Assembly (NCBI GenBank): GCA_016125285.1
Contig: WGMA01000007.1
Coordinates: 1-64,000 of the forward strand
Length of the DNA stretch: 64,000 bases
Reading direction: 5' to 3'
Origin: Phycisphaera sp.
GTDB taxonomy: Bacteria > Planctomycetota > Phycisphaerae > Phycisphaerales > Zrk34
In this document: positions 1 through 64,000 of the stretch, one piece after another
Layout: the number at the start of each line of letters is the position of its first letter
Numbering within the stretch: the first letter of the stretch is position 1
Translations under genes and position numbers: made by a program
Notes under the pieces: model-generated
Told to the model about the DNA's origin: nothing
The model's input: only the letters and a program-made list of their open reading frames with translations
Database searches by the model: none

Positions 1-117
1 TCCAGCGCGGTTGGTCTCGACCACCTGCCCGGCTGGGTCCGAACCCTCGATCGCGTGCGACGCTGGATTCACGCCAAGATCCTCATCGCCTTGACCATCA
101 AACAAGGCACCACTTAA
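1..117 (+). pseudogene. C-terminal fragment, possibly of a transposase
   Basis: An open frame enters from the left edge and stops with TAA at 115-117, giving 38 residues. The tail has the pattern R-R-W-I-H-A-K-I-L-I-A-L, which resembles the C-terminal helix of IS4-type DDE transposases (usually W-x-x-A-K-L/I-L-x-A-L-L). The frame ends soon after this helix, so the element may be truncated. No terminal inverted repeat or target duplication is visible after the stop; a dispersed palindromic repeat begins at 137. The assignment rests only on this short tail and could be wrong; an ordinary gene ending here is possible. Confidence 0.35.
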
Positions 118-136
118 GGCAACTATGCAATATCCT

Positions 137-262
137 GCTTGAGGGAGAGGGCCGGGGTGAGGGTGAAGCCTTCGAATGCGCCGCGTGTTTCCCGCACGCT
201 GCGCCGTGTCCGATGAATCGACCCCCTCACCCAACCTCTCCCCCACTTGGGGGAGAGGGGTT
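137..262. repeat. Dispersed G/C-rich palindromic repeat, copy A
   Basis: The left half contains GGGAGAGGG..GGGGTGAGGG and the right half CCCCCTCACCCAACC followed by a small hairpin CTCCCCC/GGGGGAG. The right half is nearly identical to copies at 46922-47060 and 49164-49300, including the shared lead-in GATGAATCGA also seen in the third copy. The repeat ends against the stop codon of the DUF2063 gene. The left-hand mini-hairpin seen in the other copies is missing here. Confidence 0.75.
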
Positions 263-1205
263 AATCAAGCTCCACGCGCTCGAACAGCTGCGCCTCGGCC
301 CATTCCGCGAACCAGTGTTGCAGCGACTTCGCGAGATCGCTGTCGGGCATGTCGGTGGCGTCGACGGCGGCGGCGATCGCGTCGCCCACCGTGCCGCCGC
401 GCTGCAGCGTGTCGAGCAGGGCGTGCTGTGGGGCGATCAGCGTCAGGCGGCGCACGACGTAGTCGCGGCGGGCGATCGCGACGTACTCGTCGGCGACGGT
501 GGGCGGCTCGGGCGTGGCGTCGGCTGCGTCGTGGTCATCGCCGCGGCCGTCGTCGCACGCGGCGCGGGCGTCGGTGTACCACGCGTTGACGAGATGGCGG
601 AACCGCAGCAGGCGGAGGCACGGCGAGGTGATCAGGCGTGCGTCTGGCCAGCGTTCGGTCGGGATCGCGCGGACGGCCGCGGCGTCGAGCACCGCGCGGC
701 CCTCGACGCCGGGTCCGTCGAACACCTCCGCGATCGTCAGCTCCAGCGTCGCCAGCTCGATGAGAAAGTCCGCGAAGCCCGGCTCGTCGGGGGCGCGGCC
801 GGCGTCGTCGAGGTCCGGCCGCGTCTCGGCGAGGAACCGCGGGAACGCGTCGGCGAGACGGTCGAGCGTGTAGCTCTGCGAGGGGTGGTGCTGGAGGTAC
901 TCGAAGGCGAACCCGTCGAACGCGTCGCGACCGATCGCCCGGCGGAGCATGGGGAACGACTCGCCGAGACACTCGAGCAGCCGAGCGTAATAGGCGTTGG
1001 CGTACACGCCGAGCCGCTCTGCGGCGGTGAGCTTCTCCGAGCGCGTGACGATCTGTTCGAGCTCGTCGCGCTTCATGCGGATGACGCGCTGCGCATCGTC
1101 GGACTCGACACCGCTGTCGACCCCGGCGGGGTGCGTGATCACCGCCTGAAACCAGCGTTGGACGGCGTTGAGGTCGGGCGGGTTGTCGGTTGGGTCGTTG
1201 GTCAT
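261..1205 (-). CDS. DUF2063 partner protein (BufC-like)
   Basis: This 314-residue protein has the N-terminal DUF2063 helical domain (about residues 10-110), with the typical run L-G-V-Y-A-N-A-Y-Y-x-R-L followed by a L-x-x-x-F-P-x-L segment. In known systems DUF2063 proteins pair with MNIO (DUF692) enzymes and are thought to present the peptide substrate. Here the gene starts 21 bp after the MNIO stop on the same strand, which fits a shared operon. The C-terminal half (about 120-314) is a variable alpha/beta region with an Asp/Glu-rich stretch. No signal peptide is visible, so a cytoplasmic location is expected. No DUF2282-type precursor follows it; a repeat lies directly downstream. Confidence 0.85.
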   Translation of the reverse strand: MTNDPTDNPPDLNAVQRWFQAVITHPAGVDSGVESDDAQRVIRMKRDELEQIVTRSEKLTAAERLGVYANAYYARLLECLGESFPMLRRAIGRDAFDGFAFEYLQHHPSQSYTLDRLADAFPRFLAETRPDLDDAGRAPDEPGFADFLIELATLELTIAEVFDGPGVEGRAVLDAAAVRAIPTERWPDARLITSPCLRLLRFRHLVNAWYTDARAACDDGRGDDHDAADATPEPPTVADEYVAIARRDYVVRRLTLIAPQHALLDTLQRGGTVGDAIAAAVDATDMPDSDLAKSLQHWFAEWAEAQLFERVELD

Positions 1206-1226
1206 GGGCTGCTAAGCCGCGAGCGG

Positions 1227-2159
1227 CTACTCGACCTCCGGCGTGACGTGATGCAGCGGGTGCGGTACTTGGAGGGGGGTCGTGTCGATCGGCGTGTCGT
1301 CGAGTTCGTTGGATTCACCGGCGTCGCCGATGTCCGCGCCGATGTAGCGTTTGGCTTTGAGGACCTCGGCGTGGACGACGTCGAAGGGCGGGATGTTGGC
1401 GTCCCACTCCAGCAGGGTCGACACGCCGCCGGTCAGGTCGTGGGCGAGCTTGTACAGCGCCCACACGGCGTCGATGACGTGGTTGTCGTGCGTGTCGTTG
1501 ATGTGCGTGTCGTAGTTGCTGTGACCGGCGAGGTGGAACTGCACGACGCGATCGTGCGGCAGGGCGCGGAGGTACGCCTCGGCGTTGAGGTCGTGGTTGA
1601 AGCACGAGACGTAGACGTTGTTGACGTCGAGCAGCAGGCCGCAGTCGGCTCGCTCGGCCATCTCGGCGAGGAAGTCGTGCTCGGCGATCGTTGAGTCGGT
1701 GAACGTGACGTAGCTCGACGGGTTTTCCAGCACGAGCGTGCGTTCGAGCGTGTCCTGCACCTGCTTGATGCGGTCGACGACGTGGTCGAGCGACGCGCGG
1801 TTCAGCGGCATCGGCAGCAGATCGTGGCTGTTGCGACCGGCCACGCCCGTCCAGCACAGGTGATCGGAGACCCACGCGGGTTGGATGTCGTCGGCGAGGG
1901 CTTTGAGTCGGCGGAGGTAGTCGACGTTGAGCGGATCGGTGGAGCCGATGGACATCGACACGCCGTGCATCACGACGGGGTAGTGGGCGCGGACGAGGTC
2001 GAGGACGTGTCGCGGGCGTCCGCGTGAGTCCATGAAGTTCTCGGAGATGATCTCGAACCAGTCGACGCGCGGGCGATGCGAAAGGATGTGCGCGAAGTGC
2101 ACGGTGCGGAGGCCGACGCCGAGGCCGAGGTTCGGGTGTCCGAGACGGGGTGCGGTCAT
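1227..2159 (-). CDS. MNIO-family (DUF692) iron-dependent peptide-modifying enzyme
   Basis: The 310-residue protein is a complete DUF692 TIM barrel. Likely iron ligands and catalytic residues are all present: HGVS (65-68), SDH (98-100), the Glu of L-E-N-P-S-S (145), LLDVNN (176-181), H-L-A-G-H (209-213), the D-N-H set near 225-227 and the Glu of L-L-E-W-D (251). Family members use two or three Fe ions to modify Cys or Asp/Asn residues in ribosomal peptides such as bufferins and methanobactins. The ATG lies 4 bp after the stop of the upstream esterase, so the two genes are probably co-transcribed and coupled. The DUF2063 gene follows. The peptide substrate is not evident in this window. Confidence 0.9.
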   Translation of the reverse strand: MTAPRLGHPNLGLGVGLRTVHFAHILSHRPRVDWFEIISENFMDSRGRPRHVLDLVRAHYPVVMHGVSMSIGSTDPLNVDYLRRLKALADDIQPAWVSDHLCWTGVAGRNSHDLLPMPLNRASLDHVVDRIKQVQDTLERTLVLENPSSYVTFTDSTIAEHDFLAEMAERADCGLLLDVNNVYVSCFNHDLNAEAYLRALPHDRVVQFHLAGHSNYDTHINDTHDNHVIDAVWALYKLAHDLTGGVSTLLEWDANIPPFDVVHAEVLKAKRYIGADIGDAGESNELDDTPIDTTPLQVPHPLHHVTPEVE

Positions 2160-2163
2160 GCGT

Positions 2164-2964
2164 TCACTTGCGTTTCTGCTGGAACAGCCAGGGGATGACG
2201 CCGTCGGCGTTGGTGTACGCGGCGGTCCATGAGTTGTGTCCGACGCCGGGCAGCTCGGTGTACTTCGGGTCGCCTCCTGCGGCCTTGATCGCGGCGATCA
2301 TGTCGCGCGACTTCTGCACGGGCACGGCGGTGTCGGCGTCGCCGTGCCAGGCCCAGATCGGCAGGCCGACCAGCGCCTTGGCCTTCGACGTGTCGCCCGC
2401 GCCGCAGATCGGCGCGACGGCGGCGAACCAGTCGGGGTGCCGCACGGCCATCTCCCACGAGCCGAACCCGCCCATCGACAGGCCGGTGAGGTACACGCGG
2501 TCCTTGTCGACCGGCTGCGTCTCGAGCACCTGCTTGAGCAGCGCCTCGACGAGCTTGGCTTCGGCGATGGGTTCGTCGGCGTAGCCGTCGACCTTCTTGC
2601 GCCAGTCGAGCGAACCCCACTTGCGTTCCGTGGGGCACTGCGGGGCGATGAGGAAGCACGGGTACTTCGCACGCATGTCGTCGGCGCTCATCCACTCGGG
2701 CAGGTACTTGAGCTGGGCGGTGTTGTTGTCGCCGCGCTCGCCGGCTCCGTGCAGGAACAGCACGACGGGGTACTTGACGCCCGGCTCGATCTTCGCGGGC
2801 TTGAGCAGCTGGTACTTCAGCTCGGTGGTCGGGCCGCCGGTCTCGGCCTTGATGACGCCGGGCTCGAAGCGTGCGACGGCTTCGGGGGACTGCGCCATCG
2901 CGGGGACGGCGACGAACAGCAGCATGCAGGTCAGCGGGGTCCAACGCGTGCGGGGGTGAAGCAT
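2164..2964 (-). CDS. Secreted alpha/beta-hydrolase (LpqC/prolyl oligopeptidase-type esterase)
   Basis: The 266-residue protein has a signal peptide ending near A-M-A-Q (residue 25). The alpha/beta-hydrolase fold is shown by the oxyanion strand V-L-F-L-H-G-A-G-E-R-G (68-78), nucleophile elbow G-L-S-M-G-G with Ser163, an acid in H-G-D-A-D (Asp209 or Asp211) and the histidine in G-V-G-H-N-S-W (His243). It resembles planctomycete secreted esterases related to feruloyl/acetyl esterases and PHB-depolymerase-like enzymes. The substrate is probably an ester on a polysaccharide, but that is inferred. It is the first gene of a tight run with the MNIO and DUF2063 genes, although a functional link between them is uncertain. 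Confidence 0.85.
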   Translation of the reverse strand: MLHPRTRWTPLTCMLLFVAVPAMAQSPEAVARFEPGVIKAETGGPTTELKYQLLKPAKIEPGVKYPVVLFLHGAGERGDNNTAQLKYLPEWMSADDMRAKYPCFLIAPQCPTERKWGSLDWRKKVDGYADEPIAEAKLVEALLKQVLETQPVDKDRVYLTGLSMGGFGSWEMAVRHPDWFAAVAPICGAGDTSKAKALVGLPIWAWHGDADTAVPVQKSRDMIAAIKAAGGDPKYTELPGVGHNSWTAAYTNADGVIPWLFQQKRK

Positions 2965-3023
2965 GTCGTGCTCCTTGGTGACGTGTGAGGTGTGCCCAGT
3001 GTGCCCAAAATCGGTCGGCCGGT

Positions 3024-3887
3024 TTACGTGCCCGTGTCGGACATCGTATTCGAAACCGGCGTGGTTTCCTTACGGATGCTGTGGGGGTCGAGTTTGCGGA
3101 GGCGTCGGCGGATGCGGACCAGGTCCATAACCATGCGGGGCGAGTCGCGGATCGGGTTGACGGTGGACCCGGCGCCGTTGTGCCATTCGACGCCGACCTC
3201 TTTGACGCGGTAGCCCAGCCGCTCGGCCAGCGCCAGGGCTTCGCAGTCGAAGGCGAAGCCCTCGGTGATCAGGTGCTCGAACACGTCGTGGGCGGCGCGG
3301 GCGGTGAACGCCTTGAACCCGCACTGCGTGTCCTTCAGCCGCGGCAGCAGGATCATGCGGCGGATGAGGCAGAAGCCGTGGTACATCAGCTGGCGGTGGG
3401 GCGGTCGCGGCGGGTCGACCTGTGAGTCGGGCATGCCGCGGGAGGCGATCACCACGTCGTAGCCCTGCTCGAACCAAGGCAGCATCTTCGGCAGTTCGGT
3501 CATCGGCGTGGCGAGGTCGGCGTCGGACATCACGCGGACCGCGCCGTCGGCGGCGAGCATGCCCCGCTTGACGCTGTAACCCTTGCCGTGGTTGCGATCG
3601 TTGACGAGCACGGCCATGTCGAGCGGCCCGGCGTCGAACCCGCGGGCGAGGTCGGCGGTGCCGTCGGCGCTGCCGTCGTCGACCACCACGACCTGCACAC
3701 GCCCGTCATAAGTCGCCGCCCAGTCACGGATACCCGTCAGGGTCCGGCCGAGGCGTTTCGTTTCGTTGTAGCACGGGATGACGACGGACACGTCGGGGCA
3801 CGCGGCGTCGGCGGGTGCTGGCGTGGGAGCCGGCAGATCCGGGTTGGCCGGGTTTGCCAGGTTGTCGTGGGGTTCAGCTGAACTCAT
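3024..3887 (-). CDS. Family 2 glycosyltransferase, dolichyl-phosphate glucosyltransferase (ALG5)-like
   Basis: The 287-residue protein has one GT-A domain (about 30-270). It shows the opening D-V-S-V-V-I-P-C-Y-N-E, nucleotide-binding V-V-V-D-D-G-S-A-D-G-T, and the metal-binding D-A-D-L-A-T-P. Also visible is the K-D-T-Q-C-G-F-K-A-F motif typical of ALG5/DPM-like enzymes that transfer a sugar from a nucleotide donor to a polyprenyl phosphate. No transmembrane helix is present, so it acts at the cytoplasmic membrane face. The N-terminal 30 residues are Pro/Ala-rich. It stands alone, divergent from the sigma-factor gene, and the acceptor lipid cannot be read from the sequence. Confidence 0.88.
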   Translation of the reverse strand: MSSAEPHDNLANPANPDLPAPTPAPADAACPDVSVVIPCYNETKRLGRTLTGIRDWAATYDGRVQVVVVDDGSADGTADLARGFDAGPLDMAVLVNDRNHGKGYSVKRGMLAADGAVRVMSDADLATPMTELPKMLPWFEQGYDVVIASRGMPDSQVDPPRPPHRQLMYHGFCLIRRMILLPRLKDTQCGFKAFTARAAHDVFEHLITEGFAFDCEALALAERLGYRVKEVGVEWHNGAGSTVNPIRDSPRMVMDLVRIRRRLRKLDPHSIRKETTPVSNTMSDTGT

Positions 3888-3963
3888 GGAGGGATTGCCC
3901 GGTGAAGTCTAGCAGCTTGACCGTCGTTGTCGACGCGTGCGGAACCATTGCGTAAATAAACAG

Positions 3964-3992
3964 TTGAGTGGGGGCGGGCGGGATTGTATAAA
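3964..3992 (+). promoter_or_regulatory. Candidate sigma-70-type promoter of the ECF sigma operon
   Basis: A -35-like TTGAGT (3964-3969) is followed after exactly 17 bp by TATAAA (3987-3992). It lies in the short AT-richer gap between the divergent glycosyltransferase and the sigma-factor gene, about 80-100 bp before the sigma start. Predicted initiation is near 3999. Confidence 0.5.
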
Positions 3993-4092
3993 AAAAGCGA
4001 GGACTCATTTCCAGAATTTGCCGGCGGCGTCAACTTATATAGTGAAGACGGGAGCATTCCGTGGGGACCGTATGTGTGGGCGGATAAATCAG

Positions 4093-4662
4093 ATGCACGA
4101 GCAGACACAGGCCAATGATGACGCGCTGGAGCCCGGGCCGCCGGTCGGCAAGGGCCCGGCGTTTTTGCGTCTGTTCGTCGAGGGTGAGCGGCGTATCTAC
4201 GCGTACATCCTGACGCTCGTGCCCAACCGCGCCGACGCGCAGGACATCCTGCAGGAAACGAGCGTGGTGCTGTGGGAGAAGTTCGACCCGGACAACCCGC
4301 CGGAGTACTTCGTCGCGTGGGCCAAGAAGATCGCTTACCACAAGGTGCTGGACATGCGTAAGAAGCGTGGCCGCAGCCGGGTGGTGTTCAACGAGACGGT
4401 GCTGGAGGCGGTGTCGGCGACGGCGACGACGATGTCGAATCAGATCGACGATCGCGACGGCGCGCTGGCCGACTGTGTCGAGAAGCTGCCCGAGCGCGAC
4501 CGTCACCTGCTGGAGTGCCGCTTCCGCAAGGGCTCGACGACGAAGAGCACGGCGGCGGAAGTCGGCCGATCGCTCGAGGCGGTGTACAAGGCGCTGTCGC
4601 GCATCCGCCAGGGGCTTTACGACTGTGTCACGTCGACGCTGGCGGCGGAGGGTCGGGCATGA
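4093..4662 (+). CDS. ECF RNA polymerase sigma factor, Rhodopirellula/Verrucomicrobium type
   Basis: From this ATG the protein is 189 residues. Region 2 is recognised by the R-I-Y-A-Y-I-L-T-L-V-P-N-x-A-D-A-Q-D-I-L segment and E-T-S-V-V-L-W-E-K-F; region 4 by L-P-E-R-D-R-H-L-L followed by a helix-turn-helix ending in S-L-E-A-V-Y-K-A-L-S-R-I-R. An in-frame ATG at 4072 is an alternative start preceded by GGGGA. The stop overlaps the start of the FecR-domain gene by four bases (ATGA), so the two are translationally coupled. Sigma factors of this group sit beside FecR/LamG proteins and H-X9-DG pseudopilins in planctomycetes, as here. Its target promoters cannot be identified from the window. Confidence 0.88.
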   Translation: MHEQTQANDDALEPGPPVGKGPAFLRLFVEGERRIYAYILTLVPNRADAQDILQETSVVLWEKFDPDNPPEYFVAWAKKIAYHKVLDMRKKRGRSRVVFNETVLEAVSATATTMSNQIDDRDGALADCVEKLPERDRHLLECRFRKGSTTKSTAAEVGRSLEAVYKALSRIRQGLYDCVTSTLAAEGRA

Positions 4663-6143
4663 ACAGCATGATCGACATGCCGGCTGACCTGCGTGAGCTG
4701 CTCGACGCGCTGTGCGAAGAGTCGATCACCGACGAGCAGGCGTCGCGGCTGGAGCGGATGCTCGCCGAGGACGAGGCCGCCCGCCGGTTCTACGTCGAAT
4801 ACATGGGCATGTACGCGTCGCTGGAGCGTTACGTGGTGGGCGACGCGTCGGCCGAGCACGACGAACCGCCGATGGCGATCGCGGTGCACCGTCGCGCCGA
4901 CCGTGTTGAAGAGGAGCAAGCCGGCACGTCAGCTTCCCTCAACACGGTCGGCGGGCCGGTGCTGGCGCGCCTGTGGCGGTCGCCTGTGGCGCGCGTCGCG
5001 GCGATCCTTCTGCTGGCCACCGCGGCGGTCGTCACGTTCGTGACCGTGCGCGATCACATGGCTGCCGAGGTGTCGACGTACGACCTGGCCAAAGCCGCGC
5101 CCCAGCTGCCCCCGGCTCCGACCGCGCTGCTCATCGACGCGTCCGGCGCCGAGTGGGCCGACCTGCCCGGCACCGACGAGCAGATGCTCACCGCCGGCGC
5201 CGAGCTCGCACGCGGCCCGATGCACCTGCAGAGCGGGTCGGCTCAGATGATCCTCGCCAGCGGCGCGGTCGTCACGATGCTCGGCGACACCGAGATGGAG
5301 CTGACCGGCCCCAACCGCGTGTACCTGCACCGCGGCCGCCTCGTCGCGCACGTCTCCGAGCGGGCCCACGGGTTCACCGTCGACGGGCCCGGGCTGCTCG
5401 TGGTCGATCACGGCACGGAGTTCGGCGTAAGCGTCAGCGACGAGGGCGTCTCCGAGGTGCACGTGTTCGCCGGCCACGTCACCGCCAGCCTCGTCAATCA
5501 CGCCGGCGCCGTCACGCAGACCACGCCGCTCGACGCCGACGAACACACCGGCGCCCGCCTCACGCCGCGCCAGTTCTCCGTCCGGCCCATCGTCGCCGAC
5601 CAGCGCCAGTTCGCCGCGTCCGCCCGGCCGCTGCCGATCTTCAACACCGGTCGCGGCCTGCGGCTCGGTCAGCCCGATGCGCACTGGACCATCGAGGGCC
5701 CCGACGTGCCGCGCCGCACCGCGGTCGTCTCGTCGAACCCGGCCTACGTGCCCAACGATCCCGACAGCTCGCAGTGGCTGTCGTTCGACCCGGTCGGCGC
5801 CGCGCCCGCCGGCGCCAAGTACACGTTCACCACGCGCTTCGACATGACCGGCCTCGACCCCGCCACCGCGCGGCTGCTCGGCCGGTTCAGCGTCGACAAC
5901 AAGGTGACCGCGATCCGCCTCAACGGGCGTGAGGTCGCCGTGCCCGAGCACCCCTGGGAGTGGTCGGGCTTCGCACGATTCAGTATCACCGAGGGATTCG
6001 TCCCCGGTGTGAACACGATGGAGTTTGTCGTGCTCAACAGCGTCCTGGATGGCAAGCAGCAGCCGATGGCATTGCGTGTGGAGTTCACCGGCTCTGCGCT
6101 GTCCAATCCCGATGACACATCTACCGGGTCACCATCAAGGTGA
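4659..6143 (+). CDS. FecR-domain membrane protein, putative sigma-factor partner
   Basis: The 494-residue protein has a cytoplasmic N-terminal region of about 100 residues (an anti-sigma-like helical segment with [11 protein letters not shown]), one transmembrane helix (about 107-128, [12 protein letters not shown]) and a periplasmic FecR domain (about 165-290, including D-H-G-T-E-F-G-V and E-V-H-V-F-A-G-H-V). The C-terminal 130 residues look like a beta-sandwich with a predicted ligand-binding fold. It probably senses an envelope signal and controls the sigma factor encoded just upstream, with which it overlaps by four bases. The exact signal is unknown. Its stop overlaps a GTG that could start the next gene. 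Confidence 0.8.
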
Positions 6144-6169
6144 GCGATACGGGAACGCGGAGAACAACC

Positions 6170-6904
6170 ATGGGCAGGCATCACACACGTCAGACAAGCG
6201 ACAAAACAACGTCCGCTGTGCGAGGGTTCACCCTCATCGAGTTGCTGGTGGTCGTGGCGATCATCTCGCTGCTGATCGCGATCCTGCTGCCCTCGTTGCG
6301 GCAGGCCCGCGAGACGGCGCGGATGACCGTCTGCATGACGCAGATGCGTCAGCTTTACATCATGCACCACATGTACGCGCAGGACTACAAGCAGTTCATC
6401 CCGCACAAGGACGCGTACCTCAAGGACCCCAAGGGCTGGGCGGGCACCAACGGCTGGCCCAACGTGCCGGACATCATCGAGTCCAGCGTGTTCGTGAAGC
6501 GCGGCTACATGCCCATGCAGTCGATCGGCATCTTCCTCTGTCCGTCCGACGACGGCTACCGCGAAGACCACCAGGAGCTGGCCGGGTTCTGGTACCAGTA
6601 CGTCCGTCCGGCGATCTTCAGCTACACGCGCAACGCCGAGCTGCAGAACCACGTCGCCTACCCGACGCTCAACGACATCAAGGTCCCGCACATGACGTGT
6701 CTGCTGGCCGAGGAGAACGAGACCGCGCCGATGAACGACGGGTCGTTCTACTCCAACCAGTGGGACATCATGACACGCCGCCACAACGACCGCTGCGGCA
6801 TGTCGTTCCTCGACGGCCACGTCGACTACGTCAATAGCGACGAATACAACAGCCAGACCTACTCCTGGAGGATCCGCGCCTACCTCGATCCGGCCAGGTA
6901 TTGA
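6170..6904 (+). CDS. Type II secretion-like pseudopilin, H-X9-DG family (first copy)
   Basis: The protein of 244 residues has a prepilin leader of basic and polar residues followed by [17 protein letters not shown], with the cleavage site after Gly and Glu at position +5. The C-terminal signature [14 protein letters not shown] gives H, nine residues, then D-G. The ATG at 6170 is chosen because GGAG lies seven bases upstream; a GTG at 6140 overlapping the FecR stop is the alternative. These proteins are exported and assembled or anchored by type II secretion/pilus-like machinery; their role in planctomycetes is not established. A paralogue follows directly. Confidence 0.88.
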
Positions 6905-6984
6905 TCCCGCCGCCGTGCGTCTCAAGGCGTTCGGCAAACAACCCGCGACCGCCGCCGAACTCCTTCCACCAAGAGGACCCAGCT

Positions 6985-7692
6985 ATGCCTCGCACATGTT
7001 CCGGTTATCGTTGCCCCCGCAAGGGATTCACCGTCGTTGAGATGCTGGTGGTGATGTCGATCATCCTGCTGCTGCTGGCGATGCTGCTGCCGTCGATGCG
7101 CGCCGCACGCGAGACCGCCCGCCTCGCGGTGTGCATGGCGCAGACCAAGCAGCTTCACCTGCTGCACCTCAACTACGCCGCCGATTACTTCAACACCACC
7201 GCCAACAAGGACGCGTACCTGCGGTACCCGATCGGCTACCCCGGCTGGCCCAACGTCGCGGACATCGTGACCTCCAACGTGTTCGTCGTGAAGGGCTACA
7301 TGCCCGAGGAGACCACGAGCATCTACATGTGCCCGTCCGACACCGGCTACCGCGAGGACCACCCCGAACTCGCCGGCGCGTACAAGTACATCCGCCCGGC
7401 CAACTTCAGCTACACCCGCAGCGTCTACCTCGACGACTTCGCGGCGTACCCGAAGCTCAACAAGATCAAGATGCCCGCCCACACCTGCCTGCTCGCCGAG
7501 GAAAAGGAGACCGCCCCGATGAACGACGCGTCGTTCTGGTCCAACCCGTGGGACCTGATGACCACCCGTCACAACGACCGCTGCGGCATGGTCTTCATCG
7601 ACGGCCACACCGACTACATCGACGGCATCGAATACAACGAGCAGACGTTCCAGTGGCGGATCGACATGTATCTGAACCCGACCAGGAATTGA
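6985..7692 (+). CDS. Type II secretion-like pseudopilin, H-X9-DG family (second copy)
   Basis: The protein of 235 residues is a tandem paralogue of the preceding gene, with an estimated majority of identical positions after the leader, for example the shared segments Y-R-E-D-H, C-L-L-A-E-E and T-A-P-M-N-D. It has the prepilin motif K-G-F-T-V-V-E-M-L-V-V-M-S-I-I and the C-terminal H-N-D-R-C-G-M-V-F-I-D-G. The ATG is preceded by AGAGGA at a good distance. The two differ most between the leader helix and residue 70. Duplication suggests two subunits with different partners, but this is inference. Confidence 0.87.
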   Translation: MPRTCSGYRCPRKGFTVVEMLVVMSIILLLLAMLLPSMRAARETARLAVCMAQTKQLHLLHLNYAADYFNTTANKDAYLRYPIGYPGWPNVADIVTSNVFVVKGYMPEETTSIYMCPSDTGYREDHPELAGAYKYIRPANFSYTRSVYLDDFAAYPKLNKIKMPAHTCLLAEEKETAPMNDASFWSNPWDLMTTRHNDRCGMVFIDGHTDYIDGIEYNEQTFQWRIDMYLNPTRN

Positions 7693-7736
7693 CCGCGTGT
7701 GTAGCGCGGCGGCCCGATTAGGCCGAATTGGAGGCG

Positions 7737-7742
7737 TATAAT
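7737..7742 (+). promoter_or_regulatory. Candidate -10 element of the PSD1/DUF1501 block
   Basis: A perfect TATAAT stands 28 bp before the ATG of the first PSD1 gene. No convincing -35 was found at 16-18 bp. A five-pair hairpin (GTCTG/CAGAC) follows, so the leader would be very short. It suggests that the block can be transcribed independently of the sigma operon upstream. Confidence 0.4.
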
Positions 7743-7770
7743 TCTGTCTGGGCACGTCAGACGAGAAGCT

Positions 7771-10272
7771 ATGCAACGATCGAACATCCGTATTGTGGCC
7801 TTGAGCGTCGTGGTCGCCGGCGTGATGGTGTTGCCCGTTCGGGCCGCCGAGCCGGTCGACTTCTCGCACGAGGTCGTACCCATCCTCCGCACCTGCACGA
7901 AGTGCCACTCGGGCCCCAAGAAAAAGGGCGGCCTGTCCATCGACACGCGCGAGGCGATGCTCAAGGGCGGCAAGACCGGCCCGGCCGTCGTGCCCGGCAA
8001 GCCCGAGAAAAGCGAGATCATCTTCGCCGTCACGTCCGACGACCCCGACGAGCGCATGCCCGCGGAGGCCGACCCGCTCAGCAAGCAGCAGATCGACACG
8101 CTGCGTCGCTGGATCGCGGAGGGCGGCAAGTGGGAGCAGGGCTTCGCGTTCGCCAAGCAGTTTCACGCCGCGCCGCTCAAGCCGCGCCGCGTGAGCCTGC
8201 CCGCGAAGACCGACGCCGCGGCGAACCCGATCGACCGCCTGCTCGTGTCGTACTTCGAGAAACACAACGTGTCGCCCGCCGCGCCGGTCGATGACCGCAC
8301 GTTCGCCCGGCGCGTCCGCCTCGATCTCACGGGCCTGCTGCCGACGCCCGCGCAGCTCGACGGGTTCGTCGCCGACACGCGTGCCGACAAACGCGAGCGC
8401 CTCGTCGACGAGCTGCTCGCCGACCGCCGCGCCTACGCCGATCACTGGCTGACGTTCTGGAACGACATGCTGCGCAACGCGTATCGCGGCACGGGGTTCA
8501 TCGACAACGGCCGGCGGCAGATCACCGGCTGGCTCTACGCGTCGCTGTACAACAACAAGCCATACAATCAGTTCGTCCACGAGCTGATCAGCCCGGTGGA
8601 TGGCAGCGAGGGCTTCACCAAGGGCATCATCTGGCGCGGCGTGGTCAACGCGTCGCAGCGCCCCGAGATGCAGGCCGCGCAGAACGTCGGGCAGGTCATC
8701 CTCGGCACCAACCTCAAGTGCGCCTCGTGTCACGACAGCTTCGTCAACCAGTGGAAGCTCAAGGACTCGTACGCCCTGGCGTCGGTGTTCGGGGACAAGC
8801 CGCTGGAGATCCACCACTGCGACAAGCCGACGGGCGAGACGTCGCAGGTCGCGTTCCTGTACCCCGAGCTCGGCACGCTCGACGCCTCGGCGCCGCGCGC
8901 CCAGCGCATGAAGCAGCTCGCCGACCTCGTCACGAGCCCCGACAACGGACGCCTCACGCGCACGATCGTCAACCGCCTGTGGACGAAGCTGATGGGCCGC
9001 GGACTCGTCGAGCCGATCGACGACATGGACGCCGAGCCGTGGAACGCCGACGTGCTCGACTACCTCGCGATGGACCTGCAGGAGCACGGCTACGACCTCA
9101 AGCGCACGCTGCGACTGATCGCCACGAGCGGCGCGTACCAGTTGCCGAGCGTCGGCGCGGAGAACGTAAAAGACGCGGCGTTCACGTTCACCGGCCCGGG
9201 CGTCAAGCGGATGAACGCCGAGATGTACGTCGACGCGCTGTCGCAGCTGACGGACGACTGGCAGACGATCACCGGCGACATGCTCAAGCCCGACGGTCGC
9301 AAGCAGGGCGGCCAGCTCGGCGCGATCGCCGGCGTGCTGCAGGACAACCGCCCGCCGGCGCCGGTCTCACGCGAGCTCGCAGGGCGCTGGGTCTGGTCGC
9401 ACGACCAGGCGGCGAAGGCCGACCCCGGCGGACGTATCTACCTGCGTCGCACGATCAAGCTCGACCGCAAGCCCGACACCGCCGCGGCCGTGATCACCTG
9501 CGACAACGAGTTCGTGCTGTACGTCAACGGCAAGCGCGTCGCCGCGTCGGAGGACTGGCAGACGCCCACGCGCGTCAACCTCACGAAGCTGCTCCGCAAG
9601 GGCGACAACGTCATCGCGATCGAGGCGGCGAACTGGCCCGACAAGTCGACGGGCAAGAACCTGCAGTTCGGCCCGAACCCCGGCGGCGTCATCTTCTCCG
9701 CGGCGATCGACACGCTGGCGATCGGCACGGACAAGACGTGGAAGCTCGCGACGGAGCGCATCGACAAGTGGGAGACGCCGAAGTTCGACGACAGCGCGTG
9801 GAGCAACGCCGCGGAGCTGGGCGGGCCGAACATCGGACCGTGGTCCGCCGAGGCGCGGCTCGCCGAGTCGCTCGGCGGGGGCAGCGCGGCGCCGAGCGAG
9901 GTGCCCGGCCCGATCCGCGCCGCGCTCGCCCACGACGACCCGCTGCAGCGCGCCCTCGGGCGGCCCAACCGCGAGCAGGTCGTCACGCGACGCGACTCGG
10001 TCGCCACCACGCTCCAGGCCCTGGAGCTGACCAACGGCGACACGCTCGACAAGATGCTCAAGCACGGCGCGGCCGAGTGGCTGCGGCGTATCGACCCCAA
10101 GCAGCCCGGCGACCTGATCACGGAGATCTACGCCGCGTCGCTGAACCGCGCCCCGACCGACGCCGAACGCGCCGCCGCGCTCGCCATCGTCGGCGCCCCC
10201 GCGACGGCTGACGGCGTGGCCGACCTGCTGTGGACGATCACGATGCTGCCCGAATTCCAGCTGATCTATTGA
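7771..10272 (+). CDS. Planctomycete cytochrome-like PSD1 protein (PSCyt1-DUF1549-DUF1553) with inserted beta-sandwich
   Basis: The 833-residue secreted protein has a signal peptide (about 1-26) and a PSCyt1 domain with the haem-binding motif C-T-K-C-H near residue 47. DUF1549 (about 130-330) holds a second motif, C-A-S-C-H. DUF1553 follows but is interrupted at about 540-700 by a segment that looks like a galactose-binding beta-sandwich (F-V-L-Y-V-N-G-K-R-V, then N-V-I-A-I-E-A). Such proteins are abundant, poorly characterised periplasmic proteins thought to act in redox or polysaccharide turnover. It is followed after 19 bp by its usual DUF1501 partner. The inserted domain hints at carbohydrate binding. 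Confidence 0.9.
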   Translation: MQRSNIRIVALSVVVAGVMVLPVRAAEPVDFSHEVVPILRTCTKCHSGPKKKGGLSIDTREAMLKGGKTGPAVVPGKPEKSEIIFAVTSDDPDERMPAEADPLSKQQIDTLRRWIAEGGKWEQGFAFAKQFHAAPLKPRRVSLPAKTDAAANPIDRLLVSYFEKHNVSPAAPVDDRTFARRVRLDLTGLLPTPAQLDGFVADTRADKRERLVDELLADRRAYADHWLTFWNDMLRNAYRGTGFIDNGRRQITGWLYASLYNNKPYNQFVHELISPVDGSEGFTKGIIWRGVVNASQRPEMQAAQNVGQVILGTNLKCASCHDSFVNQWKLKDSYALASVFGDKPLEIHHCDKPTGETSQVAFLYPELGTLDASAPRAQRMKQLADLVTSPDNGRLTRTIVNRLWTKLMGRGLVEPIDDMDAEPWNADVLDYLAMDLQEHGYDLKRTLRLIATSGAYQLPSVGAENVKDAAFTFTGPGVKRMNAEMYVDALSQLTDDWQTITGDMLKPDGRKQGGQLGAIAGVLQDNRPPAPVSRELAGRWVWSHDQAAKADPGGRIYLRRTIKLDRKPDTAAAVITCDNEFVLYVNGKRVAASEDWQTPTRVNLTKLLRKGDNVIAIEAANWPDKSTGKNLQFGPNPGGVIFSAAIDTLAIGTDKTWKLATERIDKWETPKFDDSAWSNAAELGGPNIGPWSAEARLAESLGGGSAAPSEVPGPIRAALAHDDPLQRALGRPNREQVVTRRDSVATTLQALELTNGDTLDKMLKHGAAEWLRRIDPKQPGDLITEIYAASLNRAPTDAERAAALAIVGAPATADGVADLLWTITMLPEFQLIY

Positions 10273-10291
10273 TCTGATGTGAGGTGACGAG

Positions 10292-11725
10292 ATGTTTATT
10301 CACGACAAGACGAACCGCCGCGATTTTCTGAAGACCGCTTCCGCCGCAACGCTCGGCGCGCTCGCCGCCGGATCCCCGCGCATCCTCCGCGCCGCCGACG
10401 ACAGCGACAGAGCCCCCGCGGCGCGCGCCGACACGGTGATCCTGCTGTGGATGGGCGGCGGCATGGCGCACACCGAGACGTACGACCCGAAGCGCTACAC
10501 GCCGTTCGAGAAGGGCGTGCACGCCGACCAGGTGCTGAGCACGTTCCCCGCGATCGACACCGCGGTCGACCCCATCAAGATCAGCCAGGGCCTCGAGTCG
10601 ATCGCGTCGGTGATGGACCGCGGCACGCTGATCCGCTCGCACGTGCTCGGCGACCTCGGCCACATCCTGCACTCGCGGCACCAGTACCACTGGCACACCG
10701 GCTACGAGCCGCCGCTGACGGTCGCCGCGCCGCACCTCGGCGCGTGGATCGCGCACGCGCTCGGCCCGCGCAACGACGCGGTCCCGCCGTTCATCAGCAT
10801 CGGCCAGCCCTACGAGGGCAACGGCGAGGCCGAGGAGATCAAGGCGTTCGAGACGGCCGGGATCCTCGGCAGCGAGTGGGGCCCGTTCCGCGTGCCCGAA
10901 CCGGCGCAGGCGATCGAGGCGGTGCGTCCGCCGGCGGGCATGTCGAAGGCGCGCTTCCGCGAGCGCTACGCCGCGTACCGCAAGATGCTCGAGGCGAGCC
11001 CCGTCGCGGTGCACGGCAGCGACTATCAGCGCGAATCGCTGCTGCGGTCGCTCGACAACGCCTACCGCCTGCTCGACTCGCCCGCCGCCAAGGCGTTCGA
11101 CCTGTCGCTCGAGCCGCGCGAGTCCTACGCGAAGTACGACACCGGCAAGTTCGGCCTCGGCTGCCTGCTCGCCCGTCGCCTCGTCGACGTCGGCGCGCGC
11201 TTCATCGAGGTGTCGACCGAGTACGAGCCGTTCAAACGCTGGGACACGCACGACAACGGCCACACGCGCATGGCCGACCTCAAGAAGATGGTCGACCGGC
11301 CGATCGCCCAGCTGATCCTCGACCTCGAGCAGCGCGGCACGCTGGACCGCACGCTGATCGTGCTCGCCAGCGAGTTCAGCCGCGACATGCTCGTCGAGGG
11401 CAAGGCCGACAAGCCCGTGCAGGGCCAGGTGCATCAGCCCGACATCATCGAGGAACTGAAGTACTACGGCATGCACCGCCACTTCACCGGCGCGTCGAGC
11501 GTGCTGATGTTCGGCGGCGGGGCGAAGCGCGGCTTCCTCTACGGCAAGACCGCCGACGAGCGCCCGTGCACCACCGTCGAGAACCCCATCACCATCACCG
11601 ATCTGCACGCGACGATGTTCCACGCCGTGGGCATCTCGCCGAAGCGCAAGGTCGAGATCGAACAGCGACCGTTCTACGTCACGAAAGACGGCAAGGGCGA
11701 GCCGCGCATGGAACTGTTCGCGTGA
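10292..11725 (+). CDS. DUF1501 TAT-exported protein
   Basis: The 477-residue protein starts with a twin-arginine signal (N-R-R-D-F-L-K-T-A-S, cleavage near A-A-D at about 32). The rest is one DUF1501 domain, which belongs to the alkaline-phosphatase/sulfatase fold: W-M-G-G-G-M-A-H-T-E-T near the start and T-H-D-N-G-H later supply candidate metal ligands. DUF1501 genes almost always follow PSD1 genes in planctomycetes, as here. The enzymatic activity is unknown; a phosphatase- or sulfatase-like hydrolysis in the periplasm is a fold-based inference. A GAGG ribosome site precedes the ATG. The stop lies 26 bp before the next start, inside the edge of a palindromic repeat. Confidence 0.9.
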   Translation: MFIHDKTNRRDFLKTASAATLGALAAGSPRILRAADDSDRAPAARADTVILLWMGGGMAHTETYDPKRYTPFEKGVHADQVLSTFPAIDTAVDPIKISQGLESIASVMDRGTLIRSHVLGDLGHILHSRHQYHWHTGYEPPLTVAAPHLGAWIAHALGPRNDAVPPFISIGQPYEGNGEAEEIKAFETAGILGSEWGPFRVPEPAQAIEAVRPPAGMSKARFRERYAAYRKMLEASPVAVHGSDYQRESLLRSLDNAYRLLDSPAAKAFDLSLEPRESYAKYDTGKFGLGCLLARRLVDVGARFIEVSTEYEPFKRWDTHDNGHTRMADLKKMVDRPIAQLILDLEQRGTLDRTLIVLASEFSRDMLVEGKADKPVQGQVHQPDIIEELKYYGMHRHFTGASSVLMFGGGAKRGFLYGKTADERPCTTVENPITITDLHATMFHAVGISPKRKVEIEQRPFYVTKDGKGEPRMELFA

Positions 11726-11733
11726 CGAGCGAT

Positions 11734-11892
11734 TTCATAAGGAAAGCAGGAATGCGGAAAGCCCGAACCAGCACGAAGCACACAAAGTCACGAAGGCCAC
11801 AAAGGAGAAACCCCTTCTTTGTGTGCTTCGCGTCTTCGTGGTCTTTGTGCTTTGCATTGGTCATTGTCCTGCTTTCCTGCTTTCCTTATGAA
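11734..11892. repeat. Long palindromic interspersed repeat that supplies the 5' end of the GH5-like gene
   Basis: Perfect 19-bp outer arms lie at 11734-11752 and 11874-11892 (TTCATAAGGAAAGCAGGAA and its complement). Inside are imperfect arms made of short periodic units: CACGAAG/CACAAAG on the left and the complementary CTTTGTG/CTTCGTG on the right. The left arm carries a good ribosome-binding site (AAGGA at 11739) and the ATG at 11752; the right, pyrimidine-rich arm encodes a hydrophobic stretch. Periodic repeats of this CACRAAG kind are common between genes in planctomycetes. Confidence 0.85.
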
Positions 11893-12942
11893 TCTTCCGC
11901 CGCGCCGCTCGAGCCCATCCGCGTCAGTGACGACGGCAAGACGTTCGTCGGCGCGACGACGGGCAAACGGTTCATCGTGTGGGGCGTCAACTACGATCAC
12001 GACGGGCCCGGCCGGCTGCTCGACGAGTACTGGGACGACGAGTGGCAGAGGGTCGTGGAGGACTTCGGCGAGATCAAGGCGCTGGGCGCGAACGTCGTGC
12101 GTGTGCACCTGCAGATCGGCAAGTTCATGGACGGGCCGGACCGCCCGAACACGACCGCGCTCGATCGCCTCGCGAAGCTCGTGAAGCTCGCGGAGGACAC
12201 CGGCGTGTACCTCGATGTGACGGGCCTGGGGTGTTACCACAAGCGGAACATCCCGAAGTGGTTCGACGCGCTCGACGAGCAGGACCGCTGGTCGGCGCAG
12301 GCGGCGTTCTGGGAGGCGGTCGCGAAGACGTGCAAGGACAGCCCGGCGATCTTCTGCTACGACCTGATCAACGAGCCGATCCTGCCGGGCAAGGAGCCGA
12401 CGACCGAGTGGCTCGGCGGCGAGCTCGGCGGCAAGTTCTTCGTGCAGCGTCTGGCGCTGGAGCTGAAGGATCGCACGCGCGAGGACATCGCCGAGGCGTG
12501 GGTCAACAAGATGGTCGACGCGGTGCGCAGGCACGACGCGAAGCACATGATCACCGTCGGTGTGATCCCGTGGGTGTTCGTGTTCGGCGGGGGCAAGCCG
12601 CTGTTCTACGGCGAGCGTGTCGGCAAGCGGCTCGACTTCGTCGCGGTGCACTTCTACCCGAAGAAGGGCGAGGTCGATAAGGCGATCAAGGCGATCAAGG
12701 CGTACGAGGTCGGCAAGCCGATCGTCGTCGAGGAGACGTTCCCGCTGCAGTGCGGCGAGGATCAACTGGTCGACTTCATCAGCCGCTCGGCGGACCACGT
12801 CGACGGCTGGGTGAGCTTCTACTGGGGCACGTCGATCGAGGAGATGAAGGCGAAGAAGAATCCGTCGTTCGGCGAGGCGATGCTCGCTTCGTGGTTGACG
12901 AAGTTCCGCGAGATGGCGGACGGTGTAAAGGCCGGTGAGTGA
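11752..12942 (+). CDS. Secreted glycoside hydrolase, GH5/cellulase-like
   Basis: The 396-residue protein has a basic N-region, a hydrophobic core (about 22-44) and a small-residue region S-S-A-A-P near 50 that suits signal peptidase cleavage. The catalytic TIM barrel (55-390) has the acid/base motif D-L-I-N-E-P (Glu208) and a nucleophile in V-V-E-E-T-F (Glu327 or 328), plus F-Y-W-G-T near the end, which fits clan GH-A. Substrate is probably a beta-linked glucan or mannan, but the family cannot be fixed by eye. Residues 1-47 are encoded by the palindromic repeat. The gene sits between a DUF1501 and a PSD1 gene on the same strand and ends 11 bp before the latter. Confidence 0.8.
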   Translation: MRKARTSTKHTKSRRPQRRNPFFVCFASSWSLCFALVIVLLSCFPYESSAAPLEPIRVSDDGKTFVGATTGKRFIVWGVNYDHDGPGRLLDEYWDDEWQRVVEDFGEIKALGANVVRVHLQIGKFMDGPDRPNTTALDRLAKLVKLAEDTGVYLDVTGLGCYHKRNIPKWFDALDEQDRWSAQAAFWEAVAKTCKDSPAIFCYDLINEPILPGKEPTTEWLGGELGGKFFVQRLALELKDRTREDIAEAWVNKMVDAVRRHDAKHMITVGVIPWVFVFGGGKPLFYGERVGKRLDFVAVHFYPKKGEVDKAIKAIKAYEVGKPIVVEETFPLQCGEDQLVDFISRSADHVDGWVSFYWGTSIEEMKAKKNPSFGEAMLASWLTKFREMADGVKAGE

Positions 12943-12953
12943 GGTAGTGTGAA

Positions 12954-15900
12954 ATGATGAACCGTTTGATGATGACGTGTGGCGTTGTGCTGTTTGCCGC
13001 GACGTGCGTGCGCGCCGCGGACGTGGATTTCGTGCGCGACGTGCAACCGATCCTCAAGGACCGCTGCGTGAAGTGTCACGGCGGCGACAAGCCGCGCGGC
13101 GGGCTGCGGCTCGACGTGCGCGACCTGGCGATGGAGGGCAGCGACAGCGGCGTCGTCATCGAGCCCGGCAAGCCCGAGTCGAGCGACGTGATCAAACGCG
13201 TCACGTCGGACGACTCCGACAAGTGGATGCCGCCGAAGGGCGACCGCCTGACGGCCGAGCAGGTGCGTGTCCTGCGCGACTGGATCGCGGGCGGCGCGGT
13301 CTGGCCGGACGCCGCGGCGGGCAGCGCGGTGGTCGACACCGACCACTGGTCGTTCCAGCCGGTGCGTCGCACGGCGCCGCCAGCGGTGAAGCACGCCGAC
13401 CGCGTGTGGAACCCGATCGACAGCTTCGTGCTGGCGCGGCTCGAGGCGAAGGGCATGACGTTGTCGCCCGAGGCCGACCGCCTCACGCTTGTGCGCCGTC
13501 TGTACCTCGACCTCATCGGCCTGCCGCCGACGCCCGAGCAGGCCGACGCGTTCGTCAACGATCAGCGGCCCGATGCGTACGAGCGTCTCGTCGACGAACT
13601 GCTCGCCTCGCCGCACTACGGCGAGCACTGGGCGCGGCGCTGGCTCGACCTGGCGCGTTACGCCGACACGAACGGTTACGAGAAGGATCGTCAGCGGTCG
13701 ATGTGGCCGTGGCGCGACTGGGTGATCAACGCGTACAACAGCGACATGCCGTTCGATCGGTTCACGGTCGAGCAGATCGCCGGCGACATGCTGCCGAACC
13801 CTACGAACGATCAGCTCATCGCCACGGGGTTTCACCGCAACACAATGATCAACGAAGAGGGCGGCGTCGATCTCTACGAGTACCGGTTCCACGCGATGGT
13901 CGACCGCGTCAGCACGACCGCGACAACGTGGCTCGGGCTGACGATGGCGTGCTGTCAGTGCCACAGCCACAAGTACGACCCGATCACGCAGCGTGAGTAC
14001 TACAAGTTCATGGCGTTGATGGGCAACGCCGACGAGGTCGACGTCGACGTGCCCGACGCCGGCGTGGCGAAGCGTCGCGCGGAGATCGAGCGGCAGATCG
14101 CGGCGATCGAGTCGGGCCTCGGCGCGAAGCTCGCGGCGGCGACGCTCAAGCCGTCGGGTCCGCTGCGCTGGCAGACGGTTGCGCCGGTCAGCGCGACGTC
14201 GGCGCACAGCGCGTCGCTGACGGTGGGTGACGACGGCGTCGTGCAGGCCGCGGGCGACAACCCGCCGGCGGACACGTACACGGTCGTGATCGACACGCCC
14301 CTCGCCGACGTGCGCGGGCTGCGGCTCGAGGCGCTGACGCAGCCGGATCACGCCGGCCCGGGCCGCACGCCGCACGGCAACTTTGTGCTGACCGACCTGA
14401 AGGTCACCGTCGCGCCGGTCGGCGATCCGGCGAGGGCGAAGCCCGTCACGCTGACGAATGCCGCCGCGGACTTTTCGCAGCAGAAGTTCGACGTCGCCGG
14501 CGCGATCGACGGCGACGCCCGCAGCGGCTGGGCGGTCGACGACCGGTCCGGCACGCTCGCGAAGGACCGCTCCGCGACGTTCGCGTTCACGCAGCCCGTC
14601 GCGTTCAAGGGCGGCACGCGGCTGACGATCACGCTCGATCAGCAGTACGGGGCGCACCACACGCTCGGTCGCTTCCGCCTGTCGCTCGGCACGCAGCCCG
14701 ATATCGCCCCCAACATCGCGCCCGGCGCGGACCCGGCGCGCATCGTCGCGGACAAGGTCGACGCGTGGACGCGCGGCGTCGCGCCGAAGTGCAACAACTG
14801 GACGCCCGTCCGGCCGACGTCGATCGTGTCGACCAAGCCCTCGACCTTCGAGGTGCAGCCCGACGACTCCGTGCTCGTCGGCGGGTTCAACCCGAACAAC
14901 AACACGTACACGGTCGAGCTGCCTGTCAACCTGCCGCGTGTCACGGCGCTGCGGATCGAGGTGCTGCCCGACCCGTCGCTGCCGTCGAACGGGCCCGGCC
15001 GCGCGATGTTCGATTCGGTCGGCCCGGCCGGTGACTTCCTGCTCGGCGAGGTCGAGGTCTATACGCGTGACGGCGCCGCGCCGGTCGACGCCGCGCAGCC
15101 CGACGCGGGCCTGGCGCGCGTGCCGCTGCACGGCGCGACGGAGAGTTTTGCGCAGAAGGGTCGTGAGGCGTCGCACACACTCGACGGCAAGCTCGACACG
15201 GGATGGTCGATCAAGCCGCGTGTCGGCGAGGCGCATCACATCGTGCTGCAGCTCGACAAGCCGCTCGACACCGCCGGCGGTCGACGCGTCGTGGTCAAGC
15301 TGTATCAGCAGTACATCCACCAGATGTGCATCGGTCGATTCCGCATCTCGGCGACCGCGGACGACGGCGAGGTGGTTTCGTCGGGGCTGCCGGCGGAGGT
15401 CGAGTCGGCGATCGCGACGCCGGTCGCGCAACGCACCGACGCGCAGCGCGACACGATCCGCGATCACTACCTGCGCCACGAGGCGCCGGAGCTGGACGGC
15501 GAGCGTGCGCGGATCGCGAAGCTGCGCAAGTCGATGCCGGAGTACGCGACGTCGATGGTGATGCGCGAGCGCGCGCCGGAGCACGCGCGTGTGACGTACC
15601 TGCACCACCGCGGCGAGTACCTCAAGCCGAAGGCCGCCGTCGAGCCGGGCACGCCGGCGGTGCTGCATCCGATGCGCGAGGGCGAGCCGCACAACCGCCT
15701 GGGCCTGGCGCGGTGGCTGGTCGACCCGGCCAACCCGCTCGTCGGGCGCGTCGTGATGAACCGCCAGTGGCAGGCGATCTTCGGGCACGGGCTGGTGCGC
15801 ACGTCCGAAGACTTCGGCCATCAGGGCGAGCCGCCGACGCACCCGCTGCTGCTCGACTGGCTCGCCGACGAGTTCGTGAGCGGCGGCTGGACGCTCAAGC

Positions 15901-16619
15901 GCATGCACAAGCTGATGGTGATGAGCGAGACGTACCGCCAGTCGTCGGTGGTGACCGACGAACTGCTCGAGCGCGACCCGGAGAACCGCCTGCTCAGCCG
16001 CGCCCCGCGTTACCGCGTCGGCGCCGAGACCGTGCGCGACGTGGCGCTCTCGGCCGCCGGCCTGCTCAGCGAGAAGCTCGGCGGGCCGAGCGTGTTCCCG
16101 CCGCAGCCCGCCAGCGTCACGGCGCTGTCATACGGCCGGCTGAACTGGAACACGAGCACCGGCGAAGACCGCTACCGCCGCGGCCTGTACACGTTCAAAA
16201 AACGCACCGCGCCGTACGCCGCGTTCACCACGTTCGACGCCACCAGCGGCGAGCAGTGCATCGTCCGGCGTGAGCGGTCGAACACGCCGCTGCAGGCGCT
16301 GACGACACTGAACGACGCGGCGTTCGTCGAGGCCGCCGAGGCGATGGCGCGACACGCGATGCGCACGCCCGGCGATCCGCCGCGGCGCGCCACCTGGCTG
16401 ATGCGCCGCTGCCTGACACGCGTGCCCAGCGCCGACGAGGTCGACACGCTCGTGGCGTTCTACACGAAGCAGCTGGCGCGGTTCCGCGCCGGCGAGCTCA
16501 ACGCCAGGCAGGTCGCCGGTGACGACGCGCCGAAGGATGTCGATGTGAACGACCTCGCCGCGTGGACCGCCACGGCGCGCGTCGTGCTCAACCTCGACGA
16601 AACGATCACGCGGAATTGA
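12954..16619 (+). CDS. Large planctomycete cytochrome-like PSD1 protein with inserted discoidin-like domains
   Basis: The 1221-residue secreted protein has a signal peptide (1-22), PSCyt1 with C-V-K-C-H near residue 40, DUF1549 (about 150-370, with C-C-Q-C-H-S-H-K-Y-D at its end) and DUF1553 (about 880-1200). Between the last two lies a long insert of about 500 residues with two or three repeats of a pattern such as A-x-D-G-D/N-x-x-x-G-W, as in F5/8-type (discoidin) carbohydrate-binding modules, and a short coiled segment around 370-390. The start is 11 bp after the GH5-like stop. Function is unproven; the inserts suggest attachment to a polysaccharide surface. Confidence 0.9.
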   Translation: MMNRLMMTCGVVLFAATCVRAADVDFVRDVQPILKDRCVKCHGGDKPRGGLRLDVRDLAMEGSDSGVVIEPGKPESSDVIKRVTSDDSDKWMPPKGDRLTAEQVRVLRDWIAGGAVWPDAAAGSAVVDTDHWSFQPVRRTAPPAVKHADRVWNPIDSFVLARLEAKGMTLSPEADRLTLVRRLYLDLIGLPPTPEQADAFVNDQRPDAYERLVDELLASPHYGEHWARRWLDLARYADTNGYEKDRQRSMWPWRDWVINAYNSDMPFDRFTVEQIAGDMLPNPTNDQLIATGFHRNTMINEEGGVDLYEYRFHAMVDRVSTTATTWLGLTMACCQCHSHKYDPITQREYYKFMALMGNADEVDVDVPDAGVAKRRAEIERQIAAIESGLGAKLAAATLKPSGPLRWQTVAPVSATSAHSASLTVGDDGVVQAAGDNPPADTYTVVIDTPLADVRGLRLEALTQPDHAGPGRTPHGNFVLTDLKVTVAPVGDPARAKPVTLTNAAADFSQQKFDVAGAIDGDARSGWAVDDRSGTLAKDRSATFAFTQPVAFKGGTRLTITLDQQYGAHHTLGRFRLSLGTQPDIAPNIAPGADPARIVADKVDAWTRGVAPKCNNWTPVRPTSIVSTKPSTFEVQPDDSVLVGGFNPNNNTYTVELPVNLPRVTALRIEVLPDPSLPSNGPGRAMFDSVGPAGDFLLGEVEVYTRDGAAPVDAAQPDAGLARVPLHGATESFAQKGREASHTLDGKLDTGWSIKPRVGEAHHIVLQLDKPLDTAGGRRVVVKLYQQYIHQMCIGRFRISATADDGEVVSSGLPAEVESAIATPVAQRTDAQRDTIRDHYLRHEAPELDGERARIAKLRKSMPEYATSMVMRERAPEHARVTYLHHRGEYLKPKAAVEPGTPAVLHPMREGEPHNRLGLARWLVDPANPLVGRVVMNRQWQAIFGHGLVRTSEDFGHQGEPPTHPLLLDWLADEFVSGGWTLKRMHKLMVMSETYRQSSVVTDELLERDPENRLLSRAPRYRVGAETVRDVALSAAGLLSEKLGGPSVFPPQPASVTALSYGRLNWNTSTGEDRYRRGLYTFKKRTAPYAAFTTFDATSGEQCIVRRERSNTPLQALTTLNDAAFVEAAEAMARHAMRTPGDPPRRATWLMRRCLTRVPSADEVDTLVAFYTKQLARFRAGELNARQVAGDDAPKDVDVNDLAAWTATARVVLNLDETITRN

Positions 16620-16623
16620 CGCG

Positions 16624-17931
16624 TCAGTTTGTCCACTCGTACGCCGCGATCGCGTTCAGCTCGCGCACGTACACGTTGTGCCCGACCGGCGCGACGTGTG
16701 ACCACGTCTTGTCGTTCGACACGTGACGCTGGCCGAGCAGGTCGAGCTGCTTGGGGTTCGCATGGATCAGGTACAGCTCGCCGTCGTTGCTGAGCGCGAG
16801 GATCTTGTCGCCCTGCGACGCCATCGACAGGTAATCGCCGAAGCGCTCGCTCGACACCCATTTCACCTCGCCGGTCTTCAGGTCGATGCAAGCCAGTCGC
16901 GAGGAGCTGAGGTGCAGGTACGCGTTGCCGTCGATCACGATCGGCGACGCCAGGTAACCGACCTTATTGGTGTCCCACGCCTGCTCGGCGGTACACGTGT
17001 CGCCGCTCGGCGTGATCTTCAGCAGCAGCGATCGGCCGCCCTTGGCGCTGGTAAACACGCCGTCGCCGAAAGCGGTCGGCGTGAGGATGTTTTGGCCCTC
17101 CGCGGCCTTGATCGGCTGCGACCACAGCACCTTGCCGGACGCCGGATCGACGCCGTGCAACGCGTCACGCATCTGCACGAGCAGCTGATTCCGCCCGGCG
17201 ATCGTCGCGAGCACCGGCGACGAGAACGTCGCCTTGCCGAGCCCGCCGCCGTCGACGAGCGTGCGCCACACCGGCTTGCCCGTCGCCTTGTCGACCTTCA
17301 CGAACCCGCCGCCTCCCTGAACATAGACGAACCCGCTGTCGATCAGAGGCGAGCAGACCAGCCCCCACGTCGGCAGCGGCGTGCCGTACTCCGCGACCAT
17401 GTCGAACCGCCAGACGACCTTGCCGGTCGCGCCGTCGAGGCAGACCAGCACGTCGCGCATGCCGCCGACGTAGAGCCGCTGCCCGTCCCACGCCGGGGTC
17501 GAGCGGATGTACGACCTCATGCCGAACGCGCTGCCGTAGAACGGCTGGCTCATCTCGCCTGCCCACCGCTGCTGCCAGCGCTGCTTGCCGGTGCGTCGGT
17601 CGATCGCGCGGACGATCTCGCCGCCGTCGCGCGACTCGGTGGTGAACACCGTGTCGGCCGTGACGACCGGACTCGAATACGCCGGGCCGACCTGCGTGCG
17701 CCACAGGAGCTTGAGGTGCTGCTCGTCGATCGACGTCGGCCAGACCGGGCTGTCGGCGACACGCCCGTCGCGCGTAGGCCCGCGCCACTGCGGCCACTCG
17801 CCCGTCACCGGCGCGCTCGCCTTGACCGTCGTCTGCTGGATCGGCTCCGGCGACGCGCACCCGCCGATCACCATCACGGTGACCGCGGCCAGCGTCGCAA
17901 CGATCTTCATCATGTGGGGGATGCGGTTCAT
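16624..17931 (-). CDS. Outer-membrane-type lipoprotein with PQQ-like beta-propeller
   Basis: The 435-residue protein has a lipoprotein signal with lipobox V-I-G-G-C (Cys25). The rest is a beta-propeller of PQQ-like blades, seen as repeated W-R/K-x-x-x-G-x-x-Y/A-S-P and G-K-V-x-W segments (for example W-P-Q-W-R-G-P-T-R-D-G near 45). No typical PQQ-dehydrogenase catalytic loop is seen, so it is more likely a scaffold or a structural propeller than a dehydrogenase. It converges with the PSD1 gene, with four bases between the stops. A TAGAAT lies 7 bp before the ATG, so the transcript may be almost leaderless. Confidence 0.85.
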   Translation of the reverse strand: MNRIPHMMKIVATLAAVTVMVIGGCASPEPIQQTTVKASAPVTGEWPQWRGPTRDGRVADSPVWPTSIDEQHLKLLWRTQVGPAYSSPVVTADTVFTTESRDGGEIVRAIDRRTGKQRWQQRWAGEMSQPFYGSAFGMRSYIRSTPAWDGQRLYVGGMRDVLVCLDGATGKVVWRFDMVAEYGTPLPTWGLVCSPLIDSGFVYVQGGGGFVKVDKATGKPVWRTLVDGGGLGKATFSSPVLATIAGRNQLLVQMRDALHGVDPASGKVLWSQPIKAAEGQNILTPTAFGDGVFTSAKGGRSLLLKITPSGDTCTAEQAWDTNKVGYLASPIVIDGNAYLHLSSSRLACIDLKTGEVKWVSSERFGDYLSMASQGDKILALSNDGELYLIHANPKQLDLLGQRHVSNDKTWSHVAPVGHNVYVRELNAIAAYEWTN

Positions 17932-18004
17932 GTCCCGGATTCTACGAAATCACCGTCGCGAGTGTGATGCATCTGGCTATACCCGATTACTTCCCCGCGC
18001 CTTT

Positions 18005-19513
18005 CTATTTCAGCGTTGCGGCCTTCTTGTCCCAATCGATGTGGCGGTCGAAGAGGGTGCCGTACTGCGGGTAGCCGTGGTCGGGGACGGTCTTGTCGCG
18101 CCAGTGCTGGACCTGGGTGTCGTAGAGCTGGCGCATCTTGTCCAGGGCGTTGGCCTGCTTGGGGTCTTTGACGACGTTGTGCATTTCGAAGGGGTCGTTG
18201 TGCAGATCGTAGAGTTCTTCGGTGGGGGCGAGGCCCAGCTTGGCGTCGGTGTAGTACCAGTAGATGTACTTGTATCGGCCGTCGAGGACGGTGAGGCAGC
18301 GGGTGGGTTCGGGGCCCCAGACCTGGACGATGGGCAGGGTGTCGCGGACGGCGGCGTTGGGGTTGTCGAGCAGCGGCAGGAGGCTGCGGCCGTCGTAGGT
18401 GTCGGGGACGTCGAGGCCGGCGAGGGCGACGATGGTGGCTGCGATGTCGACGTTGCCGGTGAGCGCGGCGGAGCGGCGGAGCTTGCCGGACTGCGGGTGG
18501 CGGGGGTCGTAGATGATCAGCGGGACGCGTGCGCCTTCTTCGTAGGGCAGGACCTTGCTGCCCAGGCCGTGCGATCCGTTGAAGTAGCCGTTGTCTGACG
18601 AAAAGATGATGACGGTGTTCTTGTCGATGCCGAGCTTGTCGATCTCGTCGAGCATCATGCCGACGGACGCGTCGACGCCTTTGATGAGCTGGTTGTATTT
18701 GCGGAGGGCGGCCTGGTAGGTGTCGGGCTCGCTGTATCCCCATTCGACGAAGCGCGGGTACTGTCGGCCGAACTTGTGGTGCTCGGAGAAGTGTTCGCCG
18801 GCCTGCCTGCCGTAGTTGGGCAGCTTGCGGAACACGGTGTCGGCGTAGACGTCGTCGAACATCGGGTCGGGCTGGACGGGGCGGTGGGGCGCCTTGAAGA
18901 AGACGGACATGCAGAACGGCTTGCCGGCCTTAACGGACTCGCGCATGAAGTCGATCGTCGCGGCGCCGTAGGCGCGGGTGCTGTGCGGGTATTCGTCGGC
19001 GTAGCGCGCGAGGGCGGGGTTCTTCTTGGTTTCGTAGTTGGTCTGGCCTGGGCCGCCCACCCAGAAGTCGAACTCGTCTTTGACGGCCTCGCCCTCGACC
19101 TTGCTCGCCTTGGCGGATTGGCCGGGGATGCCTTCAACGGCGAAGCCGAACTTGCCGCCGAAGCCGACGCGGTAGCCGGCGGCTTTAAGGAGTCGCGGGT
19201 AGGACGTGGCCCATTGGGTCGCGCCGGTCGGGCCGTGGTCGAAGTTGCAGCCGGTGCGGTACTCGTACATGCCGAGCATGACGTTGGCGCGGCTGGCCAT
19301 GCAGATGGCGGTGGTGTTGTAGTGGCGATCGAAGACGACGCCGCGCTCGCCGAGCGAGTCGATGCGCGGCGTTTTGACGTCGGGGTTGCCGTACACGCCC
19401 AGCGTGTCGTACGCTTGATCGTCGGTGAACAGGAACAGGATGTTGGGCTTGTCGGCGGCGGCTAGCGTGGAAAACGAACAGGCCAGGCAGCACAGGATGA
19501 TGAGACGGCGCAT
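18005..19513 (-). CDS. Secreted sulfatase (type I, formylglycine-dependent)
   Basis: The 502-residue protein has a signal peptide ending near L-A-A-A-D (20-21). The alkaline-phosphatase-superfamily sulfatase fold is clear: metal-binding T-D-D (30-32), the modification site C-M-A-S-R (71-75) where Cys would become formylglycine, and S-S-D-N-G-Y-F further on. The site has Ala in place of the more usual Pro, a known variant. It likely removes sulfate esters from marine or host polysaccharides. No sulfatase-modifying enzyme is encoded in the window. Upstream, TACAAT (19547-19552) may be its -10. Confidence 0.9.
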   Translation of the reverse strand: MRRLIILCCLACSFSTLAAADKPNILFLFTDDQAYDTLGVYGNPDVKTPRIDSLGERGVVFDRHYNTTAICMASRANVMLGMYEYRTGCNFDHGPTGATQWATSYPRLLKAAGYRVGFGGKFGFAVEGIPGQSAKASKVEGEAVKDEFDFWVGGPGQTNYETKKNPALARYADEYPHSTRAYGAATIDFMRESVKAGKPFCMSVFFKAPHRPVQPDPMFDDVYADTVFRKLPNYGRQAGEHFSEHHKFGRQYPRFVEWGYSEPDTYQAALRKYNQLIKGVDASVGMMLDEIDKLGIDKNTVIIFSSDNGYFNGSHGLGSKVLPYEEGARVPLIIYDPRHPQSGKLRRSAALTGNVDIAATIVALAGLDVPDTYDGRSLLPLLDNPNAAVRDTLPIVQVWGPEPTRCLTVLDGRYKYIYWYYTDAKLGLAPTEELYDLHNDPFEMHNVVKDPKQANALDKMRQLYDTQVQHWRDKTVPDHGYPQYGTLFDRHIDWDKKAATLK

Positions 19514-19589
19514 GAGATGTCCTTGTAACGTGTGCCCGACGGGGGGATTGTAGTGCGCCCGAGCGGTTTAATGCGTATGCAACGGGAAC

Positions 19590-19623
19590 AAAAAAGCCCC
19601 CCAGAGCGGTGGGCACTCTGGGG
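19590..19623 (-). terminator. Rho-independent terminator downstream of nrdJ
   Basis: Read on the minus strand, CCCCAGAG pairs with CTCTGGGG (19616-19623 and 19599-19606) across a nine-base loop, then GGC and six T residues (19590-19595). It lies 169 bp after the nrdJ stop; the stretch between (19624-19791) holds no gene and may form further short G/C hairpins as part of the 3' untranslated region. Confidence 0.8.
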
Positions 19624-19791
19624 AGCGGAGGGGAGGTACAGGTCTGCCTTATGCCGCGTCCTGCGGCGGGGTTGCATCCTTGCGTGTTCCGGTGCTCTCC
19701 GTTGCGACCGCCTTCCGTGCATGCTTCCTTGCGGCCAGTCCGTTGCCCCCTTTAGGGGACCTGTCCTCTTATTCGTGATCCTGGTTTCGGC

Positions 19792-23505
<3,714 letters not shown>

Positions 23506-23969
23506 AGGTACTCGGCCCCTTCAACAAAACGATGGTTATGAATGCTGCCGACGGCTTCCTTGCCGTGCGGGTTGTTATTCGCGTGTGCCTGTTCGGCGTC
23601 CTCCGCATGCTCATCACACAGCAGGGCACAGACCCCGATTCAGCGGGGTTGCCCGACCGGCCCAAACGGGCCGGCTTTATCGCTGCTTGGTCGGCAAAGG
23701 TTGGCGAAGCGGCATCGGCGTGCGGCGGGTCAGTTGAACGGTGGGCGTGATACGCATGTGCCCGCTCGTTCTGTAGCCCCAATTCCGCATGTCTCGTTGC
23801 CCCTTCACCGGTGAAGCGTTCCTGTACACTCACCTCTTTGCCCGTGGGCCCGGATCGTACCGATCGCGCAACCTGCTCCCCAGCAGGTCCTTATCGGTGA
23901 CGCCCACATGTCTCTCGTGTCGTTCGCGCTGATGAGTTCCCACTCGTTGCGACGACGAGGAGTATCCTA
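23506..23969 (-). ncRNA. Long structured 5' leader of nrdJ, no gene
   Basis: From the candidate promoter to the nrdJ start about 450 nt would be transcribed without a convincing protein gene. It contains several clear hairpins: ACCTGCT/AGCAGGT (23871-23888), CTTCACC/GGTGAAG (23803-23816), CCGGCCC/GGGCCGG (23657-23674), CCCCG/CGGGG (23633-23648) and ACGGC/GCCGT (23551-23566). This is consistent with a structured regulatory leader. The conserved B12-box of cobalamin riboswitches was not found, so the class is unknown. Confidence 0.4.
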
Positions 23970-24017
23970 CCACTATATCTGGTGGATTCAACACCAAAGT
24001 TCACAAAATCTGGTGTC
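23964..24017 (-). promoter_or_regulatory. nrdJ promoter with two NrdR-box-like operators
   Basis: Two sites resemble the NrdR consensus: CCACTATATCTGGTGG (23970-23985) and TCACAAAATCTGGTGT (24002-24017). Their starts are 32 bp apart, about three helical turns, as in known NrdR pairs. On the minus strand a -35-like TTGAAT (23986-23991) and -10-like TAGGAT (23964-23969) flank the first site exactly, with the 16-bp box as the spacer. NrdR binding would therefore block the polymerase. Initiation is expected near 23957. Confidence 0.65.
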
Positions 24018-24103
24018 TCAATTTGGCGCAAACGGCATAAACCAACGAAAGACCAGACCTTAGCGAATTGCAAATTATTTTACCGGACGCACATGATCTA
24101 GTG

Positions 24104-24158
24104 GCGCAAAACAATATTGGTCATGTTGTCCACAAGATGTTGTGTTTTGCGACAGGTT
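24104..24158. promoter_or_regulatory. Inverted repeat with a DnaA-box-like core upstream of the helicase gene
   Basis: Arms CGCAAAAC (left) and GTTTTGCG (right) flank about 35 bp that include TTGTCCACAA (24126-24135), close to the DnaA box of high-GC bacteria. The region between 24018 and 24177 is the only clearly AT-rich stretch nearby and holds no gene. It may be an operator of the helicase gene; a replication role is not supported. Confidence 0.3.
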
Positions 24159-24177
24159 TTGCCCCGGGGAACCGCCA

Positions 24178-26631
24178 ATGTCGCCTGTCTGGGGATGTGT
24201 GGTGGGCGGTATGTTACACTTCCTGACGGATTCCTCGCAAACGCTAACCGACACGGATGTTGAAAACTTGGATACGGACACGACCACGGACAACGAAAAC
24301 ACATCCCCGCCGCGATCGTCTGACGTGGACCTGCTGGCCGACCTGACCGACGAGCAGCGGCTGGCGGTCACGACGACCGAGGGCCCGGTGCTGGTGCTCG
24401 CCGCGGCCGGGTCGGGCAAGACGCGTGTGATCACCCGAAGGGCGGCTTACCTCGTGCGCGAGGTGGGCATCGCGCCGTGGCAGGTGATGAGCATCACCTT
24501 CACCAACAAGGCCGCGGGCGAGATGCGGCAGCGCGTCGCGCAGATCGTCACGCCCCGCCAGGCCAACGCCCTGACCATCGGCACGTTCCACGCCACGTGC
24601 GCCCGATTGCTGCGGCAGTACCCCGAGCAGGCCGGCGTGTCGCCCAACTTCTCGATCTTCGATTCCAAGGACCAGACGCAGGCGGTCAAGCAGGCGTTCA
24701 AGGACCTGGACATCTCGACACGCAACTTCACGCCGGAGTCGATCAAGCACGCGATCAGCTCGGCGAAGAACGAGCTGATGGACGCCGAGGCTTACGCGAA
24801 GGACGCGTCGGACTTCTACAGCCGATCCGTGGCGAAGATCTTCACGAAGTACCAGGCGTTGCTCGATGCGTCGGGCGCGCTCGACTTCGACGACCTGCTG
24901 CTCAAGACCGCCCGCATGCTCCAGCGTAACGACGACGTCCGCACGGAGCTGCAGGACCGCTACCAGTACGTGCAGGTCGACGAGTACCAGGACACCAACC
25001 ACGCGCAGTTCGTCATCGCCCACGCGCTGGCGGTCAAGCATCAGAACATCTGCGTCGTGGGCGACCCGGACCAGTCCATCTACGGCTGGCGCGGCGCGAA
25101 CATCCGCAACATCCTCGACTTTGAAAAGCACTACCCGGCCGCGATCACGATCAAGCTCGGGCAGAACTACCGTTCGACGCCGCAGATCCTGCAGGTCGCC
25201 GACACGCTGATCAAGCACAACCGCACGCGTAAGGACAAGCCGCTGTTCACGAACAACGCGGCGGGCGGCGACGTGAAGGTCATCCAGTGCGCCGACGAGG
25301 AGCACGAGGCGCAGGTCGTCGTGGACTTCTTCCGCGAGCAGCACGGCCAGGGCGTGCCGTGGCGCGACATGGCGGTGTTCTACCGCGTCAACGCGCTGTC
25401 GCGGGTGATGGAGGACCTGCTGTTCCGCTCGTCGATCCCGTACCAGATCGCGCGCGGCACGGCGTTCTACCAGCGCAAGGAAGTGAAGGACACGCTGGCG
25501 TACCTGCGCATCGTGGCGAACCCGGACGACGAGGTGTCGCTGATGCGTATCGTCAACACGCCGACGCGCGGCATCGGCAACACCACCGTCGAGCACCTCC
25601 GCGCTTATGCGATCGCCAACGGCATGACGCTGTGGGAGGCGATGGGACGCGCGGCGCAGGTTCCCGCGTTGCAGGCGCGGGCGCAGTCGTCCGTGCTGAA
25701 GTTCGTGAAGATGGTCGACAAGTGGCACGACAAGGTGACGAACACCTCGGCCGAGACGCTCGGCTTCGTGCCCGGTGTGCGCGACGTCGTGGAGATGATC
25801 CTCCGCGACTCGGGCATGGAGAAGTTCTTCCAGGACGAGAAGACCGGCGACGAGGAGAAACTCGAAAACCTCTACGAACTGGTCTCCGCGGCGCAGCGCT
25901 ACGACGACGAGATGGCGGCCGAAGCCGAGGCGTCGCTCGACGGCGCGGAGGTCGCGCTGGATGGCGGCGAGCCTTCGCTGCGTCAGAAGGTGCACGACTA
26001 TCTCGAATCCGTCGCGCTGGTCAGCGACGTGGACGCGGTGGGCGACGAAGACGACGCGGGCGGCAGCGTCAGCGGCGGGGCGGTGACGCTCATGACCCTG
26101 CACGCCGCGAAGGGCCTGGAGTTCCCCGTCGTGGCGATGATCGGCCTCGAGGAAGGCCTGCTGCCGCACGGCCGGGCGATCGGCGCGCCGGACGAAATGG
26201 AAGAAGAACGCCGGCTGTGCTTCGTTGGCATCACTCGCGCTCAGCAGCACCTCCAGCTCACGCACGCCCGTTACCGCACGATCCGCGGCATCCGCGAACG
26301 CACCGTGCCCAGCCCGTTCCTCCGCGAACTCGGCAACGAGCACGTCGTCGTCGAAGACCTCAGCGGCTACGGCGCCTCGGCGTTCGGCACGGGCTCGTTC
26401 GGCGGCGATGACGACGACCCGTTCGGCGGACTGCCGCCGATGCGCAGCGGGGGCGGCGGCGGATCGTCGCTGCCTTACGACGTCGGCTCCCGCGTGATGC
26501 ACCCGAAGTTCGGCCCGGGCAAGGTGCTGTCACTCACCCCCGCCGACAACCCCACGCGCGCCCGCGTCGGCTTCGACCGCTTCGGCATCAAAACCCTCGT
26601 GCTCGAGTACGCGAAGCTCGAGCCGCTGTAA
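24178..26631 (+). CDS. pcrA: UvrD/PcrA-type superfamily 1 DNA helicase
   Basis: From this ATG the protein is 817 residues. It has the Q-motif region L-T-D-E-Q-R-L-A-V, Walker A A-A-A-G-S-G-K-T (75-82), motif Ia I-T-F-T-N-K-A-A, Walker B V-D-E-Y-Q-D-T-N, G-D-P-D-Q-S-I-Y-G-W-R-G-A and the late motif T-L-H-A-A-K-G-L-E-F. The C-terminal 50 residues (V-M-H-P-K-F-G-P-G-K-V) form the PcrA Tudor-like tail that contacts RNA polymerase in relatives. It unwinds 3'-5' in repair and replication. The start at 24178 has GGGGA eight bases upstream; an ATG at 24211 is possible. The first 55 residues are Asp/Thr-rich and not conserved. Confidence 0.93.
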   Translation: MSPVWGCVVGGMLHFLTDSSQTLTDTDVENLDTDTTTDNENTSPPRSSDVDLLADLTDEQRLAVTTTEGPVLVLAAAGSGKTRVITRRAAYLVREVGIAPWQVMSITFTNKAAGEMRQRVAQIVTPRQANALTIGTFHATCARLLRQYPEQAGVSPNFSIFDSKDQTQAVKQAFKDLDISTRNFTPESIKHAISSAKNELMDAEAYAKDASDFYSRSVAKIFTKYQALLDASGALDFDDLLLKTARMLQRNDDVRTELQDRYQYVQVDEYQDTNHAQFVIAHALAVKHQNICVVGDPDQSIYGWRGANIRNILDFEKHYPAAITIKLGQNYRSTPQILQVADTLIKHNRTRKDKPLFTNNAAGGDVKVIQCADEEHEAQVVVDFFREQHGQGVPWRDMAVFYRVNALSRVMEDLLFRSSIPYQIARGTAFYQRKEVKDTLAYLRIVANPDDEVSLMRIVNTPTRGIGNTTVEHLRAYAIANGMTLWEAMGRAAQVPALQARAQSSVLKFVKMVDKWHDKVTNTSAETLGFVPGVRDVVEMILRDSGMEKFFQDEKTGDEEKLENLYELVSAAQRYDDEMAAEAEASLDGAEVALDGGEPSLRQKVHDYLESVALVSDVDAVGDEDDAGGSVSGGAVTLMTLHAAKGLEFPVVAMIGLEEGLLPHGRAIGAPDEMEEERRLCFVGITRAQQHLQLTHARYRTIRGIRERTVPSPFLRELGNEHVVVEDLSGYGASAFGTGSFGGDDDDPFGGLPPMRSGGGGGSSLPYDVGSRVMHPKFGPGKVLSLTPADNPTRARVGFDRFGIKTLVLEYAKLEPL

Positions 26632-26636
26632 GCCGA

Positions 26637-26700
26637 ATTTCGATTTTTGATTTGACGTATCGGCGCGCCAATTCGCTCGCATCAAATCAGAAATCGAAAT
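26637..26700. repeat. Palindromic repeat between converging genes, possible bidirectional terminator
   Basis: ATTTCGATTTTTGATTTGA (26637-26655) is matched by TCAAATCAGAAATCGAAAT (26682-26700) with one mismatch. It fills the gap between the converging helicase and amidohydrolase genes. AT-rich AAATC/GATTT units of this kind recur between planctomycete genes. The T-rich arms could terminate transcription from both sides. Confidence 0.7.
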
Positions 26701-26721
26701 TCAAAATTCAAAAATCCCACC

Positions 26722-27669
26722 TCACCGCTCCACCCACTTGTAGGCCGCCTTCGCGTTGCCCGCGAAGTATTTCATCGCGACGTCGCGCCCCTTCTCCGTG
26801 AAGTAGGCGTGCACGATGTCGAAGACGGTCTTGTATGCGCCGGCCTTGAGGCACACGGGCCAGTTGGAGCCGTAGATCACGCGGTCGGGGCCGAACGTTT
26901 GGTACACGACGTCGAGCTCGGGGCGGTAGTAGTCGACGTCCTTCGGGGCGTCGGCGTTCCGCGCGCCGGTAGCCTCGACGAGCGCGGAGACCTTCATATA
27001 TACGTTGCGGTGCGCCGCGGCGGTGCGCAGCGCGGCGACCCACTCGTCCTTCGGCGGCTTGCCGTCGATGCGGTTGTTGGTCAGGTGGTTGATCACGATG
27101 CGCAGCGACGGGATCGCCTCGGCGAGCCGGGCGACGTCGGGCAGCTGATCCGGCCCGCCGAGCGCGTCGAGCGCCAGGTCCGCCTCGGCGAGCGTCTTAT
27201 ACGCCAGCAGCATCGACGCGTCGTTCAGCGCCGCGCTGATGGTCTTCTGGTCGTTTCGGATGCCGCGGTAGAGCGGGTCCGCGGCGAACCGCTTGACGTG
27301 CGCGGCGAACTGCGGGTCGGCCGGGTCGAGCTTGCCGACGATCCCCTTGATCACCGTGTGCTTCTTCGCGAGGTCCAGCATCCACGCGTTGTCCTCGAGC
27401 CCCGCCACGGCTTCGACGACCACGGTGCCCGTCACGCCCAGCGATTTGGTCAGCGTGACGAACTCGTCGGGCAGCACCGGCCGATACAGCAGCTTGTCAT
27501 TCGGGCTCGGCCAGGGCACGCCGCCGGGACGCTCCGTGTCGTAGAAGTGCGTGTGCGTGTCGATGATCGGATAGGCGTCGTCCGCAGCGTGCGCGCCGCG
27601 TGCGCCGATCGCCAGAGCGCCCGCAGCGGTGAGCGACGCGCTGATGAACTGTCGTCGTGTGGTGGTCAT
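26722..27669 (-). CDS. TAT-exported amidohydrolase 2-family metal-dependent hydrolase
   Basis: From the chosen ATG the protein is 315 residues. It begins with a twin-arginine signal (T-T-T-R-R-Q-F-I-S-A, cleavage near A-H-A-A at about 28). The domain is an amidohydrolase_2 TIM barrel with metal motif D-T-H-T-H (about 36-40), a later H-L-T in V-I-N-H-L-T-N and Asp in Y-G-S-N-W-P-V-C. Planctomycete relatives are annotated as lactonase- or decarboxylase-like; the substrate cannot be told. The longer open frame upstream is unlikely, because the TAT signal starts here. A TATACT seven bases before the ATG suggests a near-leaderless message. Confidence 0.85.
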   Translation of the reverse strand: MTTTRRQFISASLTAAGALAIGARGAHAADDAYPIIDTHTHFYDTERPGGVPWPSPNDKLLYRPVLPDEFVTLTKSLGVTGTVVVEAVAGLEDNAWMLDLAKKHTVIKGIVGKLDPADPQFAAHVKRFAADPLYRGIRNDQKTISAALNDASMLLAYKTLAEADLALDALGGPDQLPDVARLAEAIPSLRIVINHLTNNRIDGKPPKDEWVAALRTAAAHRNVYMKVSALVEATGARNADAPKDVDYYRPELDVVYQTFGPDRVIYGSNWPVCLKAGAYKTVFDIVHAYFTEKGRDVAMKYFAGNAKAAYKWVER

Positions 27670-27844
27670 GCATGGAGTATACGCGTGACCGGCCCGCCTT
27701 GGCTGCGGGTCCGAGGCCAATGTGCGCACGATCTGTACGTTGTTGCGAAAGGGCGAAACCATCGGCTCGCGGCGCTCAACTGTAGTCATCGCGGCACGCT
27801 AAACTGGCGGGCCGCGTAGGATGCCTGCAGTGAAAGGGCGCGTA

Positions 27845-28990
27845 ATGCGGATCAATCGAAGTCGAGTTTGTTTGCTGGCCATGTTTGCCTCGCTCGGCGT
27901 GGCGTCCGTCGTCTGGGCGGCGGACGAGGGCACGCCGCTGCCGGCGGTGCCGGACGGGGCGCGGATGGCGTTCGAGGAAGACTGGTCGAGCGGCAAGATC
28001 GATCCGGCGAAGTGGTACGTGCTGCGGAAGAAATGGGGCGGCGGGAACTTCGGCGTCGTGCCGGAGAACGTGTCGATCAAGCCGGACGAGGTGAACGGCG
28101 TGACGAAGAACGTCGTGGTATGCGAGGCGCACGGCGACAAGTACGACGGGCCGGTGGTCGGCATGTGGGGCAAGAGGCCGCGTGTCGGCGGGGTGATCGT
28201 CACGAAGCGGTTCTTCGCGTCGGGACGGTACGAGGTGGTGATGAAGATCGGCGACGCGACCGCGCACGACGGCGGCCCTGCGGACCCGACGAAGCCGAAG
28301 GGCACGGTCCCGGCGATCTGGACCTTCGCGTACCGGTTCGTGCAGACGTCGAAGGAGAACATGCATCGGTTCGTGCCGGAGACGCCGATGTACAACCCGC
28401 AGATGCCCGCGTACGGCGGGCCGTTCAACGAGTACTGGACCGAGCTCGACTTCCCGGAGTTCGGCAAGAACGGCGATTTCAGCCAGGCGATGTACAACAC
28501 GTTCTGCCAGAACCATCATGTGCCGAAGATGTTCCCGATCGGCTTCGTGGCCGACGGCAAGTACCACACGTTCACCACGGAGTGGCGCACGGAACTCAAG
28601 CCGCTGCCGGGCGTGCGCGACGATCAGGTCGTCGAGGGCGAGGGCTACTGGTGGGTGCAGGACAAGTCGATCAAGTTCGACGACTACCTCGGCAACCCGC
28701 TCAAGCGGCTGGGCAAGGACAACTACGCGGTGTACTGGGGCAAGTCGTCCACGCACTGGATCGACGGGAAGAAGGTTGCGGAGGCGAACCAGTGGGTCCC
28801 GTCGATGGCGGCTCAGCTGAACATCGGCATCTGGCTGCCCGACTGGGCCGGTCCCGCGCCGTGGAAGACGTCGAAGGTGTCGTTCGCCTCGGTGAAGATC
28901 TGGCAGTACGACGACGAAGGCGACGCACGGGGGATCATCACGGAGGATCTGGCGGACAGCTTTGATGTGAAGGGGAATGAGATACGGTGA
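27845..28990 (+). CDS. Secreted GH16-like beta-glycanase
   Basis: The 381-residue protein has a signal peptide ending near V-W-A-A-D (about 24). The concanavalin-type GH16 domain is supported by the catalytic pattern E-L-D-F-P-E, which fits E-x-D-x-x-E (nucleophile and acid/base), and by a later [10 protein letters not shown]16 enzymes cleave beta-1,3/1,4-glucans, agarose or carrageenan; this one has a long insert before the catalytic strand ([11 protein letters not shown]), more like carrageenase or porphyranase relatives, but that is tentative. The ATG at 27845 has AAAGGG six bases upstream and is preferred to 27821. It converges with the ADP-ribosylhydrolase gene. Confidence 0.8.
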
Positions 28991-28996
28991 GGGCGA

Positions 28997-29908
28997 TCAG
29001 CAGAGCGAGCCGCGCCTGCGAAGCCAATCTGTTGGGATTCCATTGGGACCCACACTTGATGCAATGATTCCGCCGACAATCGCTGCATTTGTATCGATAT
29101 CACCGCCAACGCTGATCGTCGCCCACATCGCAGTCTTGAAGTCGTCGATATTCGCCGCCGCCGCCCATACGCAGAAGGGAACGGTGTCCTGAGCGATGAT
29201 GCGGGAGCCGTCACCTAGTTCCTCGGCGGCATTGAGTGAGGTTTCGTCGAGGCTGACTTTCATCGCGCGGTGCAGGCCGTCGCGCACGGCGCTCTCGGGT
29301 GTGTGGCGTATTGCAGTCAGAATCAAGTCACGCGGCGGCGCATCGATCATGCCAGCTTGGCGGCGGCATGCCCACGCGGTTGCGACGGCGATTGCAATCG
29401 CCCCCGCACGCCCCTCGGGGTGGGCATGTGTAACTTCAGCCGATCGATCAGCCTGTTCGACGACGGATTCGTAGTCGTCGGCAAAGTAAGCACCGATTGG
29501 TGCAACACGCATCGCCCCGCCATTTCCGAAGGAACCCGTTCCTCGGAACAGATTGCGTGACGCGTCCTGCCAGGACTCGCCGCTCAGGATCGCTCGAAGC
29601 AGGTCGTGTGCGCCTGCGCCGTATCCGCGGTGTGAGTCTGCGTCGTAGCGTTCGGCGAATCGTGCGGCGAGCACGTCGCGGTCGATGTGTTTATGGTCTC
29701 GCAGCACCGACATGATTGAGATCGCCATCTCTGTATCGTCGGTCCATCGCCACGGGGTCTCGGGTGTCGATCGAGTCGGTAGATAATGCATCCATACTGA
29801 GGGATCGAAGAACAACTGGCCAAACGCATCACCCACAGACAGGCCGTCGAGTGCGGTTTGGGCACGGATCAGTCGCGTTTCATGGCTCGGTGAGTGCTGG
29901 TCAGTCAT
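28997..29908 (-). CDS. ADP-ribosylglycohydrolase (DraG/ARH-like)
   Basis: The 303-residue protein has the ARH all-helical fold with the metal-binding motifs G-D-A-F-G, W-T-D-D-T-E-M-A (about 70-77) and G-G-D-I-D-T-N-A-A near the C-terminus. Such enzymes remove ADP-ribose from proteins or nucleic acids, or act on ADP-ribose derivatives. The start codon overlaps the ruvC stop (ATGA), so it would be translated from the ruvC message. Base composition is visibly lower in G+C than the neighbours (some 60-base stretches are below 50%), which suggests acquisition. No ADP-ribosyltransferase is seen nearby. Confidence 0.88.
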   Translation of the reverse strand: MTDQHSPSHETRLIRAQTALDGLSVGDAFGQLFFDPSVWMHYLPTRSTPETPWRWTDDTEMAISIMSVLRDHKHIDRDVLAARFAERYDADSHRGYGAGAHDLLRAILSGESWQDASRNLFRGTGSFGNGGAMRVAPIGAYFADDYESVVEQADRSAEVTHAHPEGRAGAIAIAVATAWACRRQAGMIDAPPRDLILTAIRHTPESAVRDGLHRAMKVSLDETSLNAAEELGDGSRIIAQDTVPFCVWAAAANIDDFKTAMWATISVGGDIDTNAAIVGGIIASSVGPNGIPTDWLRRRGSLC

Positions 29909-30411
29909 GTCTTGGGCGCCCCCAAACGTTCGTACGCAATCCGCCTTGCGCAGCACGTGGCGATCGCGATCGCGTCGGCGACGTCGGGTGGGTTCGGGGG
30001 TTCGGCTAAACGGTACTGCGTCGCGATGGCGAGCTGCATCTGCTGCTTGGTGGCGTGGCCGTGGCCGGTGATGGATTTCTTGACCTCGGTGGACGCGAGG
30101 TTCTGGATGGGGAGGTTGGCCTGTGCGGCGGCGAGGAGGATGACGCCGCGGGCGTGGCCCATGATGATGGCGGTGCGGGGGTGGGCGTAGTGGGCGTAGA
30201 GCTTTTCGACGGCGACGTGGTCGGGCTTGAGCTCGGCGATGAGCTCGGTGAGCGACTCGTGCATTTCCTTGAGGCGCTGCGGCGTGGGGTCCTTGGCTTT
30301 GAAGGTGAGGACGCCGGCCTCGACGAGTCGGGGCTCGATCGCGCCGTCGGGCAGCTCGACGCAGCCGTAGCCGGTGATCCGCATGCCGGGATCGATGCCG
30401 AGGATGCGCAT
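29905..30411 (-). CDS. ruvC: Holliday junction endonuclease RuvC
   Basis: The 168-residue protein is a full-length RuvC. Catalytic acidic residues are in G-I-D-P-G (Asp7), V-A-V-E-K-L-Y (Glu68) and D-V-A-D-A-I-A-I-A near 146-149. It resolves Holliday junctions with RuvAB. Neither ruvA nor ruvB is in the window. The gene overlaps the ADP-ribosylhydrolase start by four bases and may be preceded by the zinc-ribbon gene in one transcript. Confidence 0.95.
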   Translation of the reverse strand: MRILGIDPGMRITGYGCVELPDGAIEPRLVEAGVLTFKAKDPTPQRLKEMHESLTELIAELKPDHVAVEKLYAHYAHPRTAIIMGHARGVILLAAAQANLPIQNLASTEVKKSITGHGHATKQQMQLAIATQYRLAEPPNPPDVADAIAIATCCARRIAYERLGAPKT

Positions 30412-30467
30412 GGGATTAGTGTCGGGTGTGGGGTGGTCGGTGGCAAGCGCGGGCGTGGCGCGGGTTG

Positions 30468-30974
30468 TCAGTCGCGTTGGGCGACGATGGACTTGAGCTG
30501 CTCGGCGAGTTCGTGGGCTTCGTGCTGGCGGAGGCCGCGCTCGGTGATGTCTTCGCTGGCGCCGCCGAAGGTCTCGATGAGCAGGCCGCCCCAGATGATA
30601 CCCTTGGTGTATCGCACGGAGGCGACGCGGTCGACCTGAATTTCCTGGTGATCCCGCCGCAGGCCGAAGAACGACCAGCGGAGTACCTCGATGCGTCCCT
30701 CGCCGACGCGGATGATCGGGGGCATGAAGAGGCTCGTGATGCCCGAGAAGATGAGTCCGCCGAAGGGCGTGGCGCGGATCTCCATGGCCAGTTCCTGCGC
30801 GGCGAGCTCGGCGGCGGTGCGGATGCGCTGGGCGCAGTAGGGGCAGCGTTTGGCGTCTGCGGCGATCGGTTCACGGCACGCGTCGCACAGGATGAAGTTG
30901 ACGCATCGGCGGGCGCAGTGCGGGCAGTGTGTGGCGTTCGGGGCGATCTCGCCGGCACAGTGAGGACAGGGCAT
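30468..30974 (-). CDS. Double zinc-ribbon protein with a PH-like domain
   Basis: The 168-residue protein starts with two zinc ribbons, C-P-H-C...C-P-H-C (3-6, 16-19) and C-D-A-C...C-P-Y-C (28-31, 43-46). The second half (about 75-165) is a beta-rich PH-like module containing W-S-F-F-G-L and Y-T-K-G-I-I-W-G-G-L-L-I-E-T-F-G-G. No transmembrane helix is certain; F-S-G-I-T-S-L-F-M is only moderately hydrophobic. The longer reading to 31025 is unlikely because the ribbon begins at this ATG. The role is unknown. Confidence 0.75.
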   Translation of the reverse strand: MPCPHCAGEIAPNATHCPHCARRCVNFILCDACREPIAADAKRCPYCAQRIRTAAELAAQELAMEIRATPFGGLIFSGITSLFMPPIIRVGEGRIEVLRWSFFGLRRDHQEIQVDRVASVRYTKGIIWGGLLIETFGGASEDITERGLRQHEAHELAEQLKSIVAQRD

Positions 30975-31012
30975 GATGTGGGCTCCCGGAAGCGGTTGAG
31001 AAACGTGTCGTG

Positions 31013-32116
31013 TCAGCCTCGCCACTGGGCGCGCTTGGGTGGGACGCCGTCCGGCGCGTCGTTGTCCGACGCGCCGTCGTCCGATTGATCGCTGTGGTCC
31101 GCGGCGTCCGCGGCGAGGGTGTCGTCAAGATCGTCGTCATCGATGTCGTCGAGGTCGTCGCTGTCATCGTCGAGCATGCGGCGTTTGGGTCGGTGGTGGC
31201 GCGCGGGGGTCGTGGGCCGGCCGGTGAGCTTGCGAAACACGAGCATGGCCGGGGCGCTGAGGGCGTAGAGGACGCAGCCGAGCGCGAGCGTGAGCTGCGG
31301 AACGATGAGCAGCGGCGTGAAGATGAAGATGGCGGTCGCGGCGTAGTGGAACGGGGCGCGGTCGCGGAGGTAGACGTTCATCACGTGGCTGTACCGCAGG
31401 GTGCTGACCATGCCGACGGCGCAGATGAGCGTGATAAGGACCATGCTCATGGCGATGATATTTTCGGGGTCGAAGGCCTGAAGCACCGGCTTGTTGGCGT
31501 ACTTGTGGGCGAGGACCCACTCGAGCAGCAGCACGAGCGAGCAGACGGTGCCGGCCGCGGCGGGCGAGGGCATGCCCTTGAACGACGTGTGGTCGCGTTC
31601 CTCGGGCTCGTCGATCTCGACGTTGAAGCGGGCGAGGCGGAGCGCGGCGCACGCGACGTAGACGCACGAGATGACGAACACGGCCCGGCCGAAGATCGTG
31701 TCGGCGCTGGCGGTGCCGAGGAACGGCGTGCCGACGCCGACGAGCTGGCCGACGAGCTCGATGACGATGAACGCGGGCGCGGCGCCGAAGCTGATCATGT
31801 CGGCCATGGAGTCGAGCTGGGCGCCCATCTCGGAGGTCTGCCGCGTCATGCGGGCGACGCGTCCGTCGAGGGCGTCGAAGACCATGCCGATGAAGATCAT
31901 CACGGCCGCGACGCTGATCGGGTTCCAGTGGCCGATGACGTAGGTGGACTTGTCGCCGGGCACGAACTCGCGGCTGGCGTAGAAGATCGCGGCGAATCCG
32001 CACAGCAGGTTGCCCAGCGTGAGCGTCGACGGGATGACCTTGACCATGCCGCGCGCGCGGGCGCGTCGGCGACGGCGTCGCAGGGCGCGGAGACGGGCTC
32101 GGTCGGTGTGAGGCAT
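31013..32116 (-). CDS. pssA: CDP-diacylglycerol-serine O-phosphatidyltransferase with acidic tail
   Basis: The 367-residue membrane protein contains the CDP-alcohol phosphatidyltransferase motif D-A-L-D-G-R-V-A-R followed by G-A-Q-L-D-S-M-A-D, matching D-x2-D-G-x2-A-R-x8-G-x3-D-x3-D. About eight transmembrane helices are expected in residues 25-285. It makes phosphatidylserine from CDP-diacylglycerol and serine. Residues 1-25 are very Arg-rich, and about 55 C-terminal residues after 305 are highly Asp-rich (D-D-D-S-D-D-L-D-D and similar), an unusual extension that probably lies in the cytoplasm. Confidence 0.9.
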   Translation of the reverse strand: MPHTDRARLRALRRRRRRARARGMVKVIPSTLTLGNLLCGFAAIFYASREFVPGDKSTYVIGHWNPISVAAVMIFIGMVFDALDGRVARMTRQTSEMGAQLDSMADMISFGAAPAFIVIELVGQLVGVGTPFLGTASADTIFGRAVFVISCVYVACAALRLARFNVEIDEPEERDHTSFKGMPSPAAAGTVCSLVLLLEWVLAHKYANKPVLQAFDPENIIAMSMVLITLICAVGMVSTLRYSHVMNVYLRDRAPFHYAATAIFIFTPLLIVPQLTLALGCVLYALSAPAMLVFRKLTGRPTTPARHHRPKRRMLDDDSDDLDDIDDDDLDDTLAADAADHSDQSDDGASDNDAPDGVPPKRAQWRG

Positions 32117-32234
32117 GGCGATAGGTGACTTTAGGATTCTGATTACCGGTTTTCGATCTGATCGATGTAATCGGCTCGGGCGCCGCGATGTGCGGGCGGA
32201 TCAGAACGCAACGGACCAGCATCGAAGCCGGTTA

Positions 32235-33350
32235 TCACTTCTTGTCTTCGAGATAGAACATGAGCACGAGTTGGACGGGCTGCGTGCCGCGTTTGCCGGT
32301 GAGCATGGCTTCGCCGAGACGCAGCGGCCGCTTCTCCGGCCTCTTCGTCGCGTCGGCCTTGTCGGTTTTCGCGACGTCGGCCTCGCCGCGCGCCAGCTCG
32401 CCGAGGATGTCGTCCGTGGTGGGCTCGCCGCCGGTCTTCTTGTCGGCCTGCGATTTCTCGACGTCCTCGGGCACGTCGGCCCAGATCATCCACACCTCGC
32501 CAGGCTTGATGCGGTGGGCGATGCGCAGCTCGCTGAAGCTGCGGCCGTCGAGCATCCGCTGGTCGGGCCGCTGCGGAAGGATCGTGGGGCGCGGGCCGAA
32601 GTGGTGCGGGAGTATGTCGATCCAGAGGCTGTTGTCGCTGGCGTCGAGGGGCGGCATGAGCTTGATGAGCATCTGCCACTCGCCGGCGATGAGCTTGATC
32701 GGCTCCTCCTTGCCGTCGGCTCCCGCGAACCGCACCTGCTGCACGCCGTCGATGCGGTGCACGAGCGTCAGCGGCGTGTAGTCGTTGGCCATGGCCATGT
32801 CGTACAGCTTGGTCATGGGGCGCTGGAGGTTGGCGCGGAACAGCGGCAGGCGGGTGGCGTCGATGACGCCGACGTGCAGGCCGTTGGCCTTCCAGCGGTC
32901 GAGGACCTGCGTCTCGAGCTCGGCCGGCTCGCTGAGCATGCTCATGGCGAGGTCGAGCTTGGCGTAGGGCTGCGGGTAGAGCTGCTTCTCGATGCGCATC
33001 CACGACGGGGTGAACTGGCGTGCGGCGGGGTTGACGACGGTGGGCGCGTCGGGCGGGGTGACGCTGGGTGACGCGGCGACGCTGACGCCGTCGGCCCCGT
33101 CGACCGCGAGCGGCGGCGTGTCGTTGTTCGCCGCGGCTTTGGGGCCGGTGACCTTACGGACGTTGGGGCTGGCCAGGTCGCGTAGCGTCACGTCGTCGTG
33201 CATGGCCATCGCGTTGGCGATGCGGTCGTGATCGCTGGCCGGACGGACCGTCGTTTCGGTCGTCTTGCAGCCGATCAGGCACAGCGTCACCAGCAGGGTG
33301 ACCCACACCCCGACGCGTCTGACATTCTTTGCGTATCCGCGATGAATCAC
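32235..33350 (-). CDS. Uncharacterised lipoprotein
   Basis: The 371-residue protein has a lipoprotein signal with lipobox C-L-I-G-C (Cys28). A low-complexity Ala/Pro/Asp linker (about 45-105) leads to a conserved-looking region (110-300) with no motif that I recognise; it has alternating strands, for example W-Q-M-L-I-K-L-M-P-P-L and E-V-W-M-I-W-A-D-V. A Lys/Asp/Glu-rich insert sits near 305-340 and the end is L-V-L-M-F-Y-L-E-D-K. It is probably anchored in the outer or cytoplasmic membrane. It lies between pssA and argD, but no functional link is evident. Confidence 0.7.
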   Translation of the reverse strand: MIHRGYAKNVRRVGVWVTLLVTLCLIGCKTTETTVRPASDHDRIANAMAMHDDVTLRDLASPNVRKVTGPKAAANNDTPPLAVDGADGVSVAASPSVTPPDAPTVVNPAARQFTPSWMRIEKQLYPQPYAKLDLAMSMLSEPAELETQVLDRWKANGLHVGVIDATRLPLFRANLQRPMTKLYDMAMANDYTPLTLVHRIDGVQQVRFAGADGKEEPIKLIAGEWQMLIKLMPPLDASDNSLWIDILPHHFGPRPTILPQRPDQRMLDGRSFSELRIAHRIKPGEVWMIWADVPEDVEKSQADKKTGGEPTTDDILGELARGEADVAKTDKADATKRPEKRPLRLGEAMLTGKRGTQPVQLVLMFYLEDKK

Positions 33351-33420
33351 AGCGTACCCTTGCCCCGTGGACGTTTTGCCGCGTTGATTACGCCGGCGCT
33401 CGGCCGACGCGTGGCGGCGA

Positions 33421-34647
33421 TTACCCCGTTCCCTGAATCACCTGTTCCAGCGTGGTCAGCCCTTCGTCGATCTCGTCGTCGCTCACCGTCAGCGGCGGCG
33501 CCAGTCGCAGCACGTTCGCCTGCGCCGTGCCGATCAGCAGCCCCGCGTCGAGGCAGCGTTTCATCACGTCGCCGGCGTTCTCGAACCAGCCCTTCGACGT
33601 GTCGAGCTGGATGCCGATGAACAGCCCCTTGCCGCGCACCTGCGTGACCTGGGGATTGTCCGTCATGAACACCCGCATGCGCCCGACCATCCGCTCGCCG
33701 AGCGTCGCGGCGCGATCGAGCAGGTCGTCGCGTTCGATCACGTCGAACATCTTGGCCGATACCGCCATCGCCAGGCAGTTGCCGCCGAGCGTCGTGGCGT
33801 GCGGCACGCCGCCGTAATGGTTGAAGTCGAAGCACTCGGCCGAACGCTCGCCGGCGCACATCACGCCGACGCCCATGCCGCAGCCGATCGCCTTGCCGAG
33901 CGTCAGCACGTCCGGCTCGATGCCCGCGTGCTGATACGCGAACCACTTGCCCGTGCGTCCGCAGCCGGTCCACACCTCGTCGCAGATCAGCAGCAGGTCG
34001 TGCTCGTCGCACAGCTTCCGCAGGCCCGGCAGGTAGCCGTCGTCCGGGATGTTGATGCCGCCCTCGCCCTGGATTGGCTCGACGATGATCGCCACCGTCT
34101 GGTCGTCGATGCGGGCGCGCATCGCGTCGAGGTCGTTGTACGGCACGTGCTCGAAGCCGGGCACGTACGGGGCGAAACCTTTGCGGACCTTGTCCTGGCC
34201 GGTCGCCATCATCGCGGCGAAGCCCCGGCCGTGGAACGAATTCGTCGTGGCGATGATCTTGTGTCGCTCGCCCTTGCCGTACAGGCGTGCGAGCTTGAAC
34301 GCGGCCTCGTTGGCGTCGGACCCGCTGTGGCAGAAGTAGCTGCGTCCACCGAAGCCGTGCTTCGCGATCGCCTCGGCGAGGCGCGTCTGCGGCTCGGTGT
34401 GCAGCAGGTTACCCACGTGCCAGAGCTTCGTGGCCTGCTCGGTCAGCGCCGCGACAAGGTCGGGGTTGCAGTGCCCCAGCACGCCGGCGCCGAACCCGCT
34501 GAACAGGTCGAGGTAGTGCTTGCCGTTCGAGTCGGTCAGACGACAGCCCACGCCCTCAACCATGGTGATGGGAAGGCGTGGATAGTTGAGCGTCATGTAG
34601 CGATCATGCCGCTCGATCGTCGGGTCCGCACTGCTCACTGCCTGCAT
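33421..34647 (-). CDS. argD: Class III PLP aminotransferase, acetylornithine aminotransferase-like
   Basis: The 408-residue enzyme has a class III aminotransferase fold. It shows the PLP-phosphate motif H-S-G-S-D-A-N-E-A-A, the I-I-V-E-P-I-Q-G-E-G-G-I motif, D-E-V-W-T-G-C-G-R-T-G and the Schiff-base lysine in L-T-L-G-K-A-I-G. The closest general match is ArgD/AstC/ornithine aminotransferases, but 4-aminobutyrate or other omega-aminotransferases share these motifs. No other arginine gene is adjacent, so the substrate is not proven. Confidence 0.8.
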   Translation of the reverse strand: MQAVSSADPTIERHDRYMTLNYPRLPITMVEGVGCRLTDSNGKHYLDLFSGFGAGVLGHCNPDLVAALTEQATKLWHVGNLLHTEPQTRLAEAIAKHGFGGRSYFCHSGSDANEAAFKLARLYGKGERHKIIATTNSFHGRGFAAMMATGQDKVRKGFAPYVPGFEHVPYNDLDAMRARIDDQTVAIIVEPIQGEGGINIPDDGYLPGLRKLCDEHDLLLICDEVWTGCGRTGKWFAYQHAGIEPDVLTLGKAIGCGMGVGVMCAGERSAECFDFNHYGGVPHATTLGGNCLAMAVSAKMFDVIERDDLLDRAATLGERMVGRMRVFMTDNPQVTQVRGKGLFIGIQLDTSKGWFENAGDVMKRCLDAGLLIGTAQANVLRLAPPLTVSDDEIDEGLTTLEQVIQGTG

Positions 34648-34814
34648 CCTGTACCTGCCTCGAAACGTCGTAAAGTCGCGTCATCGGTGACGCGCGTAAA
34701 CGGCTGGACATGATACCCGCTCACGCGGGGTTCATAAAGGTCCGTCAGGCATTATTAGCACGGGCCGTGGGGGCCGCCGGAGCCGCGAGTCGCCCGGGGT
34801 TTCGGCCGCCGGCG

Positions 34815-35138
34815 CTACTTCGCGTGGGTGAGCATCAGGGCGTAGCCCACCAGGGCGCCGAACGCCATGAAACCAATGATGAACCAGGTCATGCCGCTGG
34901 GCTGAAAGAACTGGACCGCCCAGACACCGCCGCCGATGATCGCCGCGGCGACGATGAGCTTCTTGGCGTGCACCCGCAGCGTGTTGACCGTCAGAAACAC
35001 CACATAGAGGGCCGCGAGGGCGACGACCACGAGCAGGCCGATGCCGACCATCTTGCCGAGCGTGTCCTCCGTCAGCCACTGCATCCAGCCCTTGGGGATC
35101 GGATTCGCCGCCTGCGCCAGCTTGTACAGGTCGATCAT
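34815..35138 (-). CDS. Small membrane protein, three predicted helices
   Basis: The 107-residue protein has an amphipathic start (residues 1-28), then three hydrophobic segments at about 30-52, 60-78 and 83-104. No family was recognised. A strong ribosome site, GAGGAGCG, precedes the ATG. It is upstream of argD on the same strand, but about 170 bp away. Confidence 0.7.
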   Translation of the reverse strand: MIDLYKLAQAANPIPKGWMQWLTEDTLGKMVGIGLLVVVALAALYVVFLTVNTLRVHAKKLIVAAAIIGGGVWAVQFFQPSGMTWFIIGFMAFGALVGYALMLTHAK

Positions 35139-35209
35139 GTGGGTCGCTCCTCGAAGTGTGGCCGCAGTTTACCTCGGCGGCGCCACACGCGGTAGGGCGG
35201 CCGGCGGCG

Positions 35210-35677
35210 TTACGGCTTGGGCGTCGCGTTGGCCTCGAGGTACTTGCGAGCGTCGTCGAGGCCGCCCAGGTTTGTCACGTGCGTGTAACCCATCGCCTCC
35301 AGCGTCGCCTTCGCCTTGCCCGCCCGACCACCGCTGCGGCAGTGCAGGAAGATCGGCTTGTCCTTGTCCGTCGTCACCCCGGTGATCTTGTCGCCGATCT
35401 GGTCGTACGGGATGAGCACCGCGGTGGCGATGTGGTCGGTATCCCACTCTTCCTGCGTGCGCACGTCGATGACCAGCGGCGTGGTCGCGACGGCGGCGTC
35501 CGCGGTGGGCTTTGTGGTGGCCGTGTCGGTCGGGGCGTCGGTGGCGCCGTCGGTGGCGGGCGCCTCGACGGTCGGGGCCGGCGTGGGCGTCGGCTTCGCG
35601 GCGGGCGGCGGTGCGTCCTTCGAGCAGGCGCCCAGCGGCAGGGCGGCGACAACGATCGCGATCCACATGCGTGTCAT
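35210..35677 (-). CDS. Rhodanese-domain lipoprotein
   Basis: The 155-residue protein has lipobox L-G-A-C (Cys18), a Pro/Ala/Thr-rich linker (about 22-65) and a single rhodanese domain. The active-site loop is C-R-S-G-G-R-A-G (about 113-120), with Cys in the catalytic position, and V-I-D-V-R-T-Q-E-E-W marks the start of the fold. It probably handles sulfane sulfur or acts as a thiol sensor in the periplasm. Confidence 0.88.
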   Translation of the reverse strand: MTRMWIAIVVAALPLGACSKDAPPPAAKPTPTPAPTVEAPATDGATDAPTDTATTKPTADAAVATTPLVIDVRTQEEWDTDHIATAVLIPYDQIGDKITGVTTDKDKPIFLHCRSGGRAGKAKATLEAMGYTHVTNLGGLDDARKYLEANATPKP

Positions 35678-35734
35678 GGTTCGTGCTCCTTTACGGGAAT
35701 CGGCTGCAGAGATGATAGCGCGACTCGCGTGCGA

Positions 35735-36838
35735 TTACACGCCGCGCGCTTCTTCGAGGCCGTACTGCTTGATCTTCTTGTACAGCGTGGAGCGGTCGAT
35801 TTCGAGGGCGGCGGCGGTGCGGCGGCGGTTGCCGTTGTGGGCCCGCAACGCCGCGAGGATGATCAGCCGCTCGGGCTCCTGGAGGCTGTGACGCAGCGGC
35901 TGATTCGCGACCGAGTCGAACACCGGCCAGTGCGTGTAGGCGCGGGCGTCGTGACCCGGCGGCGGGGCGGTCGCGCCGTCGGTCACCGCGGCGTCGCCGT
36001 CGTCGCGCCGCATCGTGAACAGCGTCTCGCCCGCGAACCCGTTGCGGACCGCCTCGGGCAGATCGTCCGGCGTGATCTCGTCGGTGCGCGCCAGCACCAC
36101 CGCACGCTCGATCGCGTTCGCCAGTTCACGCACGTTGCCCGGCCACTGGTGCTCGAGCAGCATCGCCATCGCCTCGACGCTCACGCCGGTGATCGGCTTG
36201 CGTGTCTGCGTCCGGCTGGCGTTGAGGAAGTGCTCGACGAGCAGCGGGATGTCGCCCGGCCGATTCCGAAGCGGCGGCAGCTCGATGTTCACGACGTTGA
36301 TGCGGTAGTACAGGTCGTCGCGGAACAGGCCACGCTTGACCAGCGTGGCGAGCGGCTGATTCGTGGCGAGCACGAACCGCGCGTCGACCTCGACCGTGTG
36401 ATGCGAGCCGACCGGCTCGAACTGACGCTCCTGCAGCACACGCAGCAGCTTCAGCTGAAGCGCCGCGGTCGCGGAGTTGATCTCGTCGATAAACAGCGTG
36501 CCGCGGTCCGAGGCGAGCAGCTTGCCGGGGCGGTCACGTTCGGCGCCGGTGAACGCGCCGCGCACGTGGCCGAACAGCTCCGACTCCAGCAACGTCTCGG
36601 GGATCGATCCGCAGGCGAACGTGACGTAAGGCCCGTCGGTGCGGCGCGACCGCTGGTGCACCGCGCGGGCGACCATCGACTTGCCCGTGCCCGACTCGCC
36701 GGTGATCAGCACCGTCGTGGGCGTCGCGGCGACCGCCTCGATCATCTCGTACACGCGCCGCATCGCCGGGTCGTGCCCGAGCATGCCGCCCAGCACAGGC
36801 GTGTCGTTCGGCTGCGGTTTGTCGTCGGTGTTGCACAT
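35735..36838 (-). CDS. Sigma-54-dependent transcriptional activator without receiver domain
   Basis: The 367-residue protein has an AAA+ domain (about 18-245) with Walker A G-E-S-G-T-G-K-S, the sigma-54 contact loop G-A-F-T-G-A, Walker B G-T-L-F-I-D-E and the R-finger region. The C-terminal Fis-type helix-turn-helix (about 325-365) includes [17 protein letters not shown]. There is no N-terminal receiver, GAF or PAS domain, so control must come from expression or a partner protein. A Pro/Ala-rich linker lies between AAA+ and HTH. Its targets are not in evidence. Confidence 0.92.
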
Positions 36839-37149
36839 CCCACCGAATCATCGGACAGAACCGCCCCCGCGAGTTGAGCAACGCCGCGAAACCCGTCGGT
36901 GCCGATAAGTCTTGGACCTGATAACAGCCCGGCCCGCGACCGTGCCCACGCTGATCACCGTTCCGGCATTCCGATAAGGATGGGGCCTCCGGGGGCGAAT
37001 TTCGCAGATCGGTGTCATGACGTTGTCACCGCAAGCGGTGGGAATCGCGTCCCCAAATCGTTATCATGGGGCCTCTGAACCGCTGGGGCGGTTCTGGGGA
37101 ACCACAACTCTTCCCGATCTGATCGGGACACATTGCAGGGGGCTTTGTC
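36839..37149. promoter_or_regulatory. Gene-poor gap before the 35-residue peptide gene
   Basis: No protein gene was found. Two short palindromes are present, CACCGC/GCGGTG (37028-37041) and GAACCGC/GCGGTTC (37077-37094). GGGGG stands seven bases before the peptide start at 37150. The rest shows no clear promoter; a GG/GC pair near 37130 does not have sigma-54 spacing. Confidence 0.35.
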
Positions 37150-37257
37150 ATGGCTGCGAACAACGGTGGTGGCATGGGCTGGCTGGTCTGGATCGGTGTG
37201 ATCCTCTTCATCAACTTCCTGAGCTATGTCTTCAACTGGCCATTCTGGGTCTATTGA
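37150..37257 (+). CDS. Small membrane peptide, 35 residues
   Basis: A short reading frame starts with M-A-A-N-N-G-G-G and continues as one hydrophobic helix rich in aromatic residues (W-L-V-W-I-G-V-I-L-F-I-N-F, then N-W-P-F-W-V-Y at the end). It has a good ribosome site (GGGGG, spacing 7). It overlaps the start of the methyltransferase gene (ATG at 37226 in another frame) by 32 bases, which suggests coupling. No known family was recognised. Confidence 0.6.
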   Translation: MAANNGGGMGWLVWIGVILFINFLSYVFNWPFWVY

Positions 37258-37900
37258 CGCGGAACCGACACCGCGTGCGATGCCCGGCGTAAGCGGCGAG
37301 CGCGTCTTCGACGTGCTGCTCGGCGTGTCGGTGTTGTCGTGGGCGGCGCTGGGGCTGTGGCACGCCGAGCCGGCCGACCGCTGGACCGCCGTGCGCGTGA
37401 CGATCGCGTGCCTGCACGTCGGCGTGGGGCTGCTGATCCTGTTCCGCGCGCGGGCCGTGGCGCAGGGGTCGTTCGGCGCGATGGCCGCGGCGTTGCCGGC
37501 CCTGCTGATCTCGGGCTGGGCGTTGCGGTCGGCCGCGTCGCCGGGTGCGTGGGCGATCGGCCCGGGCGTCGCGTTCGTGATCGGCGGGGCGTGGGCGATG
37601 TGGTCGCTGGCGGCGCTGGGCCGATGCTTCGCGATCCTGCCGTCGCTGCGCGGCGTCGTGGTGCGCGGGCCGTACCGCGTCATGCGACACCCCGCGTACG
37701 TCGGCGAGTTGGTGATGATCGCGGCGTGCGCCTGGTCGGCGTGGTCGACGCTGGCGTGGTGGGCGATCCTGCCGCCCATCGCCGCGGTCGCGTTCGTCGC
37801 GCTGCGTATCGTTGCCGAGGAGCGCGTGCTCGCGGCGGACGATCGCTACACGGCCTACGCCTCGCGCGTGCGCTGGCGCCTCATACCCGGCGTGTGGTGA
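37226..37900 (+). CDS. Isoprenylcysteine methyltransferase-like integral membrane protein
   Basis: The 224-residue protein has about five or six transmembrane helices. The C-terminal signature G-P-Y-R-V-M-R-H-P-A-Y-V-G-E, then R-I-V-A-E-E-R-V-L with D-D-R-Y-x-x-Y near the end, is that of the ICMT/PEMT methyltransferase group, which binds S-adenosylmethionine at the membrane. The acceptor is unknown; many bacterial relatives are annotated only as isoprenylcysteine carboxyl methyltransferase family. The start at 37226 overlaps the small peptide; an in-frame ATG at 37280 is an alternative. Confidence 0.75.
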   Translation: MSSTGHSGSIDAEPTPRAMPGVSGERVFDVLLGVSVLSWAALGLWHAEPADRWTAVRVTIACLHVGVGLLILFRARAVAQGSFGAMAAALPALLISGWALRSAASPGAWAIGPGVAFVIGGAWAMWSLAALGRCFAILPSLRGVVVRGPYRVMRHPAYVGELVMIAACAWSAWSTLAWWAILPPIAAVAFVALRIVAEERVLAADDRYTAYASRVRWRLIPGVW

Positions 37901-37903
37901 TTA

Positions 37904-37940
37904 ACTCACCAAATCACCACTTCACCAAATCACCAGATCA

Positions 37941-37941
<1 letters not shown>
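37904..37941. repeat. Short direct repeats of TCACCAAATCACCA
   Basis: Two TCACCAAATCACCA units lie between the methyltransferase stop and the ileS stop, with partial units on both sides. They look like one half of a dispersed planctomycete repeat; the matching inverted half is absent here. Confidence 0.6.
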
Positions 37942-41018
<3,077 letters not shown>

Positions 41019-41103
41019 CGTCACGTCCGTCTGTCAGGGGAAAGCCTGACATCTTAGCGTATGACGCGGTAAACAGACAAAACCGAGCCGACGTGACGAG
41101 CGG

Positions 41104-41526
41104 TCAGAACACGATGCCATCCTCCCACCAGACCGTGTCGAGCGCGACCCAGCCACCATCGATCTCATGAAAGAACACCACCGTGGTCACGTCTTGGCTG
41201 CGCCAGCGGAGTTCACGGATCTTCACCATTGGTGTTGCGGGGTCGTCTGGCGGGTAGGTGTTGAAGAGCGGGCCGTACAACTCTCCTACGGCGTGGTCCA
41301 GCGTGAACTCGTCGGACGTAGTCGGCTGTCCCAGTTCGTCAACGACTGCGTCGACGGTCATGCCGAGCAGGTGGGAAAGGTGGCCCATCGACGGCGCGGC
41401 TTTCGCGGCCTGGCGCGCGTTCACGCGCTGCGGGCCTATCAGACTGACCGCCACCGCCTCGATCGCCAGCAGCGTGGCGACGGCCGCAATCAACACAGGT
41501 ACGCAGGATTTGCGATCTGCCGTCAT
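41104..41526 (-). CDS. Small single-helix membrane protein, unknown
   Basis: The 140-residue protein has one N-terminal transmembrane helix or uncleaved signal (about 8-32, V-P-V-L-I-A-A-V-A-T-L-L). The rest is a small exported domain with aromatic-rich strands near the C-terminus (T-V-V-F-F-H-E-I-D-G-G-W). A segment L-L-G-M-T-V-D-A-V-V-D-E-L-G-Q-P resembles the helix and glycine turn of SmpA/BamE-type lipoprotein folds, but the match is weak. The longer upstream reading to 41592 is disfavoured because the hydrophobic helix begins at this start. Confidence 0.65.
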   Translation of the reverse strand: MTADRKSCVPVLIAAVATLLAIEAVAVSLIGPQRVNARQAAKAAPSMGHLSHLLGMTVDAVVDELGQPTTSDEFTLDHAVGELYGPLFNTYPPDDPATPMVKIRELRWRSQDVTTVVFFHEIDGGWVALDTVWWEDGIVF

Positions 41527-41691
41527 GCCGTACTCCGACTGGAGAACGATCGACCGGCGCCCGTGTCCAAAGCTGTAGCGTGATGTGATCAAACCCCAAC
41601 CGCGCGCGGCCCGTGCCGCGTGTGCTGTGGTTGAAATCAGCGACCCTAGATGAACAGGTCCAGCACCTGTTTCACCAAGCTTGCCGGTCGC

Positions 41692-42423
41692 TCAGCCCCC
41701 CGCTTGAAAATACACCTCTTCATAGGGCTGGATGACGACCCACCCTTCGCCCTTGAAGTGCATCTGGATCGACTCGCCCGACCCGCGGCCGATGAACGTC
41801 TTGAGCGACACGTCGGACTTGAACTCCGGCGTGAGCGAGCCCGACCACGCGACGGTGGCGTTGGGGTCCGTGGTGACCGGCCGATCGGGGCTGACCAGCA
41901 GCGTCATCGGCTGATAGTGGCTGGTGATGGCGACCATGCCCGTGCCCTCGAGGCGGACGTTGAACAGCCCGCCCGCCATCATCGCGCCCAGCGACTTCAT
42001 CATCTTGATGTCCCACGTGACGCTCGGCTCGAACGCCAGCAGGTCGTTGCCGTTGACCACGATCGACTCGTTGTGCAGGTTCAGGATGCTGATCTTCTTG
42101 CCGACGTCCGCGAGGTAAACCTGCCCCGAACCCTCGGCCTTCGTCAGCTTCGCGCCCTCGCCGGTCACGGCCTTCTTGAGGAACTTGCCGATGCCGTGCT
42201 CCAGCACCCCTTCGCGTGTGAACTTCACGTTGCCGCGATACGCGACCATCGAGCCCATCTTCGTCCAGACCATGCCGTTGAGGTTCACCTCGAGCATGTA
42301 CTGCGATTCGAGCTCGAACAGGCCCTCCTGGCGGTCGCGCTGCTGGGTTTGCTCGATGAAATCGCTGACGCTGTAGCGGTTGCCCGTCGCGCCCGTTGGC
42401 GGCGGAGGTACGGTTTCGGACAT
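41692..42423 (-). CDS. AIM24/TIGR00266-family protein
   Basis: The 243-residue protein has an Ala/Pro-rich and polar start (1-35), then a beta-rich AIM24 domain. Recognisable features are the strand [12 protein letters not shown] and the repeated glycine-rich turns [12 protein letters not shown] and E-G-T-G-M-V-A-I. The start is fixed by the GGAGG site upstream. The family is widespread and mainly of unknown function; the mitochondrial relative affects membrane organisation. It is divergent from the kinase gene. Confidence 0.85.
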
Positions 42424-42638
42424 GGTTGCCTCCCTGTTTTCCTCGGATGTGGTGACCCCGATGACCCTCTCTCGGACATCACGATTGTACCGCGCCCGGC
42501 GCACCGTCAGGCGGCGGCCGAAATCTCCACCGGGGGAATTTTTGGAAAAAGAATACGCATTACGGTCGGGCGGGGTATGATGGACCCGGACGGGGCACGT
42601 CTAAATGGTTGTTTGTTTGCATTTTTGGTGAGCAGGGC

Positions 42639-44639
42639 ATGCAGCTAAAGGCCAAACCGGTGACGGCCTTGTCGTGCGGTCAGTGCGGCGAGGCGTTTGA
42701 TTCGTCGGGCGCGAAACCGCTCTCGACGGTCAACTGCCCCCGGTGCGGACACGCCACGAAGGTGCCCGGCGTCATCGACGGGTTCCTGCTCGTCGAGATC
42801 ATCGGCCGCGGCACCTCCGGCATCGTCTTCCGCGCCCTCGACGAAAAACTGCACCGCCAGGTCGCGCTGAAGATCCTCGCCGCCGACAGCCAGGACCAGG
42901 AGCAGATCGCGCGCGAGTGCGTGAAGGAGGCCCGGGCGCTGGCGCGGCTCAACCACCCCGGCATCGTCCAGATCCACACCATCGGCGAATTCCGCGACCA
43001 GCACTACATCGTCATGGAATTCGTCGGCGGCGGCACCGCGCAGCTCAAATACCTCAAGGACAAGTCCAAACGCGGACACGCCGACGAGCTCGACGTGCTC
43101 GCGCTCGGCATCGTCATCGCCGAGGGGCTCGGCGCGGCGCAGCGTGTCGGCCTGACCCACATGGACATCAAGCCGGGCAACATCCTCATCGACGAGCACG
43201 GCGTCGGGAAGCTCATCGACTTCGGCGCCGCGCCCTACGCCAAGAGCGGCAAGGACGGCGGGGCGGTCGGCACGCCTTACTACGTCGCCCCCGAAGTCGC
43301 CACGAGCGGCGCGGGCGACTTCCGCAGCGATATGTACAGCCTCGGCGCCACGCTGTTCCACATCCTCGCCGGCAAGCCGCCCTTCGACGGCAGTTCGGCG
43401 AAGGAAGTCATCCGGGCGCGGCTGAAGCGGCCCGCCCCGTCGCTGCGCGAAATGCGCGACGTCCACTCACGCACCGCCGACGTCATCGCCCGCCTGCTGC
43501 AGAAGGCCCCCGAAGATCGCTACGCGGCGTACGAGGACCTCATCGAGGACCTCGAGTCCGCGCGCCGTGCGATCGAACGCGGCGAGGCGTCCGAGCCCGC
43601 GATCGAGCCTATCGTCGAGCGGGCCGACGATCCGTTGTCAATGGTCGCCGACGCGACGGTCTCGCTGGCGATCGAAACCGGCAGCGTGTCGACCGGCGCG
43701 TCGACCACGCGGATGCGCACCATGGGCCGTTCACGCAGCAAGCCGGCCAAACGCAGTTACGCGCTGGTTTACGGCGCGATCGCGGCCGTGATCGGCGTCG
43801 CGGCCTTGCTGGCGTTCGGACTGGGCGGCGGAGGAAAGAACGCCGGCCCCGCGAACGCCGACACGTCGACCTCGCCGAACACGCCAGACCCCGCGGTGTC
43901 GACGCCGCAGCCCCCTAAGCCCGCGGTGCTCAAGCCGCTGGACACGCCACGGGTCAACGCCGACGATCCGCTCGGTGTCGGCCTCGTCGGACGCTGGTCC
44001 TTCGACGACCTGCAGCGCGGCAGGCTCGGCACGCCCAACGCCACCACCGTCGGCGGCGTCATCGCCGTCCCCGGCCCGCACGGCACCGACCGCGACCCCA
44101 ACCCCGCTGTCGAACTCGACGGCGCCTCGTACCTCAACGTCGACCGCGTCGGCGACTTCGCCTCCACCGACGCGTTCTCCTACGGCGCCTGGCTCAAGCC
44201 CGCGGCTTACACGAACAGTTGCTCGCCGATGTCACGCATCGACACCGACGAGGCGCACCGCGGCTACGACATGTTTCTTTCCAACTTTCAGGTCTTCGCC
44301 CACATCGTCAGCACCTGGCCGAAGAACGCCGCGCGGATCGCCACCAAGGCTAAGCTCACCCCCGACAAGTGGCAGCACGTCATGGTCACCTACGACGGCT
44401 CCGGCCGGGCCGCCGGCATGCACATCTACATCGACGGCAAGCAGGCCCCCACGTCGATCACCAACGACAACCTCTCCGGCCCGATCAACAACAAGGTCCC
44501 CTTCGTCATCGGCGCCCGCTCCAACGGCTTCGCCCGCAACTCCTTCTACGCCGGCGGTATCGACCAGGTCGTGATCTACAAACGCGAACTGACCCCCGCC
44601 GAGGTCGCGAAACTCGCCTCGCCCGACGCGCTGAAGTAG
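42639..44639 (+). CDS. Membrane Ser/Thr protein kinase with zinc ribbon and external LamG domain
   Basis: The 666-residue protein has an N-terminal zinc ribbon (C-x2-C at 13-16 and 33-36), a protein kinase domain (about 48-325; G-loop G-R-G-T-S-G, Lys78, catalytic loop H-M-D-I-K-P-G-N with Asp176, D-F-G at 194-196 and A-P-E), a transmembrane helix near 385-407, a Pro/Thr-rich stalk and an external LamG/concanavalin-like domain (about 450-660). The catalytic loop has Met where Arg is usual, which suggests it does not need activation-loop phosphorylation. The LamG domain may bind glycans. The ATG at 42639 is preferred to 42609 because AGGG precedes it. Confidence 0.9.
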   Translation: MQLKAKPVTALSCGQCGEAFDSSGAKPLSTVNCPRCGHATKVPGVIDGFLLVEIIGRGTSGIVFRALDEKLHRQVALKILAADSQDQEQIARECVKEARALARLNHPGIVQIHTIGEFRDQHYIVMEFVGGGTAQLKYLKDKSKRGHADELDVLALGIVIAEGLGAAQRVGLTHMDIKPGNILIDEHGVGKLIDFGAAPYAKSGKDGGAVGTPYYVAPEVATSGAGDFRSDMYSLGATLFHILAGKPPFDGSSAKEVIRARLKRPAPSLREMRDVHSRTADVIARLLQKAPEDRYAAYEDLIEDLESARRAIERGEASEPAIEPIVERADDPLSMVADATVSLAIETGSVSTGASTTRMRTMGRSRSKPAKRSYALVYGAIAAVIGVAALLAFGLGGGGKNAGPANADTSTSPNTPDPAVSTPQPPKPAVLKPLDTPRVNADDPLGVGLVGRWSFDDLQRGRLGTPNATTVGGVIAVPGPHGTDRDPNPAVELDGASYLNVDRVGDFASTDAFSYGAWLKPAAYTNSCSPMSRIDTDEAHRGYDMFLSNFQVFAHIVSTWPKNAARIATKAKLTPDKWQHVMVTYDGSGRAAGMHIYIDGKQAPTSITNDNLSGPINNKVPFVIGARSNGFARNSFYAGGIDQVVIYKRELTPAEVAKLASPDALK

Positions 44640-44680
44640 CGGGCCGCGGTCATCCGATTGCATTGGATCAATGTTTAGCG

Positions 44681-44702
44681 ACGCCCCATCGGGGCGTGTT
44701 TA
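44681..44702 (+). terminator. Possible terminator after the kinase gene
   Basis: ACGCCCC (44681-44687) pairs with GGGGCGT (44691-44697) over a three-base loop and is followed by a moderately T-rich tail (GTTTACTT). It lies 41 bp after the kinase stop and reaches the stop of the converging esterase gene. Confidence 0.55.
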
Positions 44703-46886
44703 CTTGGTGTCTTGCGGCACGGCGCGAATCTCCACACGCTTCCCGTCCCACTTCATTGCCTTCGCGACGTTCAGCGGGTAATCCCACGCGTGTGTCGCCG
44801 CGTCATCGGCGTACAGACGCACGTTGCATCGCTCCGCCGCGAGCGCCAGCGCCGCTGGGCAATCCATGTAGCGCATCACGTTCAGGTACGTCGGGCCGTC
44901 GCGGTGCGACGCGGGCATGTGCCACAGATCGAGCCGCGTCACTCCGTCCGTAAACAGCGACGCGTACAACACATTGCCCGCCATCGCGCGTTCGCCCTGC
45001 ATCCACAGCGGTACGCCCGCGAGCCCGTCAACGCTGCGCAGCGTCGCCGCGGCGCGACGGATGTCGTATGCTTGCATGCCGTCGAACGTTTGGCCCAGCA
45101 GCATGAATCGGCGACGGATCTGCGTGCGCTTCTTGCCGCTCCAGTTCCACGCCGTCGACCCCACGCCGCGCGGCGCGACATACGCCATCGCCCACTTCGT
45201 CCCGGTAAACATCCGCTTCGCCTCGGCCCACGCGTCGCCGTCCGCATCGGGCAGCGTCTCGCCGCTGAGTTGCTCGGCGAAGGCGCCCCGCATCGTCGCA
45301 AGCAGGTCTCGCCAATCCGTATCGTCCATTGCGTTGAGCACCATCAGCTCCGGCTTGTCTACCTGAGCGCCGTGCGCCACGTACAACCGCAGCCGCACCG
45401 GCCCCTGCGACGTGAAGTCGTACGCGCGGAAGCGCACGCCGTCTTTCGTCACGTCGAACGCCTGCTTCAGGTCGAGCGGCTCCTCCTCCGTCGGCCAACC
45501 GCGGAAGCACTTCTCACGCAGATCCTTCATCCAAGCGTCGCGCATCGTTGCCCATTCCGCGGCGTCCCTCGGCACCTTCGGCTCCGGCGCCTTCGCGGTA
45601 AACGTCTCGTCGATCGTCGTGTTCAACTCGTCGGCCGGCAGCGTGTCGCCGAACACGCGGAGGTCTTTGCGGTCGAACAGCTTCTCGGCGGGCGGCGTGA
45701 TCGTCGCGTCCTTGTTGCCCTTGAGGTGTCGCTCGAACCACTCGAACGCGCCGACGCGCAGGCGCTGCGTGTCCTTGTGCGGGCCCTCGGCGATCTGGAT
45801 GCCCAGCTTGTCGCGCGCGCCGTACAGCTCGTACACGCTACGCACCTTCGTGTAGAGACGCATGACGCCGTCGATCGGGAAGATGCTGTCTTTGTCGGAG
45901 TTTTCGATCAGCAGCGGCCGCGGCGCGATCATCGCGGCGACCTGCGGGAAGTCCCAGCGGTACGTGTTGACGTCGAACATGCAGTCGCAGTGCCCCTCGA
46001 CGCACCCGTCGGCGTACTGCCACGGGAACCCGCCCACGACCTGGTTCCGCATGTCGGTCATCCCCGCGACCGGCACGGCGACTTTGATCCGCTCGTCGAT
46101 CGCCGACGTCCACCACGTGTACGACCCGCCGCCGCTGCGTCCGGTCATGCCGATGCGCTCGCCGTCGACCTCGGGCCGCGACTGCAGGTAATCGATCGCA
46201 CGCATGCTGTTCCACGCCTCGACGCCCGCGGGCGTGTACCCGCGCGCGTTCCACCACCATCGGCCCTCGCGATACGTGCCGTGGTGGATGCCCTGGATCT
46301 CGCCGAGTTGGAGCGTGTCGATGGTCAGGCAGACGTAGCCGTTGCGGGCGAACCACTCGCCGTGGTGCTGGTAGCCGGTCTTGTTGCCGTAGCTGATGTC
46401 GCCGTCCTTCTGCTGCGAGTGTCCGCAAACGTAAAGGATCGCGGGCGCGGGCTTGTCGAGGCCCTTGGGCAGGTAGAGGTTCGCGGTGACGTACAGGCCG
46501 GGGCGCGACTGGAAGTGCAGCTTTTCGACGGTGAACTGCTCGTGATCGAGCTTGCCGGTGATCGTCGCGTGCAGCGGCGTGCGTTCGGGCAGGGGGTCGA
46601 GGCCGAGCATTTCGAGCAGCTGCTTGCGGTACGTGTCACGCTGCCGCTTCCACGTCTTAAGCGCCGCATCGTCGAGGCACGCGGACTCGAGTTTGGCGGT
46701 CTCGACGCGGAAGTACTCGCCGAGCATCGCGTCGCCGCGCTGGGTGTCGGGCTGGAACTTCGGCGCTTCGTCCGCGGCGCGGGCGGTTGGCATTGCACCG
46801 TAGAGGACGCAGAGAGCGCAGAGAAGCGAACCGAGGCAGTGATTGAATAGATTCACGCCATAACGATGCCCGTGCCCGTGTGACAT
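44700..46886 (-). CDS. Secreted alpha/beta-hydrolase, acetyl xylan esterase-like
   Basis: From the chosen ATG the protein is 728 residues. The signal peptide has hydrophobic core L-L-C-A-L-C-V-L-Y (21-29) and cleavage near A-R-A-A-D (35-39). The main alpha/beta-hydrolase domain (about 100-450) contains G-M-T-G-R-S-G-G-G-S-Y with Ser in the elbow, and a D-S-I-F-P acid region. A second, less conserved region (about 480-728) may be another hydrolase-like domain. Planctomycete relatives are secreted esterases acting on polysaccharides. Part of the signal is encoded by a palindromic repeat (46796-46914). Earlier in-frame starts run through that repeat and are unlikely. Confidence 0.8.
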   Translation of the reverse strand: MSHGHGHRYGVNLFNHCLGSLLCALCVLYGAMPTARAADEAPKFQPDTQRGDAMLGEYFRVETAKLESACLDDAALKTWKRQRDTYRKQLLEMLGLDPLPERTPLHATITGKLDHEQFTVEKLHFQSRPGLYVTANLYLPKGLDKPAPAILYVCGHSQQKDGDISYGNKTGYQHHGEWFARNGYVCLTIDTLQLGEIQGIHHGTYREGRWWWNARGYTPAGVEAWNSMRAIDYLQSRPEVDGERIGMTGRSGGGSYTWWTSAIDERIKVAVPVAGMTDMRNQVVGGFPWQYADGCVEGHCDCMFDVNTYRWDFPQVAAMIAPRPLLIENSDKDSIFPIDGVMRLYTKVRSVYELYGARDKLGIQIAEGPHKDTQRLRVGAFEWFERHLKGNKDATITPPAEKLFDRKDLRVFGDTLPADELNTTIDETFTAKAPEPKVPRDAAEWATMRDAWMKDLREKCFRGWPTEEEPLDLKQAFDVTKDGVRFRAYDFTSQGPVRLRLYVAHGAQVDKPELMVLNAMDDTDWRDLLATMRGAFAEQLSGETLPDADGDAWAEAKRMFTGTKWAMAYVAPRGVGSTAWNWSGKKRTQIRRRFMLLGQTFDGMQAYDIRRAAATLRSVDGLAGVPLWMQGERAMAGNVLYASLFTDGVTRLDLWHMPASHRDGPTYLNVMRYMDCPAALALAAERCNVRLYADDAATHAWDYPLNVAKAMKWDGKRVEIRAVPQDTK

Positions 46887-46914
46887 TGCTGTGCCCTCAG
46901 TGATGTCTGTGGTG
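46796..46914. repeat. Imperfect palindromic repeat spanning the esterase start
   Basis: On the plus strand the element begins CACC at 46796 and ends GGTG at 46914. One arm (46800-46826) is built from GAGGACGCAGAGAGCGCAGAG-like units; the other (46892-46914) is the related TGCCCTCAGTGATGTCTGTGGTG. Read on the minus strand it provides the GAGGGC site before the start and the Leu/Cys-rich core of the signal peptide. CAGAG-periodic repeats of this type occur between planctomycete genes. Confidence 0.65.
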
Positions 46915-46921
46915 AAACGCC

Positions 46922-47060
46922 TGCTCCCTCTCCCTTTCAGGGAAAGGGCTGGGGTGAGGGTCGACTCGTCGAACGAGGCGCATGGCTCCTCCAGCTTGCG
47001 TTGTGCTCGAAGAACCAGCCCCCTCACCCAACCTCTCCCCCACTCGGGGGAGAGGGGTGG
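46922..47060. repeat. Dispersed G/C-rich palindromic repeat, copy B
   Basis: This copy has both mini-hairpins: CCCTTTC/GAAAGGG within CCCTCTCCCTTTCAGGGAAAGGG, and CTCCCCC/GGGGGAG. GGGGTGAGGG on the left pairs with CCCCTCACCC on the right. It sits between the esterase start and the rpe stop. Copies A (137-262) and C (49164-49300) have the same layout. Confidence 0.8.
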
Positions 47061-47065
47061 AAAGG

Positions 47066-47755
47066 TCAGCCCTCGCCGCGGAGGGCTGCGAGCATCTTAG
47101 CGCGGTCGGGGGCGCCGAACAGCGCACTCGCGGCGACAATCACGTCGACGCCCGCGGCGATCGCCTGCGGCGCCGTCTCGGCGTTGAGTCCGCCATCGAT
47201 CTCCAGGCGCGTGGTCGGCTTGAGCATCGGCTTGAGCGTCCGCGCCTTGTCCAGCGCGATCGGCATGAACGACTGCCCGCTGAACCCCGGGTGCACGCTC
47301 ATCAGCAGGATCATGTCCAACTCGTCGAGCAGGTGGAAGATCGCCTGCGGCGGCGTCGGCGGGCGGATCACGATGCCCGCCTGGCAGCCCGCATCGCGGA
47401 TCTGCTTCAGCACGTCTTTCTCGTTGTCCGTCTTGCGGCCCATCGCCGCCTCGATGTGGAACGTGATGCAGTTCGCCCCCGCCTTCGCGAACGGCCCGAC
47501 GTAGTCCTGCGGATCGGTCACCATCAGGTGCACGTCCATGTACACGTCGGGGAACATCGCCCGCAGGTCCGCCACCATCTTCGGCCCCATCGACAGGTTC
47601 GGCACGAAGTGCCCGTCCATCACATCGACGTGCAACGCCTCGGCGCCGAGCTCCAGCACCTGCGCGCAGTCTTCACCCATGCGGGTAAAGTCCGCGCCGA
47701 GGATCGACGGAAAAATCATCGGCAGACGCGGCGGGTTGTTCAGCAGGTTGCTCAT
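47066..47755 (-). CDS. rpe: Ribulose-phosphate 3-epimerase
   Basis: The 229-residue TIM barrel shows P-S-I-L-G-A-D (substrate end), the metal-site motif H-V-D-V-M-D-G-H-F-V-P-N, the H-L-M-V motif and S-V-H-P-G-F-S-G-Q near 140-150, then E-I-D-G-G-L-N. It interconverts ribulose-5-phosphate and xylulose-5-phosphate in the pentose phosphate pathway. The start codon stands three bases from the foot of a 32-bp hairpin (47759-47842) that separates it from pgk, and no clear ribosome site precedes it. It may therefore be translated weakly or from a processed message. Confidence 0.93.
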   Translation of the reverse strand: MSNLLNNPPRLPMIFPSILGADFTRMGEDCAQVLELGAEALHVDVMDGHFVPNLSMGPKMVADLRAMFPDVYMDVHLMVTDPQDYVGPFAKAGANCITFHIEAAMGRKTDNEKDVLKQIRDAGCQAGIVIRPPTPPQAIFHLLDELDMILLMSVHPGFSGQSFMPIALDKARTLKPMLKPTTRLEIDGGLNAETAPQAIAAGVDVIVAASALFGAPDRAKMLAALRGEG

Positions 47756-47758
47756 AGC

Positions 47759-47842
47759 GATTTCGGATCTTGGATTTCGGATTTCGGATTGATCCGGTAG
47801 AGCGGAGCCAAATCCGCAATCCGAAATCCGCGATCCGAAATT
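47759..47842. repeat. 32-bp inverted repeat between pgk and rpe
   Basis: Arms 47759-47790 and 47811-47842 pair over 32 positions with about four mismatches, leaving a 20-base loop. Both are made of GGATTTCGGATT-like units. The element fills nearly the whole 91-bp gap between the pgk stop and the rpe start. In the pgk-rpe message it would form a long hairpin just before the rpe start codon. Confidence 0.8.
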
Positions 47843-47846
47843 GGAC

Positions 47847-49073
47847 TTACTTGTCGTCGAGGACTTCGACCGCTTCGAACTTCTTGCCTTCGAGCATGGC
47901 GAGGGACGCGCCGCCGCCGGTGGAGACGTGGCTGACCTGTTCGGCGAGGCCCGCGACCTCGATGGCCGCCGCGGAGTCGCCGCCGCCGATGATGCTGATG
48001 GCGCCGTTGTCCTGCGTGACCGCGGCGATGGCCTTGGCGACCTCGAAGGTGCCATGGTCGAAGGGCGGCATCTCGAACACGCCCATCGGGCCGTTCCACA
48101 CGATGGTCTTGGCGTCCTTGAGCGCGTGGCGGAAGTCCTTGATGGTCTGGGGGCCGATGTCGAAGCCCTCCCAGCCGTCGGGGATGTCGCCCTGGACGAT
48201 CTGCTTGTTGCAGTCGCCGGAGAACGCGTCGCCGCAGTGCGTGTCGACGGGCAGGTGCAGCTTGTCACCCGCGCGCTCGATGATGGACTTGGCGAAGGCG
48301 ACGTCCGCGGCGCGCTTCTCGGGGTCCTTCTCGATCAGCGAGTCGCCGATGGTCTTGCCCTGGGCGAGGGCGAAGGTGTAGGCCATCGCGCCGCCGATGA
48401 GGATCTTATCGCAGATGTTGATCAGGTTTTCGAGCACGCCGATCTTGTCGGCGACCTTCGCGCCGCCGAGGATCGCGACGAACGGCCGGGCGGGGCTGTT
48501 CACGGCGTCGGACAGGTACTCGATCTCCTTGTTGACCAGGAACCCGACGACGGCGTCCTTGCCCTGTTCCTTCATGATCTTCGGCACGGCGTACATCGAC
48601 GCGTCGGTGCGGTGGCACGTGCCGAAGGCGTTGTTGCAGTAGATGTCGGCCATGTTGGCCAGCTGACTGGCGAACGCCTCGTCGCCCTTCTTCTCGCCGT
48701 TCTCGAAGCGGAGGTTCTCGATGAGCAGCACGTGGCCGGGCTTCAGGGCCGCGGCCTTGGTCTTGGCGTCGTCGCCGACGACGTCCTCTGCGAACTGGAC
48801 GGGGCGGTTGAGCAGTTCGGAGAGCCGCGCCGCGACGGGCCGCATGGAGTACTTGACGTCGCCGGGATCACCGCCGCCCTTGGGCCGACCGAGGTGGCTC
48901 ATGAGGATAAGCTTTCCGCCGTGATTGCGGACGTAATCGATGGACGGCAGGGGCATGCGGATGCGGCGGTCGTCGGTGATATGGCCGTCGTCGTCGAGCG
49001 GCACGTTAAAGTCGACGCGCATCAGGACGGTCTTGCCCTGAACGTCGAGATCGGTGATGGTTTTCTTGGCCAC
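47847..49073 (-). CDS. pgk: Phosphoglycerate kinase
   Basis: The 408-residue enzyme begins with GTG at 49073, supported by GGAG eight bases upstream and by the typical start A-K-K-T-I-T-D-L-D. Motifs include [30 protein letters not shown] and, near the end, the hinge and nucleotide motif I-G-G-G-D-S-A-A-A. It transfers a phosphate from 1,3-bisphosphoglycerate to ADP in glycolysis. The longer upstream reading runs into repeat copy C and is rejected. rpe follows on the same strand behind a large hairpin. Confidence 0.95.
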
Positions 49074-49436
49074 GGTCAAATCTCCGGGGTAAGTAGGGTT
49101 GCAGCGGGACAATTTAGGGAACGCGGGCGGTGGTCGCAAATCGTCGGTGAGCGCGTCGTGAAGCAACTCCCTCTCCCTGGAGGGCGTGGATTGGGGTGAG
49201 GGTGTACCGTTCGAACACTTCGAAAGTTTCGCCTGGATGCGCCGAATTCGATGAATCGACCCCCTCACCCAACCGCTCCTCCAACTGGTGGAGAGGGGAT
49301 TCAACGCGTACGGGGCGACAACCCCGCTTGTTTATGGACCTTGCGCCGGATACCATTCCGCCTTCGCGCTCATCGCGCCGATCGTGCATTAACTGAGAGG
49401 GTGCGGCGGCGCCAAGCCCCGCAATCGAGAAGGAAC
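49074..49436. other. Divergent gap between pgk and typA
   Basis: No gene is visible. The middle is taken by repeat copy C (49164-49300). The pgk leader is on one side; on the typA side, AAGGA precedes the ATG at 49437. No convincing -35/-10 pair was found by eye. Confidence 0.5.
49164..49300. repeat. Dispersed G/C-rich palindromic repeat, copy C
   Basis: Left half CTCCCTCTCCCTGGAGGGC..GGGGTGAGGG; right half GATGAATCGACCCCCTCACC, then CTCCTCCA/TGGTGGAG. The right side matches copy A over more than 20 bases. It lies in the pgk/typA divergent gap. Confidence 0.8.
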
Positions 49437-51287
49437 ATGAGTAAGCAGGATATCCGTAACGTCGCGATTATCGCACACGTCGACCACGGCAAGACCACGC
49501 TCGTCGACGGGCTGTTGCGTCAGTCCGGCCAGTTCCGCGAGGGCGAGCTCGAGGGCGACTGCATCCTCGACTCCAACCCCATCGAGAAGGAACGCGGCAT
49601 CACGATCCTCTCGAAGAACTGCGCCATCACCTACCGCGACCCCAACGGCCACGACTACCACATCAACATCGTCGACACCCCGGGCCACGCGGACTTCGGC
49701 GGCGAGGTCGAGCGCGTGCTGATGATGGCCGACGGCGCGCTGCTGATCGTCGACGCCTTCGAGGGCCCGATGCCGCAGACGCGCTTCGTGCTGTCCAAGG
49801 CGCTGGAGAACGGCCTGAAACCGATCGTCGTGATCAACAAGATGGACCGCACCGAGGCGCGTCCGCAGCAGGTGCTCAACGAGGTGTTCGACCTGCTCGT
49901 CGAGCTCGGCGCCGACGACCACGCGTTGGATTTCCCCGTGGTGTACGCGTCGGGCCGTGACGGCTGGGCGTCGCACAACGAGTTCGCGAAGACCGACAAC
50001 GTCCGCGACCTGTTCGAGGCGATCATCACGCACGTGCCCGCGCCGAAGTTCGACGCCGACGCGCCGCTGCAGATGCTGATCACGACGCTGGACTGGTCGG
50101 ACTACGTCGGCCGGATCGGCATCGGCCGCGTCATGGCGGGGCACATCCGCAGCGGTCAGCAGGTGGCGCGCATCACGCGCGACGGCGAGAAGTCGACGCA
50201 GAAGGTCGGCCAGCTGTTCCAGTTCCAGGGCCTCGGCCGCAAGCAGGTCGACCGCATCGACGTCGGCGACATCTGCGCCGTGGTCGGCCTCGAGGAGGTC
50301 GACATCGGTGACACGCTCGCCGACGTGGAGAACCCCGTCGCGCTGCCGCCGGTGACCATCGACGAGCCGACGCTCGACATGACCTTCCGCGTGAACAACT
50401 CGCCTTTCGTCGGCCAGGACGGCAAGTACGTCACCAGCCGCCAGGTCCGCGACCGGCTGATGAAGGAGCTGCAGTCGAACGTCGCGCTGCGTGTGGAGCC
50501 GGGTGAGGGCGGCGACGAGTTCCTCGTCAAGGGCCGCGGCCTGCTGCACCTCGGCATCCTGCTGGAAAACCTGCGCCGCGAGGGCTACGAGCTGTCCGTC
50601 GGCAAGCCGCACGTGATCATCCGCGAGCTGAACGGCGTGAAGAGCGAGCCGATCGAAGAACTCGTCATCGACGTGCCGGAAGAGCACGTCGGCTCGGTGA
50701 TGCAGCTGGTCGGCGAGCGGAAGGCGACGCTGGAGACGATGCAGGCGAAGGGCGAGTACACGCACCTGGTGTTCCGGATCCCCAGCCGCGGACTGATCGG
50801 ATTGCGGACGCGGCTGATGACCGCGTCGCAGGGCAACGCGCTGGTGAACCACACGGTGTGCGGCTACGGGCCTTACCTCGGGCCGATGTCGGGTCGGATC
50901 AACGGCGTGATGATCGCCACGGAGTCCGGCGCGGTGACGGCGCACGCGATGGAAGGCCTGGCGGACCGCGGCGTGATGTTCGTCAAGCCGGGCGACATGG
51001 TCTACGAGGGCCAGATCGTCGGCGAGCACAACAAGGATGTCGACATCCCCGTCAACGCCACGCGTAAGAAGCAGCTGAACAACATCCGCTCGGCGACGAA
51101 GGAAGCGACGACCACGCTGAAGGCCTCGCGTTCGATCACGCTCGAAGGGGCGCTGGAGTACATCGAGGACGACGAGCTGGTCGAGCTGACGCCGAACTTC
51201 ATCCGTCTGCGGAAGAAGATGCTCAAGGAATCGGACCGCCGTCGCGAGGATCGCAAGACCAAACAGGCGGCGAAGGCCGGTGTGTGA
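49437..51287 (+). CDS. typA: Ribosome-associated GTPase TypA/BipA
   Basis: The 616-residue GTPase has G1 A-H-V-D-H-G-K-T-T (14-22), switch region R-G-I-T-I, G3 [10 protein letters not shown], and G4 N-K-M-D-R, followed by the EF-G-like beta-barrel domain and the BipA-specific C-terminal domain. It binds the ribosome and supports 50S assembly and stress adaptation. It converges with the SMI1-type gene. Confidence 0.96.
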
Positions 51288-51299
51288 TCGCGGCGGCCG

Positions 51300-51950
51300 T
51301 CACGCGATCATTTTCGGCAACGCGTTGAGCAGTCGCAGGTCCGGCGGGTCGATGATCTCAAACCAGTAGTGACCGAGGGTCTCGGCGAGCGCGATGCGCC
51401 CGGCTTCGAGCTGGTCGGCGTACCAGTGCATGAACGCCTCCAGCGACGGCGCCATGACGTACTTGATGTTCTGGTCGCACCCGAAGTTGACGATCTGCCC
51501 GGCCACGCCGTTGGGCCCCGGGTCGAGGTCGATGCCGAGGTGATTGCCGACCCGGTCGTAGGCGAACGGCACCCACAGCCCGTTGGCGTAGACCGGCTTG
51601 ACCGCGCCGGGGCGATCAGAACGACAGTGTTCGTTGACGATGTTCGCGTCCTTGTCGGTCTGTGACGCGGCGAGGTCCGCCCAGAACGCGCGGTGCCGTC
51701 GCACGTATCGCAGCGACAGCAGCTGCATGCCGCCGATGAACCCGATCGCGTCGGGACGCTGGCCGTCGTGGCGCTCGTACGACGCGCGGAACGATTCGGG
51801 CACGGGCATGCCGATATCTTCTTCGAGCCTCGCGAGCGACGCTTCTTTGCAAGGGCCGGCGAGGTCCACCAGGATCTGCGGACAGTTGTCGGCCGCCCAC
51901 GCTTCGATGCGGTCCCAAGCATCGCCGACGGATTGTGCGGGTGTGGGCAT
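51300..51950 (-). CDS. SMI1/KNR4-family protein
   Basis: The 216-residue protein fits the SMI1/KNR4 fold: a helix and acidic loop L-A-R-L-E-E-D-I-G-M-P-V-P-E-S-F (about 40-55), then Y-E-R-H-D-G-Q and later strands W-V-P-F-A-Y-D, L-G-I-D-L-D-P-G-P-N-G. Family members include yeast cell-wall regulators and bacterial toxin immunity proteins. No toxin gene lies beside it, so an immunity role is not supported here. TATAGT at 52021-52026 may be its -10. Confidence 0.85.
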   Translation of the reverse strand: MPTPAQSVGDAWDRIEAWAADNCPQILVDLAGPCKEASLARLEEDIGMPVPESFRASYERHDGQRPDAIGFIGGMQLLSLRYVRRHRAFWADLAASQTDKDANIVNEHCRSDRPGAVKPVYANGLWVPFAYDRVGNHLGIDLDPGPNGVAGQIVNFGCDQNIKYVMAPSLEAFMHWYADQLEAGRIALAETLGHYWFEIIDPPDLRLLNALPKMIA

Positions 51951-52058
51951 GGTGCGCGGTGGTGGTGGAGGGTCGACGCCGGCCGCGCGTGGGTGCACGG
52001 TCTGGATCCGGCAGGGCGACACTATACCACGAGCGCGGGGCGACTGCGTCCGAGGCCG

Positions 52059-54539
52059 CTACTGAGCAACGGTGATCGACAGTTCCTGCGGCGTCTGCTC
52101 GACGTTGCCCGCGGCGTCGATCGCGTGGGCGCGGATCGTCAGCACGCCGGGCTTGACGTCCTTGAGCGTGACCGACCATCGGTAGAAGTTGTAGTCGACG
52201 TCGCGGGCCTCGACGCCGTTGACGACGACGCGTGCGGTCGAGACGTTGTCGCTGGTCGTCCCGCGGATGGTCAGCGAGCCGTCGGCCTCGCGGCGCACGG
52301 GCACGCCGCGCGTCGGCCAGGTGACGACGGTCACCGGCGGCTGATCGTCGACGGGCGTCAGCAGCGTGGGGAACTCGACGTTGGACACCTCCGCGACGCG
52401 CGCCTCGTCGCCGGTCAGCGGGTAGTCGGCGTGGTAGTCGAGCCCGTCGGCGCCGAAGTCCTTCGCGGCGGTCGACACGATCTTCGCGTGCCGCCCCGCG
52501 CCGTAATAGTCATGCAGATAGATCGGCACGCCGGTCGGCGTCTTCGGCGGCACCACCAGCCCGCCGCCGCGGTTGACCAGCGGCTTGACGTTGTGCTTGT
52601 ACGGCTCGTCGCCCGCGTCCGGCGCGGTGACGTGGCGGATGTGCGTCACCGCCTTGCCCGTGACGTTGTTGTCGCTGATCTGGATGAACGGCATCGAGCG
52701 CCCGTACCGCCGCCCGGCGAACGTCAGGCCGTCGACGGTGATCGGCCCGTGCTGCGTCGACTCGTCGTCGAGCCCGCGGTTGAACGGCTCGGCGTCGGTG
52801 TCGGCGATGCGGATGTCGCGGTAGACGTGGTGGTCGAACCACGGCCGGTACACGCCGTACGCCGCGTCGTGCACGTCGAGGTGTTCGACGAGCATGGTCG
52901 GCAGCTGCGCCCGCAGCGCGTAGTGCGTGTTCCACGCCGTGAGGTGATCGACGTGGTGCGGGTGCGACGTGTCGGGCCCGACGCCGTCCGTCCCGGCGAA
53001 CACGAAGCTGTACAGCCCCTCGGTGTGCGACTCGTTGTCGCTGAACCGCCAGATCGGTAGCGTGCGGATGTCGACCACGGCGGTCGATCCGTCGGGCTGG
53101 CGGACGCCGAGGTTCGAGTCGAAGTTGGACCGCTTCTGCGAGTCGTAGCGGTAGCCGTACTCGTGGTTCTCGCAGGCGACGTTGCGGGTGAAGCTGTTGC
53201 GACCGTTGGCCCACCAGAACGCCGCGCCGTCGTTGGGGTCGAACGGCAGCGCCTGGCCCTTCATGTGCGGGCCGCGCAACGCCTGCACGCCGAGGTTGCG
53301 GTCGAGCGTGTTGTACTCCTCGGTGCCGTCTTCCAGAAAAAAGCCGTGTCCGACGGCGCGGTACCCGACGCAGTCGCGCACGACCATGTACTGCGTGCCG
53401 TGGATCGTGATCCATCGGTTGTGCGAGTCGACGATCGCGGCCCCGATCACCGACGACCCGCGCAGCGTGTCGCGCACGCGGTGGAAGTGGATCGGGTACC
53501 GCCCCAGCGTGTCGCGCTTGCCGAGGTGTGCGAAGCGGGCGTAGCTGATCGATCCCGCGGCGTAACGGTGATACATGGTGTGCCCGCGCGTGCGATCGCC
53601 GTCGGGGTTGGCCGACTCGACCACGACGTTACGCGACAGGTTGGCGACCTCGCCGCGATAGTCGCCCGTGCCGAGGTGCAGGTTGTCGAGCGGGGCGTCG
53701 AGCGTGACGGTCACGCCGTCGATCGCGGTGACGATGCGCTGCTCGGTCGTCGGATGGATCGGCAGGTAGTCGGCGCGTTGCTCGCCGCCGCGGCCCTCCT
53801 CGCGCGGGCCGGTGCCGGTGATCAGCAGCGTGTCGCCGACGCTCCAGCCGGTGACCGCCTCGGCGAGCGTGACGGTGGTCGCGCCCTTCGCCGCGTCGGC
53901 GCCGAGCTCGACCCACGTGCGGTTCATCGGCGCGCCGTGGTAGTCCATGCGGCCGCCCGGTCGGCAGATGATCGCCGGCTCGCTGGTCGGGTCGAATCCG
54001 TCGAGGAAGTGCAGGCGGATCGTCGCGGTGTGCGGATGCGGGATCGGATCGTCGGTTGTGCCCAACTCGAGCGCGGGGCGGGCGTCGTCGGGCGCGCTAT
54101 GCGTCGCGGGATTCGCGTCGAGGTCCGGCGCGGCGTGGTCGCCGTGGTCGTGATCGTCGACGTCGTGCACGCCCGCGTGATCGCCCCGCCCGCCGATCGT
54201 GATCACGCCGACGTTCAGCAGCGTCGAGCGATCGCGTGCGAAGGTGAGCGTCCCAGCGACGTGGATGTCGCGGATCACCTGCGCCGCGCGGGAATCGTCC
54301 GGCTGAATGTCGTACGTGACGCGCACGCCTGGCTCGATGACCACCTGATCACCATCGCCCGGCACGCGATGGTCCGCCCATGTCGCCGGCGCCGACCAGG
54401 GACCCGATCGCGTCGCCCTCGGGCCGTGGCCTGCATCGTCATCGGCCGCACGCGCCGCGCCGCTCAAGACGCTCGTCACGGCGATCGCGCCGAGCGTGCA
54501 CAACGCTACGACCAACGATGCAACCCAGCGCCTGGACAT
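52059..54539 (-). CDS. Secreted G8-domain/right-handed beta-helix protein, CEMIP-like
   Basis: The 826-residue protein has a signal peptide (1-31) and a G8 domain (about 40-205: W-S-A-P-A-T-W, V-V-I-E-P-G-V-R-V-T-Y-D), interrupted by a His/Asp-rich segment at about 115-150. A right-handed beta-helix follows (about 290-680), containing G-R-Y-P-I-H-F-H-R-V, very like the R-Y-P-V/I-H-F-H motif of CEMIP/TMEM2 hyaluronan-binding proteins. The end (about 730-826) is a bacterial Ig-like domain. It is likely a polysaccharide-binding or -cleaving surface protein. Catalytic activity cannot be judged from the sequence alone. Confidence 0.82.
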   Translation of the reverse strand: MSRRWVASLVVALCTLGAIAVTSVLSGAARAADDDAGHGPRATRSGPWSAPATWADHRVPGDGDQVVIEPGVRVTYDIQPDDSRAAQVIRDIHVAGTLTFARDRSTLLNVGVITIGGRGDHAGVHDVDDHDHGDHAAPDLDANPATHSAPDDARPALELGTTDDPIPHPHTATIRLHFLDGFDPTSEPAIICRPGGRMDYHGAPMNRTWVELGADAAKGATTVTLAEAVTGWSVGDTLLITGTGPREEGRGGEQRADYLPIHPTTEQRIVTAIDGVTVTLDAPLDNLHLGTGDYRGEVANLSRNVVVESANPDGDRTRGHTMYHRYAAGSISYARFAHLGKRDTLGRYPIHFHRVRDTLRGSSVIGAAIVDSHNRWITIHGTQYMVVRDCVGYRAVGHGFFLEDGTEEYNTLDRNLGVQALRGPHMKGQALPFDPNDGAAFWWANGRNSFTRNVACENHEYGYRYDSQKRSNFDSNLGVRQPDGSTAVVDIRTLPIWRFSDNESHTEGLYSFVFAGTDGVGPDTSHPHHVDHLTAWNTHYALRAQLPTMLVEHLDVHDAAYGVYRPWFDHHVYRDIRIADTDAEPFNRGLDDESTQHGPITVDGLTFAGRRYGRSMPFIQISDNNVTGKAVTHIRHVTAPDAGDEPYKHNVKPLVNRGGGLVVPPKTPTGVPIYLHDYYGAGRHAKIVSTAAKDFGADGLDYHADYPLTGDEARVAEVSNVEFPTLLTPVDDQPPVTVVTWPTRGVPVRREADGSLTIRGTTSDNVSTARVVVNGVEARDVDYNFYRWSVTLKDVKPGVLTIRAHAIDAAGNVEQTPQELSITVAQ

Positions 54540-54591
54540 GCCGCGCCTCCGATGTGGTGTCCCCCGGGCCGATGTGGATTGCCCGCCGCGA

Positions 54592-56514
54592 TCAGCCGTC
54601 GTGCTTCAGCGCCTTGTGCAGCGAGCGTGCGGCGTCGTTGTCGCTGCGCTTGAGCATGAACATGAACGCTTCACGCTGGGTCTCGGGCATCTTCTGCAGT
54701 TGGGTCCGGATCTGGTTGACGAGGACCTGACGCTGCTCGCTGGTCGCCCGCTGCCACGCCGCCTGGGCCTGGCTGAGGAACTGCGCCACCTGCGGGTTCG
54801 TCGGCCTGGGACCGCGCGCCTCGTCGTTCGCCGCGCGACCGACGGCGACCGCGGGCAGGTCCGTCAGCGGAGCGACCTTGCCGCCGTCCACCCCGCGCAC
54901 CTTCATCGACCGGATGTGACCGTACTGCCGGTAGAGCAGATAGTTGAAGTTGTGACCGGTGCCCATGTCATATCGCGGCGTCAGCTGCGCGAGCGGGCCC
55001 TCCCACTGCACGCCGCCCTTGCCGTCGATCGAGACCGTCAGCGACGCGTTGTCGCCCTTGACGCGGACCTTGATCCCCACCGTGTAGTCGTGGTTCTCCT
55101 CGGTCATCGGGTAGCGGAACCGCGTCGGGTTCGCTTCGTCCTGCACACGCTGGTCGTTGACGAACGCGAAAGCGTTGGGCAGATCGTCGGCGCTGCTGTA
55201 GACGAACAGCGTCGTCGACGTCGTGCCCACCGGGATCTCCAGCGAGAACCGCCCGTTGCGCGACTCGCCGTGCGACGTGACCATCTCCAGGTCGTAGCTG
55301 CCGGTGATCGTCACGGGCATGACGATCGTGCCGGCGTAGCTCACGCTGTGCACGCCGTTGTTGTCCTTCGTCCACTGGCCCGCCTCGGGGCCGCGCGCGT
55401 GCTTGGCCGGGTCCACCAGCGCCAGCACGTCGACCCACGCGCTGCTGCGCTGCACCGACAGCGCCGACGGGCCGAGCCGCTCGGTCAACGCCGCCAGCTG
55501 ATCGCCCACGCGCTTCCGCTCCAGCGTCGCCTTCGTCTGAACCAGGTCCGTCGCGGTGTGCTTGGCGAGGAACGCGTCGTAGTAGTCCGCCGCGTGCTGA
55601 TACATCGTCGCCCGTGACCGCAGCGCCCCGGCGGTCGGCGCCAGGTCCTTGTACCAGTCGGCCAGGGCCATGAACTGATCTTCGGTCATGTCGTCCTGCT
55701 TGCCCGACGCGAGGCGGATGTTCGTCTTCATCGTCTCGTCGTCGATCAGGAACGTGTACTTGCGCGCCTCGGTCGGATCGTCGAGCTCGACGATGTGCAG
55801 CCGCACCAGCTCCGCCGCCGCGGCCTTGTCCTGCGGGTTCGCCTTGACCCGGGCGCGGGCCGTGTCGATCTGATTCTGCACACGCTGCGCCGCCACGGCC
55901 TCGTCCAGCAGCGCCTTGAGTTCGTCGCGACGCGACGTGTGGATCGACGTGCCGATCACGCCCGCGCGACGGTACGTGAGGATCGCGTCCGACGGGTTGT
56001 CCTCCGCCAGCTGCGCCGCGGCCAGGTCGAGCATCGTGTCGATCAGCTTCTCGCCCGCCGCGGGTCGATCGGCGATCGGCGTCTTGAGGTACGCCTTCTG
56101 ATTCGCGTCAACGAGCTGCTTGAGCAGTTCGACACGCCGCTCGGGCGCCTTGTCGATCAGCAGCCGCAGCGCCGTGTCGGTGACCGCGCCGCCCTCGGGG
56201 CTCTTCGCCGCCAGCGTCGCGGCCTGCTCGGCCAGCACCGCCACCAGCTGCGGGTTGTCCGCCGTGTTCTGCGCCGCGTCGAGCAGCGTCTTGGCCAGTT
56301 GCAGATCGTCAGCCGGGTCGGGCGTGCCGGTCACGCGCTTGACCTCGCCGCCGAACAGTTCGTCGAACAGCGCCTTGGGGTCCGGCTTCGACACCGCCGC
56401 GGCGCTCGGCGCCTCGACGTTCGCCGGGTCGTCGGCGGCCTGTGCCCACAGCATCGCCGGCAGCGTCGCGACAAACGCCACCGCCACAAGCGCACAAGCC
56501 ATTCGCCTCAACAT
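54592..56514 (-). CDS. Uncharacterised secreted protein with helical repeat and beta domain
   Basis: The 640-residue protein has a signal peptide ending near L-W-A-Q-A (about 25). Residues 40-350 are helical, with Ala-rich TPR-like stretches (for example L-A-A-A-Q-L-A-E-D-N-P-S-D-A-I-L-T-Y-R-R-A-G). Residues 370-560 look like a beta-sandwich of concanavalin type (G-S-Y-D-L-E-M-V-T, F-S-L-E-I-P-V-G-T, V-S-I-D-G-K-G). A helical tail ends with L-K-R-S-D-N-D-A-A-R-S-L-H-K-A-L. I did not recognise a family. It probably binds a ligand in the periplasm. Confidence 0.7.
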   Translation of the reverse strand: MLRRMACALVAVAFVATLPAMLWAQAADDPANVEAPSAAAVSKPDPKALFDELFGGEVKRVTGTPDPADDLQLAKTLLDAAQNTADNPQLVAVLAEQAATLAAKSPEGGAVTDTALRLLIDKAPERRVELLKQLVDANQKAYLKTPIADRPAAGEKLIDTMLDLAAAQLAEDNPSDAILTYRRAGVIGTSIHTSRRDELKALLDEAVAAQRVQNQIDTARARVKANPQDKAAAAELVRLHIVELDDPTEARKYTFLIDDETMKTNIRLASGKQDDMTEDQFMALADWYKDLAPTAGALRSRATMYQHAADYYDAFLAKHTATDLVQTKATLERKRVGDQLAALTERLGPSALSVQRSSAWVDVLALVDPAKHARGPEAGQWTKDNNGVHSVSYAGTIVMPVTITGSYDLEMVTSHGESRNGRFSLEIPVGTTSTTLFVYSSADDLPNAFAFVNDQRVQDEANPTRFRYPMTEENHDYTVGIKVRVKGDNASLTVSIDGKGGVQWEGPLAQLTPRYDMGTGHNFNYLLYRQYGHIRSMKVRGVDGGKVAPLTDLPAVAVGRAANDEARGPRPTNPQVAQFLSQAQAAWQRATSEQRQVLVNQIRTQLQKMPETQREAFMFMLKRSDNDAARSLHKALKHDG

Positions 56515-56778
56515 GTCAAGCTCCCTGAAGAAGGGTCCGTGCTACCGTCTCTAAAACGTGCCCCGTCACCTGATTATTGCCCAATCCCGCACTTGGCGAA
56601 AGGTGAATGGCCGGGTTTTGGCCGATAAACCGTCCGCCAACGCCGCGTCGGGCCGGTGACGGCACGCACCCGCGACGGCGGGCGACCACCGTTAGGCAAC
56701 GTCTATAGCCCCGCCGCGGTAACGCCCGGCGGTTAATCCGCCGCCCGGACCGGGCTTAGGCGTGCTGCGACCGCCGGA

Positions 56779-57258
56779 TCACTTGCCCGTCAGGGCGTAG
56801 AAGCCCTTGCCCGTGTACTTCAGCTTGTCACGCCGCACCAGTTCGTCCCACACTTCCTTGGGGAACTCGAACGGCGGAATAATCTGATCGATCTTCGACG
56901 CCTCGCCCTTGCTGAGCGGGTCGCGGTTGCTGATCTGGGATTCGTCGTCGAGCCGCGTCAGCCGCAGACGCTTCTTGAACGCACGCAGCGCCTTCTGCAG
57001 CGTCATGTCGTCCGGCACGTTTTCCGGCGCTTCGGGCGTCGGCTCCTCCGGGGCGGCCAGGTCGCCGATCAACGCCGCGAGCTTCTCGACGCCGCGCATC
57101 GCCACGACGTTGTCGACGTGGTTCTTCTCCAGGTCGGTCTTCTTGAGCAGGTTGTACGCCTGCTTCCACTCGGCGCTGGCGCGACGCGGATCGGGATACG
57201 CGCGGATCGCGCCGAGCAGTTCGTTGAGCTTCTTGACGATTTCGGGGTCTGCGGGCAT
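56779..57258 (-). CDS. Uncharacterised soluble protein
   Basis: From the chosen ATG the protein is 159 residues. It is helical and charged, with a Pro/Glu-rich linker near 72-85 (P-E-E-P-T-P-E-A-P). The C-terminal region (about 95-155) contains K-K-R-L-R-L-T-R-L-D-D-E-S and W-D-E-L-V-R-R-D-K-L-K-Y, like a small winged-helix. An upstream extension would be encoded by the 7-bp tandem repeat and is rejected. No family was recognised. Confidence 0.65.
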   Translation of the reverse strand: MPADPEIVKKLNELLGAIRAYPDPRRASAEWKQAYNLLKKTDLEKNHVDNVVAMRGVEKLAALIGDLAAPEEPTPEAPENVPDDMTLQKALRAFKKRLRLTRLDDESQISNRDPLSKGEASKIDQIIPPFEFPKEVWDELVRRDKLKYTGKGFYALTGK

Positions 57259-57379
57259 GGCGACAATATACCGGGGGCTCGCTTCGCTCGCGATGTTTGA
57301 TATGGATGGCTCGCGGTGCTCGATGCTGGATGGCTCGCTGAGCTCGCGATGCCGGATCGGTGCGGGTTTACGATGGACG

Positions 57380-57453
57380 CATCCAGCATCCAGCATCCAG
57401 CATCCAGCATCCAGCATCCAGCATCCAGCATCCAGCATCCAGCATCCAGCATC
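57380..57453. repeat. Tandem array of a 7-bp unit, CATCCAG x 10
   Basis: Ten and a half copies of CATCCAG run without interruption and end two bases inside the stop codon of the DsbD-alpha-like gene. Seven is not a multiple of three, so all frames repeat every 21 bases (M-L-D-A-G-C-W on the minus strand). Nearby, GATGCTGGATG (57323-57333) could pair with the array. The copy number may vary by slippage. Confidence 0.9.
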
Positions 57454-58327
57454 ACTCGCCGGCGTCGAGCGGCACGTCGATCGACATCGCGGTCGGGCCG
57501 CCGTCGCGGAGCCAGCCGGTCGGGCAGTAGACGTGGCCGGTCAGCCGGGTGACCTCGTCGGGCGTGTTGAGCTCCGCGGCGAGCGTCAGCACGTAGCGGT
57601 CGCCGACGCGGCGGAACACCTGCGGGTCGTTGGAGCTGACGGCGCGATCGTGGCAGAAGAAGTACACCTCGCTCGGCGCGGCGTTGACGGCTTCGGGGTC
57701 GCGCGGCGTGAGCGTCAGCGTGAAGCCCTTCGCCGTGCGCGACGCACGCGCCGACCACTGCGGCACGTCGCGCGGCAGGCCCGCACGCACCGCGTCGAAC
57801 CGCGTGTGCCACTTCGCGTCGAGACGCGGCTCGCCCGCCACCGGCAGCGTCGCCGACACCGGCCCGCTCGTCGGGTGGCAGTTCTTCGCGCACGCCATCC
57901 AGCTCGCCGTGCCCTTCAGCGTCACCCGCTCGCCCGGCGACAGCGACTTCGGCGGCGTGATGTCGATCAGCAGCAGCGCCTCCGACTCGTAGCCCCACAC
58001 CGTGTACACCGCCATCTTGGACAGCTCGGGCGCCTGCCAGCGGATCGCCGACGCGGTGAAGCCGTCCGGCAGGTCCCACTTGATGCTCGTCGGCAGGCCG
58101 ATCACGCCGGGGTTCCGCCAGTACGTGTGATAGCCCGGCGCGTGGCGCACGCGCAGGGCGACGGTGAACGGCGTGCCGGGCGCGATCGCCGCGGCCTCGC
58201 TGACGAGCGTGACGTCGGCGCCCGCCGCGGGCAGCGGCTCGCTCGTCGCGTCGTCGCCGCGCGCCGCGACGCACGCGCACAGCAGCGTCGCGAGGGTGAT
58301 CGTCGTGATGGTGGTACGTAACTGCAT
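57452..58327 (-). CDS. DsbD-alpha-like periplasmic protein
   Basis: The 291-residue protein has a signal peptide or lipoprotein signal (L-L-C-A-C; Cys18 or 20). The remainder matches the DsbD N-terminal/DsbC-like domain: Y-H-T-Y-W-R-N-P-G, then W-D-L-P-D-G-F and W-M-A-C-A-K-N-C-H-P, in which the two Cys could form a redox pair. It lacks the membrane and thioredoxin parts of full DsbD, so an unknown partner must deliver electrons. The stop codon touches the tandem repeat array. A TATAAT (58364-58369) lies upstream. Confidence 0.82.
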   Translation of the reverse strand: MQLRTTITTITLATLLCACVAARGDDATSEPLPAAGADVTLVSEAAAIAPGTPFTVALRVRHAPGYHTYWRNPGVIGLPTSIKWDLPDGFTASAIRWQAPELSKMAVYTVWGYESEALLLIDITPPKSLSPGERVTLKGTASWMACAKNCHPTSGPVSATLPVAGEPRLDAKWHTRFDAVRAGLPRDVPQWSARASRTAKGFTLTLTPRDPEAVNAAPSEVYFFCHDRAVSSNDPQVFRRVGDRYVLTLAAELNTPDEVTRLTGHVYCPTGWLRDGGPTAMSIDVPLDAGE

Positions 58328-58363
58328 CCGCACGTCTCCGGTGTCGCGCCCGTCGGGTCGCAC

Positions 58364-58369
58364 ATTATA
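58364..58369 (-). promoter_or_regulatory. Candidate -10 of the DsbD-alpha-like gene
   Basis: TATAAT on the minus strand, 36 bp before the ATG at 58327. No good -35 is visible at the usual distance. Similar TATAAT boxes precede the genes starting at 61156 and 63438. Confidence 0.4.
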
Positions 58370-58421
58370 CGTGCGCCAACCCACCGGGGGTCGCGTGGCC
58401 GGGTGATCGCGGCGAACGCGG

Positions 58422-60395
58422 TTAGATGCTTTCGGCGCCGTGATATGTGCGGAACGCACGCAGGCCTTCGCGGCCCATGTAGTTCTTGAGGATGCGCTGG
58501 TCGGTCTCGATCAGGTCGACGAGGACCAGCGCGTCGAGCGTGTTGCCGAACTCGGGGTCGACGTTGAAGCCGAGGTGGCGGGCGCCGAGCTTGAGGTACT
58601 GCTTGAACAGGATGGGCACGCCGCGCTGCTCGGGGTCGATCTCGGAGATGAGGTTCGACACCTCGTCGATGTCGCTGAGCATGCGCTGGGTGATCTGCGG
58701 GTCCCAGTGGCGCGGCTGACGCAGGTGGGGCGGGTTCTTCGGCTTGACCATGTCCGCCAGGTCGCTGGGGCGGTGCGTCTGCATGAACGCCATCATCATC
58801 CACTGCGACAGGTCGGTGTAGTCGTCGGAGATGCTCACCGGGCCGAACAGCTGCCGGTACCGCGGGTGACGCACGCAGTAGTGCGCCAGGCCCTTCCACA
58901 GCAGCAGCAGCCCGCTGTACGACTTCTGGTACTCGGGCCGCACGAACGAACGCCCGAGTTCGAGCGCGGGGTTGATCTGCTCGAGCATGCCGCGCTTGAA
59001 CTTGAAGAGGGTCGTGGTGTACAGACCCGCGGGGCCGCGCTTCGGCAGGATCACGTCGGTCTGCCCGAGGCGGTACGCGCCGACGATCATCTGCGGCTCG
59101 CGATCCCAGACGAACAGGTGCAGGTAGTCCTCGTCGAAGCGGTCGAGGTCGATGGACTTGCCGGTGCCCTCGCCGACGCCGCGGAACGTGATCTCGCGGA
59201 GGCGACCGATCTCGCGCAGCACGTTGGGCAGCTGCCGGGCGGTGCCGTAGTACACGTCGTAGTCGCCGCTGGACAGGATCATCGCGTCTTCGGGCAGCGC
59301 GTCGATCTCCCGCTGCAGGATCGTCGGATCGACCGGGTCGATCACCGGCTCGACGCCGGCGCGGCGGTGGCTGCCCTTGACGGAATGCGGCGTGGGCAGC
59401 ACGGGCGTGTCGGCGGTCGGGCCGGACGCTTCGTTGTCGACGCCGGGCGTGAGGCGCGTGTCGACGAGGCCGGACAACACGCTCGTGCGGCGCTTGCCTG
59501 GCGACACGTTGGTCGTCGCGGCGCCGCTTTCGGCCGGGTCGCCGTGCTCGCCGTGCGGCTCGTTCATGCCGAGCAGGTACGTCCGCATGCGCAGGTATTG
59601 CGTCATGTCGGCGTCGTCCTCGAATTCGGCGAGGCGGTCGTGGCTGATGGCGCGGCCGATGCGGAGGTCGACGTGCGAGTCGCGCCGGTGGATGAACTCG
59701 TGCGGCAGCATCAGCGTGCGGAGCGTCGGGTGGATCATCCCGGCGAGCTGAAACACCGCGCGGTTGCGTCCGCCGAAGTAGATCGGCACGACGGTCGCCT
59801 TGGTGCGCCGGACGATGCGCGCGACGGTGGTGCTCCACGCCGGGTCCGTCACGCTGTGCTTGCTGAGCTGCCAGTGGCTGACGGTGCCCGCGGGGAACAC
59901 GCCCAGCAGGTGGCCCTCGCCGACCCACTCGAGGCTCTGCCGCATCGACGCGAGGTTGGCCTTCGCCGCCTCGGGCCCGCCGAACGGATTGACGAACAGC
60001 ATGATCTCCCGCAGGTGGCGGATGCGGCCCAGCAGGTGGTTGGCCATGATCTTCACGTCGGGGCGGACGCGCCGCAGCAGCTGACCGAGGATCAGCCCCT
60101 CGATCGCGCCGAACGGGTGGTTCGCGACGATGACGACCGGGCCTTCCTTCGGGATCCGCGCCAGCTGCTGCTCGGTGGCGTCGTAGGTGACGCCCATGAC
60201 GTTGAGGGTCTGCTCGAGGAACGCGTCGCACGACGGGGCGCGGTGCACCTGGGCGTAGATCCGCTCGAGCTGGGGCAACGCGAGAGCCCGCTCGACGATC
60301 GGCACACCGACGGCCGACAGCAGGCGTCTGCCGAGCGTGGATTTACGCCGAGCTCGCAGGCGGGTCAGTCGGGTTCGTGGCTCGTTGGGCCCCAT
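58422..60395 (-). CDS. Bifunctional acyltransferase, OlsF-like (PlsC domain fused to GNAT/OlsB-like domain)
   Basis: The 657-residue protein has two catalytic parts. The N-terminal PlsC-like domain (about 40-300) contains N-H-P-F-G-A-I-E, a variant of H-x4-D/E, and later F-P-A-G-T-V-S and V-P-I-Y-F. The C-terminal OlsB-like N-acyltransferase domain (about 360-655) has F-V-W-D-R-E, V-G-A-Y-R-L-G and E-L-G-R-S-F-V-R-P-E-Y-Q-K. Together they could make ornithine or another aminolipid by N-acylation then O-acylation, as OlsF does; the amino-acid substrate is not predictable. The linker of about 60 residues between them is disordered. Confidence 0.82.
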   Translation of the reverse strand: MGPNEPRTRLTRLRARRKSTLGRRLLSAVGVPIVERALALPQLERIYAQVHRAPSCDAFLEQTLNVMGVTYDATEQQLARIPKEGPVVIVANHPFGAIEGLILGQLLRRVRPDVKIMANHLLGRIRHLREIMLFVNPFGGPEAAKANLASMRQSLEWVGEGHLLGVFPAGTVSHWQLSKHSVTDPAWSTTVARIVRRTKATVVPIYFGGRNRAVFQLAGMIHPTLRTLMLPHEFIHRRDSHVDLRIGRAISHDRLAEFEDDADMTQYLRMRTYLLGMNEPHGEHGDPAESGAATTNVSPGKRRTSVLSGLVDTRLTPGVDNEASGPTADTPVLPTPHSVKGSHRRAGVEPVIDPVDPTILQREIDALPEDAMILSSGDYDVYYGTARQLPNVLREIGRLREITFRGVGEGTGKSIDLDRFDEDYLHLFVWDREPQMIVGAYRLGQTDVILPKRGPAGLYTTTLFKFKRGMLEQINPALELGRSFVRPEYQKSYSGLLLLWKGLAHYCVRHPRYRQLFGPVSISDDYTDLSQWMMMAFMQTHRPSDLADMVKPKNPPHLRQPRHWDPQITQRMLSDIDEVSNLISEIDPEQRGVPILFKQYLKLGARHLGFNVDPEFGNTLDALVLVDLIETDQRILKNYMGREGLRAFRTYHGAESI

Positions 60396-60553
60396 GTTGA
60401 AGTTCGCTCCCCGGGATCAGGTCGAAACGATACTCTCGGCTAACTCTATCACCGCATCGTTCACGAATGTTAAGGTTCGATCGAATTCCCCGCTAACCCT
60501 GTCGGTTTGCGGCGATTGTGGCCGTCGGCGGGCCGGCGCTGCGACGCCGCGCG

Positions 60554-61156
60554 TCAGTGCTCTCCGTCCCCGTCGGCGCCGCGCTGCGCCTCCTCCGCCG
60601 CGGCCCGGTCGGCGCGGACGGTCTCGGTCAGGTCCACCTGCGCCGTCGCCGAGGGGTCTTCCTCCATCGGCGCGTCCGGCGCGGTCGTCGTGTCCAGCGG
60701 CGCCCACGGCTGGTCGCTGTTCATGTGCATGTCCATGAACCACGTGTAGTCGAAGATGCCGATGTTGTTCGACTCGTTGAGGATCCGCAGCACGAACTGG
60801 ATCGACACCGGGCGATTGCGGATCGTGGCGACCTGCACGGGATGCCGCGGCCCGGACCCGAGCCGCGTGCCCATGTTGATCAGCGTCAGCACCACCGTCG
60901 TGCGATCCTCCAGGTCGTGCTTGATGCGCGGCGTCGAGTCGTCGTAGTCGCGGCGGAACACGAGGCGGCAGGTCAGCGGCGGGCTGGCCGGCAGGCCGAA
61001 CTCCAGCGGCGTGTAAAGGTTGTGGATGATCGTGCCCGAGCCCATTACCTCGAGCGTGCCGGCGCGGATGCGCAGGCCGTCCGAGTCGGCGATCGCGGGC
61101 GGTGGTCCGAGCTTCGCGGTGTCCTGCATCTTGTCGGGTGGGGATTCGTTGCTCAT
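60554..61156 (-). CDS. Uncharacterised protein
   Basis: The 200-residue protein has a beta-rich middle (about 28-150; T-L-E-V-M-G-S-G-T-I-I-H-N-L, T-T-V-V-L-T-L-I-N-M-G-T-R-L, V-S-I-Q-F-V-L-R-I-L-N) and an Asp/Glu/Ala-rich tail. No signal peptide or membrane helix was seen. A loose similarity to DUF6864-type domains is possible but is only an impression. TATAAT at 61287-61292 on the minus strand may belong to its promoter, leaving a leader of about 130 nt. Confidence 0.6.
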   Translation of the reverse strand: MSNESPPDKMQDTAKLGPPPAIADSDGLRIRAGTLEVMGSGTIIHNLYTPLEFGLPASPPLTCRLVFRRDYDDSTPRIKHDLEDRTTVVLTLINMGTRLGSGPRHPVQVATIRNRPVSIQFVLRILNESNNIGIFDYTWFMDMHMNSDQPWAPLDTTTAPDAPMEEDPSATAQVDLTETVRADRAAAEEAQRGADGDGEH

Positions 61157-61286
61157 CGTGTACCCGGTCGACGCGCGATCGACCGCCGCTCCTCTCTCCT
61201 CGCAGCGGCCGGACCGCGACTTCAGGATGGCTCGTAGCGTTGCTTCCCACGTGCAGCATCATCCAGCTGTCACGCCCGTTAGCCAC

Positions 61287-61292
61287 ATTATA
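61287..61292 (-). promoter_or_regulatory. Candidate -10 upstream of the 200-residue protein
   Basis: Minus-strand TATAAT preceded by GGGTG, the same context (GGTGTATAATG) as at 63483-63488. A -35 is not clear. Confidence 0.35.
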
Positions 61293-61371
61293 CACCCTCG
61301 GCGCACGTCGGGTGAGGCGCGTGCACAATATCGAACACGATGATTTGTCGCGGTGATCGAACGCGAACGCG

Positions 61372-63438
61372 TCAGAACTGCCAGGGATATTTGCCCCAGC
61401 GCTTGCGGAACGCCTGCACGTACGCGTCGTTGAGCCGGTCGTCGGACGGACGCGCCGTGGCGTGCGTCGCGGCGTGGTCGGCGGCGGCCTGCAGCGACGT
61501 CGTGGCCGTCGTGGTGGTCGTCGGCATGACGTGCGTCGCGGTCACGGGCGTGGCGGACAGGTACACCGTGCGGTACGGCGTGGTGCGCGCGTCGGCCAGA
61601 TCGTTGTCGCCGTGGCGCGGGGTGTCGCGTCGCGCGGCGCCGTTGGGGGCGGCGGCGGGCGCTTCGGGTTCGGTCTGCTCGCCGGGGCTGGGGTAGTGGT
61701 CGTAGCGCGGCGCCAGGCGCGGCACGCGTCCGCCGGGGATGCCCGGGCTCACCGACATGCCCCAACCGGTGCCCGTGCCGGGGGCGCGGCCGCGGAGGTA
61801 CGGCGGGATCGCCGCGACCTCGGCCGCACGCTGGAACTGGTTGAACGTGAACGATCCGCCGTACGACTGATACCGCATGAAGTCCCAGTGGAAGTCGAGT
61901 CGGCCGTAGAGGTCGGCGGTGTCGCGCGTCTCCCACGCCGCGACCATGCCGCGCCGCATCATCTCCATCGACGCGTCGAACTCGCCGCGGCGATGCGTCC
62001 GCCGCATGTTCTGCTGGAAGACGGTCGCGTTTTCGTGCGACATGATGTTCAGGTCGAAGGTGGGCACGTCGTCGAAGTTGTGCGGGTCGCGCGGGCGGGC
62101 GATACCGGTCTCACGCAGGTCGGCGAGGCGCACGCCGACTTCCTGCGCGGTCGCGGGGTCGGGCATCAGGTCGGTGCCGACGTAGGGCGACAGCGCCTCG
62201 GCGGCGCGCGCCTTGGCCGCGGCCTCGGCGTCGTGCGGGGCGGTCGCCGCGGGTGCGGGCTCGCGGCCGCCGACGCCGAACTCGGCTTCGAGCTGACGCA
62301 GGCGGGTGTCGTCACCGCGGTCGCTGACGAAATGGAACGCCCGGCCGTTGAGGACCTCCGCGGCGGCGAGGGCGCGCGGCGTGCCGTTGGCGCGGGCGAT
62401 GATCAGCTCGCCGATCTTGCCGGTCGGCAGCGCGTAGTTCGCGTCGGGCCCGATGCTGAGCTTGTGGCTGGTCACGCCGATGACGCGCCCGTCGGCGGAC
62501 AGCAGCGGCGCGCCGGACGACCCTGCGCGCACCGGCGCGGTCGTCTCGATGACCTGGAACGCGCCGGTGTAGTGCCGATGCATGCCCTTGACGGCCCCGG
62601 CCGCGATCGCCGCGCCGCGGGGGTCGAGGTCGACCGCGTACACCGCGTCGCCAACGCCGGGCAGCACCGTCGCGCCCATCTTCAGGTACGGCAGGTTCTC
62701 ACCGTCGACCTGCAGCAGCGCCAGGTCGGTGTCGCGGTCGGTCGCGCTGACGTAAAGGGCGTCCATCGTCGTGCCCTCGGCGGTCTCCGCGGTCACCGCC
62801 GCCGCGTGTCGCGCCGCGGGGTGATTCGTGACCAGCAGGCCGTCGGGCGACACGAAGAAGCCGGTCGCTTCGCCGATCAGCTGCCCGCGCTCGTCGTGGA
62901 ACGTCACGTGCGCGACCGACGCGGCGGCCATCGCGTTGAGGCGCTCGACGCTGAGTCCCGCAGGAGCCGACGTAGCAGCCTCCACCACGGCGGGTGTTTC
63001 GACCGTCGCGGCCGGGGTCTCCGTCACCTGGGCGGTGGCGGCGGGCTCTGTCGCTTCGGTTTTCTGGGGGGAGGGGGGGGTCGCAACGGCCTCGACACGG
63101 GCCTCGGTGGCCTTATCGGTATGAATATAAACAACTGCTGGTGAAGGTTGATACGTGGATGTGTGGGTCTGGGAGGCGTCGGTCGGGGCATTGGGGGCTG
63201 GCTTGGTGAGCACGTCGACGACGAGCAGGCCGCCGAGTATCGCGGTGCCGGCGAGGCACATGACGCCGATCGACACGTGCATGAACCGCTCGGCGGCGTT
63301 GGACCGCCCGTCTGCGGCGGAGACGACGGTGACCGCGTCGCCACATCCGCTGCAGCGGACCTGGGCGGATCCGTCGCGCAGACACGCCGTTGGTACGTTC
63401 AGCTTGCTCCCACACCGCGCGCATGTCGCCTGGGTCAT
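61372..63438 (-). CDS. Membrane protein with zinc ribbon and trypsin-like domain, displaced catalytic His
   Basis: From the ATG preceded by AGAGGAAG the protein is 688 residues. A zinc ribbon (C-A-R-C-G at 6-10, C-S-G-C-G at 29-33), a transmembrane helix (about 55-77) and a long Thr/Pro/Ala stalk lead to a trypsin-2/DegP-type domain (about 170-345). Asp238 (D-T-D-L-A) and Ser308 (G-S-S-G-A-P) are in place. In the T-N-x-H position of the catalytic His there is Pro207, with His206 beside it. The domain may be inactive or use a shifted His. The remaining 340 residues are low-complexity, with a glycine-rich patch and a Thr-rich tail. Confidence 0.78.
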   Translation of the reverse strand: MTQATCARCGSKLNVPTACLRDGSAQVRCSGCGDAVTVVSAADGRSNAAERFMHVSIGVMCLAGTAILGGLLVVDVLTKPAPNAPTDASQTHTSTYQPSPAVVYIHTDKATEARVEAVATPPSPQKTEATEPAATAQVTETPAATVETPAVVEAATSAPAGLSVERLNAMAAASVAHVTFHDERGQLIGEATGFFVSPDGLLVTNHPAARHAAAVTAETAEGTTMDALYVSATDRDTDLALLQVDGENLPYLKMGATVLPGVGDAVYAVDLDPRGAAIAAGAVKGMHRHYTGAFQVIETTAPVRAGSSGAPLLSADGRVIGVTSHKLSIGPDANYALPTGKIGELIIARANGTPRALAAAEVLNGRAFHFVSDRGDDTRLRQLEAEFGVGGREPAPAATAPHDAEAAAKARAAEALSPYVGTDLMPDPATAQEVGVRLADLRETGIARPRDPHNFDDVPTFDLNIMSHENATVFQQNMRRTHRRGEFDASMEMMRRGMVAAWETRDTADLYGRLDFHWDFMRYQSYGGSFTFNQFQRAAEVAAIPPYLRGRAPGTGTGWGMSVSPGIPGGRVPRLAPRYDHYPSPGEQTEPEAPAAAPNGAARRDTPRHGDNDLADARTTPYRTVYLSATPVTATHVMPTTTTTATTSLQAAADHAATHATARPSDDRLNDAYVQAFRKRWGKYPWQF

Positions 63439-63482
63439 GGCTCTTCCTCTTGAAATGTCGCTCACCCCCGACGGGCTGCTGC

Positions 63483-63488
63483 ATTATA
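63483..63488 (-). promoter_or_regulatory. Candidate -10 upstream of the trypsin-like gene
   Basis: Minus-strand TATAAT, about 45 bp before the ATG at 63438. No clear -35 at 16-18 bp. Confidence 0.35.
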
Positions 63489-63671
63489 CACCATTAACGC
63501 ACAGCAATCGCCTTTATTCCCATCAATAATGGATGCGCGAACAGGCCCGGAGTTCCCCCAAACGCCGATTTTTTCTTACGCGGGGCGTCTGCCACGGAAC
63601 GGCCCGCCCGGTGCGGGTACACTGATTCAGTGACCCGCCTGATCCTTATACGAGTTTGACCGGAGCGACCG

Positions 63672-64000
63672 ATGCCGACACGACCCACGGTGACCGCGAT
63701 CGTCCTGACGCTGGGCGCGATGGCGTTGCTGGGTGCGGCGGGTCCGGCGCGGGCTGGGGATTTCGAGGCGACGCTCGAGATCGCCTCGGCGGACGCGAAG
63801 CAGAAGGCGGTGGAGATGGACGTGCCCGCGGCGTCGGCCAAGCCGATCGAGCGGCCGGTGTTTCACGTCAAGGCCGGCCAGCCGCTGCGGTCGAAGTGGC
63901 GGGTGACATGCGTGGCCGACGCGAAGGTCGTCGACATCGTCGTGCACTTCTACATCGCCCACGAGGATAAGGTCGGCCAGGCGACGCAGCCCGACCTCAG
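63672..64000 (+). CDS. Secreted protein, truncated by the window edge
   Basis: The frame starts with a good ribosome site (GGAG, spacing 8) and is open to the end of the window, 109 codons. The signal peptide runs to about residue 28 (G-P-A-R-A-G). The mature part is beta-rich (W-R-V-T-C-V-A-D-A-K-V-V-D-I-V-V-H-F-Y-I). No family can be assigned from this portion. Confidence 0.7.
   Translation, partial: MPTRPTVTAIVLTLGAMALLGAAGPARAGDFEATLEIASADAKQKAVEMDVPAASAKPIERPVFHVKAGQPLRSKWRVTCVADAKVVDIVVHFYIAHEDKVGQATQPDL

Follow-up and report, generated by a model that had tools for sequence, protein, structure and literature searches.

A palindromic repeat as the probable source of the start and signal peptide of a planctomycete GH5 gene

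The palindrome and its neighbouring genes

The window analysed here, a stretch of 64,000 nt from a Phycisphaera sp. contig, contains a palindromic repeat (11734-11892) that lies between a DUF1501 gene and a GH5 (cellulase-family) gene, in frame at the 5' end of the latter (Table 1). The GH5 protein scores 50.3 bits against PF00150, above the curated cut-off of 23.5, and its mature frame of 349 residues is intact, with a third-position GC of 0.94 like that of the neighbouring genes. The motifs N160-E161-P162 and E280-E281 are invariant in eight relatives; the roles of the catalytic glutamates in these NEP and EE motifs are those that we presume from knowledge of the family.

The repeat is a composite, in which a CACRAAG palindrome is nested within a TAAGGAAAGCAGGAA palindrome. 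As a preliminary description of this DNA had reported, its outer arms are perfect reverse complements over 19 bp (22 nt at 95% when extended), and its left half is rich in purines (68%) and its right half in pyrimidines (28% purine). The periodic CACRAAG/CTTYGTG units reported for the inner arms, spaced by 8-9 bp, fit at seven of the eight positions, the one deviating unit being CTTCGCG. The predicted RNA fold of positions 11700-11930 reaches -105.3 kcal/mol compared with -69.5 +/- 4.6 kcal/mol for shuffled sequences (z -7.7), and none of 200 shuffles matched its stability. Comparable inverted repeats number no more than a handful across the 64-kb window. Elsewhere in the window, a 21-nt inverted repeat of 95% identity (GAATTTCGATTTTTGATTTGA) occupies the short gap of a convergent gene pair (26635-26702), and an inverted repeat with ATTTCGGAT-like units (47760-47841) lies between putative phosphoglycerate kinase and ribulose-phosphate epimerase genes, in frame with the epimerase gene, whose ATG falls outside the repeat.

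Table 1. Features at the DUF1501/GH5 junction (window positions)
Feature	Positions	Strand	Basis
DUF1501 gene, directly upstream of the palindrome	10292..11725	+	PF07394, E 1.1e-71; 75% orthologue in G004
GTG, alternative start codon that overlaps the stop of DUF1501 (GTGA)	11722..11724	+	sequence; unpaired probability 0.996
Outer left arm, TTCATAAGGAAAGCAGGAA	11734..11752	+	perfect complement of 11874-11892
AAGGA, Shine-Dalgarno-like, 8 nt before ATG 11752	11739..11743	+	sequence; paired in predicted hairpin
GH5 (cellulase-family) gene, 396 aa from ATG 11752	11752..12942	+	PF00150, E 3e-13
Residues 1-47, encoded by the repeat: basic n-region followed by hydrophobic core, with LLSC43 towards the end	11752..11892	+	sequence
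Inner left arm: CACGAAG (11772), CACAAAG (11781), CACGAAG (11789), CACAAAG (11798)	11772..11804	+	sequence
Inner right arm: CTTTGTG (11817), CTTCGCG (11826), CTTCGTG (11834), CTTTGTG (11843)	11817..11849	+	sequence
Outer right arm; final base is the end of codon 47	11874..11892	+	arm comparison, coordinates

Start codon and N-terminal peptide of the GH5 protein

Read from ATG 11752, the frame spans exactly 47 codons up to the final base of the right arm, where codon 47 (GAA) ends at 11892; the earlier statement that residues 1-47 come from the repeat was thus exact, and residue 48 onward (SSAAPLEPIRVS...) is encoded by the gene. The ATG had been placed within the left arm, which it touches, but only its first base belongs to the perfect arm, as the final base of that arm, and most of it lies just inside. 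Beyond the repeat, there is no in-frame ATG, GTG, or TTG before GTG 11977, and this codon sits in the FIVWGVNYD stretch of the conserved GH5 core, past conserved positions. With any of the common start codons, translation must therefore begin within or before the repeat, and we reject such a start downstream of it, which the preliminary description had named as one observation that would speak against its reading. The two start candidates are ATG 11752 and GTG 11722, either of which leads into the same signal-like stretch; GTG or TTG starts within the right arm appear less likely, as the resulting signal would lack a basic n-region. The intact mature domain and the kept catalytic motifs argue that a working start has been retained.

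The AAGGA motif that had been put forward as the ribosome site is present 8 nt before the ATG, but it is weaker evidence than assumed, being fully paired in the predicted hairpin: in the predicted free mRNA, the motif and its spacer have an unpaired probability of 0.001. With the ribosome site buried in this way, initiation probably requires coupling to the upstream gene. Holding positions 11705-11740 open in the model, as a ribosome at the DUF1501 stop would, frees half of AAGGA, and translational coupling to the DUF1501 gene appears to be the likelier route of initiation.

Judged by home-made criteria (charge, KD12, and cleavage site), the N-terminus is predicted to fit the layout of a Sec signal peptide, with a basic n-region, a hydrophobic core, and a cleavage site. 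The left half encodes a K/R-rich n-region and the right half the core, as had been claimed; the n-region carries a charge of +9 over ~21 residues and is longer and more basic than those of the orthologues, and the 12-residue hydropathy of 3.07 lies at the upper end of the range of orthologue signal peptides (1.8-3.3). The candidate cleavage sites are the gene-encoded SSA-A and the repeat-encoded LLS-C43, and cleavage by signal peptidase I at the former or signal peptidase II at the latter are both possible. LLSC43 matches a loose lipobox, as do cysteines in seven relatives (L014, L019, L042, L043, L045, L049, and L055) and not in the others. The similar peptide that had been described on the minus strand from 11864 is present (MTNAKHKDHEDAKHTKKGFLLCGLRDFVCFVLVRAF...) and is a mechanical outcome of the symmetry of the palindrome. 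When the repeat-encoded 49-residue peptide was searched against 392 genomes of the phylum, only chance matches with E values of 0.005 or weaker were found beyond the copies in its own genome, and we rejected those in other genomes as chance basic-plus-hydrophobic stretches; NCBIfam holds no family that matches the repeat-encoded N-terminus.

How readily such a peptide arises can be gauged from 53 copies of the purine/pyrimidine palindromes, in which the reading frames are open in 216 of 318 cases and signal-like (basic on the left, hydrophobic on the right) in 42, by a home-made criterion of a net charge of at least +2 and a 10-residue hydropathy of at least 1.8. Shuffling the two halves separately left 165 frames open and 28 signal-like, and shuffling the whole sequence left 93 and 1.1, respectively. 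Thus, the proposed bias toward basic-then-hydrophobic peptides holds, and it is mostly a consequence of base asymmetry. These counts also bear on the alternative that the gene is simply broken, having lost its start and signal peptide, with a frame that is open by luck and a product that is untranslated or poorly exported while the gene decays. As two thirds of the frames of such palindromes are open in any case, finding this frame open says little by itself, and the buried ribosome site would hinder initiation at ATG 11752. However, the N-terminal peptide is strongly signal-like, and the mature frame has kept its full length, its neighbour-like third-position GC, and its catalytic motifs. The intact frame is not decisive, as a recent break would look alike; on balance, we consider a broken gene rather unlikely.

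Relatives, junction, and other copies of the repeat

We compared the GH5 gene with about 30 relatives of 48-73% identity from genome contigs and from genomes related to this one, whose starts were picked by a simple rule and of which two (L051 and L059) have unreadable 5' ends. Those with a readable 5' end carry ordinary signal peptides that are unrelated to the repeat, contain no repeat, and share nearly the same mature boundary. The N-termini thus differ, whereas repeat-less orthologues sharing the same 47 residues were the other observation named beforehand as speaking against a repeat-derived N-terminus. The GH5 gene falls (100/100) into a set of eight rows mostly from Planctomycetales/Pirellulaceae-type genomes and does not group with genes of its own family, suggesting that horizontal acquisition of the GH5 gene may have occurred.

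The junction itself is tight, with 8 nt between the DUF1501 stop and the palindrome and 0 nt between the palindrome and the mature-side sequence, leaving no space in which an ancestral signal peptide could lie. A simple insertion fails to explain this arrangement, which points to a replacement or a rearrangement breakpoint. No target-site duplication was found, the flanks ACGAGCGA and TCTTCCGC having no direct repeat in common. A DUF1501 gene upstream of GH5 is absent at the loci of all relatives within flanks of 1.5-3 kb (shorter on some contigs), and in the same-family genome G004 the PSD1-DUF1501 pair (identities of 55% and 75%) is present without GH5 and is followed by a putative glyceraldehyde-3-phosphate dehydrogenase gene (named from its N-terminal sequence). 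In a draft genome of 90 contigs, a neighbourhood this unique could also stem from contigs misjoined at the repeat, repeats being common misjoin sites, so that DUF1501 came to stand beside a GH5 gene without its true 5' end. However, the full composite element is single-copy in its own genome, and the other copies match it only over ~80 bp of its inner part, with no more than 83% identity, so the assembler had little cause to misjoin; such an artefact strikes us as very improbable.

The reading that we favour, and consider probably correct, is a one-off exaptation, with the palindrome standing in for a start and signal peptide that GH5 had lost, rather than a general function of the repeat. At the junction with the resident DUF1501 gene, the GH5 gene would have been deprived of its original start codon and signal peptide, and the repeat, open in the right frame, would have taken over as its N-terminus, the left half giving the K/R-rich n-region and the right half the hydrophobic core. 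The resulting protein would be cleaved at SSA-A or LLS-C43, and its translation would probably begin at ATG 11752 or GTG 11722, aided by ribosomes finishing DUF1501, a help that we propose because the free mRNA buries AAGGA in a hairpin. The sequences establish the palindrome, its reading frame, the lack of later start codons, the differing N-termini of the orthologues, and the uniqueness of the junction; that the protein is produced, that this peptide exports it, and that events took this order, like the horizontal acquisition of the gene, is what we infer.

The preliminary description had gone further and proposed a portable export signal, that is, a repeat class that recurrently supplies starts and signal peptides and spreads partly thereby. 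The frequency of signal-like frames over both kinds of shuffles agrees with this idea, as does L131 (G364 C51:36.9 kb), a secreted GH123-like enzyme with a likely GTG start that abuts the edge of a CACGAAG palindrome. However, the L131 signal peptide lies beyond the repeat, which would have supplied a start codon at most, and an entire signal-peptide core is repeat-derived in only one of 68 distinct copies, that of the window. Fifteen of the 68 continue in frame into an ORF that looks coding, and in 13 of these a plausible start belonging to the protein itself lies past the repeat, as judged from the sequences rather than by gene prediction. The search for CACRAAG palindromes at gene starts that had been suggested, carried out on the own genome by pattern and BLAST with a possibly incomplete list, yielded further copies on contigs C9, C30 (two), C64, and C67 and a degenerate one on C41, and none is fused to a neighbouring gene. 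We therefore give the portable signal very little credence.

Several observations concern the wider repeat class. A strict pattern for the CACRAAG palindrome matches 16 of 392 genomes of the phylum, and its reversed control pattern none; CACAGAG palindromes that keep the 9-bp period are present in 12 of 236 genomes, again with no control hits (e.g., G268, G210, G206, and G236; loci L232-L249). The palindromes are sometimes nested in others: on C13 (L008/L081, G000 C13:103.7 kb), a CACAGAG-type palindrome encloses a AGGAAGGCAGAAA palindrome, the reverse of the nesting in the window, where AAGGAAAGCAGGAA lies outside and CACRAAG inside. In G206, heptamers of both types surround a similar AACGG-type loop, as though the units could be exchanged, and L203 (G240) has the AGGAAGGCAGGAA class without a CACRAAG core. 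Three near-identical palindromes at L132, L268, and L270 (G364 C53, C572, and C705) have an ATG with a hydrophobic reading after it (e.g., MAFIFASFVIFV), and none of them was flagged as fused to a coding-like gene; near another copy, at L005, a tandem repeat on the minus strand (~2500) reads MLDAGCWMLDAGCW. That heptamer palindromes (CACRAAG, CACAGAG, and relatives), spread through planctomycete genomes with loops mostly particular to each genome, form an undescribed mobile class and, through their strand asymmetry, a standing source of new signal peptides for genes that come to lie beside them is an idea that we regard as quite doubtful.

Comparison with known repeats

MITEs and REP-type palindromes are small, non-coding, long-armed elements that are mostly intergenic and present in several copies, and the repeat class described here resembles them in these respects. 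Like MITEs, the window element has terminal inverted repeats, here the 19-bp perfect arms; unlike MITEs, it shows no visible target-site duplication. No parent insertion sequence was identified, the search with the element DNA having covered plasmids, where it had no match. It differs from both MITEs and REP elements in its heptamer units spaced 8-9 bp apart and in its two nested palindrome classes. No description of these heptamer palindromes turned up in the literature searched, which consisted largely of papers outside subscription.

If true, the reading of the repeat as an exapted N-terminus would provide a clear case in which a repeat that looks selfish has taken over the role of an essential targeting signal in a conserved enzyme. 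Owing to the purine/pyrimidine asymmetry of such palindromes, open frames for basic-then-hydrophobic peptides are common in them, a point relevant to the origin of new signal peptides. Repeat-derived signal peptides are already known as a kind, and the window case adds another. In Yersinia pestis, the RU-2 repeat forms the predicted signal peptide of YPO1552 (Delihas 2007, PMC2759123); that repeat has another sequence and belongs to another phylum, and the window repeat, by contrast, is attached to a conserved enzyme domain, where comparison with relatives lets the replaced signal peptide be inferred. Rickettsia palindromic elements (RPE) are palindromic repeats of ~150 bp that lie in frame inside protein-coding genes (PMC10969869). 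The window palindrome resembles them in being in frame with a protein-coding gene; however, RPE occur in frame repeatedly, with conserved peptides and in unrelated genes, whereas the class described here is fused in one of 68 copies, and at the N-terminus.
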